Positions 1 through 55,116 of a stretch of 55,116 nucleotides of DNA are shown in pieces. Position numbers and translations under genes: made by a program. The DNA lies in assembly GCA_028285315.1 (NCBI GenBank), contig JANQPU010000309.1, forward strand, positions 1 to 55,116, given 5' to 3'. Below the pieces are notes generated by a model. The model saw only the letters and a program-made list of their open reading frames with translations, had not been told where the DNA came from and searched no databases. This DNA is from Acaryochloris sp. IP29b_bin.176 (GTDB lineage Bacteria > Cyanobacteriota > Cyanobacteriia > Thermosynechococcales > Thermosynechococcaceae). Numbering within the stretch: the first letter of the stretch is position 1; the number at the start of each line of letters is the position of its first letter.

Positions 1-103
1 TGCAATCTCTATTGTCAAAGTGCTGGGCATGGGGGGATTCATGTATCGACTATTGACTTCTCATAACATAGGTCATAATTATGCCGAATTGGTATGAGGT
101 GGT

Positions 104-2899
104 TTAGTGAGGTTTGTCTTTTCTCATTTTTAGGGGTAAAGTCAGCCGACTGAGGATCCTTCCATCCTCAAGTTGAGCGATTTCCATTCTTCCCCCTAGA
201 CGCTCAATGATAGATTGACATACCTTGAGATTTCTACCGGGTACTTTATCCAATAAGCTGGGTAATAGTGGATCTCGATGCTGAGCTGATTGAAAGTCTT
301 GGATAAATTTTGGGTGGAGTTGACCTTGATCGGTTATGGATAGTTCAACCCATTGGGCATTGATCAGGCGGCACCAAATATCAATACGATTGCCTGGCTT
401 AGAACGCTGACAGGCTGCTATCAATAATTCATATAGAACAAGTTCTAGCTTCTCGCTCGTTCCTGTAAGAGTGGTGTTAGAAGTAAGGTTGTGGATTTGG
501 GTCCATAATTGTCTATCTTGAACCAATGGTTCTATGCGTTCCATGGCACGTCTTAAAATGCCAGCCAAGGGAATAGAATCCTGATCAAAACTGAGTTGCC
601 AGTCTTCAGTCTTCAGCAACGAATTGAGAGAAGTGATTGTCTGTTGATACGAGTCCTGTGTTGACTGTAAAGACTCTCCGGGTGGCAATGCCTGAAAACC
701 TTTCAAATCCAGATGGAGTTGACTTAAGTTGAACTCTATAGACCGATTTTTATACCAAGTCAGGCATTCCAAATTCAGCCATCGTCGCTGGAGCAAATGG
801 GTCTCTCGCAGGTGCCGATAGCGGCTACCCAGTTGTTGCACAAAGGTTTGTATGAGGTTGAGCTCAAATGCCTGATAACGGAAATCTTGTGAGGTGCCCA
901 GGACAATTGCTCCGAGAACAGTAAGGGAGCCTGGCGATCGCAGTGGGAATACCCATACCTTTTCTAACCCTGGACTATTCAACCAGAGACGTGTCTCTGG
1001 CGCGAGGTCTCTTGCTGAGACTTTGATCATCAATTCAGGTTGCTGAGGGGAATGATCAGATGAATACAATAGTGGCTTGAAGAGGGGATCCTGGCTCAGT
1101 TGAATCGGTTCACTATCAGAAATTAAAAATTCTGGTGGTGTTGCATGATGAGCGACAATTTTACCTTGGGTTTGTCCGGGGATCCACAGCACACCTGCAA
1201 TTAAGGGCCCATTAAAAATTTCAGTAATGAGCTCTATCCCTGATGTGATGAGTTGGGTGGGGTCTTCAATTGTTAGGAGAGTGTGTAGACCCCTTTGTGC
1301 GAGCGAATACTGCTTGAGCTGAGATTGCTGGAGCAAATAGTATTGCTGTTTTTGCTCAAATGTACCTAGGGTTTGGGCAAATTGCTGTAAAAATTCAATC
1401 TCATTTGGTTTCCAGGTGCGGGTTCGATGATTACCCAATAGGAGGATCGTGTGGGGCGTGGTACTATCGGCTACTGTTCGACAGGCTAACAAAGATCGTA
1501 ATCCTTGGCCCATGAGCGACTCTCTCCAGGCTAAGAATCTCAAGTCTTCTTCTAGATCAGAGAGGGCGATCGCACCAATGTTTCGCTCTAGCATCCGCAT
1601 ATCAACATCACTTAGCGGATCTAAAGACTCTAGCAAAGGCCGAAGTTTAGGGCTGTGGTACTGATATTCGATGCGGAACCCACCCGTGTGATCATCATGA
1701 CGTAACAGTACGAGGCGTTGGGTTTGCAAATGTCGACATAAATGTTCTGTTATCTTCCTCAGGGTTTGAGGCCAGTCCTTTGATTCCAGCATCAATTGGG
1801 TAAACTGTCCCATCAAGGTATGGGTTTGGGAGGAGACCGGGACAGGGCTATCCCCCATAGGAGAACTTGTAGACAAGCCAATTAATTGAGCAGCGGCTTG
1901 GATAAAGCTTTTTTCCTGTTCCTGCCACACTCTGGGTTCTGTCCCTTCTACTGCCAAAAATCCCAATAATTGCCCTTCACCCATAATCGGTGCACATAAA
2001 AATGATCGAGATTTAGTTTGCTGCATCAAGCGCAAGGGCACTTTGGCATTGACCGCTCCTTGACTTTCGCTCACAGAAACCATTTGACCTGCTGATAAAG
2101 CTTGGCAAAACGGCTCTATTTCTGCTAATTGGACTTGTGCCCTAATCGGGCGTGCTCGACTCAAACGACTTCCCTGTCCCGGCTGATAGCTCAATTTCAA
2201 AATGCAGCTATTCTCTTCAAAATCTAACCAGTACAATCCAGTAAATGTGGGTTCTATCACCTGCTGGGTTGATTTCAAAATCATATTGAGGCGATCGTCC
2301 CAATCGGTAAGAGCACTCATCTGAGTGATCAGGTTGGCTAACGGCTGAGATGGCGAGGAAACTGGCTCAACCGCCTTTTGACTCAACCGATTGAAGGCGG
2401 CCCCTAACGATCGCGTTAATAAAGACAATAAATTGCCTTCTTCTGTTCGCGGATTTCTGCCCCAATGGACGGAGCCTAATAACAAGACTCCTAAACACGC
2501 TTGCCGATACTGGATGGGATAAAGAATAGCCCCTTGAATGTCAAAACGCTGGGCTAGTTTCTGCCACTTACCCACCCGTCCTTCTTCCTGGAGATTCATC
2601 ACCTCGATCGGTTGCCCTGTGAGGAGTGCCTGATCAAAAAGATCGCCTGGAAGGACTGGATAGCACTGACTAAATGCACTTGAATCAGCTTGGGGCAAAC
2701 TACCGCCTAACCCCGTTAACTCAGATCGCTTGGCATCATATGTCGCAATCCACAGCAATGGGTAGTCCAGCTCATTTTGCAGAAATCGTAATGCACAATC
2801 TACCAAGGCTTCCACCTGTTCCTGATCCAGCAATCCTTCAATTAGAGTCTGGATACTGGCCAGTTGTTCTTGGCTGGATCGTCCTGCTCGCTGAATCAT
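104..2899 (-). CDS. multi-GAF sensor protein with degenerate histidine-kinase-like ATPase end
   Basis: Cytoplasmic 931-residue protein with no membrane segment. Several GAF-type modules are suggested by repeated patterns such as FLCAPIMGEGQLLGFLAVEG (about residues 300-320) and VFPLRSPGSLTVLGAIVLG near residue 660. The last 120 residues resemble a HATPase_c domain but look damaged: the N-box reads ELLIAACQRS (near residue 824) with no Asn, the G1 box reads TDQGQ (near 856), and the G2 region is PGRNLKVCQSII rather than GxGLGL. I see no phosphorylatable H-box. It could be a pseudokinase, or a ligand-binding sensor that scaffolds a partner. It is a single gene; the next gene upstream (MarC) is 245 bases away on the same strand. 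The ligand is unknown. The GAF and ATPase assignments are from memory of family patterns. Confidence 0.75.
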   Translation of the reverse strand: MIQRAGRSSQEQLASIQTLIEGLLDQEQVEALVDCALRFLQNELDYPLLWIATYDAKRSELTGLGGSLPQADSSAFSQCYPVLPGDLFDQALLTGQPIEVMNLQEEGRVGKWQKLAQRFDIQGAILYPIQYRQACLGVLLLGSVHWGRNPRTEEGNLLSLLTRSLGAAFNRLSQKAVEPVSSPSQPLANLITQMSALTDWDDRLNMILKSTQQVIEPTFTGLYWLDFEENSCILKLSYQPGQGSRLSRARPIRAQVQLAEIEPFCQALSAGQMVSVSESQGAVNAKVPLRLMQQTKSRSFLCAPIMGEGQLLGFLAVEGTEPRVWQEQEKSFIQAAAQLIGLSTSSPMGDSPVPVSSQTHTLMGQFTQLMLESKDWPQTLRKITEHLCRHLQTQRLVLLRHDDHTGGFRIEYQYHSPKLRPLLESLDPLSDVDMRMLERNIGAIALSDLEEDLRFLAWRESLMGQGLRSLLACRTVADSTTPHTILLLGNHRTRTWKPNEIEFLQQFAQTLGTFEQKQQYYLLQQSQLKQYSLAQRGLHTLLTIEDPTQLITSGIELITEIFNGPLIAGVLWIPGQTQGKIVAHHATPPEFLISDSEPIQLSQDPLFKPLLYSSDHSPQQPELMIKVSARDLAPETRLWLNSPGLEKVWVFPLRSPGSLTVLGAIVLGTSQDFRYQAFELNLIQTFVQQLGSRYRHLRETHLLQRRWLNLECLTWYKNRSIEFNLSQLHLDLKGFQALPPGESLQSTQDSYQQTITSLNSLLKTEDWQLSFDQDSIPLAGILRRAMERIEPLVQDRQLWTQIHNLTSNTTLTGTSEKLELVLYELLIAACQRSKPGNRIDIWCRLINAQWVELSITDQGQLHPKFIQDFQSAQHRDPLLPSLLDKVPGRNLKVCQSIIERLGGRMEIAQLEDGRILSRLTLPLKMRKDKPH

Positions 2900-3144
2900 A
2901 GATAGGCTTTATCAGAGGGCTGCGAAAAGTGACACAGGAGTTAGCACTTATCCCGAGTGTCTTGAATCTCATCATTCTTTAGTGTTGCCTCACAAATAGC
3001 AAACTCTAACAATTGGATAAAATTTTTCGATCTTTGAAAGAAGATGGGGTGAACCCACTCTGCTTTATTCTTTATCCATTGATCTCTGTTGGGGGTATTG
3101 GGGAGGGGTCACCCGGCTGGATCAAATCCCCAAAATATGGCACC

Positions 3145-3795
3145 TTAGCCTAAACCAGGGAGGAGTTCTTTGATGCCATCAGCAATAAACTCGATGGAAA
3201 TAGCCGTAATAATTAGTCCCATCACCCGGCTAATCACATTCATACCTGTTTTACCCATGACGGTATCTACAAGGGGAGCGATCAACAGGCCCATCATGGC
3301 CAACAAAGACACACTCAAAATGGCTAAACCAACGATGAAAGTATGCTCAATGGATTCCTGGGTGTGGGCATAAACAATTACGGTACTAATAGCGCCGGGG
3401 CCTCCCAAGAGAGGAATTGCAATGGGGACAACGGCCACAGGAGTATCGGGTAGCGTGGGTGGCTCATTCGGATCTACCATGCCTGTCTCGGTGAGCTGGC
3501 GTGACTCGATGGTTTCTGCTCGCAACATGGACAGTGCAGTTAACAGAATTAATACTCCACCTGCGACCCGAAAGGAAGGTAAGCTAATGCTGAAAAAGCT
3601 GAGGATCGCTTCACCCGCTAATAGGGCAACCAATAGCACAATCAATAAGGCAATAGAGGCTTGGACGGCAATCAAACGTCTCTGACTAGAGTCTTGCCCT
3701 TCTGTCAAGCTCAAGAAAATGGGGATAACGCCTACCGGATTAACAATCGATGCTAGACCAGCAACTAATTTCAGATATTCTGGCCAGTCAAACAC
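3145..3795 (-). CDS. MarC/UPF0056 family inner-membrane protein
   Basis: 216 residues, nearly all hydrophobic, with about six membrane helices. The start (LKLVAGLASIVNPVGVIPIFLSLT) and the motif GGPGAISTVIVYA near residue 130 are typical of the MarC family. The family was once linked to multiple antibiotic resistance, but that role was withdrawn and the substrate is unknown. A charged linker (residues about 92-118, with LPDTPVAVVPIAIPLL after it) splits the two triple-helix halves, as expected. The length matches the family. It lies alone, with 377 bases upstream before the ATP-grasp gene on the same strand. Confidence 0.88.
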   Translation of the reverse strand: MFDWPEYLKLVAGLASIVNPVGVIPIFLSLTEGQDSSQRRLIAVQASIALLIVLLVALLAGEAILSFFSISLPSFRVAGGVLILLTALSMLRAETIESRQLTETGMVDPNEPPTLPDTPVAVVPIAIPLLGGPGAISTVIVYAHTQESIEHTFIVGLAILSVSLLAMMGLLIAPLVDTVMGKTGMNVISRVMGLIITAISIEFIADGIKELLPGLG

Positions 3796-4172
3796 AATAT
3801 TGTTGTTCCTCGTTAACTGCTCGATACGGTAAACCTAGGTCTACTGGTTGCGATCGCGCTCTGATTCTCCTCCATAACCTTTTGCTCACTGCAGAGTCTC
3901 AGCCAGCAGACTATGCCGTCCCAGCGCTTTGGCCAGAGAATAGGTTGATACTAGAGGAGAATATTTTTAACTGTGAGTGTACGGACATTTGTTATGGCAG
4001 GCGAACTTTGTTCATCTTCTCATACCCAAGGGATTTAGATTTTCCATCTAGGTCACTTGACAGCCACAACCCGCGCAGAGTATACAGTGATGTGATATGA
4101 GTGCTCTATAGTTTGAGACTCTAAAATATCTAACCAATAACATTTATCAACCTAGAAGGCAGGCTGCCCACC
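3796..4172. other. intergenic stretch without a supported gene
   Basis: 377 bases between marC and the first ATP-grasp gene. It contains one HIP1 octamer (GCGATCGC, near 3851). An open frame on the plus strand runs from inside marC to about 4100, but its composition does not look like a protein. I see no strong hairpin or promoter here. Confidence 0.5.
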
Positions 4173-5333
4173 CTAGGTTCTGGCGGGCTCACAATTAGCA
4201 AACTCTGGATCCTTCGGAAGGAATAAACGCATTGGATCGGTTAAACGATGTTGTAGGCTTGTTCTCAACTCAGCTTGTTGCTCTGCTGTGCCCGCCAGTA
4301 AAGCGCTGAGTTTACCGACGAGAACTGTTCCCCAATTAATCAGGATAATCCCTTTTCCAGATTGGGGATCGTACTCTAGTCCATTCAAATCAAGATCGGC
4401 TAAGGAATGATAGGAAGTCAGAAACGTCTCACTGCTCCATTGGGGAATCTTTAACTTTTCGGCAATCAAGGTGGGATAGGAGGACCCGTTAAACCGGGGA
4501 TTACACTCGATAGCCAAATACTTCGCCTGTTCGGCACCATCAACCACAGCTGCATCAAACGCAAACAACCCTCTCATCCCCTGATCTGCTATCCACTCTG
4601 CCATCGGATCAAACAATGACCACGGTTGATGAGTCGTCGGATAACGGTTACCGCCATGCACACAGCCATTCAAAATTTGTTCGGAGGCCAGCAGGTGTCT
4701 CAACCCATTATCAGTAATCTGATACTGAAGGTTAATAAAGGTTGATGTGGCAACTTCTGCTTGAACTTGAAAAGGAATCTGGTCACTCAATTCCAGCAAA
4801 GCTGCTTCCAGCTGTCTGGGTTCAGTACAGCGCACAATACCAAAACCACTATCAGAGACAGAAGGTTTGACATAGCAGGGATAGGCAAACCCATCAAGGG
4901 TTTGCACGGCAGTAGAGCTATGAAAACAAGTGGTTGGGGGAACTGCCATCTTTAAATCCCGAGCTAGCTGAATAAAATTGTTTTTGGAGTTGATGAATTC
5001 AACCACCTTAAACCATTGTTCATCCATCGCCCGGAAGAGCTGAGCATAGGTGCTGCTGCTGTTGACTGCATCGCCAAACAAATAGACAGACGGTGCATAG
5101 TCAGAACAGACTTGCAAATGCTCCAGGGATAGACTCCACACTACGTTCTGAGAATGACTCAGGCCAATCCGCAGGTAATGAGCACAGATAGCCTCCCATT
5201 CTGATTTCAGAGCTGGATGGAGCTGAACCACATCATCGGGTTCCGAAAGTCCTAACACTCTACCTGAATAAAGATGGGTGCCTCCAACGGCTTCGTGGGT
5301 ACTCGTCTGAATGTCGTGATTAAAGATTTTCAT
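4173..5333 (-). CDS. ATP-grasp ligase, paralogue A
   Basis: 386 residues. An ATP-grasp fold is supported by the nucleotide-binding lysine in YPCYVKPSVSDSGFGIVRC (about residues 151-170) and the metal-binding strand LAIECNPRFNGSSYP (near 275). Such enzymes form an acyl phosphate and join it to an amine or thiol. The N-terminal 110 residues (MKIFNHDI..., then YSGRVLGL, EPDDVVQLHP) are a lineage-specific domain shared with the gene at 6128-7222. The two proteins align almost end to end, but this copy has about 20 extra C-terminal residues. The substrate cannot be named from sequence. The two copies are divergent, and the peptidase at 7412 suggests peptide or amino-acid-derived chemistry. I do not recognise a named family. 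Confidence 0.85.
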   Translation of the reverse strand: MKIFNHDIQTSTHEAVGGTHLYSGRVLGLSEPDDVVQLHPALKSEWEAICAHYLRIGLSHSQNVVWSLSLEHLQVCSDYAPSVYLFGDAVNSSSTYAQLFRAMDEQWFKVVEFINSKNNFIQLARDLKMAVPPTTCFHSSTAVQTLDGFAYPCYVKPSVSDSGFGIVRCTEPRQLEAALLELSDQIPFQVQAEVATSTFINLQYQITDNGLRHLLASEQILNGCVHGGNRYPTTHQPWSLFDPMAEWIADQGMRGLFAFDAAVVDGAEQAKYLAIECNPRFNGSSYPTLIAEKLKIPQWSSETFLTSYHSLADLDLNGLEYDPQSGKGIILINWGTVLVGKLSALLAGTAEQQAELRTSLQHRLTDPMRLFLPKDPEFANCEPART

Positions 5334-6127
5334 TCCATTATTTCTAAAGGCAGGTAGGTCCTAGAATGACAACGTAAATTTGCGATCTCTTTGGTCAACA
5401 TATTAAGTGACTAGATATTTAAGTGACTGGCAGGATAGAAGTCTTGATCAGGACCCTAGAGAAGATTAAGCCAATTTGTTGATCTATTGGCAATATTTTT
5501 TGGAAATAGATGTATTTATTAATCTTTATTAATTGCTTACAACTCTGCTGACAGGCAAAAGATTATGCATAATTCATTAACTAATGCAGAAATAGCATCC
5601 TAATATCTAGGAGATTTATCTCTGGATCACGATACAAAGGGATCTCGAGCCGTTGTTATGCAGAATGAAAGGGCAATATCTTATCGTCTATATCCTTGAT
5701 CTAGGAAAGAAGTGAAAATAGTATTTCTTCAAAGAAATACTATTGGCGGAAATGTTCAAAAGCGTTGAGAAATCTCGAGCTATCTTATTTGTTTAAAGAT
5801 AATTAATTTCCTCCACAAGAAATTCAATAATGATTATGTTATTGTTTAATCAATGGAAGACCTCTCTTCTTAGCATTGCATATGCTCGCTTCATAGTGCC
5901 GATGCAAACTCTAATGTAAAACTTGCATAATCTTCGCTTTTTAGAATAATCTAAAGGACTTAACAATTCCCCGCTGGTTGTTTTCTTCTGAACTTGTTGA
6001 ATGTTGACAAGAGTCATAACCTGTTGACGCTTCATGATTTTGCCAATTTTAAGGAGTTTTGGACCGTCGGATTTATCGTGCGATCGCATCCCTTTATTCC
6101 CCCTGAACATAACAGAGGACCCAAGGC
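5334..6127. promoter_or_regulatory. 794-base divergent promoter region between the two ATP-grasp genes
   Basis: AT-rich spacer that should hold the promoters of both ATP-grasp genes. It contains a perfect long inverted repeat at 5717-5744 and one HIP1 octamer at about 6080. A possible ribosome site (GAGG, near 6114) precedes the downstream ATG at 6128. A short open frame on the minus strand at 5850-6110 has no recognisable features and I do not call it a gene. The spacer is unusually long for this window, so an undetected small RNA is possible. Confidence 0.5.
5717..5744. repeat. perfect 13-base inverted repeat, 2-base spacer
   Basis: The left arm AATAGTATTTCTT (5717-5729) is the exact reverse complement of the right arm AAGAAATACTATT (5732-5744), with CA between. 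It lies about 380 bases from each divergent ATP-grasp gene. There is no T-run after it, so it does not look like an intrinsic terminator. It could be an operator for a dimeric regulator, or a hairpin in an RNA. Confidence 0.85.
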
Positions 6128-7222
6128 ATGAAAATTTTCAATCATGACATCATGAACTGCACCCACGAACGGGTGCAGGGTAATTATCTTTACTCCGGGC
6201 GTGTGCTGGGTCTTACGGAACCCGATGATGTGGTTCAGCTCCATCCAGAACTAAAATCAGAATGGCATGCGATTACGGAACACTACCGTCGCATTGGTTT
6301 GCGCCATAGTCATCAGGTTGTGTGGGATGTCTCCCTCAATCGAATTGCCGAACATCCTGAATTAGAACGTTCCGTTTTTTACTTTGGTGATGCCGTCAAC
6401 CATGAGAGTCCCAAAGCTGAGCAGTTTCGACAGCTAGATCAAAACTGGTACGGCGTCGTTGACTACGTCAATTCCAAGAACAACTTCATGAAATTGGCCC
6501 ACACCTTGGGGGTCACAGTACCCACAACATTATGTTTTGATGACAAATCAGTCATCGATCTCCACACTGGAATTCCCTATCCTTGTTACTTAAAGCCGTC
6601 AATCTCAGTGGACGGTGTGGGCATTGTTCGTTGTGAGGATGAGCAGCAACTTTTGTCAGCATTGCAAGGGCTCCCAGACTATATGCCCTTCCAAATCCAA
6701 GAAGAGGTGCAAGCAGCTAGTTTTTTAAATTTGCAGTACCAAGTGACCCCTGAAGGTGTCAAGCCCTTGGCCGCCTCCGAGCAAATTTTAGATGGTTGTG
6801 CCCATAGCGGTAACCGCTATCCGACGATTCATCAACCCTGGGATGTGGTTGAGCCTATGGCACAGTGGATGGGGCAGCAAGGCATGAAAGATATTTTTGC
6901 CTTTGATGTTGCTGTAGCGGAGAGAGAAGAAGGGCCTTGCTACTTGGCGATTGAATGCAATCCTCGTTTCAATGGGGCCTCTTATCCTACAGGAATTTCG
7001 CGTAAGCTCAATATTTCTAGCTGGACGAGCGAAACCTTTATTACTTCCTATCGCTCGTTACATCAGCTAGATTTGACTGATATTGAGTACGATCCCCAAT
7101 CAGGGCAGGGCATTGTGATTGTCAATTGGGGCAGCATTTTAGTGGGCAAATTGGTCATTTTGCTGGCGGGAACACATGAACAGCAAGATCATTTGAGAGA
7201 TCTTTTGAAGCAACGCCTTTGA
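6128..7222 (+). CDS. ATP-grasp ligase, paralogue B
   Basis: 364 residues, a close paralogue of the protein at 4173-5333. Both start MKIFNHDI and share YSGRVLGL, EPDDVVQLHP, GDAVN, VNSKNNF, GNRYPT.HQPW and the ATP-grasp motifs (YPCYLKPSISVDGVGIVRC; LAIECNPRFNGASYP). It ends about 20 residues earlier, just after LLKQRL. The start is supported by GAGG nine bases or so before the ATG. An isoaspartyl peptidase follows on the same strand after 189 bases. Known for the family: ATP-dependent carboxylate ligation. Inferred: the pair may act on related substrates. The product is unknown. Confidence 0.85.
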   Translation: MKIFNHDIMNCTHERVQGNYLYSGRVLGLTEPDDVVQLHPELKSEWHAITEHYRRIGLRHSHQVVWDVSLNRIAEHPELERSVFYFGDAVNHESPKAEQFRQLDQNWYGVVDYVNSKNNFMKLAHTLGVTVPTTLCFDDKSVIDLHTGIPYPCYLKPSISVDGVGIVRCEDEQQLLSALQGLPDYMPFQIQEEVQAASFLNLQYQVTPEGVKPLAASEQILDGCAHSGNRYPTIHQPWDVVEPMAQWMGQQGMKDIFAFDVAVAEREEGPCYLAIECNPRFNGASYPTGISRKLNISSWTSETFITSYRSLHQLDLTDIEYDPQSGQGIVIVNWGSILVGKLVILLAGTHEQQDHLRDLLKQRL

Positions 7223-7354
7223 GTTATCCACATCAATTTGGTCCGACCATGATTATTGCGAGAATAGGACTAAATGTTTGACAATAGATGTTGAACGAAT
7301 TCCTAGCTTTGAGCACTTTCAGAGTGGGTTCGTGCTTGGAATCGAGTTATTACT

Positions 7355-7379
7355 GCAACTGTTGTTGAGCATCAGTTGC
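7355..7379. promoter_or_regulatory. 7-base hairpin just upstream of the isoaspartyl peptidase
   Basis: GCAACTG (7355-7361) pairs with CAGTTGC (7373-7379) across an 11-base loop. It ends 32 bases before the ATG at 7412. A TTGACA box sits at 7278-7283, but its -10 partner is poor. The hairpin may be a leader structure or chance. Confidence 0.35.
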
Positions 7380-7411
7380 TTTCGCTTATTTGTATCCCTT
7401 TCTCCCCCATT

Positions 7412-8347
7412 ATGTCTACCCACTATTCCTTAATGATTCATGGGGGCGCTGGTGCCCTACAACATATTCAAGCTGAGGGAAGTGAAGACGAATTTTCCCG
7501 CAGCATGCATGGCATCTTGGAGCAGGGACGCCAGAAACTCCAACAAGGTGACTCAGCGTTAAATGTGGTCGAACATTGCGTCAGCTTGCTAGAAGATGAT
7601 CCGTTGTATAACGCCGGACGAGGCTCAGTCCTGAATGAGTATGGCGAGGTGGAAATGGATGCGGCAATTATGAATGGTCAAGATCTGGCTGCGGGATCAG
7701 TTGCTGGCATTAAAAACATCAAAAATCCTATTTCCCTGGCCCATCTCGTCCTGAAAAAAAGTGAGCATGTGATGTTGGTGGGACATGGCGCTATGGAGTT
7801 TGCGGAACTGTGGGGAGTGGAATGCTTGCCCGATGAATATTTTGTGATCGAGTCCCGCATCAAGCAGTTCCAAGAGGCCGAAAAGGCGGGGAAGATGGTT
7901 CTTGATCATGAAGATATTGAACAGGAACCCCAACGCAAGTTTGGAACGGTAGGTGCCACAGCGTTTGACCTAGAGGGGAATTTGGCCGCAGCAACTTCAA
8001 CGGGTGGCATTGTAAACAAACGCTGGGGGCGAGTCGGTGACTCGCCGATCATTGGTGCTGGGGTATTTGCAGACAATGACACTTGCGCGGTGTCAGCAAC
8101 GGGATACGGAGAGCAATTTATTCGTACCGTACTCGCTAAAACGATTTCGGACTGTATCCACTTTCAAGCAATGAATGCTCCACAAGCAGCCCAGGCCGGA
8201 ATAGAGTATTTAGTATCCAAGGTTAAAGGCTTGGGTGGAGTGATTGTCGTCGACGCCAGGGGCAGATGCGGTGCAGGTCATTCAACCTCCGGTATGATTT
8301 ATGGCTGGATAGAGCAGGGCGGTGAAGCCCACTTTCAATTGACCTGA
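7412..8347 (+). CDS. isoaspartyl peptidase / plant-type L-asparaginase
   Basis: 311-residue Ntn-hydrolase that cleaves beta-aspartyl dipeptides and often L-asparagine. The proenzyme cuts itself before a nucleophilic threonine. That site is visible as KFGTVGATAFD, with Thr179 as the likely nucleophile, followed by AAATSTGG. N-terminal MIHGGAGAL and PLYNAGRGSVLNEYGEVEMDAAIMNG are hallmark motifs. I chose the ATG at 7412 because the protein then begins MSTHYSLMIHGGAG; the frame is open back to a TTG at 7376, but that extension looks unlike the family. In cyanobacteria this enzyme finishes cyanophycin breakdown (beta-Asp-Arg), but no cyanophycin genes are present here. Its position downstream of an ATP-grasp ligase may be meaningful. 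Confidence 0.92.
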   Translation: MSTHYSLMIHGGAGALQHIQAEGSEDEFSRSMHGILEQGRQKLQQGDSALNVVEHCVSLLEDDPLYNAGRGSVLNEYGEVEMDAAIMNGQDLAAGSVAGIKNIKNPISLAHLVLKKSEHVMLVGHGAMEFAELWGVECLPDEYFVIESRIKQFQEAEKAGKMVLDHEDIEQEPQRKFGTVGATAFDLEGNLAAATSTGGIVNKRWGRVGDSPIIGAGVFADNDTCAVSATGYGEQFIRTVLAKTISDCIHFQAMNAPQAAQAGIEYLVSKVKGLGGVIVVDARGRCGAGHSTSGMIYGWIEQGGEAHFQLT

Positions 8348-8431
8348 ATCTTGCTCAACAATAGGTGCATCTGAAACCCTGGCTTTGTATTGCTCACCTT
8401 GGGTATTGATCTGTCAAAAATTTACACTGAC

Positions 8432-11428
8432 CTATACCTTTCCACAAGCAGTGGTGGCAATCAAAGTTGCTTGTGAGGGTTGAGGATGAGTTGCAGTTAA
8501 ATAGATACGACCATCAGGGTCTTTTAGCCATCCTTTTGCTTCAACAATATGGGAAGGGGAACTGTTGGCGATTAAGGTTGTATCATTGCCTTTTGCCTCA
8601 ACCCTAGCATTAGGACTGAGATGAGGATGAATCCGAAGATCTTGCCATACTGTCTGTGGGGTTAAAACTTGACTCGGGCTTGAAGGTAGCCCTCCCCGAC
8701 CTACATGGACCAACGAACTGCCTCCTAATGTTTGTCCAGGTCGACAGCCTTGAGTAATATTCTCAAGCGGTTTTACAGTCTCTGGCAGCTCAACAATACT
8801 CTGGCTGGGGTCAACTTCAGGATTATTGATTTCAATCACTCCGTTAATTCCTTGTTGTGAGCTGGCAGTGATATCGCTGAAGGGAGTAATTTTTTCCCGA
8901 GGCGCAAAGCCAAAGATCCCTTGAGTATTAATTGTGATATTGCCACCATTGCCTTCAAACGCATTAGCGATGATATCGCTATTCTCCAAGGGAAAGGCAA
9001 TCAGGAATTTGGTGTCGATGTTAATATTGCCGCCATTTCCAGTCCCTTGAGATTCTGTTGAGATGAGACTGTTACGACGCAATTGCAGAATATTATTCAC
9101 TCTCAGATCAATGTTTCCTCCTTCACCTGAAGCTGTTTCTGCAATAATGGCCCCTTGATTATCTAGCACAATAGAGTCCGCACTGATGCTTAATTCTCCT
9201 GCGTTACCGCTGCCAATATGCTGCACACCAATACGACCACCATTGGCAATCGTGAGTTGACCTGTATTTACAATAATTTCCCCTGTGTTTCCGGTTGGCT
9301 CAGGAGGTAGAAAGAATGCGTTTCGGGTTGCTTCATTCAGAATCAAGGTATTCGAAGCCAATTGAGCAGGTAGGCCGTTGGTCGCTCTACCGCTAACGAC
9401 TACGGCATCAGAAGCATTGAGAAATAATTTGCCAGAATTCCCGGCAGCCAACGTTCCAGTATTGACTTGGCCTCCATTCAATACCATCAACCTCTGGGTA
9501 TTGATGGTAGTATCGCCAGCGTTACCTTCGCCTAGCGTAAAGGTGCCCAATATACTAGGCGAGGGATTAAAAGGACTGTTGTTGATACCTATCACTCTGA
9601 TGAACTCAGCAGCATTAATGGTAAGGTTCCCACCATTCCCTTTGCCTACATTTGGTGGTCGTGGGCCAGCATTAATCGCAGAGGAAAACACTGCAGATGA
9701 TAAGCTTCCTCCATCTTTAACCGTCAGATGCTGGGTAGAAACCGTAACATCTCCTCCTCGACCTGTGCCATTGGTAATACTTCCCAAAAAGCTAATCAGA
9801 TCGGGCGCTAATTGGGATGCTCCGACAATAGTCAATGACTGGTTAGCTTGAACTGTTACATTGCCGACGTTACCAGAACCGGGTGTAAAACCTTGATTGC
9901 CGAAGGAGATTTTGATACCCCTTGAACTAATTTGCGCACCATTTTGTAGGTGCAAGTGCTGGGTGGACACTCTGACATCCCCTCCATCACCAAAACCCAA
10001 TGTGATTGTGGAAATATTGCTAGAGGAGTCTATTGAAAAAGGACTAACCTCCTTGGCAAAAATGAATTGAGACGCATTCACAGCAATATCACCACCTTTG
10101 CCGTGCGAGAAAGGACCCACAACCGTTGTGATTCTGCCGCCATCCAGAAGAGTTAACGATGTTGTGTTGATATCAATTCGCCCCCCTTTGCCCTTACTAA
10201 AATTTTCGCTGGAAATACGGGTATTCAAATTATTTCCGAACTCTGGCCTAGTATTAACGGTGGGTGATGCCCCCCCACTTAAAAAAATAGTGTCAGCATT
10301 TACCTGTACATTTCCGGCGGTACCATTACCAATACTTAAGGTCTGGATCCGCCCTCCATTCAATATCGATAAACTTGGAGCCTCCACAATAATTTGCCCT
10401 CCTTGACCACTCGCTCCTGATTCGACTACGTTAGCGATCCAAGAACTGAACGGAAAAAAACTGTCAACTTCTCCGCCTATCTCCAAAGATTGAGTGGCAT
10501 GAATGTTGATATCAGGGCCGGGTTGATCGCTTAAAGTTTGGGCTCGAATTTCTGACTGGTTGAGGCGGATTTGACGACCCTGGACTTGGATCCCTCCTAG
10601 AGGATTGCTGACAACATTGGGGTTTAATATCGCTGATTCAGATAGCAAGTCAATATCACTAAATGTCTGGACTTGGTTGTACCGCAATCGCCATCCAATA
10701 TTTGAGGGAGAAAGAGTTACAGTCCCTTTGTTGACACTACCCATTTCAACTCGTCCAGATTCTGCGATCGCAGTGCCGCCATCAAACAAAATATGACTTC
10801 CCACCAAGGCGAGGGTTTGACTGGGTGGAACAGCTAGTCTGCCCTGAACCACGATCTTTCCAGGTTGCGTTCCATTGAACTGGAGGCCAGTCGGTTGAGA
10901 AATAGTTAATAGAGGTGAGGACTGCGAGTTCGCTGTACTCAGGAGGCTACCGTCTTTGAACTGAACTCCTTCTGCGGTGCTGGCAAGAAAAGAGCCCCTC
11001 ATGTCTAAGCTGGAGTTGGGACCAAAGATGATGCCATTTGGGTTAAGAAAAAGTAAATTGGCGTTTTTATTAACTTTAATAACGCCATCAATATTAGAGA
11101 TGGATTTGCCAGTAATACGACTAATGATGGTGTCGATGGCAGGGGCTGGATTGAATATAGCTTTGTTTGTATTTGTTATAGAAAAGGACTCAAAACTATG
11201 GAAAAGATTTTTCCCCGCAGCCGTTCCACCTTCAATAACAATAGTGTTGCCATTGGTTGTGACGAGGGAATTGATTGGTAGGGTTTGGTCGGGAACGACC
11301 TGGGCATTGAGATGCTGGGGATAAAGCAAGCTTATGGGAAGCATCCCGCCTATCAGATATAGGGCTTTCGTGATAGGTAGGGATATCCAGGATTTATGCT
11401 CTTTCAGAAAAGCGAATTTGGACCTCAA
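8432..11428 (-). CDS. TpsA-type filamentous haemagglutinin-like exoprotein
   Basis: 998 residues. A signal sequence (positively charged start, hydrophobic stretch about 21-36, cut near NAQVV) leads into a two-partner-secretion haemagglutination domain (about residues 45-170), with the hallmark LLFLNPNGIIFGPNSSLDMRGSF. The middle is a Gly/Asn/Thr-rich beta-helix with many near-repeats of the form GGxIxVNTxxLTxxNGGRI. The C-terminal 100 residues, with a Cys pair (GCRPGQTLGG and TTACGKV), form a cyanobacterial end module. The protein would be exported through a TpsB/FhaC-type outer-membrane pore, but none is encoded in this window. The role is probably surface adhesion. It is convergent with the peptidase gene, 84 bases away. 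Confidence 0.9.
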   Translation of the reverse strand: MRSKFAFLKEHKSWISLPITKALYLIGGMLPISLLYPQHLNAQVVPDQTLPINSLVTTNGNTIVIEGGTAAGKNLFHSFESFSITNTNKAIFNPAPAIDTIISRITGKSISNIDGVIKVNKNANLLFLNPNGIIFGPNSSLDMRGSFLASTAEGVQFKDGSLLSTANSQSSPLLTISQPTGLQFNGTQPGKIVVQGRLAVPPSQTLALVGSHILFDGGTAIAESGRVEMGSVNKGTVTLSPSNIGWRLRYNQVQTFSDIDLLSESAILNPNVVSNPLGGIQVQGRQIRLNQSEIRAQTLSDQPGPDINIHATQSLEIGGEVDSFFPFSSWIANVVESGASGQGGQIIVEAPSLSILNGGRIQTLSIGNGTAGNVQVNADTIFLSGGASPTVNTRPEFGNNLNTRISSENFSKGKGGRIDINTTSLTLLDGGRITTVVGPFSHGKGGDIAVNASQFIFAKEVSPFSIDSSSNISTITLGFGDGGDVRVSTQHLHLQNGAQISSRGIKISFGNQGFTPGSGNVGNVTVQANQSLTIVGASQLAPDLISFLGSITNGTGRGGDVTVSTQHLTVKDGGSLSSAVFSSAINAGPRPPNVGKGNGGNLTINAAEFIRVIGINNSPFNPSPSILGTFTLGEGNAGDTTINTQRLMVLNGGQVNTGTLAAGNSGKLFLNASDAVVVSGRATNGLPAQLASNTLILNEATRNAFFLPPEPTGNTGEIIVNTGQLTIANGGRIGVQHIGSGNAGELSISADSIVLDNQGAIIAETASGEGGNIDLRVNNILQLRRNSLISTESQGTGNGGNINIDTKFLIAFPLENSDIIANAFEGNGGNITINTQGIFGFAPREKITPFSDITASSQQGINGVIEINNPEVDPSQSIVELPETVKPLENITQGCRPGQTLGGSSLVHVGRGGLPSSPSQVLTPQTVWQDLRIHPHLSPNARVEAKGNDTTLIANSSPSHIVEAKGWLKDPDGRIYLTATHPQPSQATLIATTACGKV

Positions 11429-11903
11429 GTCAGTTTCACAATTTAGATGGAGGGCTACAACGATTACTTTTCAGTCCAGGCTGATGACTTTATTCAGTCT
11501 GTAATAAAAGTTAAAAATCTAAGAATTATTGAACTAGATTCTTTTTTGCAATAGTGCTTGTACTAGTTCTAGTGAGAAATATTGATTGATTAATAAAAAA
11601 ATGTTGTGATATAGGTGCTCAATATCAATATTTATAGGTGTTCTATTGATTTCAATAGATTGGGTAAATGGAGAGATAGCACTTTGCTAATGACTTTAAT
11701 CTCTATGTTGTAAGTAAGAGAAAAAATAAATTAGTTTCTGAGTATACAAAAGAAGAATTAGCCTTTTCAGGTGAAGGATCGTGATTATGACCTAATTTGG
11801 GCTAAATCTGATCTACTGAGTTGACTGGCATGGCAAAGCTAGGCCCAGCCTGCAAAATACTGAATCTATCGCGTCTGATTAGGTATTGGCTAGTGGAGCT
11901 GAA
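11429..11903. other. 475-base AT-rich intergenic region upstream of the exoprotein gene
   Basis: This should hold the promoter of the exoprotein. It contains an exact 8-base inverted repeat, TCTATTGA/TCAATAGA with spacer TT, at 11642-11659. It also has a weak stem AAGAAT/ATTCTT followed by T residues near 11520-11545. No coding region is supported. Confidence 0.4.
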
Positions 11904-12827
11904 TTATTGCACTTGGGCAATAAGGGTGCGGTGACGAGGACTATTGCAGGTGAGGGAGGGCTGCTGAAAGCCTGCCTCGACAAAAGCCTGCTGAATATCA
12001 AAGGTGAAGTAGTCGTCTAGGTAAGGCTCGGTACTCTTTAGGAGTGTCAGCACATAGGGTGGCAACTTGCGATGGACATCAGAGTTGGGATTCATATCCA
12101 TAACGGCCAAATGTCCTTGGGGTCGCAACAAACGATGGGCTTCAGCAAAGATATTGCGGATAGCTGTGCGGGGTAACTCGTGGCAGACCAGGCAAATAGA
12201 AACCAAATCAAAACTGTTGTCGGATAAGCCAGTGTCTTCTGCGGCGCGGTGAATCCATTGGAGGGAGTCGTTGGCGGGGGTATTGTAGTTTGCGATCGCC
12301 AAAAAATACGGTGATAGATCTAACCCTGTTAAGCGAGCCTCAGGATAAGTCTCTTTCAGGGCCAAGGTGCTTAATCCCACGCTACAGCCCATGTCCAAAA
12401 TATCTTTGGGGGCTGTAGAGATTTTCTCCTGTAAAACCTGGTGATAGCTCTGACGTAAGCGATTGTCCCCCTTGGCACCAGACTCGGGCCAAATCCGGGC
12501 ATGGGCGGCGTAGGAAGCGACTTCTACCTCTGTGGCAGCTTCCCAACTTAGATTTCCCGATTCGTAGGCATGGAAGGAAACTACGTAATAGTCTGGATAT
12601 TCCAAATCGGGCGTTTGGATGGCTTGACGCTCTGCTTCCCAGACCTCTAACCCTCTATTCATCAGAGATGATGCTCTCTTCCGCCAAGGCACTCCAATCG
12701 ATTCCGCCCGCTCAATCATCATTTTCCGGGCTTGAAACTTGGCAAAGTTGGCCAGCGGCTTGATTGCTAAGAGGCCATTGACGACGCGAGATGCGAGTCG
12801 GGGTGCTTGGGGGGAAGCAACAGTCAT
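11904..12827 (-). CDS. class I SAM-dependent methyltransferase
   Basis: 307 residues. The SAM-binding motif I is DILDMGCSVGLSTLAL (about residues 138-153), followed by the acidic strand LTGLDLSPYFLAIA and motif IV SFDLVSICLVCHELP. The long N-terminal extension (about 120 residues) is helical and may help recognise substrate. The protein has no clear signal peptide. The substrate is unknown; small molecules are more likely than nucleic acid. It is divergent from argJ, with 219 bases between them. Confidence 0.85.
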   Translation of the reverse strand: MTVASPQAPRLASRVVNGLLAIKPLANFAKFQARKMMIERAESIGVPWRKRASSLMNRGLEVWEAERQAIQTPDLEYPDYYVVSFHAYESGNLSWEAATEVEVASYAAHARIWPESGAKGDNRLRQSYHQVLQEKISTAPKDILDMGCSVGLSTLALKETYPEARLTGLDLSPYFLAIANYNTPANDSLQWIHRAAEDTGLSDNSFDLVSICLVCHELPRTAIRNIFAEAHRLLRPQGHLAVMDMNPNSDVHRKLPPYVLTLLKSTEPYLDDYFTFDIQQAFVEAGFQQPSLTCNSPRHRTLIAQVQ

Positions 12828-13046
12828 TTTTTTTGAACGCGGTTTCTATATCGAGATAGACAGGAATAGCCTCATTATGACAAATAACGACGCCAGAATT
12901 GAGTCAAAACATGCGGGTTAAAACCGCTCGGGTTTGGCTGATGCTGGCTTGAAACCCTATCTTGAAGCCCCTTAGAATAGAGCGTTAAGCGCAGGCCCAT
13001 TGACAACGCTTGCTGATGCAGTCCCCTGTAGGGGTAAGGAAAAGTA

Positions 13047-14261
13047 ATGGCAGATTGGCAAACCATTCCAGGAGGGGTAACTGCTCCCCAGGGATACCGC
13101 GCAGCAGGCATAGCAGCAGGCTTAAAGCCTTCGGGCGCTAAAGATTTAGCTTTAATAGTTTCTGATGCCAAGGCCCATGCAGCTGGGGTGTTTACGACGA
13201 ATAGGGTGAAAGCCGCCTGTGTGACCTACTGCCAAAAACGGATCCAAACAGGTCCCACCGAGATTCAGGCCATTTTGTGTAATTCTGGCCAGGCAAATGC
13301 TGGGACTGGCCCCCAGGGGGACGCAGCGGCTCTCGCCAAAGCGAAGAGTGCAGCTCAGACTTTGGGGCTTATTCCAGAAGCGATTTTAATTGCCTCGACA
13401 GGGGTGATTGGTGAACAAGTTCCGGTTGATAAGGTTGAAGCAGCCATGCCTCAATTGGTAGAGCAGCTCTCTGCCCAGGGGTCTGATCAGGCAGCCCAGG
13501 CGATTATGACCACCGATTTAGTGCCGAAAACGGTTGCCTTAGAAACTCACATCGGTGGGCAGCCTGTTCGGGTGGGTGGCATTGCCAAAGGCTCGGGCAT
13601 GATTCATCCCGATATGGCGACCTTGCTAGTGTTTGTCACCTGCGATGCCCAGGTAGAACCGACGTTATGGCAGCAAATGATTGGGCGGGCTGCTGATCGC
13701 AGTTTTAATCAAGTGACAGTGGATGGTGATACCAGTACTAACGATATGCTGTTGGCGTTGGCTAATGGCCAATCTTCTGCTCCAGCCATTCAGGGAGGGC
13801 CTGAGGCCGATCAATTGGAAGCTCTGGTCACGGAAGTTTGTCGGCAGTTGGCACAAAAAATTGCTCGGGATGGAGAAGGAGCGACTTGCCTGATTGAAGT
13901 GCAGGTTCATGGGGCAGTAGATGAGGCTGGAGCCCAGAAAATAGCCAAAACTATTGCAGGGTCGATGTTGGTGAAGTCGGCTGTGTTTGGTCGTGATCCC
14001 AATTGGGGCCGGATTGCGATGGCTGCGGGTCGGGCAGGCATTGAGTTTGATGCTACACAGCTCCATATTCAATTGGGTGATTTTGTGTTGATGCATCAAG
14101 GAACACCCCAAGCGTTTGATCGCAAAGCCGCCAGCCAATATTTACGCCAAGACCCTGTGATCATTCAGGTTGGTGTCGGTGATAGAACAGGGGTGGGCAA
14201 AGCTTGGGGCTGTGATTTAAGCTACGACTACGTCAAAATTAATGCTGAATATACGACCTAA
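13047..14261 (+). CDS. argJ: bifunctional glutamate N-acetyltransferase / ornithine acetyltransferase ArgJ
   Basis: 404 residues, normal length. It moves the acetyl group from N-acetylornithine to glutamate, and in many organisms also uses acetyl-CoA, thus making the cyclic arginine pathway possible. The self-cleavage site is visible as KGSGMIHPDMATLLVFVTCDA, with Thr192 as the nucleophile of the mature beta chain. Other hallmarks are GVFTTNRVKAA, CNSGQANAGTG, TVDGDTSTND and GRDPNWGRI. The ATG at 13047 gives MADWQTIPGGVTAPQGY, a typical start. It is a single gene with no adjacent arginine genes. Confidence 0.97.
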   Translation: MADWQTIPGGVTAPQGYRAAGIAAGLKPSGAKDLALIVSDAKAHAAGVFTTNRVKAACVTYCQKRIQTGPTEIQAILCNSGQANAGTGPQGDAAALAKAKSAAQTLGLIPEAILIASTGVIGEQVPVDKVEAAMPQLVEQLSAQGSDQAAQAIMTTDLVPKTVALETHIGGQPVRVGGIAKGSGMIHPDMATLLVFVTCDAQVEPTLWQQMIGRAADRSFNQVTVDGDTSTNDMLLALANGQSSAPAIQGGPEADQLEALVTEVCRQLAQKIARDGEGATCLIEVQVHGAVDEAGAQKIAKTIAGSMLVKSAVFGRDPNWGRIAMAAGRAGIEFDATQLHIQLGDFVLMHQGTPQAFDRKAASQYLRQDPVIIQVGVGDRTGVGKAWGCDLSYDYVKINAEYTT

Positions 14262-14485
14262 ATCGCTCTGCATAATTTTGAGAACTTCTGATGAAAATGA
14301 CATCCTGAATCATGGGGCAGCAATAGCATTATGCTGCTGAGACGGTCAAGTTCGTTTTAGCTGCTTTGGTAATTGACGGCTAAAGATATGCTAACTCTCA
14401 TGAGTGTAATCCGACTGGATGACTAACTGGACTACACCTCTTCAAAACTTGACTGATTGATGAATACCACTCACAAATCGCTTTG

Positions 14486-14788
14486 CTAGTTTATATTCAT
14501 AAGTCTCTTTAATTCAGCATCTTCAAGTTCTTCAAAATACTTTTTACTCTTGTTAGATCTAAAAAATGTAGAATGAGTATATTCCTGGCCTGCAACTTTT
14601 TTCTCTTTAGAGATTATCTCTTCTATTATGCTTACTGAACCCTGATAAAGATCCCAGATATCTTGAAAACTGCTAAGGGTCAGATCTATATTCTTACGTC
14701 TTGCAACTTCACCCAAAATGTATAGGATGTAGTAGGACGCATGCATAATATATGATTTTTTGTCATACAAGGACTGAATCGTTGACAA
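14486..14788 (-). pseudogene. detached C-terminal piece of the AIPR-family gene
   Basis: A 100-codon open frame that starts only with TTG and overlaps the end of the AIPR gene by 26 bases. Removing one copy of the 10-base tandem repeat at 14777-14796 joins the frames: the AIPR codons for ...KSTI continue directly as QSLYDKKSYIMHASYYILYI. The joined protein would be about 583 residues, closer to what I recall for AIPR proteins. I therefore read it as the broken C-terminus (a helical, Lys/Glu-rich tail) rather than a separate gene. An independently translated small partner cannot be excluded, since the overlap could allow coupled translation. Confidence 0.75.
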
Positions 14789-16247
14789 TCGTTGACTTAA
14801 CGCTATTCTTTTCTAACTCAATCTTTTCAAAGAGGCTATAAGCAAGCAAGACTTTATCGGCATTAATAGTTTCGTTAAACACTTCTTCATACTTATCACC
14901 AAAAATAAGCCCTTTCCTATTCTTTGTTTCATAGGGAGATCGGTTAAAGAAAGCCATCAAAACTTGTCCTGCTTTTTCTGCATCTACTCTCTTTTTGAGA
15001 GGCTTATCTTTATACTGATTTTTCTTTCTTTCGTAAAATCTATCTTTTGCAATAAATTCTTTTTCTAGATTAATTTGTATATAATCAACAGATCTAATAT
15101 CACGACTTTTGACAGGATTCTGACTATTAGTATATTCTGCAATTCTGGTGCTTAGCTTAGGATCTTTGACCTCGCAAATTCGACAAAGGATTTCAATGTT
15201 GCCAAATTTACTTGAGTCTTCAATAAAAGCTTCATATAGTGAGTGAATAGTCTGGCTACCATTCACAATCTGTATATTCTTTAAATCAACAATTGGAGAT
15301 CTTCTGGATGAATAAGAAAATGAATCACATGTTAGTGTGACGCCGTTATTGTAATAGAAGAATTTACCATTTTCTTCTGACATTGCAGTGGTCTTTATGT
15401 TTTTGTTGATTGATGACTTCTTTAGATAGATTCTCACATTATCATTAAATGCATCTTCAAGAATTTTGTAATTCTTCATTCCTTCATATTCATCATCATC
15501 CATATCTGCTTTATCCCTTAGTACTTCGTCATCAATTACAATCCTTACTAGATCTCTTGCGTCTATATTGACTATGAGTGCACGGATGTTTCCATCTGAT
15601 TTCTCAAAGAAGCATCTGTCAATTCCTTTGATTCTTCCATTTACTATTTTCTTATCTGCAGAGGCAAGATATTTAATTAACTCAGGCATCAAGTGATATT
15701 GAATATCCACGTTTCTGCCAATACTTCTCTCAAGCCTTTCCTTTTCAGACTTCTCGATATTCTTATAATAATTTGCACAAAAATGAAATTTAAATTTTGG
15801 ATTTTGACTCTCAAATATTTTCCAGATATCTTGAATTTTTGATGCTAGAACAGGATTAACTTCCTGGATTAATGTTTCTTCTTGTTGGTTTACTGCATTT
15901 AAGAAGCTAAGGATTTTATCGATTTCCCCAGAAGGAAGGTTATTATTCTTTGCTTTACTAAAAGACTCAGCATATTTGAAGTTAAACATATGGATAATTG
16001 GAGGGGCTGATGCTTCATCAATAAAAAGTGCATCAACTCCTCTGTCGTGTCCGGATGTTTGATTAGTAACTCTCAAAAAATGACCGTCAGTTATTGAATC
16101 TCTGATCTCATCTTCTTGAAGCCCAAGTATGAGATCAATAACGACAAAATAAAAAGCTGATGAGAGTGCTTCAAAACCGTTATCTTGCTGTTTTTTCTCT
16201 GTAAGTGTTCTGATGAGTGAAAATTCTTGAAGGGTTGGTGCAGTCAT
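14763..16247 (-). CDS. AIPR-family (abortive-infection phage-resistance) protein, frameshifted near the C-terminus
   Basis: 494 residues. AIPR motifs: NNGVTLTCDSF (about residues 297-307), NIQIVNGSQTIHSLYEAF, and EYTNSQNPVKSRDIRSVDYIQ, followed by FYERKKNQYKD. The N-terminal part has a possible PD-(D/E)xK nuclease core: GHDRGVDALFIDE, then IIHMFNFKYAE. Family members occur in phage-defence loci, and nuclease action is an inference. The last seven residues (VNDSVLV) arise from the frameshift. The gene is clearly richer in A/T than argJ or the genes beyond 16.8 kb, which suggests horizontal transfer. No methyltransferase or other defence gene lies next to it. Confidence 0.82.
   Translation of the reverse strand: MTAPTLQEFSLIRTLTEKKQQDNGFEALSSAFYFVVIDLILGLQEDEIRDSITDGHFLRVTNQTSGHDRGVDALFIDEASAPPIIHMFNFKYAESFSKAKNNNLPSGEIDKILSFLNAVNQQEETLIQEVNPVLASKIQDIWKIFESQNPKFKFHFCANYYKNIEKSEKERLERSIGRNVDIQYHLMPELIKYLASADKKIVNGRIKGIDRCFFEKSDGNIRALIVNIDARDLVRIVIDDEVLRDKADMDDDEYEGMKNYKILEDAFNDNVRIYLKKSSINKNIKTTAMSEENGKFFYYNNGVTLTCDSFSYSSRRSPIVDLKNIQIVNGSQTIHSLYEAFIEDSSKFGNIEILCRICEVKDPKLSTRIAEYTNSQNPVKSRDIRSVDYIQINLEKEFIAKDRFYERKKNQYKDKPLKKRVDAEKAGQVLMAFFNRSPYETKNRKGLIFGDKYEEVFNETINADKVLLAYSLFEKIELEKNSVKSTIVNDSVLV
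14777..14796. repeat. 10-base tandem duplication causing a frameshift
   Basis: AATCGTTGAC occurs twice in direct contact (14777-14786 and 14787-14796); on the coding strand this is GTCAACGATT twice. Ten is not a multiple of three, so the duplication changes the frame. It brings a TGA stop at 14763-14765 to the AIPR reading frame. Slippage could add or remove a copy. Confidence 0.92.
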
Positions 16248-16816
16248 CTGTTCTAAGAAGTTATCGTGATGATTTTAGCTATAAAACCTAAATATTTTGT
16301 TAATGAACAGACCTATCATAGCTGAAAGATAATTGGAATAACTATTTCACATCTACTGACAAGGCTGCTTTAAATTTCTGAGCAAAAAACTAGAAATATC
16401 ATTCTTGCGTATGTAAACTCTTAATTCTGCGTTTGCCTCTAACGAGTTTCTAATGTCTTTGAATTCCTTATAGCAAACTTGAAATAGCTCCGCATCTACT
16501 ACGCTCTATACTCTACAACTTTCAATACAAAGATTCTATTTACTCAGTTAAACGGTATTCGAGCCACTTAATTCTAAACAAGACGATATCAGTGAAAGAA
16601 TTACCCAATTTGTAGTCCCCATTGACAAAAACAACTGATAGACGTGGGCGTGACATCACTTATCAGGAAAACACAGGCTTAGATTATTCTATTTTTCCTC
16701 TGCATGAAGTGATAAAAGAGGATTGAGTTAAGATAAGGATGCAATATTGTAGTACTCGTACTACAATATTGCCAGTTTCTTCCCATTTACTCTAGGCAGC
16801 CTGAGAACTACAGATC
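16248..16816. promoter_or_regulatory. 569-base divergent region between the AIPR gene and a nucleotidyltransferase
   Basis: AT-rich spacer with no supported coding region. It must carry the promoters of both flanking genes. The only striking element is the perfect 15-base inverted repeat at 16741-16772, close to the start of the nucleotidyltransferase. Confidence 0.5.
16741..16772. repeat. perfect 15-base inverted repeat, 2-base spacer; likely operator
   Basis: GCAATATTGTAGTAC (16741-16755) is the exact reverse complement of GTACTACAATATTGC (16758-16772), with TC between. It ends 44 bases before the ATG at 16817, where a repressor site or a leader hairpin would act. No T-run follows on the plus strand, so a terminator is unlikely. 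No regulator gene adjoins it. Confidence 0.85.
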
Positions 16817-17728
16817 ATGAAACCTCATTTAATCGTACCTGTGGGTACCCAAGTGGTCAGTCGGGTTGATGTCAAAACGGAAACAGGTGTCTGTTTAGCG
16901 GGAGCAGTAGGCAAGATTGTTCAAGCTCCCACTGATAATTCCCATGCCTACGGAATTGAGCTACCCGATGGTCGCTGTTTGCGCTTGCAACGGCAACAGT
17001 TTAGCCTGCGCAAACAGTATCAAACTCAGGGATTAGATCAGACGGTTGACTTTTTGGCAGACTACAATCTGCAAGACTACGTAATTTATCGGTGTGTCGT
17101 CGGGTCGCGTGCCTATGGCTTGGATGACCAGTATTCAGATTGCGATCGCAGATGCATCTACCTCCCCCCTGCCCCCTTGCATTGGTCCCTATATGGCATT
17201 CCCGAGCAAATCGAGGATAAACCCGCTCAAGAATGCTATTGGGAGCTGCAAAAGTTTATCTTGTTGGCCCTCAAAGCCAATCCCAATGTGCTGGAATGCC
17301 TCTATTCCCCCCTAATTGAAACGGCAACGCCCTTGGCGAAAACGCTTTTGGACCAGCGCACCATGTTTTTATCTCGGTTGGTCTATCAAACCTACAATGG
17401 CTATGCCCTGTCCCAGTTCAAAAAGATGGAGCAGGATTTACGGTCCAAAGGCCAGATCCGTTGGAAGCATGCCATGCATCTGATTCGGCTGTTATTATCT
17501 GGGATTATCGTTCTCAAGGAAGGGTTTGTGCCCGTCGATATGAGTGACTATCGCGAGCGTTTACTGGGGATAAAATACCAGCACTGGACTTGGTCCCAGG
17601 TGGATCAATGGCGGCTTCAGCTTCACCAGGAGTTTGAGCAAGCCTTTGCCCACACCCCACTTCCAGAACGCCCCAACTATGAACAGGCCAACGCTTTTTT
17701 AATTGAAGCACGGCAAAGCATGGTGTAA
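16817..17728 (+). CDS. COG3541-type predicted nucleotidyltransferase A
   Basis: 303 residues. After an N-terminal beta-rich domain of about 75 residues (MKPHLIVPVGTQVVSRVD..., resembling a small barrel), a polymerase-beta-like nucleotidyltransferase core begins: YRCVVGSRAYGLDDQYSDCDRRCIYL, giving the G-S motif and the D-x-D metal pair. Later VLECLYSPLIE and RWKHAMHLIRLLLSGI match the family. The extra N-terminal domain is absent from the second copy at 20540. The target nucleotide or acceptor is unknown. A DUF-type protein follows after 20 bases with its own good ribosome site, so the two are probably cotranscribed. Confidence 0.82.
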   Translation: MKPHLIVPVGTQVVSRVDVKTETGVCLAGAVGKIVQAPTDNSHAYGIELPDGRCLRLQRQQFSLRKQYQTQGLDQTVDFLADYNLQDYVIYRCVVGSRAYGLDDQYSDCDRRCIYLPPAPLHWSLYGIPEQIEDKPAQECYWELQKFILLALKANPNVLECLYSPLIETATPLAKTLLDQRTMFLSRLVYQTYNGYALSQFKKMEQDLRSKGQIRWKHAMHLIRLLLSGIIVLKEGFVPVDMSDYRERLLGIKYQHWTWSQVDQWRLQLHQEFEQAFAHTPLPERPNYEQANAFLIEARQSMV

Positions 17729-17748
17729 GACACCCAGGAGATCCAACT

Positions 17749-18114
17749 ATGGCAAATTCAATCATGGTGATTGCTCCCTATCGGTATGAAGAGATGTGGG
17801 TGTTTGACGATCCACAAGTGGGACTGCTTCAGGAACCCGTTATTCGCGGTATTCCAGAAATGATTGATCTTTTGGTTGCCGATATTTCTGAGGCCGAGCG
17901 CGGATTTAAGCTGATCTTTGCCCAAACGCCTTTTCCGGGTTATCAAGCCCAGCTCGACTGGGTGAAACCGGAATTTGGTGGCCATTGGTATCGGTGGTCC
18001 GCTCAGAATATGGAAGGATGGCTCTGTCCAGCCCTATTCAAATATTTTGAAGCAGCACCGCCTCAGTTATTTTGTGAGGTCGAGGCTAAATTATCTCAAC
18101 TCAACACCCTTTGA
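17749..18114 (+). CDS. small conserved protein, possibly DUF6717
   Basis: 121 residues, soluble, Trp- and Pro-rich. The sequence MVIAPYRYEEMWVFDDPQVGLLQEPVIRGIPEMID resembles a family I recall as DUF6717, but I could not check this. AGGAG at 17735-17739 lies nine bases before the ATG. It probably shares a transcript with the nucleotidyltransferase upstream. No catalytic residues are recognisable; the function is unknown. Confidence 0.7.
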   Translation: MANSIMVIAPYRYEEMWVFDDPQVGLLQEPVIRGIPEMIDLLVADISEAERGFKLIFAQTPFPGYQAQLDWVKPEFGGHWYRWSAQNMEGWLCPALFKYFEAAPPQLFCEVEAKLSQLNTL

Positions 18115-18198
18115 AGTGCTCTTACAGGCAGAGTTCAGGTCAATGAAAAAACTCTATCCTTAATCAATCAAGATGAACCATTTCAGATCTTCAGTGAA

Positions 18199-19371
18199 CT
18201 AAACGGCTGCCAAGAGATTGGCTCCCTCAACAAATTGCTGAATTAAATCCTTAAGTTGTGATTGAAAAGATTTGATTTCAGTTAAGCCCAAGGGTTTTGT
18301 CAAAAACTCACATCCACTCCACTGAGCCCGCCATTTATTGGATAATTTTTGCTCACCGGTCAAAATGACAAGCGGAATGGAAGAGATTTTTTGCTGCTGG
18401 CGGATCTGTTTAACCAGATCGAATCCAGTGATTCCAGGCATATTAATATCGATGAAAATCATCGAAGGCTTAATTTGCTGAATTTTATCGACGGCTTTTT
18501 CGGATTCTTGGCAAGCAACCACTTGATGCCCTAAAGCCCTAACAAGATGATCAAACTGTTTAATAAGTAATTGTGAATCATCAATAATCATGATGGGCGC
18601 ACAATCTGGTTGCATTGGCCTTTCAATCTCAACCAGTTCTAGTTGCACCCATTGAGAAAAGAGGGAGGCAATTTCTAACGGGTCTTTGCCTAGGGCCACA
18701 GCAATTTGCTCCAGCGATTTCTCATATCGAGATATTTTTCCCAGCCATTTTCTATGGAGTAGCGGTAATTCGGCCTCTCTTAACTTCTTGTGGTTGACAA
18801 TTGGAATCCCATCCATTGAGAGAATAAGTGGCTTGATTTGCTCCCATTTTTTTTGGCGGAGTAGCCCTTCACAAACAATTTCATGACCAGAAAATCCTAG
18901 AAGAGGGTCAATGGAGTTGAGGCATGCATCAGGGAAAAACTTGGCATCTCCCTTTTCAGCAGTGAGGAGGGCATCAAATTGAAGTAGAATTTTTTGTTTT
19001 AAGGCCTGTCTCAATTCCTTAGGCGTGACGATTCGTTTCAACAGCATTTCTGTCATCACGGTACAAATTGAGGCACTCCCCTGTTCTAGACTTGTAGTCC
19101 AATCTGAGAAATAGGGTTTGTACTTTTCTTGTCGGGCTGACAAATTAAATCGCTTGACTGTTCGGAGTAATGACTCTCCACTCAACCGGTGACTACCCGC
19201 ATAACATAACGTGTCTACATCATCCACACCCAGGTAAGCAACATGGTTGTGAATATTACTGGCGCTGAAGCAGTTGAGTTGCCAATATCCATGTTTTGAG
19301 GATTGGATGGCTGTCAAAATTTGGCTAACAAATTCCTGTTTTCTAAAAGAAAAAGAATGAAGATGACTCAT
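18199..19371 (-). CDS. PatA/PixG-type response regulator, copy outside the main operon
   Basis: 390 residues. The N-terminal 240 residues match the PatA-type (PATAN-like) region of the regulator at 29516-30697. The C-terminal receiver starts IMIIDDSQLL near residue 260, with the phospho-acceptor in FIDINMPG (Asp308) and the conserved Lys in FLTKPL. The protein therefore accepts phosphate from a histidine kinase, plausibly the CheA-like protein encoded at 21330. PatA-type regulators control phototaxis, pili or heterocyst pattern in other cyanobacteria. It is the last gene of a possible three-gene unit (20364 to 18199), 46 bases after a Coq4-like gene. Confidence 0.88.
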   Translation of the reverse strand: MSHLHSFSFRKQEFVSQILTAIQSSKHGYWQLNCFSASNIHNHVAYLGVDDVDTLCYAGSHRLSGESLLRTVKRFNLSARQEKYKPYFSDWTTSLEQGSASICTVMTEMLLKRIVTPKELRQALKQKILLQFDALLTAEKGDAKFFPDACLNSIDPLLGFSGHEIVCEGLLRQKKWEQIKPLILSMDGIPIVNHKKLREAELPLLHRKWLGKISRYEKSLEQIAVALGKDPLEIASLFSQWVQLELVEIERPMQPDCAPIMIIDDSQLLIKQFDHLVRALGHQVVACQESEKAVDKIQQIKPSMIFIDINMPGITGFDLVKQIRQQQKISSIPLVILTGEQKLSNKWRAQWSGCEFLTKPLGLTEIKSFQSQLKDLIQQFVEGANLLAAV

Positions 19372-19417
19372 TTGTTCATTTATTACCTTATGAAGTCATT
19401 GGATTGCTTATACGTTT

Positions 19418-20044
19418 TTAAGCAGCTATCATCATGGGGCTGGACTCCAGCAGTATCCGTTCGGCAGTCCATAAACAGTGAACTTCCATAAGATTGATTC
19501 CAAGTTGGAGACGTATATCGCTAACCAATTGGTCGCTGTAATGATCAAAATTGACCTTGTGTATATTCTTAGGTGTTACTTTTCGTCCATATAGAAAGCC
19601 AAAGTCAAAAGCCTTCAGATGAAAACTATTAAATTGATAGGCTTTAGGAAAACAAATTTTAGAAAATAGTTTATAAATGGAGATATGGTGATTGCCAATA
19701 TTGGCACAATTTCCCATCGTATAGCCAATAACAAATGCTTCATCAAATAGAGACATTCCTCGATTGAGGAGAAGATGGATGCAGTCATGCCCTCTTAGAT
19801 CAACACTCCCAGGTAGAGAAACGGGACTATTCGGATTTTCAATCAACCAAATAGATAAGGGAATATCCGTTTGTTGATCTTTCACAAATTTCTGATAAGC
19901 ATCGCCTAACTTCATCCAGCCAATATCTGACTCAGCAGTTAAAGCGCATAAAGGCGAATCTTTTGTATTTCGATTTTCCTTAGCCTTAGAAATAGTATGT
20001 TGAGGAGCTGCTTGATCCTCAGATAGATTTAGTACAGCAACCAT
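19418..20044 (-). CDS. Coq4-like protein with HDxxH-x11-E motif
   Basis: 208 residues. His86-Asp87-x-x-His90 followed by Glu102 (HDCIHLLLNRGMSLFDE) fits the HDxxH(x)11E metal motif of Coq4. Known: Coq4 organises ubiquinone biosynthesis in eukaryotes and binds prenyl lipid; a Nostoc protein of this family (Alr8543) was crystallised with geranylgeranyl monophosphate, as I recall. Cyanobacteria make plastoquinone, not ubiquinone, so the role here is open. The ORF overlaps the small membrane protein gene upstream by 16 bases and is followed closely by a PatA-type regulator. AT-rich compared with the chemotaxis operon. Confidence 0.7.
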   Translation of the reverse strand: MVAVLNLSEDQAAPQHTISKAKENRNTKDSPLCALTAESDIGWMKLGDAYQKFVKDQQTDIPLSIWLIENPNSPVSLPGSVDLRGHDCIHLLLNRGMSLFDEAFVIGYTMGNCANIGNHHISIYKLFSKICFPKAYQFNSFHLKAFDFGFLYGRKVTPKNIHKVNFDHYSDQLVSDIRLQLGINLMEVHCLWTAERILLESSPMMIAA

Positions 20045-20364
20045 CGATAAATCCCAAGGCAGTCTACAAAAACGAACAGTGAGGCTGAATACACCATTAA
20101 GCCTCTATTACTAGCGATTGCGCTAGACATAAATATTTGACTAGAACTAAGCGCCAAGAGGATAAACCCATATTTACTAACAGGAGTATTGGAAGAAAGG
20201 ATGACTCCACCCGCAACTGCACAAACACTACTTGAAAACTGTAGAAAGTTGGAGATAAAGGCATTCTGCTTCTTGCCAAGAACTGAGTTATTCGTGAGCG
20301 CTATTTGACTGTTTTGACCTATTCTTTCTTGCATTCTAGTGATTCGATTTAGTTTTACAAACAA
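20029..20364 (-). CDS. small three-helix membrane protein
   Basis: 111 residues. Hydrophobic stretches SVCAVAGGVIL, YGFILLALSSSQIFMSSAIA and GLMVYSASLFVFVDCLGIYRWLLY predict about three membrane helices, with a short cytoplasmic N-terminus. The start is uncertain: an internal ATG (MQERIGQ) 30 bases downstream is also possible. It overlaps the Coq4-like gene by 16 bases, which suggests translational coupling and a shared task at a membrane. I do not recognise the family. Confidence 0.65.
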   Translation of the reverse strand: MFVKLNRITRMQERIGQNSQIALTNNSVLGKKQNAFISNFLQFSSSVCAVAGGVILSSNTPVSKYGFILLALSSSQIFMSSAIASNRGLMVYSASLFVFVDCLGIYRWLLY

Positions 20365-20512
20365 GAAGACTTATGCTAATTTCTATTCAATTTTGAACAC
20401 GACTTGTTATTTATCTTCTACTAGAATAAAACCTATACTACTAATTACCCTCCGTATAATTTCGGAATATTTTTCTGTTCAATTTGTCTAAGGGGAATTG
20501 GAGTGCTTTCGT

Positions 20513-20529
20513 GAACATCTATGATGTTC
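20513..20529. repeat. 7-base inverted repeat between divergent genes
   Basis: GAACATC (20513-20519) and GATGTTC (20523-20529) are exact reverse complements with a TAT spacer. They lie just before the nucleotidyltransferase B start and within 150 bases of the divergent small-membrane-protein gene. A regulatory site for either is possible; the length is short enough for chance. Confidence 0.4.
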
Positions 20530-20539
20530 CCTGGAGTGA

Positions 20540-21337
20540 TTGATACAAAATGAACATTTAGATACATCAAAACGGATGAGATTTGAGCTGCCATCACAGT
20601 TTCAGGAGAGTTTGGCAAAACAGCCTTACCCTCTTCTATTTGCCACTATTAGCGGTGCTCACTTGTATGGGTTTCCCTCTGCTGATTCCGACTATGACTT
20701 ACGCGGGGTCCATATCTTGCCTCTAACCCAGGTGATTGGCTTGCAGACGGGGCCAGAAACTCGCGAAATCTCCACGGATCAAGCTGGTATAGAGCTGGAT
20801 CTAGTGACTCACGATGTTAAAAAATTTATGGGGCTGCTGCTGAAACGGAATAGCTATGTGTTGGAACAGCTCTACTCGCCGCTGATTGTGCATTCGTCTC
20901 CTGAGCATGAGGAGCTGAAAGCGATCGCAACCCGCTGCATCACTCGTCATCATAGCCATCATTACTTGGGATTTGCCCGAACTCAATGGCGATTGTTCAC
21001 AAAGGAGTCTCCATCTCGTGTGAAGCCGTTGCTATACGTATTTCGAGTATTGTTAACGGGGATTCACCTGATGCAAACCGGTGAGATTGAGGCCAATCTA
21101 AGGCACTTGAACGAGAAATTTCAATTGACCTATATTCCCGATTTAATCGCTCAAAAATTGTCAGGCACAGAACAGGCCATTATCTTAGATCGTGATCAGG
21201 CGTTCTATCACCAAGAATATAACCGCCTCATGCGGTGCTTAGAAAAGGCAAGCCAGAGCAGCAGCCTACCAGAGACCCCCTCTGCTGGCCCTGATCTCCA
21301 CCAGTTGTTGGTCCATATTCGTCTAGCCGCTAGTTGA
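20540..21337 (+). CDS. COG3541-type predicted nucleotidyltransferase B
   Basis: 265 residues. The nucleotidyltransferase core starts close to the N-terminus: LLFATISGAHLYGFPSADSDYDLRGVH, with the D-Y-D metal pair. FVLEQLYSPL-like VLEQLYSPLIV and PLLYVFRVLLTGIHLM also match copy A at 16817. The start is unclear: TTG at 20540 has GGAG close by, while the ATG at 20576 lacks a ribosome site. The last bases overlap the 3' end of the CheA-like gene on the opposite strand by eight bases. Substrate unknown. Confidence 0.82.
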   Translation: MIQNEHLDTSKRMRFELPSQFQESLAKQPYPLLFATISGAHLYGFPSADSDYDLRGVHILPLTQVIGLQTGPETREISTDQAGIELDLVTHDVKKFMGLLLKRNSYVLEQLYSPLIVHSSPEHEELKAIATRCITRHHSHHYLGFARTQWRLFTKESPSRVKPLLYVFRVLLTGIHLMQTGEIEANLRHLNEKFQLTYIPDLIAQKLSGTEQAIILDRDQAFYHQEYNRLMRCLEKASQSSSLPETPSAGPDLHQLLVHIRLAAS

Positions 21338-24300
21338 GATGAGTTTTGACACAATTAATCAGCTCTGGTGTGGAGAACCCTTTATTCAAATAGTCATTAG
21401 CGCCCAATCGTTCTGCCTCTTTGCCCCATTCCTCCGAGAGTCGGGAAGACACCACCAGAATTGGCATCTCCATATTGGACTGCCGACAGCGATCGATCAA
21501 TGTGAAACCGTCCATATTGGGCATTTCAACGTCGGTAATCATCAGATCTGGAGTACCGTTGGCTTGCAGCCACTGCCAGGCTTCTTGACCATCACTACAG
21601 GTAAATGTAGTGAATCCATAGGTATTGAGACTACTTTCCAACCGCCGGCGCATCAGCGCTGCATCGTCCACAACCAAAATGGTTTGCACACCCTCAGACA
21701 AAGTGGTGTTAGTTTCATTCTGCACTCTGCTGGCTTGGGGCTGCCGTGTTGCCAAAGTCTGAGCCAGCTCAACTGGATCTAATACGCTGAGTAACTGACC
21801 GTCTGCTTGTAAACTCACTCCCAATAATGCGGGTGGGCTAACCAGGGGATGGGGGAGAGGCTGAATTAATAATTCTTCCTGACCCAGCAAATCATCAGCA
21901 ATTAACCAAACGTCGTTATCATCTTCCACAGATAGGTGAACGCAAATAGCTGTGTCAGAAACGTTCGTTGATTCATGCCAAAACGCAGCCAACGTGTAGC
22001 CAGAGGCCATGCCGCTCTCGGTTGAGAGTTGCCATTGCAGTTTGCCCTCTTCTTGAGGAGGTTGTAGTTGCGTTGCGCCAACCATCATGGTCTCTTGGAC
22101 ATCGTCTGTGGGTAGCGCAACGATCCGTTCACCCACTTTCAGCAAGATACAGGGAACCAAAAGCTGAGGGGCAGGAATTTCAATAATAAAGGTTGTTCCT
22201 TGACCGACTTGCGTATCGACGTGCAAGCGACCGCCAATATTGGTAATTTGACTGGCAACCACATCCATCCCAACCCCTCGTCCAGAGACTTCACTCACAG
22301 TGCTTCGGGAACTAAATCCGGGTTGACAGAGGACAGCCACTAAGTCGGCTGCAGTTTGGGTTTGAGTCAGGGCAAAGCCTCTCTCTTTGGCGATTTGGCT
22401 GACTTTTTGGGCGTCAATACCTTGGCCATCATCTTGCAGGAGCAGCCTGTATAAATTCCCCCGCCGCTCTAAGGTCATTTGAATGGTAGCTTGAACCGGT
22501 TTTCCTTGCTGCAGTCGCTGCTCCATGGGTTCAATGCCATGGTCATAGGCATTGCGAAGCAAGTGCAAGAGGGCGGGTTCTAATTGCTGAACAACACCAG
22601 CATCCAGCTCTACCTGCTCTCCTGTGATCTCTAAGCGGGCAGGCTTATCGTAGCGATTTGTTAAATCTCGGAGAATCGCTCGGGCTCGGAGGGTGAGATT
22701 ACTAAAGGGGACTAACCGACTGGTTTCAATACCATCTTTGAGCTGCGAGATATTGCGACTGAGTTGTCCTAAGCTGCTGACAGTTTGCTGAGAGATCCCT
22801 CCCAACTCTGCACCCAACTCCGACATCCGCAAAATATTTTCCAAGAGACGGTTAATAGTGGTGTAACCCTGGCGATAGCGCTCCATCGATACACCACTGT
22901 CAGAATCTTGCACATCACTGATATCGCGCAATAACGCATAGTCATCTTGGAGTTGTCGGAGCCTGGAAATATATTCAGCACTTTCTTGGGTGAGGGCGGT
23001 CAATTGAGCCAGCTGAACCTGTAGCGCTGAAGACTCATTAAAGGCCGATCGTGCAGTTAGCAGGGTTTCAACCACTTGTTGAGAGGATTGGTTCAGTCGT
23101 TCTAACGGCACCGGGATTTTGATATCCCGTTTGACATCGGTGGTGGGAGATAAGGGTGCGGGAGTGGCAGAGGGTTCTAAATTTGGAAATAGACCGGGTA
23201 GCGTTGTCTTCGGATCAACAATATCCTCTAACTCTACGGAGAGATTTTCATTCTCTGAAATATGGGTGGTTCCCAGGTCGAGTTCGATGAGGCTGTCGAA
23301 ATCCAAGTCATCCGCTTCTGTCAGAAACTCATCGGACAGATCGGCCATGTCATCCAGATCAGCCATGTCATTGAGATTGGCCAGCTCCAAATCGGCTATT
23401 TGATTTTCATGGAGACTAGGGCTGACAAGGTCGGAGGGAGTAGATGCCTCTGGTGCCGTGGTTTCCAGATCGAGTTCCAAATCACCGAAACTCAAATCGG
23501 CCTCTAGATCCAAGTCATCAAAGCTGATATCAGGGTCTAGATCTAAGTCAGGCCCTAGCGCTAAGGCTGAGTCTGCAACTAGGTTAGGTGAGGTTTCTCG
23601 ATCAGGTGAAGCATCTGGGCTAGGCGCTTCCAGCAGGGCTGTAGTGAGAGTGGCCCACATCTCTTGCTGCTCTGGTGTTAACTGACCGCTTTGTTTGGCA
23701 CAATGCTTTAGCAAGTCAAAGTAGATTGGCCATTGTTGACGCCATAGATCAGTCGAAGGATACTGCTTTAGCTGTGTGGCACTGTCTAGTAACCTAGACC
23801 AATCTTCTGCCAATTGTAGATCCTGACCAATTTGTTGAAGCTGGGCCAGCATTTGCTCAGCAGTGACTAGAGTTTGCGCTGGCACGCTTGGATCACAGAG
23901 CTGATTAACGGCCATTTCTAGGTCGAGGATCACTAGATCAAAGCCTTGTTCTGCGAATTCCTGGTGAACTTGGGTCAACTCATCCCAGTTGGGAAGGTAC
24001 TGGAGTTGAATCTGTTCATGGAGTGTTTTAATGCGGTTAACGGTGGGAACCACCGTCGCTTGAGCCTCTGGCCCCGATAGTTGCAAACAACTTCCAAGGA
24101 GTTCACCCGCCTCTAACAGCATCCGGTGCAACATCCCATCCTCTAGGGGCGGTGCATCTTCTAAGTAGCGCAAATCCGAGAGGAGATCTTCTAAGACCAT
24201 GGCTGCATGGAGGACAGCATCTGCCCCTACGGTGACAGCACTCCCTTTAATCGTATGAATAGCCCGGTAAATATTCTGGATGTCCGCCACCCAGGAGGAG

Positions 24301-24455
24301 GGATTGAGTTGCTGAGCTAACTGGAAATAGGTTTGCAGATGTTCTTGACTATCAATCTCGAACATGGCCTGCAGTTCTTTCTGAAGTTCAGCTTCAGGAT
24401 CGCTGCTCGGGGATGTGGTAGGTGCAGAATAGGAGAAATCGGGGTCAGTCATCAT
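21330..24455 (-). CDS. CheA-like hybrid histidine kinase (PixL/PilL type)
   Basis: 1041 residues. Order: Hpt domain (about 20-140) with phospho-accepting His67 in YRAIHTIKGSAVTVGA; a second helical region; a very acidic linker (about 272-445) rich in Asp, Leu and Ser; dimerisation and ATPase domains with LLRNAYDHGIEPMEQR and the DDGQGID and GRGVGMDVV boxes; a CheW-like domain (about 780-900); and a C-terminal receiver from residue 926 with Asp975. It phosphorylates the CheY- and PatA-type partners from the same operon, in response to the two receptors. Cyanobacterial homologues drive phototaxis or twitching via type IV pili. It is the last gene of the operon, which starts at 30697. Confidence 0.93.
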   Translation of the reverse strand: MMTDPDFSYSAPTTSPSSDPEAELQKELQAMFEIDSQEHLQTYFQLAQQLNPSSWVADIQNIYRAIHTIKGSAVTVGADAVLHAAMVLEDLLSDLRYLEDAPPLEDGMLHRMLLEAGELLGSCLQLSGPEAQATVVPTVNRIKTLHEQIQLQYLPNWDELTQVHQEFAEQGFDLVILDLEMAVNQLCDPSVPAQTLVTAEQMLAQLQQIGQDLQLAEDWSRLLDSATQLKQYPSTDLWRQQWPIYFDLLKHCAKQSGQLTPEQQEMWATLTTALLEAPSPDASPDRETSPNLVADSALALGPDLDLDPDISFDDLDLEADLSFGDLELDLETTAPEASTPSDLVSPSLHENQIADLELANLNDMADLDDMADLSDEFLTEADDLDFDSLIELDLGTTHISENENLSVELEDIVDPKTTLPGLFPNLEPSATPAPLSPTTDVKRDIKIPVPLERLNQSSQQVVETLLTARSAFNESSALQVQLAQLTALTQESAEYISRLRQLQDDYALLRDISDVQDSDSGVSMERYRQGYTTINRLLENILRMSELGAELGGISQQTVSSLGQLSRNISQLKDGIETSRLVPFSNLTLRARAILRDLTNRYDKPARLEITGEQVELDAGVVQQLEPALLHLLRNAYDHGIEPMEQRLQQGKPVQATIQMTLERRGNLYRLLLQDDGQGIDAQKVSQIAKERGFALTQTQTAADLVAVLCQPGFSSRSTVSEVSGRGVGMDVVASQITNIGGRLHVDTQVGQGTTFIIEIPAPQLLVPCILLKVGERIVALPTDDVQETMMVGATQLQPPQEEGKLQWQLSTESGMASGYTLAAFWHESTNVSDTAICVHLSVEDDNDVWLIADDLLGQEELLIQPLPHPLVSPPALLGVSLQADGQLLSVLDPVELAQTLATRQPQASRVQNETNTTLSEGVQTILVVDDAALMRRRLESSLNTYGFTTFTCSDGQEAWQWLQANGTPDLMITDVEMPNMDGFTLIDRCRQSNMEMPILVVSSRLSEEWGKEAERLGANDYLNKGFSTPELINCVKTHLN

Positions 24456-24519
24456 CTCTGTAGGACGAAAATGGACGATTATTACAGTAGCGGCGGTCAG
24501 GTTAGCCAGAACTCTCTGC

Positions 24520-26487
24520 TTAGGACTCAGCAGAAATAGCTAGGGGAACATTCGCTGATTTCAGTTCAGGGTCTGCTGTTGAGGGGGCTAGATCTTCCTC
24601 CGTGACGGCGTGGAGCTGGAAGAATTCCACCATATTGGCAAGGGTACGGGCTAACTCTCCCATGGAAGCGGCTTGTTCTCGGGTGATATTGGCTTGGGAG
24701 GCTGTATCCTCAGCTTCCCGAGAAATGGTTTGAGTCGCGATGAGGGTACTCTGGACTGCCTCAAAAATATCGTCATTGGCTTGTCTCACCTGCTGACCTG
24801 CCAAGGCGACTTGGTCGGTGGCCGTTTGCATGTTGGTAAAGGCTTGCCGCGATTTACCCACCTCGTTGGTGAACTTATTGACCAGTTGGTTAATGTCGCT
24901 CACGTCTTGGTTGAGGCCCGATGTTACCGTCTGGATTTGATCGGTTCGTTGCTGGAGCTGCGCTAAGGTCTGATTGGTTTCTGAAGCCAAATCATTAACT
25001 TGGCGAGAGATCGTTTCAAATTCTTTGGCAATACTGGCAAATTGAGTGGGGTCTTTTTCCTTTAAGGCCCGAGTGGAAAGCATAGAGGCATTCAATGCCA
25101 ATACTCGGGTCAAGGATGCCACGCGTTTTTGATCTTTCGAGAATTGGGCGGCGAGATCCACAAATTCATTCAAGAGCTGGGTTCGTTTGACGATCTGCTC
25201 AGTGCCCTCTTCCAAGGTAGAAATCCCTTGAACCATTGCGTTCATTTCTTGCTGGCCCGCTTCCACGGCAGCTTTGGCCTGTTCTAGTGCTGCTTCTGTG
25301 GAGGTGGCCTGTTCCCGTGAATTGGCGGTGAGGGTATTGACGTTTTCCATTAGCGATCGCACATCCGTAACGGATTGAGTTTGGTTTTGAGCCCGCTCGG
25401 TGGTTTCAATCGCTAATGCTTCTAGTTGTTCCGTATTATTCGAAATTTGGTCTGCCGTAGTGGATACCACCGACATAATTCGGTGCAAGGACTCAATGAG
25501 GCGATTCAGCGTATCAGACACCAAACCCGTCGCCCGTTCATTCACCTCAGCTTCAATCGTCAAGTCTCCATATTCAATGGAGGAGACGACATCCAAAATA
25601 TGACCCACATCTTCTTGCAACAGCTCACTTTCGGCTAGAACTTGTTGTTCTTGAGCGGCCCGTTGTTCAATTTGACTTTCCAACTGCTGGTTCATGGTCA
25701 GCAAATCCACTTTTGAGGCTTCTAAAGCAGTTTGAGACCGCTTCCGCTCTTGAATATATCCCTGAACCGCGAGAAAGACGATGTACCAAGTGAGGGCCAA
25801 CACTGCCAAACTAACAATGGCAAAGGTAAAAGACCAGGCCAATCGTTGCCGATAAAGTCCCAACTGGGCCTGCACATTAGCCTGCACAGTCTGTAAAGTG
25901 CCGTTAATGCCATCGCTATAGATTTTCTTCTGAGCTTCGTACTCAGGACCAAGCAGTAATTTCAATGCCTGAGGCGCTTGCCCCTGCCGCACTAACTCAA
26001 AGGCTTGTGTTTCAAAGTCCACCAGCTTTTGATTGGCTGCATCCGTTTGTTCTGGATTAGATTGGGCTGACACGGGAACTTCGTCTAGAACAGTGCCAAT
26101 GGCAGCATCAAGCTTCGGCACATATTCGTTGTATCGATCTTCCCATCGAGTATCACCCGTACTGGCCCCCATCCGCGCTGACATGGTTAGGACTTCGTCC
26201 AAATGCACAATGGAACCACTCAACTCTTGCAGCTTAAATTCCTTGGCAATCGTGGTTTGCAACCCTTGATAAATGCGCCAAATATTCCAAGCAGAGGTGC
26301 CTGTCAGGGCCAAACTCACCAAAACAGAGGCGGAAATGGTGCCGATTAATTGGCTCTGTAAACGTCGTTGGATGCGTTGAAGCCAAGTCCCCTGCTCATG
26401 ATCCTCAGTAACAATCGCTGGAGAATCAACCGATTCTAAAGGAGCATCTTCAGGCATGGGAGAGAGGGATGGGCCAGTAGTCATCAT
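24520..26487 (-). CDS. methyl-accepting chemotaxis protein 2 (PixJ/PilJ type)
   Basis: 655 residues. Two membrane helices (about 40-64 and 225-250) enclose a periplasmic helical sensor of about 160 residues with LDEVLTMSARMGASTGDTRWEDRYNEY-type motif near residue 95. A coiled coil, a HAMP-like segment (GDLTIEAEVNERATGLVSDTLNRLI) and a signalling hairpin follow. The tip reads LALNASMLSTRALKEKDPTQFASIAKEF, well away from the usual ALNAAIEAARAGE...FAVVA pattern. CheA/CheW contact may differ. No GAF or bilin site is present, so light sensing by this protein itself is unlikely. It lies 49 bases after receptor 1. Confidence 0.9.
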   Translation of the reverse strand: MMTTGPSLSPMPEDAPLESVDSPAIVTEDHEQGTWLQRIQRRLQSQLIGTISASVLVSLALTGTSAWNIWRIYQGLQTTIAKEFKLQELSGSIVHLDEVLTMSARMGASTGDTRWEDRYNEYVPKLDAAIGTVLDEVPVSAQSNPEQTDAANQKLVDFETQAFELVRQGQAPQALKLLLGPEYEAQKKIYSDGINGTLQTVQANVQAQLGLYRQRLAWSFTFAIVSLAVLALTWYIVFLAVQGYIQERKRSQTALEASKVDLLTMNQQLESQIEQRAAQEQQVLAESELLQEDVGHILDVVSSIEYGDLTIEAEVNERATGLVSDTLNRLIESLHRIMSVVSTTADQISNNTEQLEALAIETTERAQNQTQSVTDVRSLMENVNTLTANSREQATSTEAALEQAKAAVEAGQQEMNAMVQGISTLEEGTEQIVKRTQLLNEFVDLAAQFSKDQKRVASLTRVLALNASMLSTRALKEKDPTQFASIAKEFETISRQVNDLASETNQTLAQLQQRTDQIQTVTSGLNQDVSDINQLVNKFTNEVGKSRQAFTNMQTATDQVALAGQQVRQANDDIFEAVQSTLIATQTISREAEDTASQANITREQAASMGELARTLANMVEFFQLHAVTEEDLAPSTADPELKSANVPLAISAES

Positions 26488-26536
26488 GTGTACCTAGTGT
26501 CAGTGGACCAAATAAGAGTGAAATAGTGAATCAAAG

Positions 26537-28495
26537 CTAAACCACAAGGGCAGATTCGGCTTCGGCGGATACCTCAGGTTGTGGGGATGTAGCATGCTGA
26601 ATCGTGTTATCTGCTGTTTCGGGGGTATCCGCTGCTTCAGGCAGCTTGAAGACTTTGACCTTACCTAACAAGTCATCAGACAGCTGATTCATGGCATCAG
26701 CTAATTGCTGAGCATTACCAGACTGGCTGGCAATTTGGGTGGAGAGTTGGGCAATGGCCTCCATGGTCATCGCGGTTTGTTCCGATGCCTGCACAATGCC
26801 TGCGCTCGTCTGAGCCACGGTCTCACCCGATTCCACTGCTTGTCCCGTCACATCCTGCACTTTTTGGAACACGGCTTGGGTGTGCCGAACCCCTTGGGTA
26901 AAGTCGTCAACCACCCCGCCGAGCCGCTGCACATCGGCATCTACGTCAGCGACAACTCGGTGAATTTGAGTACTGCGTTGTTCTAGAGATCCCAGCCCAT
27001 CGTTGGTTTGTTGGGCGAGTTGACTCACTTGGTTGGCAATCGATTCGAATTCTTGGGCCACCAGCGCAAATTTCTTAGGATCCGTTTGCTCAGATGCTCT
27101 AGCCGCAACCAATGCTGCATTCAGAGCCAGCATCTGCGTTTGTTCGGCAATATCGCCTTGGTCCTGAACAAATTGATCCGTCAAGCCGACGAATTCCCCT
27201 AGGGTTTTCATCTGCTGCACGATGCGATCGCTATCCTGTTGCAGAACTTCAATTTCCTCGCCCAGAGTGCCAATCTCAACTTGCCCTTGGGCCACCGCTT
27301 CATTGAGGGTCACCAAAGATTGATTGGTTTCTGCTAACTGTTGGGCAGCATTTGTGGCAAAGGAACGGACCTCATTAATTAAGCCCAACACCTGTATCAC
27401 CTCTTGCGATTGCTGATCAGTGTTACGAGCCACAAGCTCCGAAATATCTTTTTGGCGGTTACTGCTTGCTGAAACTTGACGAGATGTTGCCGAAACCTGT
27501 TGCAGAATCCCTCCTAATTCCTCAATTAAGCGATTGAGGGTATCTGCAATCAATCCCGTTGCCCGCTCATTCACCATCGCTTGTGTGGTTAAGTCTCCCT
27601 CTTCCACTGTGGAAACCACGTCCAGCAGTTCGATAATGTCTTCTTGCAACTGGTCATTATCCTTACGGATATCCTCTTCTTGCTGTTTTCGAGACTCGAT
27701 CTCTTCTTGGAGTTGACTATTCAAAACCAAGAGATCAATCTGCGATTGTTTAACCTTTTCCTGGGCTTCTTGGCGTTCACGAATATAGTCACGAACCGCA
27801 GATAACACCAAAATCCAGCCCGCTAATAAGATGGGTAAAGCAATCAAACCCGCCAAGGTAATCGAAGTACTGAGTTGGCTTTGATAGGCTTGCAATTGTT
27901 GGTCAATAAAGGTCTCAATTAGCTTTGTGACTCGCCGATTCCCTTCTGCATATTGGCGTTTAAGGTTGCTATACTCATTTCCTGCTAAGAGTTGCTCTGC
28001 TTCTGCAGCCTTGTTGGCTTTGACCAGTTCAAATGCTTGTGTTTCTAGCTCAATCAAACGTGTATTTGCTGCGTCGGTTTTACTGGCTTCTGCCCGAATA
28101 TCCTCCGAAACATTATCCAGAGTTTGGGCAATAGCTTCATCCAACAACGGTACATATTGCTCGTAACGTTGCAACCACTCCAAATCACCCGTGCTGGCTG
28201 CCATCCGGGCAGACATGGTGAGAACCTCATCAAATTGCGCAATTTCACCCGTGTGCTTTTGCAATTCGAATTGGCGATCAACTATTTTTTCAAGGTTGCG
28301 GGAGTTATTCCAAATATTAATCCCGGAGCCCACCGTTACTAACAGGCTAGCGGCAACTGTTGCCGAAATTGTTGCAACCAAGTTATTCCTGGCTAACCGT
28401 TTGACACGCTCTACTAGAGTAGTTTGTGAAGTGGAGGCAGACGAGAGGGCTTGTTCCGATGAGTTCGGCTGTAGTTGACCAGAGTTCATATGCAA
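26537..28495 (-). CDS. methyl-accepting chemotaxis protein 1 (PixJ/PilJ type)
   Basis: 652 residues with the same plan as receptor 2: membrane helix (about 36-60), periplasmic helical sensor with FDEVLTMSARMAASTGDLEW, membrane helix (about 210-235), coiled coil, HAMP-like GDLTTQAMVNERATGLIADTLNRLI, and a signalling domain. Its tip, QMLALNAALVAARASEQTDPKKFALVAQEF, is nearer to canonical than that of receptor 2. The two probably arose by duplication and could form separate or mixed arrays. It follows the CheW gene by 104 bases. Confidence 0.92.
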   Translation of the reverse strand: MHMNSGQLQPNSSEQALSSASTSQTTLVERVKRLARNNLVATISATVAASLLVTVGSGINIWNNSRNLEKIVDRQFELQKHTGEIAQFDEVLTMSARMAASTGDLEWLQRYEQYVPLLDEAIAQTLDNVSEDIRAEASKTDAANTRLIELETQAFELVKANKAAEAEQLLAGNEYSNLKRQYAEGNRRVTKLIETFIDQQLQAYQSQLSTSITLAGLIALPILLAGWILVLSAVRDYIRERQEAQEKVKQSQIDLLVLNSQLQEEIESRKQQEEDIRKDNDQLQEDIIELLDVVSTVEEGDLTTQAMVNERATGLIADTLNRLIEELGGILQQVSATSRQVSASSNRQKDISELVARNTDQQSQEVIQVLGLINEVRSFATNAAQQLAETNQSLVTLNEAVAQGQVEIGTLGEEIEVLQQDSDRIVQQMKTLGEFVGLTDQFVQDQGDIAEQTQMLALNAALVAARASEQTDPKKFALVAQEFESIANQVSQLAQQTNDGLGSLEQRSTQIHRVVADVDADVQRLGGVVDDFTQGVRHTQAVFQKVQDVTGQAVESGETVAQTSAGIVQASEQTAMTMEAIAQLSTQIASQSGNAQQLADAMNQLSDDLLGKVKVFKLPEAADTPETADNTIQHATSPQPEVSAEAESALVV

Positions 28496-28599
28496 AATCT
28501 GAATACAGTAGGTGAAAGGCTATCCATAAGACATCACAACGGGGCTTATGGGGACTGAGGAAATCCGAAGGAAAAAATCTTGGGCAAAGTAAACGTACC

Positions 28600-29070
28600 C
28601 TACCCTTGAAGGTGCCACAAGTCTGGGGGAAACCAATCAGGTTGGAACAGCACCATCAAGTCTGTATCCTGGGGGTGGAGTGCCTGAGTGGTCAAAAGAG
28701 ATGGCGGAAGTTGCTCTCGACTGGCACTGCCCAGCGCTTTATCGACCACGATCCCCATATTGGCTAACGTTCCTGCTGCGCTGCTGAACTGAAGAATGGT
28801 CACCGTTTCGCGGAGGCTATTCTCTTCCGTTTGCAACACATGATGGGCAGAGGCAAGGGGAACGATTTGACTATTGTGGTGGGTGACTCCGATTAAAGGA
28901 GATTGATAAAAGGGGAGATCTAGAATTCGGGATCTCTGGACCCTAAAGATTTCAGCCACCCAACGGGTTGGAAAAACCAAAACCCATGAACCGACCTGAG
29001 TCAGTATATACCGCTCTTTCCTGGCGGCAGAGGAGTGGACAGTTGGCTCGGTTGTCGCGATGGCCGACAT
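28600..29070 (-). CDS. CheW-like adaptor (PixI/PilI type)
   Basis: 156 residues, a single CheW domain: YILTQVGSWVLVFPTRWVAEIFRVQ, then LPFYQSPLIGVTHHNSQIVPLASAHHVL. It couples the receptors to the CheA-like kinase. The last residues (PPDLWHLQG) do not match anything I recognise. It lies 11 bases after the CheY-like gene, and the order matches pixG-H-I-J-L of other cyanobacteria. Confidence 0.9.
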   Translation of the reverse strand: MSAIATTEPTVHSSAARKERYILTQVGSWVLVFPTRWVAEIFRVQRSRILDLPFYQSPLIGVTHHNSQIVPLASAHHVLQTEENSLRETVTILQFSSAAGTLANMGIVVDKALGSASREQLPPSLLTTQALHPQDTDLMVLFQPDWFPPDLWHLQG

Positions 29071-29081
29071 TCATACCTCCA

Positions 29082-29444
29082 TTACGGACTAACACGCTGC
29101 AAAATTTCTTCGACGGTTTCATTGGTCACAGGCTTAGGGAGATAATCATTGGCTCCAGCCCGTTTGATACCGTAGTTCACTTCCAATGGTGTTTTTTTAC
29201 TGGAACAAAACACCACATATTGATCGGCAGTAGAGGGGTTAAGCCGGAGAGAACGCAGGAATTTGTAGCCATCCTGTCCAGGCATCACCACGTCTAGAAA
29301 CACCAAGTTGTAGTTACCAGACTCAATTTGGGTGAGGGCATTCTCTGTTCCCTCACATTCATCAACTTCATGGCCCAAGGTTTGCAGCATATTCACCAGG
29401 GCCAATCGATCAACTGCACTATCATCAATCACTAGTAAACGCAT
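29082..29444 (-). CDS. CheY-like response regulator (PixH/PilH type)
   Basis: A single receiver domain of 120 residues: MRLLVIDDSAVDRLALV, phospho-acceptor Asp in LVFLDVVMPGQDG, and Lys in NDYLPKP. The ATG at 29444 has GGAG nine bases upstream; an in-frame ATG at 29480 would add 12 residues. With the PatA-type protein it gives the operon two outputs, as in the Pil/Pix systems where one acts on pilus extension and the other on signal removal. Confidence 0.9.
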   Translation of the reverse strand: MRLLVIDDSAVDRLALVNMLQTLGHEVDECEGTENALTQIESGNYNLVFLDVVMPGQDGYKFLRSLRLNPSTADQYVVFCSSKKTPLEVNYGIKRAGANDYLPKPVTNETVEEILQRVSP

Positions 29445-29515
29445 ATTTTCAGACTCCAAAAAACCTTGTTTGACCAACATTGGGCCATATCAATGACCTA
29501 AAACGACAGATTGTG

Positions 29516-30697
29516 TTATGTACTTGCTATCAAGGATGGACCAAAAACCAGAGTTTGTATCAGTTCCTGTAATTGAAGTTGAAACTGATTGATCTCAGAG
29601 GAGGCTAACGGTTTAGTGAGAAATTCGCAGCCACTCCATTGAGCGCGCCATTTATTTGATAATTTTTGCTCACCCGTCAATATCACCAAGGGAATGGCGG
29701 CGAGTTTGGGCTGTTGGCGGATTTGCTTAACCAGCTCAAATCCCGTAATTCCAGGCATATTGATATCGATAAACGCAATGGCAGGTTTTATCTGAGCCAT
29801 CTGCTGCAACGCGGTTTCCGCTTGCTGACAAACCTGCACTTGATAGCCAAGGGCTCTCACCAAACTTTGGAATTGCTTTAATACCAAAGGTGAGTCATCA
29901 ATAATCATCACCGTAGTGGATAATGCCTCCTGTACCGGTTGGAGCTGGACCAAGTCTGCTCGCACCCATTTAGCAAAGAGCCGGGCTACCTCTAGAGGAT
30001 CCTTCGCCAGGCCAATGGCAATTTGATTGAGTGGACGTTGATGTTTGACAATTTTCTCAATCCACTGCTGCTGGGACAGAGGCAAATTTGCGGCATCCAT
30101 AGCTGCAGAATTCAGCACAGGCACCATATTCATTGAGGGAATCATGGGCCTTAACTTTTGCCACAACACTTGACGCTCAAGCGCTTCTTTCAACAACTCA
30201 CTGGGAGACCAACCAGGAACGGAGATCTGGTCTTGCAGGTGTGGATCAGGCGTAAAATGGGCTTCTCCTGCCCCTAACATTAAGAATGAATCGAAGTCAT
30301 TGAGTAGCTTTAAGCGCAATGCTTGTTGGACTTGATCTGGGGTGATTCCCAACGGCAACATCTGCTCAAAGATTGCTTGAGGCATAATTTTTTGCTGTTT
30401 ACTAGCAGCCTGCCAACGCGCGATATGGGGCTTGAAGGTTTCATGCCGGGTTTGCAAGATATATCGTTTCGCAATTTGGAGCAGTTCACGGCTGCTCCAA
30501 GGATGGTATCCAGAGTAGCTAATAGTGCCATCACCGTTACTTCCGAGATAGCCTAAGGTGTTGTCTTGGCGATTTGCTAAACGGGAAAACTGTAGCTTCC
30601 AATGTCCAGCCATACGAAAACAGCTAGGGTCCAACAATTTTTCTGACAGTTCTTGAGACAGAAAAGAAAATTGCTGAGTTTGTTCTAAGGTCTGCAT
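29516..30697 (-). CDS. PatA/PixG-type response regulator, first gene of the operon
   Basis: 393 residues. The N-terminal PatA-type region (about 1-255) includes MIPSMNMVPVLN. The receiver starts VMIIDDSPLV (about 263), with phospho-acceptor Asp311 in FIDINMPG and Lys362 in FLTKPL. The stretch of 30 residues from IPLVILTGEQK to CEFLTKPL (about 335-364) is identical in the second copy at 18199-19371. Homologues PixG and PatA act as signal outputs in phototaxis or pattern control. Transcription of the downstream genes to 21330 probably starts in the 423-base region before this gene. Confidence 0.92.
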   Translation of the reverse strand: MQTLEQTQQFSFLSQELSEKLLDPSCFRMAGHWKLQFSRLANRQDNTLGYLGSNGDGTISYSGYHPWSSRELLQIAKRYILQTRHETFKPHIARWQAASKQQKIMPQAIFEQMLPLGITPDQVQQALRLKLLNDFDSFLMLGAGEAHFTPDPHLQDQISVPGWSPSELLKEALERQVLWQKLRPMIPSMNMVPVLNSAAMDAANLPLSQQQWIEKIVKHQRPLNQIAIGLAKDPLEVARLFAKWVRADLVQLQPVQEALSTTVMIIDDSPLVLKQFQSLVRALGYQVQVCQQAETALQQMAQIKPAIAFIDINMPGITGFELVKQIRQQPKLAAIPLVILTGEQKLSNKWRAQWSGCEFLTKPLASSEINQFQLQLQELIQTLVFGPSLIAST

Positions 30698-31120
30698 TTT
30701 AGTCGTACTGCAACCAGCTCGTTGACAACCAAAAGATTATGAATAGAGTCATACTACAAACTGAAATTTTTATTCAGCTTAGAGAATGTTCTGTTAAGAA
30801 TCTAAGGTCTGAAATTCATCCAACAAATTTAGTATTCCCCAAGCCATCCAACTTTCTGCCAGGGAAAAACCCATCAATTCATAATCAGTTGCCTGGGGAA
30901 TTATGGACGGGCCTTCATTTCTCTGATTCCCCAAAAACAGAAGTAATCTCTTAGAAGTGGGTAGTTTTTGCCTGTTTTTGATGGAAAAATTGTTTTCTCA
31001 CTGGTGTGGCGATCTTCACTACTGAGAGACGAACGATAAAACAACCAAATTCTGGACTAAATCGGCAGTAATATAATGATAAAAGAGAAATAATTGAAAA
31101 TTTGAGCTAATTCGACCAAC
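30698..31120. promoter_or_regulatory. 423-base region between the chemotaxis operon and menD
   Basis: No supported coding region; a plus-strand frame at 30739-30954 looks like chance. As the first gene of the chemotaxis operon reads leftwards from 30697, its promoter should lie here. ATTCCCCA appears twice and its complement TGGGGAAT once (30835-30935), a loose set of copies. No strong terminator for menD was found. Confidence 0.4.
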
Positions 31121-32896
31121 CTAGAGGTCTGCTGTACAGGATTTAAAGGTTGTTTGTCGCCATTGAGTGTCAATCTGACAATTGCAGGTCACTTCAAGGA
31201 TTCGAATTCCCTTCTCTGGTAGGGGATTGAGAGCATCCTGAAGTTCGGCCCAAGCCTCAATCGGTTGCCAATCAACGCTATAGGTTGATGCCAGTTGCTC
31301 AAAATTAATCTGTTGGGGTGTGCGGAAATAATCCGTAAAGGGAGGATCAAAATCGGCGATGGGTAACATTTGAAAAATCCCTCCTCCCTGATTATTTAAG
31401 ACAATGATGGTCAAATGCCCTTGCCAATAGTGGCGTAACAAAAAGCCATTCGTATCGTGCAGTAAGGCGAGGTCTCCCGTTAAGAGCACACTACTAGGTT
31501 GGTGATGGGACATTCCCAATGCCGATGATAAGGTACCATCAATGCCATTCGCTCCCCGATTGAAGTAGGGTTGCACCCGTAACATGCCTGGTTGCCAAAA
31601 ATATTCCACATCTCGAATAGGCATACTATTGGCAATAAAAAGGGGGGTACCGCTGGGCAAAGATTGAGAGAGCAGCCAAGCAACCTTACTTTCGCAGAGT
31701 TCTGTTTGATGGTGCATGATCTGGTTAATTTTGGTCTTCAGAGTTTGCTCTGCCCGTAACCATTTGTGGGTATAGGGTGCTAACGTCGTCCGATCAGGAC
31801 TTATGGGCAACGCTGAACTAGCTCCCTTCCATTGAGAGACCCATCCTTCAATAGATATGCGTAGATGTGTGGATCGGCTATGCAGGGGATCTACATTATG
31901 GTCAGTTGGGTCCAAAATCCAAGTTTGCGGTCGCAGATGGGCCAGCCAGGCCCGAAGCACCTTGCTGGTGGGTAACTCTCCTAGGCAAATCACTTGTTGG
32001 GGCTGTAACTGAGTGGCTAATGGTTGATTTCGCAATAGGAAATCGTAGGTGGAGACCAAGTAAGCATTAAAGTCCGCCCAGTTTCTGATCGGAGAAAGCC
32101 CCTCCCCTAAAACAGGCCAGCCTAACCCTTGAGCAAGGTGAGCTACGGCTAGACAATATTGTTCTGGATTTGAGGGTTGGGCCGGACCAGCGATGATGAT
32201 GCCGCGATCGCAACTTTGCCACGTTTGCCAGTAAGACTCGATGGTTTGCACACTCAGGGTGGGTTGAGCCGGTTGACAGGGTTGGACTGCGCTAAAAAAT
32301 GAGTCTATGTTGAAGCCCTCTGCCAGTATTTCGGTATCTGGATCGGCGACAGGCGCTAATGGATCGCGAAAAGGAACATTTAAATGAACGGGGCCGGGGA
32401 CTGGCCATTGCGATCGCTCCCAGGCATGGACGCCGGATTGCCGTAAATACGACAGCATATCCAGCCCAGAACTGGGTAAAGCTAATTCAACTTGCCACCG
32501 AGGATACTGCCCGTATAATTTCACCTGATCAATGGCTTGGCCAGCATGACAGTTCCGTAACTCTGGCGGTCGATCAGCCGTCAAGATCAATAGAGGAGCA
32601 CGACTGGCTTCGGCTTCAATCACGGCTGGATAGAAATTTGCGCCTGCTGTGCCTGAGGTACAAACCAATGCCACTGGTAAACCCGAACGGCGTGCAATGC
32701 CTAGGGCAAAAAAAGCGGCTGAACGCTCATCCAAAACGGGTATGGTTTCAATCTGAGGATGTTGGGCAAAGGCAACCGCCAATGGGCCAGACCGTGACCC
32801 TGGGCAGATAATGGCTGTGCTTAAGCCTAAGCGATTGAGGGTCTCTACTAGGGCTGAGGACCATAAGGTATTAACGTTCCGAAAGTCCAATGTCAT
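31121..32896 (-). CDS. menD: SEPHCHC synthase MenD
   Basis: 591 residues, thiamine-diphosphate enzyme that joins 2-oxoglutarate and isochorismate in naphthoquinone synthesis, here leading to phylloquinone for photosystem I. Hallmarks: IICPGSRSGPLAVAFAQHP, the catalytic Glu in DERSAAFFALG, LVCTSGTAGANFYPAVIEA, and the ThDP/metal site GDLALLHDTNGFLL with VLNNQGGGIFQMLP. It lies 110 bases after menF on the same strand, so the two may be cotranscribed. The start MTLDFRNVNTLW is typical. Confidence 0.97.
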   Translation of the reverse strand: MTLDFRNVNTLWSSALVETLNRLGLSTAIICPGSRSGPLAVAFAQHPQIETIPVLDERSAAFFALGIARRSGLPVALVCTSGTAGANFYPAVIEAEASRAPLLILTADRPPELRNCHAGQAIDQVKLYGQYPRWQVELALPSSGLDMLSYLRQSGVHAWERSQWPVPGPVHLNVPFRDPLAPVADPDTEILAEGFNIDSFFSAVQPCQPAQPTLSVQTIESYWQTWQSCDRGIIIAGPAQPSNPEQYCLAVAHLAQGLGWPVLGEGLSPIRNWADFNAYLVSTYDFLLRNQPLATQLQPQQVICLGELPTSKVLRAWLAHLRPQTWILDPTDHNVDPLHSRSTHLRISIEGWVSQWKGASSALPISPDRTTLAPYTHKWLRAEQTLKTKINQIMHHQTELCESKVAWLLSQSLPSGTPLFIANSMPIRDVEYFWQPGMLRVQPYFNRGANGIDGTLSSALGMSHHQPSSVLLTGDLALLHDTNGFLLRHYWQGHLTIIVLNNQGGGIFQMLPIADFDPPFTDYFRTPQQINFEQLASTYSVDWQPIEAWAELQDALNPLPEKGIRILEVTCNCQIDTQWRQTTFKSCTADL

Positions 32897-33006
32897 TTTC
32901 CACGCACCCTACAACAATGCAGATTCAGATCTGAAGGACTGTTTTAGACTGAATCTGGACAGAATAAATGGAGCGCATAGTTTAAGATCTACAACTGGCA
33001 CTGTCC

Positions 33007-34422
33007 TTATAACAGGGCCTCTAGCAAGGTGTGGAGTTTGAGCTGAATTTCCGCTAGCTCTCGTTGGGGGTCTGACCCAGCAACAATACCAGCCCCTGCA
33101 TACAGTCGCGCCTGGAATCCATTGATTAGCGCCGAGCGAATACCGACGGTAAATTCACCGTTACCTTGATGATCGATCCAGCCCAGTGGGGCGGCATAGA
33201 GGTGACGTTCAAAGGCTTCATGGCGGTGGATATATTGGGGGGCAATGGTTCGGGGCATACCAGCTACAGCAGGGGTAGGATGCAATGCGGCCAAAATTTC
33301 CAGCAGATGTAAGTGACTGGGCACTTCGGCGGTAATCAGCGTGCGTAAATGTTGAATATTGGGTAATTGCAGGAGATGGGGGAGGGACGCAACTTGAGGC
33401 GTAATGCCTAGGTTCCAGAGACTATCGCAAATAAAGTCCAGGACAACCCGATGTTCATGCCCATCTTTTTTACTCCCTAGGAGCTGGTTGCCGAGGACCT
33501 GATCATCCTGCTGGGAATGGCCCCGAGGAGCAGAACCCGCCAGCGCATCCGTGACGAGATGGTGATCGCGCAGCTCAATCAATCGTTCAGGGCTAGCTCC
33601 AATAAAACTTTGGCCTTGGCCATTGCTCACTGCAAACACATAACATTCTGGATATCGATCGCGAAGGGTCCCCAAAGAATGACAGAGATCCAAGGGCTGA
33701 GGGGTTTTCACATCCAGCGTATGGGCCAACACCAACTTTTGCAGACGATCGGCTCGAATATCAGCCAAGATGTCCGTCACTGCGCCCGTAAAGGCTTCCG
33801 ACTGGGTCAATAACGGATAGGTGAAATGAGAGGAATGCGTGCGGGGTGACGGACAGCGACGAGGCGTTTGCAAGAGCTGCCAGCGTTTCCAAATCTCCCG
33901 CGTTAGCTTTTCTAAAGGGGTGTCTGCATCAACGATGGCATTGGCGACTAATACGGCTTGATCTTGATCGCAGGCCACTTGCCAGCGAGGCAAAAATACT
34001 GAGGCTGCGGGGAAGAAGCGATTCTCCCGATGAGTCTGCTCAAAGAAGGTAAAGCTACAGAAAAAATGTGGGCCAGCAAAAGGGAGATGCAGGGCCCCGG
34101 AGGAAACGGTATCGACAAGCGACGTGCAGATAAAATGCTGAGATTGAGTAAACCGTTGAGCACCATCGACTTGCAGATGCAGGAGGGGCTCTGTGGCTGC
34201 GATCGCAGTCCCTTGCGATTGTTTTTCCCAATAAAAATAAGGATGGTCGGGTTGCTGCAATACGCTGAGGGCGGCTAAGGGGTCTAACGTGGGAAGTTCC
34301 AAAGACAGGCTGACAACCTGGGCATGTTCTTTCTCAAGGGCGATAGTACGGCAGGAAGCGAGAAACTCGTGGAGTGACCTGCGGTCCTGAAATAAATTGG
34401 CAGAAGAGGAAGTGACTGTCAT
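33007..34422 (-). CDS. menF: isochorismate synthase MenF
   Basis: 471 residues, chorismate-binding enzyme that converts chorismate to isochorismate, the first step towards phylloquinone. Family motifs are SFIGASPERLIELRDHHLVTDALAGSAPRG, HRVVLDFICDSL, LHPTPAVAGMPR and LYAGAGIVAGSDPQRELAEI. The N-terminal 200 residues are less conserved, as is usual. It is divergent from menA, sharing a 227-base spacer. It could also be annotated as an EntC-type isochorismate synthase, but the men neighbours decide. Confidence 0.95.
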   Translation of the reverse strand: MTVTSSSANLFQDRRSLHEFLASCRTIALEKEHAQVVSLSLELPTLDPLAALSVLQQPDHPYFYWEKQSQGTAIAATEPLLHLQVDGAQRFTQSQHFICTSLVDTVSSGALHLPFAGPHFFCSFTFFEQTHRENRFFPAASVFLPRWQVACDQDQAVLVANAIVDADTPLEKLTREIWKRWQLLQTPRRCPSPRTHSSHFTYPLLTQSEAFTGAVTDILADIRADRLQKLVLAHTLDVKTPQPLDLCHSLGTLRDRYPECYVFAVSNGQGQSFIGASPERLIELRDHHLVTDALAGSAPRGHSQQDDQVLGNQLLGSKKDGHEHRVVLDFICDSLWNLGITPQVASLPHLLQLPNIQHLRTLITAEVPSHLHLLEILAALHPTPAVAGMPRTIAPQYIHRHEAFERHLYAAPLGWIDHQGNGEFTVGIRSALINGFQARLYAGAGIVAGSDPQRELAEIQLKLHTLLEALL

Positions 34423-34649
34423 GAAATCGAGGATAGCAAGGTGGGTCGCCGGGAGTGCAGGTTACCTCCAATGTAAAGGGAAAAGTCTGGCAGTAGCATC
34501 ACTGCCACTTACTTCCAGGCTTCGTACCTAATATTCCATCTAACCATTGAACGGGGCAACCCGTGTGGTTTACCTGCCCCTTGTTCACAAATGCTTAGAA
34601 AGAGCCAATCCTGTACCCTTAACTTAGTAAAGGCCATTGCAACTGTTCT

Positions 34650-35546
34650 ATGACCACAAAGTCCTTACCTATATCCACGAAAAAGCTCTGGTTCGCCGCC
34701 CTGAAACCCCCGATGTATAGTGTGGCCGTGATACCCATTTGGGTTGGATCTGCGATCGCATGGTCGGAACAACAACAGTTAAATTCCTCCATCTTCTGGA
34801 CATTCCTCAGTGCTGCCATCCTGATTATTGCCTGGCTCAATCTCACGAATGATGTTTTTGATGCCGACACCGGGATTGATGTCAATAAGCCCCACTCCCT
34901 GGTTAACCTCACGGGCAATCAATCGCTAATTTTCTGGTTAGCCAATGGGTTTCTGGGACTAGGGTGCCTCGGGGTGCTCGCGATCGCCTGGTGGCAACAG
35001 GATATGACTGTACTGGCCCTCATCCTGTTGAGTTGCTTCCTGGGCTACACCTATCAAGGCCCTCCGTTCCGCTTGGGATATCAAGGTTTAGGAGAAATTA
35101 TTTGTTTCGTTACCTTTGGGCCCCTAGCCGTCTTCGCTGCCTACTATAGCCAAACCCAAACTTGGTCCACTCAGCCTTTGGCTGCCTCAACTATTATTGG
35201 CCTTACCACCAGCTTGATTCTCTTTTGCTCTCATTTTCATCAAGTAGAAGATGATCTAGCTGCAGGTAAACGGTCGCCCATCGCTCGCTTAGGGACCGCT
35301 CGGGGAGCGCGACTATTGCCTTGGCTTTGCGGGGGTACTTTTGCCCTGATTGTGATATTTGTCCTACTCAACCTACTTGAAGATGGGGCGTTGTTAATTG
35401 GGGTAAGTCTACCCCTCGCCATCCATCTATGTCGCCATGTCTGGCGTTTCCACGATCAGCCAGACAAAGTCAAGAACTGTAAGTTTATTGCCGTGGGCTT
35501 GCATTTTGCCAGCGGTCTACTATTGGGGATTGGCCTCCTGACCTAG
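34650..35546 (+). CDS. menA: 1,4-dihydroxy-2-naphthoate phytyltransferase MenA
   Basis: 298 residues, UbiA-type prenyltransferase with about eight or nine membrane helices, in the thylakoid or plasma membrane. The first Asp-rich motif is NLTNDVFDADTGID (about residues 69-82), and the second segment reads FHQVEDDLAAGKRSPIARLGT. It attaches the phytyl chain to dihydroxynaphthoate in phylloquinone synthesis. The ATG at 34650 starts MTTKSLPISTKKLWFAALKP. It is divergent from menF and menD. The specificity for phytyl is inferred from cyanobacterial origin. Confidence 0.95.
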   Translation: MTTKSLPISTKKLWFAALKPPMYSVAVIPIWVGSAIAWSEQQQLNSSIFWTFLSAAILIIAWLNLTNDVFDADTGIDVNKPHSLVNLTGNQSLIFWLANGFLGLGCLGVLAIAWWQQDMTVLALILLSCFLGYTYQGPPFRLGYQGLGEIICFVTFGPLAVFAAYYSQTQTWSTQPLAASTIIGLTTSLILFCSHFHQVEDDLAAGKRSPIARLGTARGARLLPWLCGGTFALIVIFVLLNLLEDGALLIGVSLPLAIHLCRHVWRFHDQPDKVKNCKFIAVGLHFASGLLLGIGLLT

Positions 35547-35874
35547 TCTTTAAGTATGGCTAATGCTCTTAATCTAATTACCCATAACTACCAAGATGTA
35601 GGGTTTTAGGGTACGGTTATGTCTCACCCCGCTTTAGCAAAAACCGAACCTCGGCATTGCCCAAACTTGTTAGGGTGAAGTTACACCGACTTTTATAATT
35701 TCAAGTGCCTTGCCTCTACCGACCTCAGATGGGCAATGAGTGAGCCTTCAGGCTGACTGTGAGTGCTCAAGCTGTTGCGTCTTTCCCTTTCTAGTCACCA
35801 AGAGGCTGGCTGCCTTGAAGATTCGAGATTTCCTGTTTGTTGTCTTGCCTTGACTGTCCCTAGGAGTAATACTA
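35547..35874. other. 328-base intergenic region between menA and the J-domain gene
   Basis: No coding region, strong hairpin or convincing promoter box recognised. It should hold the promoter of the J-domain gene. A heat-shock (CIRCE-type) repeat was looked for and not seen. Confidence 0.4.
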
Positions 35875-36858
35875 ATGCCTGCTGCGGATTATAAAGACTA
35901 CTACCAAATTCTTGGGGTGAGTAAGTCTTCTAGTGAAGCAGAAATCAAGCGGGTCTTTCGTAAACTTGCCCGAAAATATCATCCTGATATGAATCCTGGC
36001 GACAACGCAGCCGAAGCTAAATTTAAGGAAATCAACGAAGCCTACGAGGTCCTGTCAGATCCAGATAAACGCCGAAAGTACGATCAGTTTGGCCAATATT
36101 GGAATCAGACTGGTGGACAGGCTGGTGGATTCGACTTTGACTTTGGACAATATGGGAGTTTCGACGACTTTATCAATGAGCTGTTGGGTCGGTTTTCAGG
36201 CGGGTTTGGGACAGGACCTGCAACGACGAATACCCAAAACTATTCTTACCGGACCAGTACCTCTAGCTCCCCTGGATTTGGATTTCAAGATTTTGCAGGT
36301 TTCAATACCCCTGGTATCTCTGCCGATGCAGAGGCGGAATTAAGATTGACCTTTTCTGAAGCATTAGCAGGGGTGGAAAAGCGATTGACGATTGGTGGAG
36401 CCGAAACCATTACCGTTCGGATTCCACCTGGAGCCAAGCCAGACAGCCGCATTCGGGTCAAAGGGAAAGGGCAAATGAACCCCCTCAATCAATCTAGAGG
36501 GGATCTCTATCTCAAAGTCAAGCTAGATCCACATCCCTTTTTCAAATTTGACAAGGAGAATATCCTGTGCACTCTCCCAGTTGCTCCAGATGAAGCGGCC
36601 TTGGGAGCTAAGATTGATATTCCTACCCCGACTGGGTCGGTTAGTATGAATATTCCTGCGGGCATCAAATCTGGACAATCCCTGCGTTTGCGAGGTAAGG
36701 GATGGCCACGATCCAAAGGAGGTTCCAGCGATTTAGTGGTCAAGATTCAAATCATTCCCCCGCCAGATCTCAGTGCAGCAGAGAAAGAGTTATATGAGAG
36801 ACTGTCTAGTCTGCGTCGCTTTGATCCTCGTTCAAATCTACCGAATAGGTCTTGTTAA
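35875..36858 (+). CDS. DnaJ-type cochaperone (CbpA-like, no zinc finger)
   Basis: 327 residues. J domain (about 5-70) with KYHPDMNPGD carrying the HPD motif that stimulates DnaK. A Gly/Phe-rich linker (about 80-145) follows, then two substrate-binding beta domains (from EAELRLTFSEALAGVEK). There is no CxxCxGxG zinc module, so this is a class B protein rather than DnaJ itself. It is 90 bases upstream of ycf39 and might share its transcript. No heat-shock operator was seen. Confidence 0.93.
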   Translation: MPAADYKDYYQILGVSKSSSEAEIKRVFRKLARKYHPDMNPGDNAAEAKFKEINEAYEVLSDPDKRRKYDQFGQYWNQTGGQAGGFDFDFGQYGSFDDFINELLGRFSGGFGTGPATTNTQNYSYRTSTSSSPGFGFQDFAGFNTPGISADAEAELRLTFSEALAGVEKRLTIGGAETITVRIPPGAKPDSRIRVKGKGQMNPLNQSRGDLYLKVKLDPHPFFKFDKENILCTLPVAPDEAALGAKIDIPTPTGSVSMNIPAGIKSGQSLRLRGKGWPRSKGGSSDLVVKIQIIPPPDLSAAEKELYERLSSLRRFDPRSNLPNRSC

Positions 36859-36948
36859 TCAGTAGAGAGATCTCTTGATTCAACCCATGAAGATCTCAAC
36901 TTTCTGATAAAATATTACAAAAGTTAAGATTTGTAATTTTAAGACCTC

Positions 36949-37929
36949 ATGAATCTATTAATTGTCGGTGCTACTGGAACACTTGGCAGGCAAATCGCCC
37001 GTCGCGCCTTAGATGAGGGACATGAGGTTACCTGTTTGGTTCGCGCCCCCCGTGCTGCCACCTTTCTGAGAGAATGGGGAGCCTCCCTTGTTAAAGGTGA
37101 TTTACGAGAGCCTGAAACCCTGAAGCTTGCCATGGAAGGTAATACCGCTGTCATTGATGCAGCGACGGTTCGAGCCACGGATTCCATTGGGATTCGGGAC
37201 GTAGATTGGGATGGCAAGGTAGCGTTAATTAAAGCGGCAAAGGCAGCGGGTATCCAGCGCTTCATCTTCTTCTCGATTCTGGGGGCAGAGAATTATCCAA
37301 ATGTACCCTTGATGGATATTAAGCACTGCACTGAGCTATTTATTAAAGAATCCGGTCTGAATTACACAATTTTAAGACCCTGCGGTTTTTTTCAGGGATT
37401 AATTGGCCAGTATGCCATCCCGATTCTAGAGGAGCAGTCTGTTTGGGTTATGAATGAGGCGACCTCAACGGCATATATGGATACTCAAGACATCGCTAAA
37501 TTTGCTGTGAATGCGCTCTCTCATCCTGAAACGGAAAACAAAACCTTCGATTTAGCTGGACCTAAAGACTGGTCCCCTGAGCAAATTGTCGAACTTTGCG
37601 AGAACATCGCCAATCAGCCTGCGAAAGTCACACGGATGCCCATTGGCTTATTGCGGAGCGGGCAAAAAATAGCTCGCTTTTTCCAGTGGAGTTGGAATAT
37701 TGCGGATCGATTGGCCTTTAGTGAGGTCATCACATCTCAGTCTCCCATCACAGTTCCGATGACAGAGACATGTAAGGCTTTTGGCGTTGATGAGACAGAA
37801 ATTTCTACTCTGGAAGCTTACATGCAAGAGTATTTTGATCGTATTCTCAAAAAACTCAAGCAACTCGACTACGAAAAGAACCAAAAACAGTCCCGCAAAC
37901 GGAGCCCTTTCAAAACCCCCAGTTCATAA
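36949..37929 (+). CDS. ycf39: Ycf39-type NAD(P)-binding photosystem II assembly factor
   Basis: 326 residues, atypical short-chain reductase of the NmrA type. The dinucleotide fold starts at the N-terminus with MNLLIVGATGTLGRQIARRAL. Later IQRFIFFSILGAENYPNVPLMDIKHCTE and NYTILRPCGFFQGLIGQYAIPILE are typical of Ycf39. Known: Ycf39 works with high-light-inducible proteins and chlorophyll synthase during early photosystem II assembly. A basic C-terminal tail (KNQKQSRKRSPFK) is present. NAD kinase follows after 20 bases, so cotranscription is likely. Confidence 0.94.
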   Translation: MNLLIVGATGTLGRQIARRALDEGHEVTCLVRAPRAATFLREWGASLVKGDLREPETLKLAMEGNTAVIDAATVRATDSIGIRDVDWDGKVALIKAAKAAGIQRFIFFSILGAENYPNVPLMDIKHCTELFIKESGLNYTILRPCGFFQGLIGQYAIPILEEQSVWVMNEATSTAYMDTQDIAKFAVNALSHPETENKTFDLAGPKDWSPEQIVELCENIANQPAKVTRMPIGLLRSGQKIARFFQWSWNIADRLAFSEVITSQSPITVPMTETCKAFGVDETEISTLEAYMQEYFDRILKKLKQLDYEKNQKQSRKRSPFKTPSS

Positions 37930-37949
37930 CGATAGGTTGAGCTTTGAGC

Positions 37950-38867
37950 GTGGCGAAAGCTGGCATTATCTATAACGATCTCAAGCCGTTCGCTTGCCGA
38001 ATTGCAACTGAACTCAAAGATAAGTTGCAAGCCTGTGGTTGGCAAGTCTGCATGGCTACGGGAATTGGTGGCATTCTGGGGTATTCCCGACCTGGCAATC
38101 CAGTGTGCTTCTCTGCAATTGATGAATTAGTTCCTGCGGGATTTGACGAGGAGGTCAAATTTGCCATCGTTTTAGGTGGAGATGGCACAGTGCTGTCTGC
38201 TTGTCGACAGCTCGCCCCGTGCAGCATTCCAATGCTGACTGTAAATACCGGGCATATGGGGTTTTTGACGGAAACCTATGTCAATCAATTAGAAGAAGTT
38301 TTTGATCTACTGGTACAAGGTGAATTTTCCGTAGAAGAGCGAGCCACCCTAACGGTGCAGGTCATCAGTGATGACAAGGTCCTATGGGAAGCCTTATCTC
38401 TGAATGAGATGTTATTGCATAAGGAACCCCTGACAGGGATGTGCCACTTTGAGATTAAAGTAGGCGAACATGCGGTCGTTGACATTGCTGCGGATGGGTT
38501 ACTGGTCTCTACCCCAACGGGCTCAACGGCCTACGCCTTGGCTGCGGGAGGGCCTGTTATTGCGCCTGGCGTTCCAGTCATGCAGCTGATCCCGATTTGC
38601 CCTCACTCTCTTGCATCCAGAGCTTTAGTGTTTGCAGATACCGAACCTTTGGAGGTTTTTCCTGCTAATCAACAACAACTTGTGTTGGCGGTGGATGGCA
38701 ATGCAGGGTGCTACATTGCACCTGGCGATCGTGTCCGTGTCCTAAAATCGCCCTATGCGGCCCGCTTTATTCGACTGGGATCTCCAGAATTCTTTAAAAT
38801 CCTACGTGAAAAACTGGGTTGGGGCTTACCCCATATTGCTAAGCCAACATCTGTAGAACTGCCTTGA
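37950..38867 (+). CDS. nadK: NAD kinase
   Basis: 305 residues from a GTG start ([13 protein letters not shown]); a TTG six bases earlier is also open. It phosphorylates NAD to NADP. Hallmarks: [17 protein letters not shown] (GGDG motif), [31 protein letters not shown] and [14 protein letters not shown]. Many cyanobacteria have two NAD kinases; which of them this is cannot be told. Its end lies four bases from the convergent zinc-ribbon gene. Confidence 0.95.
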
Positions 38868-38871
38868 TGGC

Positions 38872-39066
38872 CTATGATGAGCAGCTATTGAGCTGATGCA
38901 TGTAGAGTCCAGGTGCGTAGGCTTCAACCACCTCACCTGTAGTGGCATCAGTGACCATCAAATAATCACATTCTAAACACTGAGTTCGAGTTAAATTTTC
39001 AATATAGTGACGCTCTCCATGCTGACTCCCACAGTTAGGGCAGCGAATTTTGTCTATGCGGCTCAT
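38872..39066 (-). CDS. small zinc-ribbon protein
   Basis: 64 residues with two CxxC pairs, CPNC (9-12) and CLEC (30-33), spaced to bind one zinc ion. The rest (EVVEAYAPGLYMHQLNSCSS) has no known motif. Similar short cyanobacterial proteins are annotated as hypothetical and sometimes mislabelled as PriA-like. It probably aids a nucleic acid or protein complex, but the role is unknown. It ends tail-to-tail with nadK. The 591 bases upstream are non-coding and structured. Confidence 0.82.
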   Translation of the reverse strand: MSRIDKIRCPNCGSQHGERHYIENLTRTQCLECDYLMVTDATTGEVVEAYAPGLYMHQLNSCSS

Positions 39067-39657
39067 GGCTATATACCTTTTATTAATGAGGGAAGTAAGT
39101 GACTCAGTGGCAGAAGCTAAAAAAATAATTAAAAAATGTGTTTAAATACTAAGCTCAATGCTGTTCCCTAGCCTTTGATCCCCACAGTTATAGCATCAAC
39201 TCATTGAATGTGAGGGTCTTTTTTAATGATTTTTTAGATTTGATCCCCGTTAAAGAAAACCATTTGCTTCAGGGAAGACTAATGTGGAGAGATTGATCTT
39301 AAATTAGCGGGGATCACTTAAAAAAGACTTTTACTAGCTTGCTAACAGGATGCCTGATCTGTCAACGCAGTCGAAGCCGCTTTAAAAAAGGAAGTGAAAT
39401 TTTTGTCAGAACCACCCAAAAACATTTTCATGAAAATAGGTGGTTAAAATAATTTCTTGCCTTCACAAAAAATAAGGCTCTATCCTTATTTCAGGGAAGT
39501 GGGTAATTGCAGCAGGCTACAACGCTTACAGAATCTTTATTTGATCTAGATGCACTTTCAGGACTAGAAGCCTTTACTCACAAAGGTTTGAGACTCTATT
39601 AGGCTAATCACTCCCTGAAACGCATATTGAGCCAAAAACAAAGATAAGTCTACTGGC
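39067..39657. other. 591-base non-coding region rich in hairpins; candidate structured RNA
   Basis: No coding region is supported. Elements: TTTGATCCCC twice (39174-39183 and 39239-39248); a stem TGATCCCCGTTAA (39241-39253) pairing with TTAGCGGGGATCA (39304-39316, one wobble); AACCACC (39410-39416) with GGTGGTT (39439-39445) around an inner ATTTTCATGAAAAT; AAATAAGG (39470-39477) with CCTTATTT (39484-39491); and CCTTT/AAAGG near 39570-39586. The first GATCCCC copy could compete for the same pairing partner. Such density suggests one or more small RNAs or a mobile-element remnant. I do not recognise a known RNA family. Confidence 0.4.
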
Positions 39658-41538
39658 TTAAGCAGGATGAAAATAATCATAGATTTTCTGAGCGAGTTGG
39701 GGACCAATGGTCGGGACAGATCTCAACTGCTCTGGGTTGGCTTCTCGGATGTAGTCAATAGACCGAAAGGCTGCGAGTAGTTCTTTCTGGCGATGATGGC
39801 CTAATCCTGGAATATCATCTAGCCGCGAACGGCGCATTCGATCCAACCGTTTCTTGCGGTGGAAACTAATGGCAAATCGATGGGCTTCATCTCGTAAGCG
39901 CCTAATCAGTTGGATCCCTGGTTGTTCAGGGTCCGTCGGTAAAGGTTGACTCTCACCAGGTTGAAAAATCTCCTCTCGTTGCTTCGCCAAGCTAATAATG
40001 TGTAAGTCTTCAACAACCTCTACTTCAGCCAGAGAACTGATGACGGCTGATAATTGCCCTTTGCCTCCATCAATAACAACAAGGTCTGGCCAGTCAGATG
40101 AGCCTTGACGAGGCTGTTCTGGGGACTCATGATACTGGCGAAAGCGTCGATATAAGACCTCTGCGAGGCTAGCAAAATCATCGGAGTGGCCCGATCTAAC
40201 ATTGGGATTGCGAATTTTGTAGCGTCGATAATGTTGCTTAGCCGGCAGACCGTCGATAAATACAGCTCTAGAGGCGACGGCATCAGATCCTTGGATATGG
40301 GAGATGTCATAGCATTCTATGCGATGGGGAAGATCCGGGAGATCTAAGAGATTGGCCAGGTCTTGGAGGGAGTTGAGGGTGTGATCGCGGCTCTTTTGAG
40401 TCCGAGCGAGTTCATACTGGGCATTGCGTTCTACCATTTCGATCAGTTCAGCCTTGACCTGACGTTGGGGACAGACGATACTGACTTTTCGTCCCTTACA
40501 CTGGCTGAGATAGCTGGCTAGTAACTCTGTTTCTGGTAACTCTGTTTGCACCAAAACTTCTAAGGGGAGTTCCACGGGATCTGCGCTACCATAATGGGCT
40601 TCGAGGACATGCTGCAAAATCATGCCAAGGGAGCCAGATTGGGCATCCGCCATAAACCCTAAACGACCGACTAAGCGTCCTGACCGGATCTGGAAAAGCT
40701 GGACACAGGCAACCTGGTCGTCAGCTGCGAGTGCGATCGCATCTCGTGATACCGTGTCATCCGGTAAGGCAACTTTTTGATCAACGCCTAATCCCTGCAA
40801 TCCCTTAATCTGATCACGCAGCCGAGCTGCCAGCTCAAAATTCAGATCCTCGGCGGCCTGTTCCATTTGCTGCGACAAGGTGTTGATGAGTTCGCTGGTG
40901 CGCCCCTGAAAAATCATCACGACTTTTTGCAGGATCTGGCGATAGGCTTCTGGTGTAATCAGGGCTTGGCAAACACCAGGACAGCGGCCAATTTCATAGT
41001 TCAGGCAGGGACGATCTTTGAACAGGGGCTTCCGCCTTTGCCGCAGTGGAAAGAGGCGCTTGACCAAGCGGAGGGTCTGGCGTAACTGCCAGACATCAAC
41101 GTAGGGACCGTAGTATTTATCTTGGGCATTCCCCAATCGTCGTTTGCGAGTGATAAAGATTCGGGGATAAGTTTGAGACCAGGTCACGCAAAGGTAAGGG
41201 TACTTCTTATCATCTTTGAGAAGCACATTAAAGTGAGGCTGATGCTGTTTAATCAGATTGGCTTCTAAAGCTAATGCCTCTGCTTCTGTGTCTGTAACAA
41301 TAAATTCGATATCCGCGACTTGGTGAACCATCAGCTCAATGCGGGGCGGATGATCTTGAATTTGTCGAAAATAGGAGCGGACGCGATTTCTTAGCTTTTT
41401 GGATTTGCCAATATACAAGATGTCATCATTGACATCTCGCATAAAATACACCCCCGGCTCGGGCGGGATCTCTCGGAGTCTGGCTTCTAAGCGATCACGA
41501 TCTTTGAGCAGAGTGGTTGTCGAAACGGCATCGGTCAC
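39658..41538 (-). CDS. uvrC: excinuclease ABC subunit C
   Basis: 626 residues, normal length. It makes both cuts around a lesion in nucleotide excision repair with UvrA and UvrB. Order: GIY-YIG nuclease at the N-terminus (GVYFMRD at 29, YIGKS at 42), a Cys-rich stretch ([16 protein letters not shown] near 180), UvrB-contact helix ([16 protein letters not shown]), RNase H-like second nuclease ([29 protein letters not shown]), and helix-hairpin-helix repeats at the end ([16 protein letters not shown]). It lies 105 bases downstream of glgA. Confidence 0.97.
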
Positions 41539-41643
41539 GGTTATGCATCACTATCTATAAAGCGATTCACCTATAAATCGTAAAGCTTATCCTAACCTCA
41601 TGGGATTAGGAGCTGAGCTTTGCAATTGATGCTATGGAGCTGG

Positions 41644-43116
41644 TTAACAGCGAACCATTTCATAGACACCTTGATATTGCTCTCCCGGATGGTTCCAGGA
41701 ATAGTCATAGGCCATCCCCTGCATCACTAGCTTTTGAAACTCTTTTGGATAATCTGTCCATAGACCAATGGCTCGATTCATCGCTGACTCTAGAGCATGG
41801 TTATCGGTCTGATAAAAGACATAGCCATTGCGTTCTTCAGGCGTCTTTTCTGGATCGTAATCGCGATCAAAGACGGTGTTCACTAGACCACCCACCCCAC
41901 GCACAATGGGAACCGTGCCATACTGTAGACCAATCACCTGAGTTAAGCCGCAGGGCTCATAATTACTGGGCACCACAATCATATCTGCCCCAGCATAAAT
42001 GAGATGGGCCAGTTCTTCGTTAAAGCCCAGTTCGAGATGACAATCTGGGTTGGAGTTGAGAAAATGCTTCTCATGCCAGAACCAAGAGTTAATCCCAGGT
42101 TCAGTGGCAGATCCCAAGAGAACGAATTGGGCATTTTGATTGAGGGCATGGTAGATGGCATGGTGCACCAAATGCATCCCTTTCTGTTCGTCCAATCGGC
42201 CAATAAAGGCAACAAGGGGCCGATCGATATCTCGTAGCAATAACCGCTCTCGTAGGGCTTTTTTATTCAGGGCTTTGCCGCTTAAATCATTGATGGAATA
42301 GGGATGAGGGATATAGTCATCTTTTTCTGGGTTCCAGACATTGTAGTCGATGCCGTTGAGGATACCGCCAAACTTATCCTGGTGGATTTCTAGGGTATGT
42401 CCTAGCCCATATCCTACATTTTCGTAACGGGCCTCCCAGGCATGGTGGGGAGATACGGTATTCACATAATTGGCATAAACAATCCCACCTTTCATCAGGT
42501 TGAGGGCAAAGGGATTGAAATTGTCTAGCAGGCGATCGTAGTGGAAGTAGTGGGATTCTCGATTGAGCCCCGTTGCCCATAGAACATGGGCTCCTGCAAT
42601 TCCCTGATGCTTAAAGTTATGGATGGTGTAAACCACGCGCTGGCGACCCATCCCATGATATTGATACATCTCGTAGAGCAGGACGGGCACCAATCCGGTT
42701 TGCCAATCATGGCAGTGGATAATATCGGGTCGCTTATTGGATCTGAGCAGGAACTCCAGGGCCGCCTTACTAAAGAAGGCAAAGCGCATATGGTCATCCG
42801 TCGCGCCGTAGTAATGACCGCGATTGAAGAAATTATCGCCAGAGTTGGGTTGAATGAAGAAGCATAGTTGGCCATGAACCCAACCACAAAAGACATTGCA
42901 ATGAATGGCTCCGCCATACCAAGGAACAGACAAGTCTCGATAGGCTTCGTGGAGGCCCCAAACATGGTCGTAGCGCATGCAATCGTACATTGGCAAGATG
43001 AGTTCAACGCAATGGCCTCGAACTTCAAGTTCTCGACTCAGACCATAAACGACATCTCCGAGCCCACCGGCCTTGATGACCGGGGCGCATTCAGAGGCAA
43101 TCTGGACAATGTACAC
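41644..43116 (-). CDS. glgA: glycogen synthase, GlgA2 type
   Basis: 490 residues, GT5 glycosyltransferase that extends alpha-1,4-glucan from ADP-glucose. The ADP-glucose site is KAGGLGDVVYGLSREL with Lys15. VAFIGRLDEQKGMHLV and VPSNYEPCGLTQVIGLQYGTVPIVRGVGGL are the C-terminal donor motifs. The N-terminus MYIVQIASECAPVIKAGGLGD fits what I recall as the cyanobacterial GlgA2 branch rather than GlgA1, which starts closer to MRILFVAAEAAP. No other glycogen gene adjoins it. Confidence 0.95.
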   Translation of the reverse strand: MYIVQIASECAPVIKAGGLGDVVYGLSRELEVRGHCVELILPMYDCMRYDHVWGLHEAYRDLSVPWYGGAIHCNVFCGWVHGQLCFFIQPNSGDNFFNRGHYYGATDDHMRFAFFSKAALEFLLRSNKRPDIIHCHDWQTGLVPVLLYEMYQYHGMGRQRVVYTIHNFKHQGIAGAHVLWATGLNRESHYFHYDRLLDNFNPFALNLMKGGIVYANYVNTVSPHHAWEARYENVGYGLGHTLEIHQDKFGGILNGIDYNVWNPEKDDYIPHPYSINDLSGKALNKKALRERLLLRDIDRPLVAFIGRLDEQKGMHLVHHAIYHALNQNAQFVLLGSATEPGINSWFWHEKHFLNSNPDCHLELGFNEELAHLIYAGADMIVVPSNYEPCGLTQVIGLQYGTVPIVRGVGGLVNTVFDRDYDPEKTPEERNGYVFYQTDNHALESAMNRAIGLWTDYPKEFQKLVMQGMAYDYSWNHPGEQYQGVYEMVRC

Positions 43117-43579
43117 GGCCGCTCCTTAAATTCAATAATTTGTTGAAAGAGAATATAAATAAAAGCTTAATTTACAAAAGTATATATTTATATTGCTCCC
43201 AAATTAGTGGGAATCGCAAGATCCGCCTGTACTCATTTGACTAGAATTGGCTGGTTTTGTTGTCTACACTTCCAGTCTGTTTCAGCACAACTACCAAAGT
43301 CCATCACGATAGGCGAATGTGAGACAGAATCTTAGAACGCAGGTATTAAACCCGGTTGCAGTACTGCTGCCAGTACCACAATAGATGTCCCCTTGCCGCC
43401 TCAATGTGAACTTTTATGGACAGAGGCGATGAAGTTTATTGACAAGTGGTTTAGTAAATCTTCATACAAAGATTCACGATGCACCTTTGATACAGTATCT
43501 TTCTACAAGGCACTGTTATTGCACTCATAAACATTCAGTTCAGACTGAATATTATTTTTAGGGTTAAGGAGCATACAAA
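43117..43579. promoter_or_regulatory. 463-base divergent region between glgA and psaK
   Basis: Carries the promoters of both genes. Upstream of psaK a TTGACA lies at 43439-43444 with a weak TCATAC 17 bases later. No clear pair of HLR1 (RpaB) sites was identified; only one TTTACA is present near glgA. A hairpin ATTCAGT/ACTGAAT occurs at 43533-43550, and AAGGAG at 43566-43571 serves psaK. Confidence 0.4.
43533..43550 (+). promoter_or_regulatory. 7-base hairpin in the psaK leader
   Basis: ATTCAGT (43533-43539) and ACTGAAT (43544-43550) form a perfect stem with a four-base loop, followed by ATTATTTTTA. It sits 29 bases before the psaK start. It could slow transcription or protect the mRNA; it is too short for a strong terminator. 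Confidence 0.4.
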
Positions 43580-43840
43580 TTGTTCACACCAACTTTTCTT
43601 ATGGTTGCCGTCCGCGCGGTTAATTGGAGCCCCACAGTCGGTGTTGTGATGATTGCAGCCAATATTCTGGCCATTGCGATCGCAAAATACAGCATTCAAT
43701 ATCCCAATGTTGGCCCCAGCATGCCAGCATCCAATTTATTTGGTGGGTTCAGCCTCACATCTGTGCTTGGGACCCAAGTATTTGGCCATGTCTTAGGCGC
43801 AGGAGCCGTTTTAGGACTCACCTATTTGGGCGTTCTTTAG
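43580..43840 (+). CDS. psaK: photosystem I subunit PsaK
   Basis: 86 residues with two membrane helices (about 16-36 and 58-84). Sequence MFTPTFLMVAVRAVNWSPTVGVVMIAANILAIAIAKYSIQYPN is typical; a conserved loop SMPASNLFGGFS joins the helices, and GHVLGAGAVLGL ends the protein. The start is TTG at 43580, chosen because AAGGAG lies eight bases upstream and the protein then begins as other PsaK do. The subunit sits at the periphery of photosystem I and binds chlorophyll. A strong hairpin follows the gene. Confidence 0.95.
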   Translation: MFTPTFLMVAVRAVNWSPTVGVVMIAANILAIAIAKYSIQYPNVGPSMPASNLFGGFSLTSVLGTQVFGHVLGAGAVLGLTYLGVL

Positions 43841-43886
43841 TACTCTAGGACGATAGCCTAGGGAGTTCTCAACTAGATTGAGTGAA

Positions 43887-43926
43887 ACAGAAACAGTCAG
43901 AGAATCACGTCTCTGGCTGTTTCTGT
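43887..43926. terminator. bidirectional terminator between psaK and the TetR gene
   Basis: ACAGAAACAGTCAGAGA (43887-43903) pairs with TCTCTGGCTGTTTCTGT (43910-43926), one wobble pair, six-base loop. It stands between two genes that end towards each other and overlaps the stop of the TetR gene by one base. A classical T-run is missing. Confidence 0.7.
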
Positions 43927-44543
43927 CATGAGGGTTGCGTGAGGATGCCATTTAAAAAGATATCGGCCAGTGTTTCGGCCATTTCTTTCTGAAAGGCTGG
44001 CGAAGGATCCGTATCCATGAGCGTGTCTTGGCTAAATCCGGCAATCATGAACATTCCGAGAAAGATCCGAGCAACAACCTTGGGGTTGAGATCGCGATAG
44101 GTGCCTCGCTCAATTCCCGTTTGAATAAAGGCTTCCACTACGCTCGTCATTTTGGTGATGATTTCAGCTTGGATGCGATCGCGCAGCTCAGGATGAAACT
44201 GAGCCTCCATAAAACAAACTCGCATCAGGTCAGCCTGCTTGGGGAGGGTTAACATTCGTTCGCGCATCAGTTGGGCCACGGACCGATAGCTACCCATTTC
44301 ACTCAGATGAGTGAGTAAATCAGTGAGCATTTCACTCCAGCCTTGGGTCACCACTGCGACCAGAATAGTCTTTTTGCTCTCAAAATGCCGAAAAAGCGTC
44401 CCTTCGGCAATTCCCGCTGCTTCTGCAAGTTGACGAGTCGTGGTTTTTTCAAACCCTTGGCGGGCAAATAAACGCTGGGCTGCCGCCAAAATCCGATGAT
44501 TGAGGTCAGTTTGAGGAGCTGTGGGACGGGCAGAGAGTTGCAT
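43926..44543 (-). CDS. TetR/AcrR-family transcriptional regulator
   Basis: 205 residues. The N-terminal helix-turn-helix is clear: RILAAAQRLFARQGFEKTTTRQLAEAAGIAEGTLFRHFESKKTILVAVV (about residues 17-65). The C-terminal ligand domain gives no hint of the effector. TetR proteins usually repress a neighbouring gene and themselves. The divergent neighbour is the HTH/GrpE-like gene, and the 159-base spacer contains a 9-base tandem repeat. Confidence 0.93.
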   Translation of the reverse strand: MQLSARPTAPQTDLNHRILAAAQRLFARQGFEKTTTRQLAEAAGIAEGTLFRHFESKKTILVAVVTQGWSEMLTDLLTHLSEMGSYRSVAQLMRERMLTLPKQADLMRVCFMEAQFHPELRDRIQAEIITKMTSVVEAFIQTGIERGTYRDLNPKVVARIFLGMFMIAGFSQDTLMDTDPSPAFQKEMAETLADIFLNGILTQPS

Positions 44544-44621
44544 AATTCAGACCTGAAGGAACTGATTAGCCTATATTGTCCAATGTATTTCGCAGGACTG
44601 GCGGAAGCGTTGGTGTTTCTT

Positions 44622-44639
44622 TACGATACATACGATACA
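44622..44639. repeat. 9-base tandem direct repeat upstream of the HTH/GrpE-like gene
   Basis: TACGATACA occurs twice in contact (44622-44630, 44631-44639). It lies in the spacer between divergent regulator genes, about 60 bases before the ATG at 44703. A protein binding on one face of the helix is possible, as nine bases is close to one turn. Chance cannot be excluded. Confidence 0.7.
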
Positions 44640-44702
44640 TCTGAGAAAATTGTGTTCTCTATCTTTTAAAGTTGGGGAAGTTTGTTGGGCGAATGGTTGT
44701 TG

Positions 44703-45434
44703 ATGGAAGCGTTGTCTGATTACACCTCACAATTACAACTTTTGATGCAACAGGTGGGTTGTAAGAGTTTTGCGGCTCTCTCTAGAACATCAGGATTATC
44801 CCGAACACATATTTCCAGGGTTCGACAGGGACGCATCCTAGACTTACCGTTGAAAAAAGTACTGCAGCTTAGTCAGACCTTACAGGTTGAGTTAGATACT
44901 CTATTATCTCAACTTTCTTCAGAAACCTCCGTAAAATTACTGAGGCAAGAGTGTCCAAAATTATCTGAGTCGCAACACTCAGTGCATTCACGGGTAGAAT
45001 CTGACAGCTTCGATCCGCAATATCTTCAACTTCAACAGACTGTAGTGGCCCTAAAACAAGAGTGTCAGCATCAGCAGCAACAATTACAGACCCAGCCAGT
45101 GAACCTGAAGTTGGCACATCAAAAATCTACGGTTCAGGCTCTAGAGTCTCTGCTCATCCAATGGCCCACTGCGGCCTATGCTGCCCGTAAAAACCCTGAA
45201 GCCCCAGCGATAAAACTGCTACCTTTACTCCGTCCCCTTGAGCAGTTATTGGCCGCTTGGGGAGTGGTTCCTATCGGCGAAGTTGGCGCTGAGGTCGCCT
45301 ATAACCCTCAGTGGCACCAGGTGATGCCAGTAGCTGGGCAGGACCTGAAAGCAGGGGATCGAGCCAGAGTTCGCTACGTTGGCTATCGCCGGGATGAACA
45401 GCTCCTATACCGAGCAAAAGTGTCTCCTGTCTGA
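44703..45434 (+). CDS. XRE-type HTH protein with GrpE-like C-terminal domain
   Basis: 243 residues from the ATG at 44703; the frame is open to TTG at 44682. The N-terminal 65 residues form a Cro/C1-type helix-turn-helix (KSFAALSRTSGLSRTHISRVRQGRILDLPLKKVLQLSQTL). A Gln-rich coiled coil follows (about 105-135). The last 100 residues resemble the GrpE head: LLPLLRPLEQLLAAWGVVPIGEVGAEVAYNPQWHQ and later GDRARVRYVGYRRDEQLLYRAKVSPV. Thus a DNA-binding head may be linked to a nucleotide-exchange-like domain. The GrpE match is by pattern only. Regulation could involve the divergent TetR protein. Confidence 0.65.
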   Translation: MEALSDYTSQLQLLMQQVGCKSFAALSRTSGLSRTHISRVRQGRILDLPLKKVLQLSQTLQVELDTLLSQLSSETSVKLLRQECPKLSESQHSVHSRVESDSFDPQYLQLQQTVVALKQECQHQQQQLQTQPVNLKLAHQKSTVQALESLLIQWPTAAYAARKNPEAPAIKLLPLLRPLEQLLAAWGVVPIGEVGAEVAYNPQWHQVMPVAGQDLKAGDRARVRYVGYRRDEQLLYRAKVSPV

Positions 45435-45622
45435 GATGAATGATCGTCAACATACGGTTTGCCTGCCTTTTACCCCTCTCTATGCCGCCACTTTTGGATA
45501 CTTCTAAATAATCCGTATTTTTCCTGATTTGTTTAGTTTGTGTTCTCGGTATTGTTTAGTTAATTCAAAAACAAGTCCAAGTTGACTTAACTGACAACAC
45601 GACAATAAGGGATCGATACATC

Positions 45623-45790
45623 ATGAGCACAACGACACTACAAGCCCGCCAAAGCCAGCCCCTTATGCAAGCAATTGCCGAGGTGTATCAGCGCTATCTT
45701 AGAGGAGAGATTGGCATCCACCGCTATTCTTCTTTGGTGGATGAGCTAATTGAGCAAAATGATGCCAACTCTATTGCGAATGCCCACTGA
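45623..45790 (+). CDS. 55-residue conserved-looking small protein overlapping recJ
   Basis: Open frame from ATG at 45623 to TGA at 45790, MSTTTLQARQSQPLMQAIAE... ending ANSIANAH. AAGGGA lies about 10 bases before the ATG, and codon use looks normal. Residues 15-45 predict an amphipathic helix pair (AIAEVYQRYLRGEI, YSSLVDELIEQ). It overlaps recJ in another frame by at least 30 bases, so the two would be translationally coupled. I do not recognise the family. Confidence 0.55.
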   Translation: MSTTTLQARQSQPLMQAIAEVYQRYLRGEIGIHRYSSLVDELIEQNDANSIANAH

Positions 45791-48155
45791 CCCCCAATGG
45801 CATCTTGTTCCAACTGCCACACCCCCTGAGTGGCTCATTACTGACATTCAGCGGTTAGCACCAGAGGTATCTGGCCAGTATCTGGCACAATTGCTCTGGC
45901 AACGGGGAATGCATGCTCCCCAATTAATTCCAGGTTTTTTAGATCCGAATCATTACCAACCGACTTCCCCTGCTGCCTTTGGGGTGGAAATTGAAAAAGC
46001 TGTTCAACGGCTGAAACAAGCCCGCGATCGCAACCAAAGAGTAGCCATTTGGGGCGATTTCGATGCCGATGGTATCACGTCTACAGCAGTCTTCTGGGAC
46101 GGATTAGGACAATTTTTCCCTCAGAATCACTCCCTCACCTACATTATCCCCAATCGCATTACCGAATCTCATGGTCTAAATCGAGCTGGGATTGAGCGGT
46201 TAGCAGCCCAAGACTATCAGCTGATCATCACCTGTGATACGGGCAGTACGAATCTGATCGAGATTGAATATGCCAGCGAACTGGGCCTAGATGTGATCAT
46301 CACAGATCATCACACCTTGCCCCCAGAACGTCCTCCCGTTATCGCAATCATTAACCCGCGCTCTTTGCCCTCAGATCATCCTTTAGCTCATCTTTCTGGG
46401 GTGGCAGTGGCTTATAAGCTCGTGGAAGCCCTCTATACAGCTTTACCTGAGGTTCCCCAGCAGCCCCTAGACCATCTATTAGATTTAGTGGCGATTGGCC
46501 TGATTGCCGATCTGGTGGCGCTCCAAGGGGATTGCCGTTACTTGGCCCAACGCGGCATCCAGCAGCTACAGCAACAGCTAACCCAGCGCACTCGACCGGG
46601 CATCGCCAAGTTGTTAGAACTCTGTAAACGCAATGGTGATCGGCCCACGGATATTTCTTTTGGTCTTGGCCCCCGTATCAATGCCGTGAGTCGGATTCAT
46701 GGCGAGGCTAGTTTTTGCGTCGAGTTATTGACTAGCAAAGACCCAGTTCGTTGTTGGCAGTTGGCAGAAGAAACTGAACTCGCCAATACACGCCGCAAAT
46801 CCTTGCAAAAAGATGTTCTTAGGCAAGTGACACGCAAGCTAGATCAGCTCGATTTGTCCACAACATCAGTGATTGTCTTGAGTGATCCACAATGGCCGAT
46901 CGGTGTATTGGGCTTAGTCGCAGGTCAGATTGCCCAAACCTATGGCCGACCTACCATTCTTCTGTGTGAAGAGACGGTGGCTGAACACGGCGAAGTTAGA
47001 CTCGCCCGTGGATCAGCTCGTTCAGCGAATCAGATTGATCTATATGAATTGGTTCACAGTCAGGCGAGTTTACTGACCCGTTTTGGCGGACATCCCTTTG
47101 CCGCCGGGTTGAGTTTACCTGTCACTAATATTCCCCTATTGGTCGAGGGGATTAATCAACAAGCTCGGCAGCAGCAGGCCACAAAACCAGCAGCAGTGGT
47201 TCAGGCCGATTTGGTATTGACGCTAGCAGAGTTGGCTGTCAATGGAGGACGCGCCCTATTTAAAGAATTAAAGCTTTTAGAGCCCTGTGGGATGGGCAAT
47301 CCAGTGCCCAAATTCCTGATTCGTAACTGCTGGTTTGATCAGGTCTGGAATGAGAATATTCGCGATCGCAAAGGGAACAAAGTTCAATACATCAAAACCA
47401 CCTTCAATATCTGTGATGCTTCTTTAGAGGCAGGTTTTCCTGGAATATGGTGGGGGCATTATAAAGAGGATATTCCCACAGGTAAATGTGATGCCATTGT
47501 GGAGCTAGATTTTAATACTTATAAAAAACGATACGAGGTACGCCTCGAAGCATTACGCCCAGCAGCAGATCACCTGACCCAAAAAGAAGCATTAGAGTAC
47601 CCCATTGTGGATTGGCGGCAGGGCAAAACAGAGGTTGGGAAAAACCAAGATGTGCTGGTGGTGAATCACTGTCCTGATTCCTGGTCAGCAGTCCAAGGCT
47701 GGAGGAGACAAGCTCAGAATACTGGGAAAGCCCTGGCCGTTGCCTATCAAGACGCTGGTTCACCTGACGCGGTGACGGTATGGAAACGGTTGGTGGGCAT
47801 CGCTAAATTTCTAGCTCGGACGGGGGAAAGCGTTAGGCTGACTCTACTGCAAACCAGGTTAAAGATTGGGCCTCAAGCCTTGCAGATCGGCTTGAAGAGT
47901 TTGCAAGCTTTTGGGTTTACGGTGCATTGCCACAATAATCTTGTCCAAGTCAACATGAATACTGTTGTTGAAGAATTAGCATTAGTGGATCGTCAGCAGG
48001 CCATCCTCAATGTTGTGAATGCTGTGCGAGAAGAACAATTTCAACAACAGTACTTTCAAACGGTATCAGTGGATGTGATGGGAGCAATGGTTTCTAACTT
48101 GCCTGGTTCTGAAGAAGACTCTTCGCAAACAACCACTACCCGCACTCCCATATAA
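45759..48155 (+). CDS. recJ: single-strand 5'-3' exonuclease RecJ
   Basis: 798 residues from the ATG at 45759 (other starts: TTG 45750, ATG 45762). DHH motifs are clear: GDFDADGITSTAVFW, CDTGS, ITDHHTLPPERP, LSGVAVAYKLVEAL, and DHHA1 motifs LARGSARS and FGGHPFAAGLSLP. RecJ trims 5' single-stranded ends in RecF recombination and mismatch repair. The C-terminal 200 or so residues, after the OB-like domain, form an extension (from about residue 620) seen in cyanobacterial RecJ. It overlaps the small ORF upstream, and the exported protein gene follows after 42 bases. Confidence 0.95.
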   Translation: MMPTLLRMPTDPQWHLVPTATPPEWLITDIQRLAPEVSGQYLAQLLWQRGMHAPQLIPGFLDPNHYQPTSPAAFGVEIEKAVQRLKQARDRNQRVAIWGDFDADGITSTAVFWDGLGQFFPQNHSLTYIIPNRITESHGLNRAGIERLAAQDYQLIITCDTGSTNLIEIEYASELGLDVIITDHHTLPPERPPVIAIINPRSLPSDHPLAHLSGVAVAYKLVEALYTALPEVPQQPLDHLLDLVAIGLIADLVALQGDCRYLAQRGIQQLQQQLTQRTRPGIAKLLELCKRNGDRPTDISFGLGPRINAVSRIHGEASFCVELLTSKDPVRCWQLAEETELANTRRKSLQKDVLRQVTRKLDQLDLSTTSVIVLSDPQWPIGVLGLVAGQIAQTYGRPTILLCEETVAEHGEVRLARGSARSANQIDLYELVHSQASLLTRFGGHPFAAGLSLPVTNIPLLVEGINQQARQQQATKPAAVVQADLVLTLAELAVNGGRALFKELKLLEPCGMGNPVPKFLIRNCWFDQVWNENIRDRKGNKVQYIKTTFNICDASLEAGFPGIWWGHYKEDIPTGKCDAIVELDFNTYKKRYEVRLEALRPAADHLTQKEALEYPIVDWRQGKTEVGKNQDVLVVNHCPDSWSAVQGWRRQAQNTGKALAVAYQDAGSPDAVTVWKRLVGIAKFLARTGESVRLTLLQTRLKIGPQALQIGLKSLQAFGFTVHCHNNLVQVNMNTVVEELALVDRQQAILNVVNAVREEQFQQQYFQTVSVDVMGAMVSNLPGSEEDSSQTTTTRTPI

Positions 48156-48197
48156 GTTGCACTTCCAACCCAACCAGGCCCCACTCACACACAAATC

Positions 48198-49151
48198 ATG
48201 CTCCGAAAATTTGCCTCAGCACTGGCTCTGCTTTCCCTTTTAGTGACTCCTTCAAAACTGATGGCCCAGACTCCCAAGCAGTGGCTATCCATCGTCACCT
48301 TTCCAGAGGTGGGCATTGCCATTCCTCAGCCCCGAGGGTTTGAAAAAGCAGAAAGTTTCTACGGATTTCAGCAACCTTCAACTGGCGCATCGGTGATGGT
48401 GTTAGCCATTCCGGGACCGTTTGTAGAGGTCATCCAGGGATTTACGAAAGCTGCTCTGGCAGAAAAAGGAATGACTCTGCACTCCAAGGAGTTAATTCAG
48501 GTGCAAGGTCAGGCTGGCGTAAAGGTACATTTTTCTCAGCAGGCCTATGGTCAGGAATTTCTGAAGTGGGCAGTACTCTTTGGCGATGCCCAACGGACAA
48601 CCATGGTTGTGGCTACTACTCCCAAGTCTCATGCATCTAAGCTGAGACAATCGCTTCAAACGGTTCTTCAGGCCGTTGAACCTACTCAAACGGCGGCAGC
48701 TCCACCTCCTTTCAAGATCGAAGCGATGGCTGATCTGTCCCAAGTTCAAGGGGTGGCAACGGGTAATTCAGCCCTATTTACTCGAAATGGGACGATTCCT
48801 ACTGCTACTCCGAATGATCCAATGTTTATTGTGGCGTTATCGATTGGGGAGGTATTCGTTGGGAATCGTAAAGAATATGCACAACGGCGGTTGTTGGAAA
48901 CAGCCCACACTGAAATTGAATCGGTCCAGACCACGACACCTATAACCATCGATGGCTTAGAGGGCTATGAACTGACTGCCATAGGCAAAGATCAAAAATC
49001 TCAAACTCCCTTGATGCTGTATCAGGTCATGCTTTTCCCGGATGAAGGGGGATATATTCTGATGACTGGAATGGTAGGCCAACAGCAAGCTAAGAACTAT
49101 CTGCCCCAATTTAAGGCAATGGCACAAACCTTTCAGCAGTCGTTGAACTAA
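48198..49151 (+). CDS. exported protein of unknown function
   Basis: 317 residues. Signal peptide MLRKFASALALLSLLVTPSKLMAQ, probably cut after MAQ. The mature part appears to have two related halves: IVTFPEVGIAIPQPRGFEKAE...VMVLAIPGPF and later MFIVALSIGEVF...GLEGYELTAIGKDQ...YILMTGMV, as in repeated beta-alpha domains. No enzyme motif recognised. It is 42 bases after recJ and 24 bases before a small membrane protein, so may be part of the same transcript. Confidence 0.75.
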   Translation: MLRKFASALALLSLLVTPSKLMAQTPKQWLSIVTFPEVGIAIPQPRGFEKAESFYGFQQPSTGASVMVLAIPGPFVEVIQGFTKAALAEKGMTLHSKELIQVQGQAGVKVHFSQQAYGQEFLKWAVLFGDAQRTTMVVATTPKSHASKLRQSLQTVLQAVEPTQTAAAPPPFKIEAMADLSQVQGVATGNSALFTRNGTIPTATPNDPMFIVALSIGEVFVGNRKEYAQRRLLETAHTEIESVQTTTPITIDGLEGYELTAIGKDQKSQTPLMLYQVMLFPDEGGYILMTGMVGQQQAKNYLPQFKAMAQTFQQSLN

Positions 49152-49175
49152 TCAAATTCTTTCAAAAACAAGCCA

Positions 49176-49601
49176 ATGCATAAAATCCGAGAGATTGCGA
49201 CTTCTGATGATCGAAAGTATTTGATCCTTCTTGGCTTGGGAGTGATTTGTCTGATTGCATATCTGCTTTTTGGCACAATTTCGATAAAAATCGATTGTGA
49301 TCGATTTGCAGCCCAAGGTCCAGAATGTACCGTGGTTCGGCAAAGTTTGCTCCTAACCATGATGCCAGTCAGAATTCCAGAACCATTAGCCGTCGATATT
49401 AGCAAACATCACAAGCCACAGTTAGGGAGTCAGGATCCATACGTGATCACTTACAAGGTCGAAATGCGAACCACTCGGTATCAATATGCCGTCCCCATTT
49501 ATTCAACCAGACAATTCAAGATCGCTGACCATATTTCTACAGATGTCAACAACTTCCTGCTTCACTCACAAGAGGCTTCATTTTCCAAAAGATATCCATA
49601 G
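49176..49601 (+). CDS. small protein with one N-terminal membrane anchor
   Basis: 141 residues. One membrane helix (about 15-37, YLILLGLGVICLIAYLLFGTI) follows a short charged N-terminus; the rest, with two Cys (DCDRFAAQGPECTVV), lies outside the cytoplasm or in the periplasm. The Cys pair might form a disulfide. Function unknown. Closely spaced after the exported protein gene. Confidence 0.65.
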   Translation: MHKIREIATSDDRKYLILLGLGVICLIAYLLFGTISIKIDCDRFAAQGPECTVVRQSLLLTMMPVRIPEPLAVDISKHHKPQLGSQDPYVITYKVEMRTTRYQYAVPIYSTRQFKIADHISTDVNNFLLHSQEASFSKRYP

Positions 49602-49754
49602 TCATGGGATAGGTGCCAGCATTACTTCAAAGCGTTGGCAGTGAGAGATAAGTGTTGCCATTCATCTCAAACGGTTGAGAAAGGGCCATCATCTAACGCC
49701 CGTAATCATTGAGATACAGATAATGTTTGAAATCTTGGAGATTTATGTGGCACC

Positions 49755-50885
49755 TTAAAAATTTAGGTCGCGATCATAACCTGTGAGTTCTACATAGCCC
49801 TTGCCCTGAATCGACTGTTGGGATTGGGTTCCAGAAACATCTACTGCTCCTTCCCAATACTTTGTAGATAAGAGTAGCTCTTGATTGTTCATCATGGGTG
49901 CCACCTGAATGTCTAGATCGAGCTTGGGAACGGAAATAGCCCATTTGGATGGGTACTGGGTTCGGGATTTAGGACTGATCCATCGATCCAAGACCTGGAT
50001 TTGATAATCCTCACTATTCAAATGCAGCACCTTACCTCCAGAATTAATATAGGTTCCACTAGATTCTGGTAAGTCAGAGGCATCATTTGAACGAAGACCA
50101 TAAAGCATCAACGCTGAACCATCTTCTAATTGCAGAGAAAACCAATCCCAACCTTGAGTCCCTTGACTCAGTGGTCTGGTCGCAAATTCATGATCCGTCC
50201 AGCTAGAACCTGAGACTGTGAAGGGTTCTCCTTCAATAACGACTGTGCCTTGGGTGGGTTGCCGCACGACAGAGTAATAGTAGGAAGCATTACCTGGCTC
50301 AGTCCCTTTGATAATAAAACCGTTATTACCCTGCAGAACGGGAGCGGTTAGCGATACCTGTAGATTAAGTTCTGCTTTTGGTCCTTGAGCATGAAGTTTT
50401 ACCGCTCCTGGTTGCTCTTCCTCAACAGACCAGTCATCTAGCCAAATGCGGTAAGGATTGGCCTGTGCTCCTGCCAGTTCTACAGCCCCGCGATTAAATC
50501 GTTCCACAGGATAAAACTGTTGATTCTCAATATCGCTGAGGGTGAAGTGGGAGAAATAGACTTGATTGCTGCGCCAAGCGGATCCCTGCTGGTTGGGTAA
50601 ACCAGGTGTGAGGCCTCGGCGAAACAGGGTTAACTCATAGCCAAAGGGGCGTCCAGATTCTGTTTCTAGATTGCCCGTGTAGTACCACCATTCGGTTTGG
50701 TAGTCCTCGTGGGGACCAAAGTCCTTGGGGAACGAGAGTTTGATTGGGGCAGTTGCTTTTTGAAACTCAGGCATCTCTGCAGGAGCGGCCCATTCCACCG
50801 TCCCCTGTTCCAGAGCCAAAGCGGGACGGCCTATGATAAACAATCCCAGAACCAAACTGATAAGCCATACAAGCCATCGCTGCAT
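49755..50885 (-). CDS. AttH/CrtC-type lipocalin-like exported protein
   Basis: 376 residues from the ATG at 50885. The signal peptide MQRWLVWLISLVLGLFIIG ends near ALALEQ. The family hallmark is YQTEWWYYTGNLETESGRPFGYELTLFRRG, shared by AttH and carotenoid 1,2-hydratase (CrtC); DHEFATRPL and GWDWFSLQLEDGSALMLYGL also match. I chose this start because GGGGAG lies just upstream inside the end of the permease gene, two bases separate the two genes, and the longer frame adds no signal-like sequence. With the ABC genes upstream the order resembles the Agrobacterium attEFGH cluster. A hydratase role is unlikely to be certain. Confidence 0.85.
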   Translation of the reverse strand: MQRWLVWLISLVLGLFIIGRPALALEQGTVEWAAPAEMPEFQKATAPIKLSFPKDFGPHEDYQTEWWYYTGNLETESGRPFGYELTLFRRGLTPGLPNQQGSAWRSNQVYFSHFTLSDIENQQFYPVERFNRGAVELAGAQANPYRIWLDDWSVEEEQPGAVKLHAQGPKAELNLQVSLTAPVLQGNNGFIIKGTEPGNASYYYSVVRQPTQGTVVIEGEPFTVSGSSWTDHEFATRPLSQGTQGWDWFSLQLEDGSALMLYGLRSNDASDLPESSGTYINSGGKVLHLNSEDYQIQVLDRWISPKSRTQYPSKWAISVPKLDLDIQVAPMMNNQELLLSTKYWEGAVDVSGTQSQQSIQGKGYVELTGYDRDLNF

Positions 50886-50887
50886 GA

Positions 50888-53494
50888 TTACTCCCCCCGA
50901 ATTGCACTTGCCACGGTGACCCGACTTAATCGCCAAGCCGGATAAATGCCTGCCAGTAAAGCAGCCACAATTGCCACCAGCCATGCTTGCCAGAAATAGC
51001 TGGGATTCAACTGCATTTGCAGAGTCCAGCCGAAGGACCGGACATTAATTACATAGATTAAAATCCAGGCCAGCACGTAACCGAGGGGCATGGCCAGAAA
51101 ACCCGCCACATTGCCCATTAACCCTGTTTCCAGCAAGGTCATCCACCAGAGCTGCTGAGGCGTCATGCCCGTGGCTCGGAGAATACCAATTTCGCGGGTG
51201 CGTTCTAGCTGCAGGCTCATGAGGGCACTAAGAACTCCGATAAAGGCCACGATTACGGCCAGTAAGCGCAGGGCTTGGGTAATGGCAAAGGTGCGATCAA
51301 AGATTTCTAAGGAGCCATCCCGGAGGCTGCGGGTGGATTGCACCACCACATCGGTGCGGCCCTGATACCGTTCCCTCAGATCCTCCACTACAGTATCCAG
51401 GTCAACGGTGGGGGCGGTAAATAAGCCCATAGAGGCGATACCCTCATCCCCCCAGATTTGGATAAATGGATCATTATCGAGAATAACGGTGCCTTGGTCT
51501 GAGGAATAGTCATAGAACACCGCCAGGACGGGGAAGGTTTTCGGACCTTGGGGGCTATCGATTGTAATTGAGGTGGGTGGATCGCTTAAGTTAGCTTTTA
51601 GGAGCAGAGCTTCCGAGACAATCACGCCTTTCCCTCGATCCAGGGCAGGCCATGGATCAATGGAGTTCTGCCGCCAAGCGTAGGGACGCTGACCGTGGGA
51701 GACATCCCCTTCAGCGGAAATCAGTTTGATAGACCGTTCGATCTCTAAGGTCTGATCGCCATAGGTAAAGGCGGTGACAGTGGCGTCGGTATCGTTGTAG
51801 GTGACCACATCCTCTAGCCCTGGCCAGCGTTTCATCTCAGCCACCACGGCTGGATCGAGCTGGCCTAAGACCCGGTTGGCGGTGGTACTGGGTGGGGTGA
51901 CATAAATATCCGCCTGGAGGGTTTGGTCCAGCCACTGGACCACAGTAACCCGGAAAGACCCCACCATAATTGAGACGCCAACAATCACTGAGACCGCCAC
52001 CATTAGGGCTGCGATCGCAACGGAAGTACGGCTCAAGGATCGAACAATATCCCGAGGGGCCAACCGCCCTAACACACCCAAGGACTGGGTCAGGGGTTGC
52101 ACCAGCTTCATCAAGGCAGCGGTGACAGGAGGCGTGAGCAACGCGGACCCAAGGACAATCGCAAATAGACCTGCAAAGGCCACCACTAATCCCGCTTGCA
52201 GGCGCAATAGGCCAATGCCAATCACCGTAATCACCACCCAACTGAGAAAAAGCCAGGGCAGAAGCTTTTGCACCTTATTTTCTAAGGAGGACCGCTGCAA
52301 GATAGTTTGGGGACTGGTGCGCATAGCTTCTATAGCAGGCACCAAAGCGGCGAGCAGAGCTGAGCTGATGCCAATCAGCATCCCCTTCACTAGCAGGACA
52401 GGCGGGATAGCCACCTGCTGCACACTGACCACAAAGTAAAAGTCGTTGATAGTTTGGGTAATTAAGCCGACAATACTGCGGGCCAGCACAATCCCTAATC
52501 CCAGTCCCAGAACTGATCCGAGAATTCCCAGAATGGCCATTTCACCCATAATCAGAGTAAACAGCTGTCTGGGAGTGGTGCCTAAGCAACGCAACACACC
52601 AAACAGGGGACGCCGCTGGACCACACTAAAGGTGACGGTGTTGTAGATCAAAAACATCCCCACGACCAAGGCCAGCAAGCTCAGGGCAGTCAGATTAAGG
52701 CGAAAGGCAGCCGTCATTTGCCGCACAGCATTTTTCTGAGCAGCGGCGGTTTCCAGCCTGACCCCTTCCGGTAGCAGGGCTGAGATCGCAGCCAAATCCC
52801 CCTCTGATTCGGCAATCAAATCAATATGGCTCAGGTGCCCTTCCATCTGCAAAATTTCTTGGGCTGAAGCAATATCGGTAAAAATTAGGCTACTCATGGC
52901 TCGCTGAGTAGTTGTGCTCTCGGGTTGCACCTTGCCCACTAATCGAACCGGAACCAGACGCCCCGCTAAATCGAGGGTGAGGGTATCGCCCAAGTCCACC
53001 TGATAGCGGCGGGCCACATCTGTAGAAAGGACGACGGTATTGGGTTCGGTTAAAAAGGTTTGTAATCCCGCCAGACCCACGGTTTGATTCTCCGGGGCAA
53101 AGTAATTGCGAAACGGGGATTCTGAGAATAGATCTACCCCGACTAGGCGCATGGGCTGGTTGCCCAAGTCGGGAGCCAAGACGTAGCCATCCACAATGGG
53201 AGCCGTTTTTGTCAGGCCAGCCTGTTGGCGAATGTGCAGATAAACGGACTCATCAATGCCAGCAGGGGCAATCGATTCGATTTGGTGGGTTGCCCGACCT
53301 GCGATCGCATCGGTAGACAATTCAAATGCAGTTTGGGCCGACCCATTGGCGAGATCAATGGACACCAGCATAGCCACCCCCAAAGCCACCCCCAGCAAGC
53401 AAAGAATGTACTGTAATGAACGCTGCTGAAAGCGTCGCCAGGCCATTCGCCACAGGGGACGATTGGAACTTTGGGGTTCTAAAGCTGCGGTCAT
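50888..53494 (-). CDS. ABC transporter permease with two FtsX domains (MacB/LolC-like)
   Basis: 868 residues. N-terminal helix (about 28-50), a periplasmic domain (to about 260), three helices (about 265-395) of the first FtsX domain, further helices (410-460), then a second periplasmic domain with FtsX (about 480-868). Conserved [23 protein letters not shown] and [23 protein letters not shown] mark the two FtsX copies. The fused form corresponds to two separate permeases in LolCDE-type systems. It extracts or exports envelope lipid or protein; cargo unknown. Overlaps its ATPase gene by four bases (ATGA). Confidence 0.9.
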
Positions 53495-54249
53495 GACACG
53501 GCCCCAAGTCGAGTGTCTTCCACCAGATGACCGTCCTGCATCCGCACTACCCGGTCAGCAAGCTGGGCAATCTCGGGGTTATGGGTGGCCATAATCAGGG
53601 TCTTCTGAGCTGAACGAGTCAGTTCTAGCAACAGCTCTAGGACAATCTTGCCCGTTTCCTCATCCAGATTTCCTGTAGGTTCATCGGCCAGTACCAATAT
53701 GGGATCATGAACCAAGGCCCTGGCAATGGCTACCCGCTGCTGTTGACCGCCCGATAGTTTGTCAGGAAAGGCATCGCCTCGATCAGCCAGACCGACCCGC
53801 TGCAGAAGTGCGATCGCTTTTTTCGATACCTCTACCTGGGATACACCTGCCAATTCCTGAAGCAGGGTGATATTCTCCAACACCGTCAGGGTGGGGATGA
53901 GATTAAAAAATTGAAAGATAAAGCCGATGTGATCGCGGCGAAACAAGGTGCGATCGCGCTCATTCAGGTTAGACAATTCAATGCCACTGATGGTGACTCG
54001 TCCGGTGGTGGGCTGTTCAATACCGCTAATTAAGTTCAGGAGTGTGCTTTTACCACTGCCGCTTTGCCCCAATAGAACCACAAACTCGCCTGCGGCAAAG
54101 GTAGCCGTAATCTCTCGCAAGACTTGACGGTCAACCATTCCCTCTTGGAACGACTTAGTCAGTCTATCCAGTTGGATAAAGGGCTGAGCATCATCAGAAC
54201 CTTTGTCTGAAGCTGCTCTTTGCAGAGGGGAAGACCGAGCCATCATCAA
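53491..54249 (-). CDS. ABC transporter ATP-binding protein (LolD/MacB type)
   Basis: 252 residues. Walker [10 protein letters not shown] (about residues 59-67), signature [15 protein letters not shown], Walker [14 protein letters not shown], and switch His in MATHNPE. The N-terminal 25 residues (Ser/Ala/Asp-rich) precede the fold. It powers the permease that overlaps its end. First gene of a three-gene operon; the promoter should lie in the 164 bases before 54414. Confidence 0.95.
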
Positions 54250-54413
54250 TTAACCTGAAAGAGAATGAAATTCCTTTACAAAGGTTAACATTTTGAAGGT
54301 TAGAATTCAGGGCATTTCTAAGATTGCAGCGTACTGAGTAGATAATTTCACCAGATTCTTTCTGGACCTAGCAGCGGAGTCATCTATCAGCCTGGTTTGT
54401 AATGTGCTGCAAT

Positions 54414-55001
54414 TTACTCAAGAGATTGTTGGTCATCTTTGGCATTGTCTTCTGTTGTTTTCCGTCCAACCGCTCCTGTGGCGCTAGTGGCCGCAACTAT
54501 ACTTTGCGTGACTGCTTGTCCCGCAGCCATACCTCCACCTCCTGATGCAAGACTACCACCACCTATGGCAGCAAGGCCACTTGATGTAGCGGCGGCACCA
54601 GTGGTTCCTGAGGCAGCAGCCATCGCTACGGCTGCTTCGGCAATCCCTACTCCAACGGCTGCTCCCACAGCCGCGGCCCCTACAACGGTCCCCACTTTCT
54701 TGGCTGTGGTAATCATTTTCGGTTTTGCACCCGCCATTTCAGCACCAAGCGCGGCAGCACTCCCGCCAGCTATGCCAGCATACTCAGTTGCTTTGTTGGT
54801 AACAAATCCAGCACCTTCCCCTGTTTTTGTCAGAGCAACATCGACAACCGCACCAGTAACCTTAAAGGCATTCCCAATCGTTTTTGAATGTTGACTTCCT
54901 ATAGCTTCTGCTGTCTTCTCTGCAACTATTCCGAGACCATGCAGGCCAAGATTAGCGGCTGAACCAGCGGCATTACCTGTATGTTTAATAATGCCTCCCA
55001 A
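54414..55001 (-). CDS. Gly/Ala-rich protein, possibly membrane-associated
   Basis: 195 residues or more. Long Ala/Gly stretches with small-residue spacing (VGTVVGAAAVGAAVGVGIAE and ASGGGGMAAGQAV) suggest glycine-zipper-like helices that pack in membranes or filaments. The start is doubtful: TTG at 55001 is the first start codon, and the frame is open to a stop at 55050-55052 without an ATG. The C-terminus is charged (TTEDNAKDDQQSLE). I do not recognise the family. The opposite strand is also open for 151 codons, an effect of the biased composition. Confidence 0.55.
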   Translation of the reverse strand: MGGIIKHTGNAAGSAANLGLHGLGIVAEKTAEAIGSQHSKTIGNAFKVTGAVVDVALTKTGEGAGFVTNKATEYAGIAGGSAAALGAEMAGAKPKMITTAKKVGTVVGAAAVGAAVGVGIAEAAVAMAAASGTTGAAATSSGLAAIGGGSLASGGGGMAAGQAVTQSIVAATSATGAVGRKTTEDNAKDDQQSLE

Positions 55002-55116
55002 GCTTAGATTCTTAGTAATACCAATAAGTCTCCAAGAGTGTAATTTTGATTAGTGACTAAAGTAGGCTAGGAGAGAATTTCACAGATTTGAAAATTACGC
55101 TTGCAGGCACAGTTTG

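Follow-up and report, generated by a model that had tools for sequence, protein, structure and literature searches.

Proteins of the AbiU/AIPR family (PF10592; AbiU in PADLOC) are single-gene abortive-infection proteins, and their relatives in phages include the AIPR protein of phage RE-2010, the record of which states that superinfection is prevented. Nucleases of the PD-(D/E)xK type carry the catalytic motif D...(D/E/Q)xK. Some genes are switched by slipped-strand phase variation at a tandem repeat; an example is mod of Haemophilus influenzae, which has more than 30 repeat units (PMC3711429).

The gene described here lies in a stretch of 55,116 nucleotides (the window) from Acaryochloris sp. 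IP29b_bin.176. It shares the domain and the length class of the AbiU/AIPR proteins, but a frameshift divides this copy, and its role in abortive infection is putative. Like mod and similar phase-variable genes, it has a tandem repeat at the frame transition; unlike them, it has only two repeat units, which are absent from its two closest relatives. What sets it apart from other frameshifted defence pseudogenes is that the lesion sits within a short exact tandem repeat. We class the gene as an ordinary defence pseudogene. Our preferred reading, to which we assign a probability of about 0.7, is that a single-gene AIPR/AbiU-type phage-defence gene was acquired between argJ and an RlaP-type nucleotidyltransferase gene and was recently truncated by a net +1 frameshift (Table 1).

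Table 1. Positions of the AIPR/AbiU-like gene, its lesion and its surroundings in the window
Feature	Positions	Strand	Remarks	Basis
argJ, left flank of insert	13047..14261	+		PF01960, 494.7 bits
Low-GC insert	14262..16816 (ends approximate)		about 2.5 kb	composition; site empty in three congeners
Second frame, with C-terminal part of AIPR/AbiU-like gene	14486..14788	-	100 aa	ORF list, tblastn
AIPR/AbiU-like N-terminal frame	14763..16247	-	494 aa; TGA four codons past frameshift	ORF list
Exact 2 x 10-base tandem repeat	14777..14796			TRF; three-way DNA alignment
Putative insertion-sequence end remnant	16651..16721			80% identity to stretches of G001 contigs and of C216
RlaP-type nucleotidyltransferase gene, right flank of insert	16817..17728	+		PF10127, 145.6 bits

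Results and Discussion

One gene in two frames

The 494-residue frame matches AIPR (PF10592) over residues 267-477 with 135.8 bits, against a curated cut-off of 25. The match covers positions 1-242 of a profile of 308, so the domain is incomplete in this frame; the intact homologue from Stenomitos frigidus (L033) covers positions 1-300. The PADLOC AbiU model is matched with an E value of 2.4e-47 from position 6 to position 451 of 537, whereas the matches of L033 and of a homologue in a Pseudanabaena MAG (L034) run on to positions 528 and 534. The frame is classed as a broken AIPR member only; the score against MzaE (NCBIfam NF041935) is 45.2 bits, short of the curated cut-off of 1050. Searched by itself, the 100-residue frame gives nothing significant in Pfam or PADLOC. 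In tblastn it corresponds to residues 491-585 of L033 (62% identity, E 3.8e-32), and the homologue in genome G067 (L005) matches it as well (E 4e-10).

All three homologues are intact single frames of 578-600 residues (L033:5001-6770, an ORF of 600 aa, 75% identity; L034:5001-6758, 586 aa, 73% identity; L005:1228-2961, 578 aa, 54% identity), and we therefore treat the AIPR/AbiU sequence of the window as one broken gene. This is how the preliminary description had read the two overlapping frames, both of which are indeed in the ORF list on the minus strand. None of the three homologues ends near residue 487 and none consists of two separate genes; the window frame is disrupted where theirs are intact, as expected of a pseudogene. 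The frameshift would fall in a variable linker ahead of a predicted C-terminal helical domain. The truncated product would retain a candidate PD-(D/E)xK-like domain at its N-terminus, together with the greater part of the AIPR domain, but would lack about 95 C-terminal residues, so that it most likely defends the cell less well or no longer at all. A putative nuclease motif (D72, N89 and K91 in L033 numbering) is invariant in L033, L034, L005 and the window. Where this cyanobacterial group has Asn in the putative QxK motif, the phage and C290-type AIPR proteins (see below) have Gln.

No close relative of the gene was found at E <= 1e-30 in the six congener genomes searched, and a search of 97 relatives, 388 genomes of the class and the families of G275 (42) and G214 (38) gave no close relative beyond those in G275, G214 and G067. 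The G275 copy encodes a protein 100% identical to L033, and the G214 DNA is identical to L034 over 4,761 bases. The order of G067 (three genomes) added nothing new. Relatives in plasmid and phage records were all under 60% identity, and viral contigs held no relatives when queried with the window protein, alignment A3 or the C290-type protein of L074. With the AIPR protein of phage RE-2010 as query, 11 loci were returned. A scan of genome contigs returned two loci, and the homologues lie in cyanobacteria.

An insert between argJ and the RlaP gene

The gene would have been acquired horizontally, by insertion between argJ and the RlaP gene. Over most of its length the insert has a GC content of about 0.30-0.37, against about 0.49-0.54 in the flanking genes. 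In three congeners the distance from argJ to the next gene is only 117 (G002), 118 (G003) and 7 (G005) bases, and relative to them the AIPR region is therefore an insert. A segment near its right end is 80% identical to G000:C216:298-368 and to segments close to the ends of seven G001 contigs; it is probably the remnant of an insertion-sequence end. Adjacent to the C216 stretch is a weak DDE_5 transposase fragment, below the Pfam cut-off. A perfect inverted repeat, its 15-base arms separated by 2 bases, lies at 16741-16772, upstream of the RlaP gene.

Nature of the lesion

The break lies in a tandem repeat of AATCGTTGAC, which TRF reports as two exact 10-base units; the duplication noted in the preliminary description is thus present and exact. 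Such repeats are commoner than simulated windows predict: the window holds two exact 10-base tandem repeats, whereas two sets of 60 Markov simulations average 0.03-0.05 per window, and a separate run produced none in 30. Near-perfect period-10 repeats (at least 9/10) are not unusual, with three observed against a simulated mean of 1.35. The other exact 2 x 10-base repeat, at 46295-46314, lies within an intact open frame of 801 residues, which we read as recJ.

Pairwise, the window, L033 and L034 align without a single gap column over 1,451 columns of the N-terminal part and 290 of the C-terminal part (1,741 coding columns). The only coding-region gap of the three-way DNA alignment falls inside the repeat, where the window has one extra base. 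The spacing of conserved residues, counted by eye on the alignments, points the same way: L033, L034 and the phage RE-2010 type each have 29 residues between IE and SYY/AYH, and L005 has 25; taking away one base would bring the window to 29, and taking away ten would bring it to 26. The second repeat copy aligns with codons that L033 and L034 also possess. It matches L034 at 7/9 and L033 at 5/9 aligned bases, a joint score equalled or exceeded in 8 of 584 in-frame windows, and is no worse than the first copy (6/10 and 4/10). This comparison with two close relatives, good evidence though not final, suggests a net gain of one base at the break rather than a clean extra 10-base copy, and the earlier attribution of the break to a 10-base duplication is probably wrong, the window being +1 and not +10 relative to L033 and L034.

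A simple recent inactivation by clean tandem duplication would require the ancestral linker to have been three codons shorter. In favour of this, the repeat is exact, and the excess of exact repeats over chance is explained only in part by a net +1 change; moreover, the linker is variable and that of the intact homologue L005 is shorter, at 25 residues, so such an ancestor is conceivable. However, this course of events needs both a 9-base deletion and a duplication in the same place, although the alignment is gap-free elsewhere, and the likeness of the new copy to the relatives, which few in-frame windows equal, would have to be accidental. We consider it improbable. We suggest instead, as the most likely path to the net +1 lesion, that the coding sequence had contained a near-perfect period-10 repeat beforehand, and that the gain of one net base both made this repeat exact and broke the frame.

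Other AIPR genes and the question of sequencing error

The genome has a second AIPR gene on contig C290 (G000:C290:12707-14194; L001:1287-2952), 24-31% identical to the window group. There too, one net extra base disrupts the frame close to the 3' end, some 25-30 residues beyond the window lesion in L033 numbering, and no tandem repeat was reported within the 141 bases examined around that lesion. Two distant AIPR genes of one genome have net +1 breaks near the start of the C-terminal part. Among 30 loci of the C290 subfamily, a count that leaves out four further matches without a locus, 24 are intact, 5 are broken and 1 (L097) is incomplete. The broken ones are C290 itself, L095, L098 (probably by frameshift), and L081 and L102 (by internal stops). 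In L095:2700-2840 (G292) the frameshift is near residue 63, with a 6-base tandem repeat about 30 bases away; in L098:2700-2825 (G071) the probable frame change is near residues 60-63 and is visible over about 15 codons at the edge of the locus. A congener AIPR gene (G001; L019:785-2481) is, by eye, split over three frames and followed by transposase-like ORFs, and a third AIPR frame of the source genome, on C37, starts 82 bases from the contig end. With several damaged members found, broken AIPR genes are evidently not rare.

The source genome is a draft (5.35 Mb, 438 contigs, 87% complete), and a one-base sequencing or assembly error would also produce a single clean net one-base difference with no other decay. 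The authors of GeneTack expect sequencing error, and not a true indel, to lie behind singleton frameshifts validated by BLASTp, which favours this explanation; the same paper holds that frameshifts near the 3' end, which are enriched in general, are more likely indel mutations than errors, which speaks against it (PMC3711429). The extra base, besides, lies outside any long homopolymer. None of 27 ORFs (9,523 aa) of congener G002 shows a frameshift in the window; of two rows flagged in that comparison one reflects paralogues, and the other a congener sequence of 881 residues, the final 249 of which have no counterpart in any frame of the window. On contig C290, a control with 58 ORFs from stretches of G001, G002 and G003 gave no clear frameshift in the 12,360 bases covered by congener ORFs. 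Of the three rows flagged there, one lies antisense to a gene, and the other two are copies of a single 117-residue ORF that is probably spurious. With no clear frameshift in the two controls, the base-level indel rate looks low. We infer that the extra base is real and hold an error to be unlikely.

Age of the break

Neither part of the gene has a further gap or stop. Changes on the window lineage at codon positions 1/2/3 number 39/20/108 in the N-terminal part and 9/7/21 in the C-terminal part, much like those on the L033 (36/22/90 and 3/11/24) and L034 (45/25/95 and 17/6/14) lineages, and give no sign of decay or relaxed constraint. Such an absence is expected of a recent lesion; either the lesion is recent or the extra base is an error. 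Constraint on the C-terminal part would also be seen if the split were tolerated, that is, if a truncated or two-piece protein, made by re-initiation or +1 recoding, still worked, and the +1 break near the 3' end of the second AIPR gene fits that idea. Nevertheless, single frames are found in all three intact homologues and at 24 of 30 C290-subfamily loci, which leaves no conserved recoding site, and a recent lesion explains the constraint equally well. We regard a tolerated split as very improbable.

The preliminary description left the choice between a recent inactivation and a slippage switch. The lack of decay fits a recent break of the frame; the switch finds no such support. In a phase-variation switch, gain or loss of a 10-base unit would turn the AIPR gene off or on. 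An exact tandem repeat does stand at the break, and dropping one copy keeps the frame, as had been claimed and as arithmetic confirms, so that switching is mechanically possible. Slipped-strand phase-variable genes, however, keep a multi-unit repeat at the site; here there are just two units, and L033 and L034 have no repeat at the equivalent position. The similar repeat at 46295-46314 occurs in an intact ORF, and the lesion of the second broken AIPR gene on C290 has no reported repeat. With a two-unit repeat that is absent from relatives, a phase switch is unsupported and, in our estimate, most improbable. It would be just as bold to suppose that minor frame changes where the C-terminal part begins serve to silence the AIPR genes of this genome, and perhaps to reactivate them, with loss of a repeat unit reopening the frame in the window gene.

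Implications

Under the preferred reading, in which the acquired gene was recently truncated by a net +1 frameshift, the locus documents how a mobile defence made up of a single gene was apparently lost very recently. Gain and break can be ordered in time because intact relatives of about 75% identity exist and the congener site is empty. The locus also serves as a caution that a tandem repeat at a break is not necessarily its cause, since the intact relatives point to a net change of +1. Finally, the +1 break in the second AIPR gene of the same genome offers a small lead on the cost of carrying such genes.
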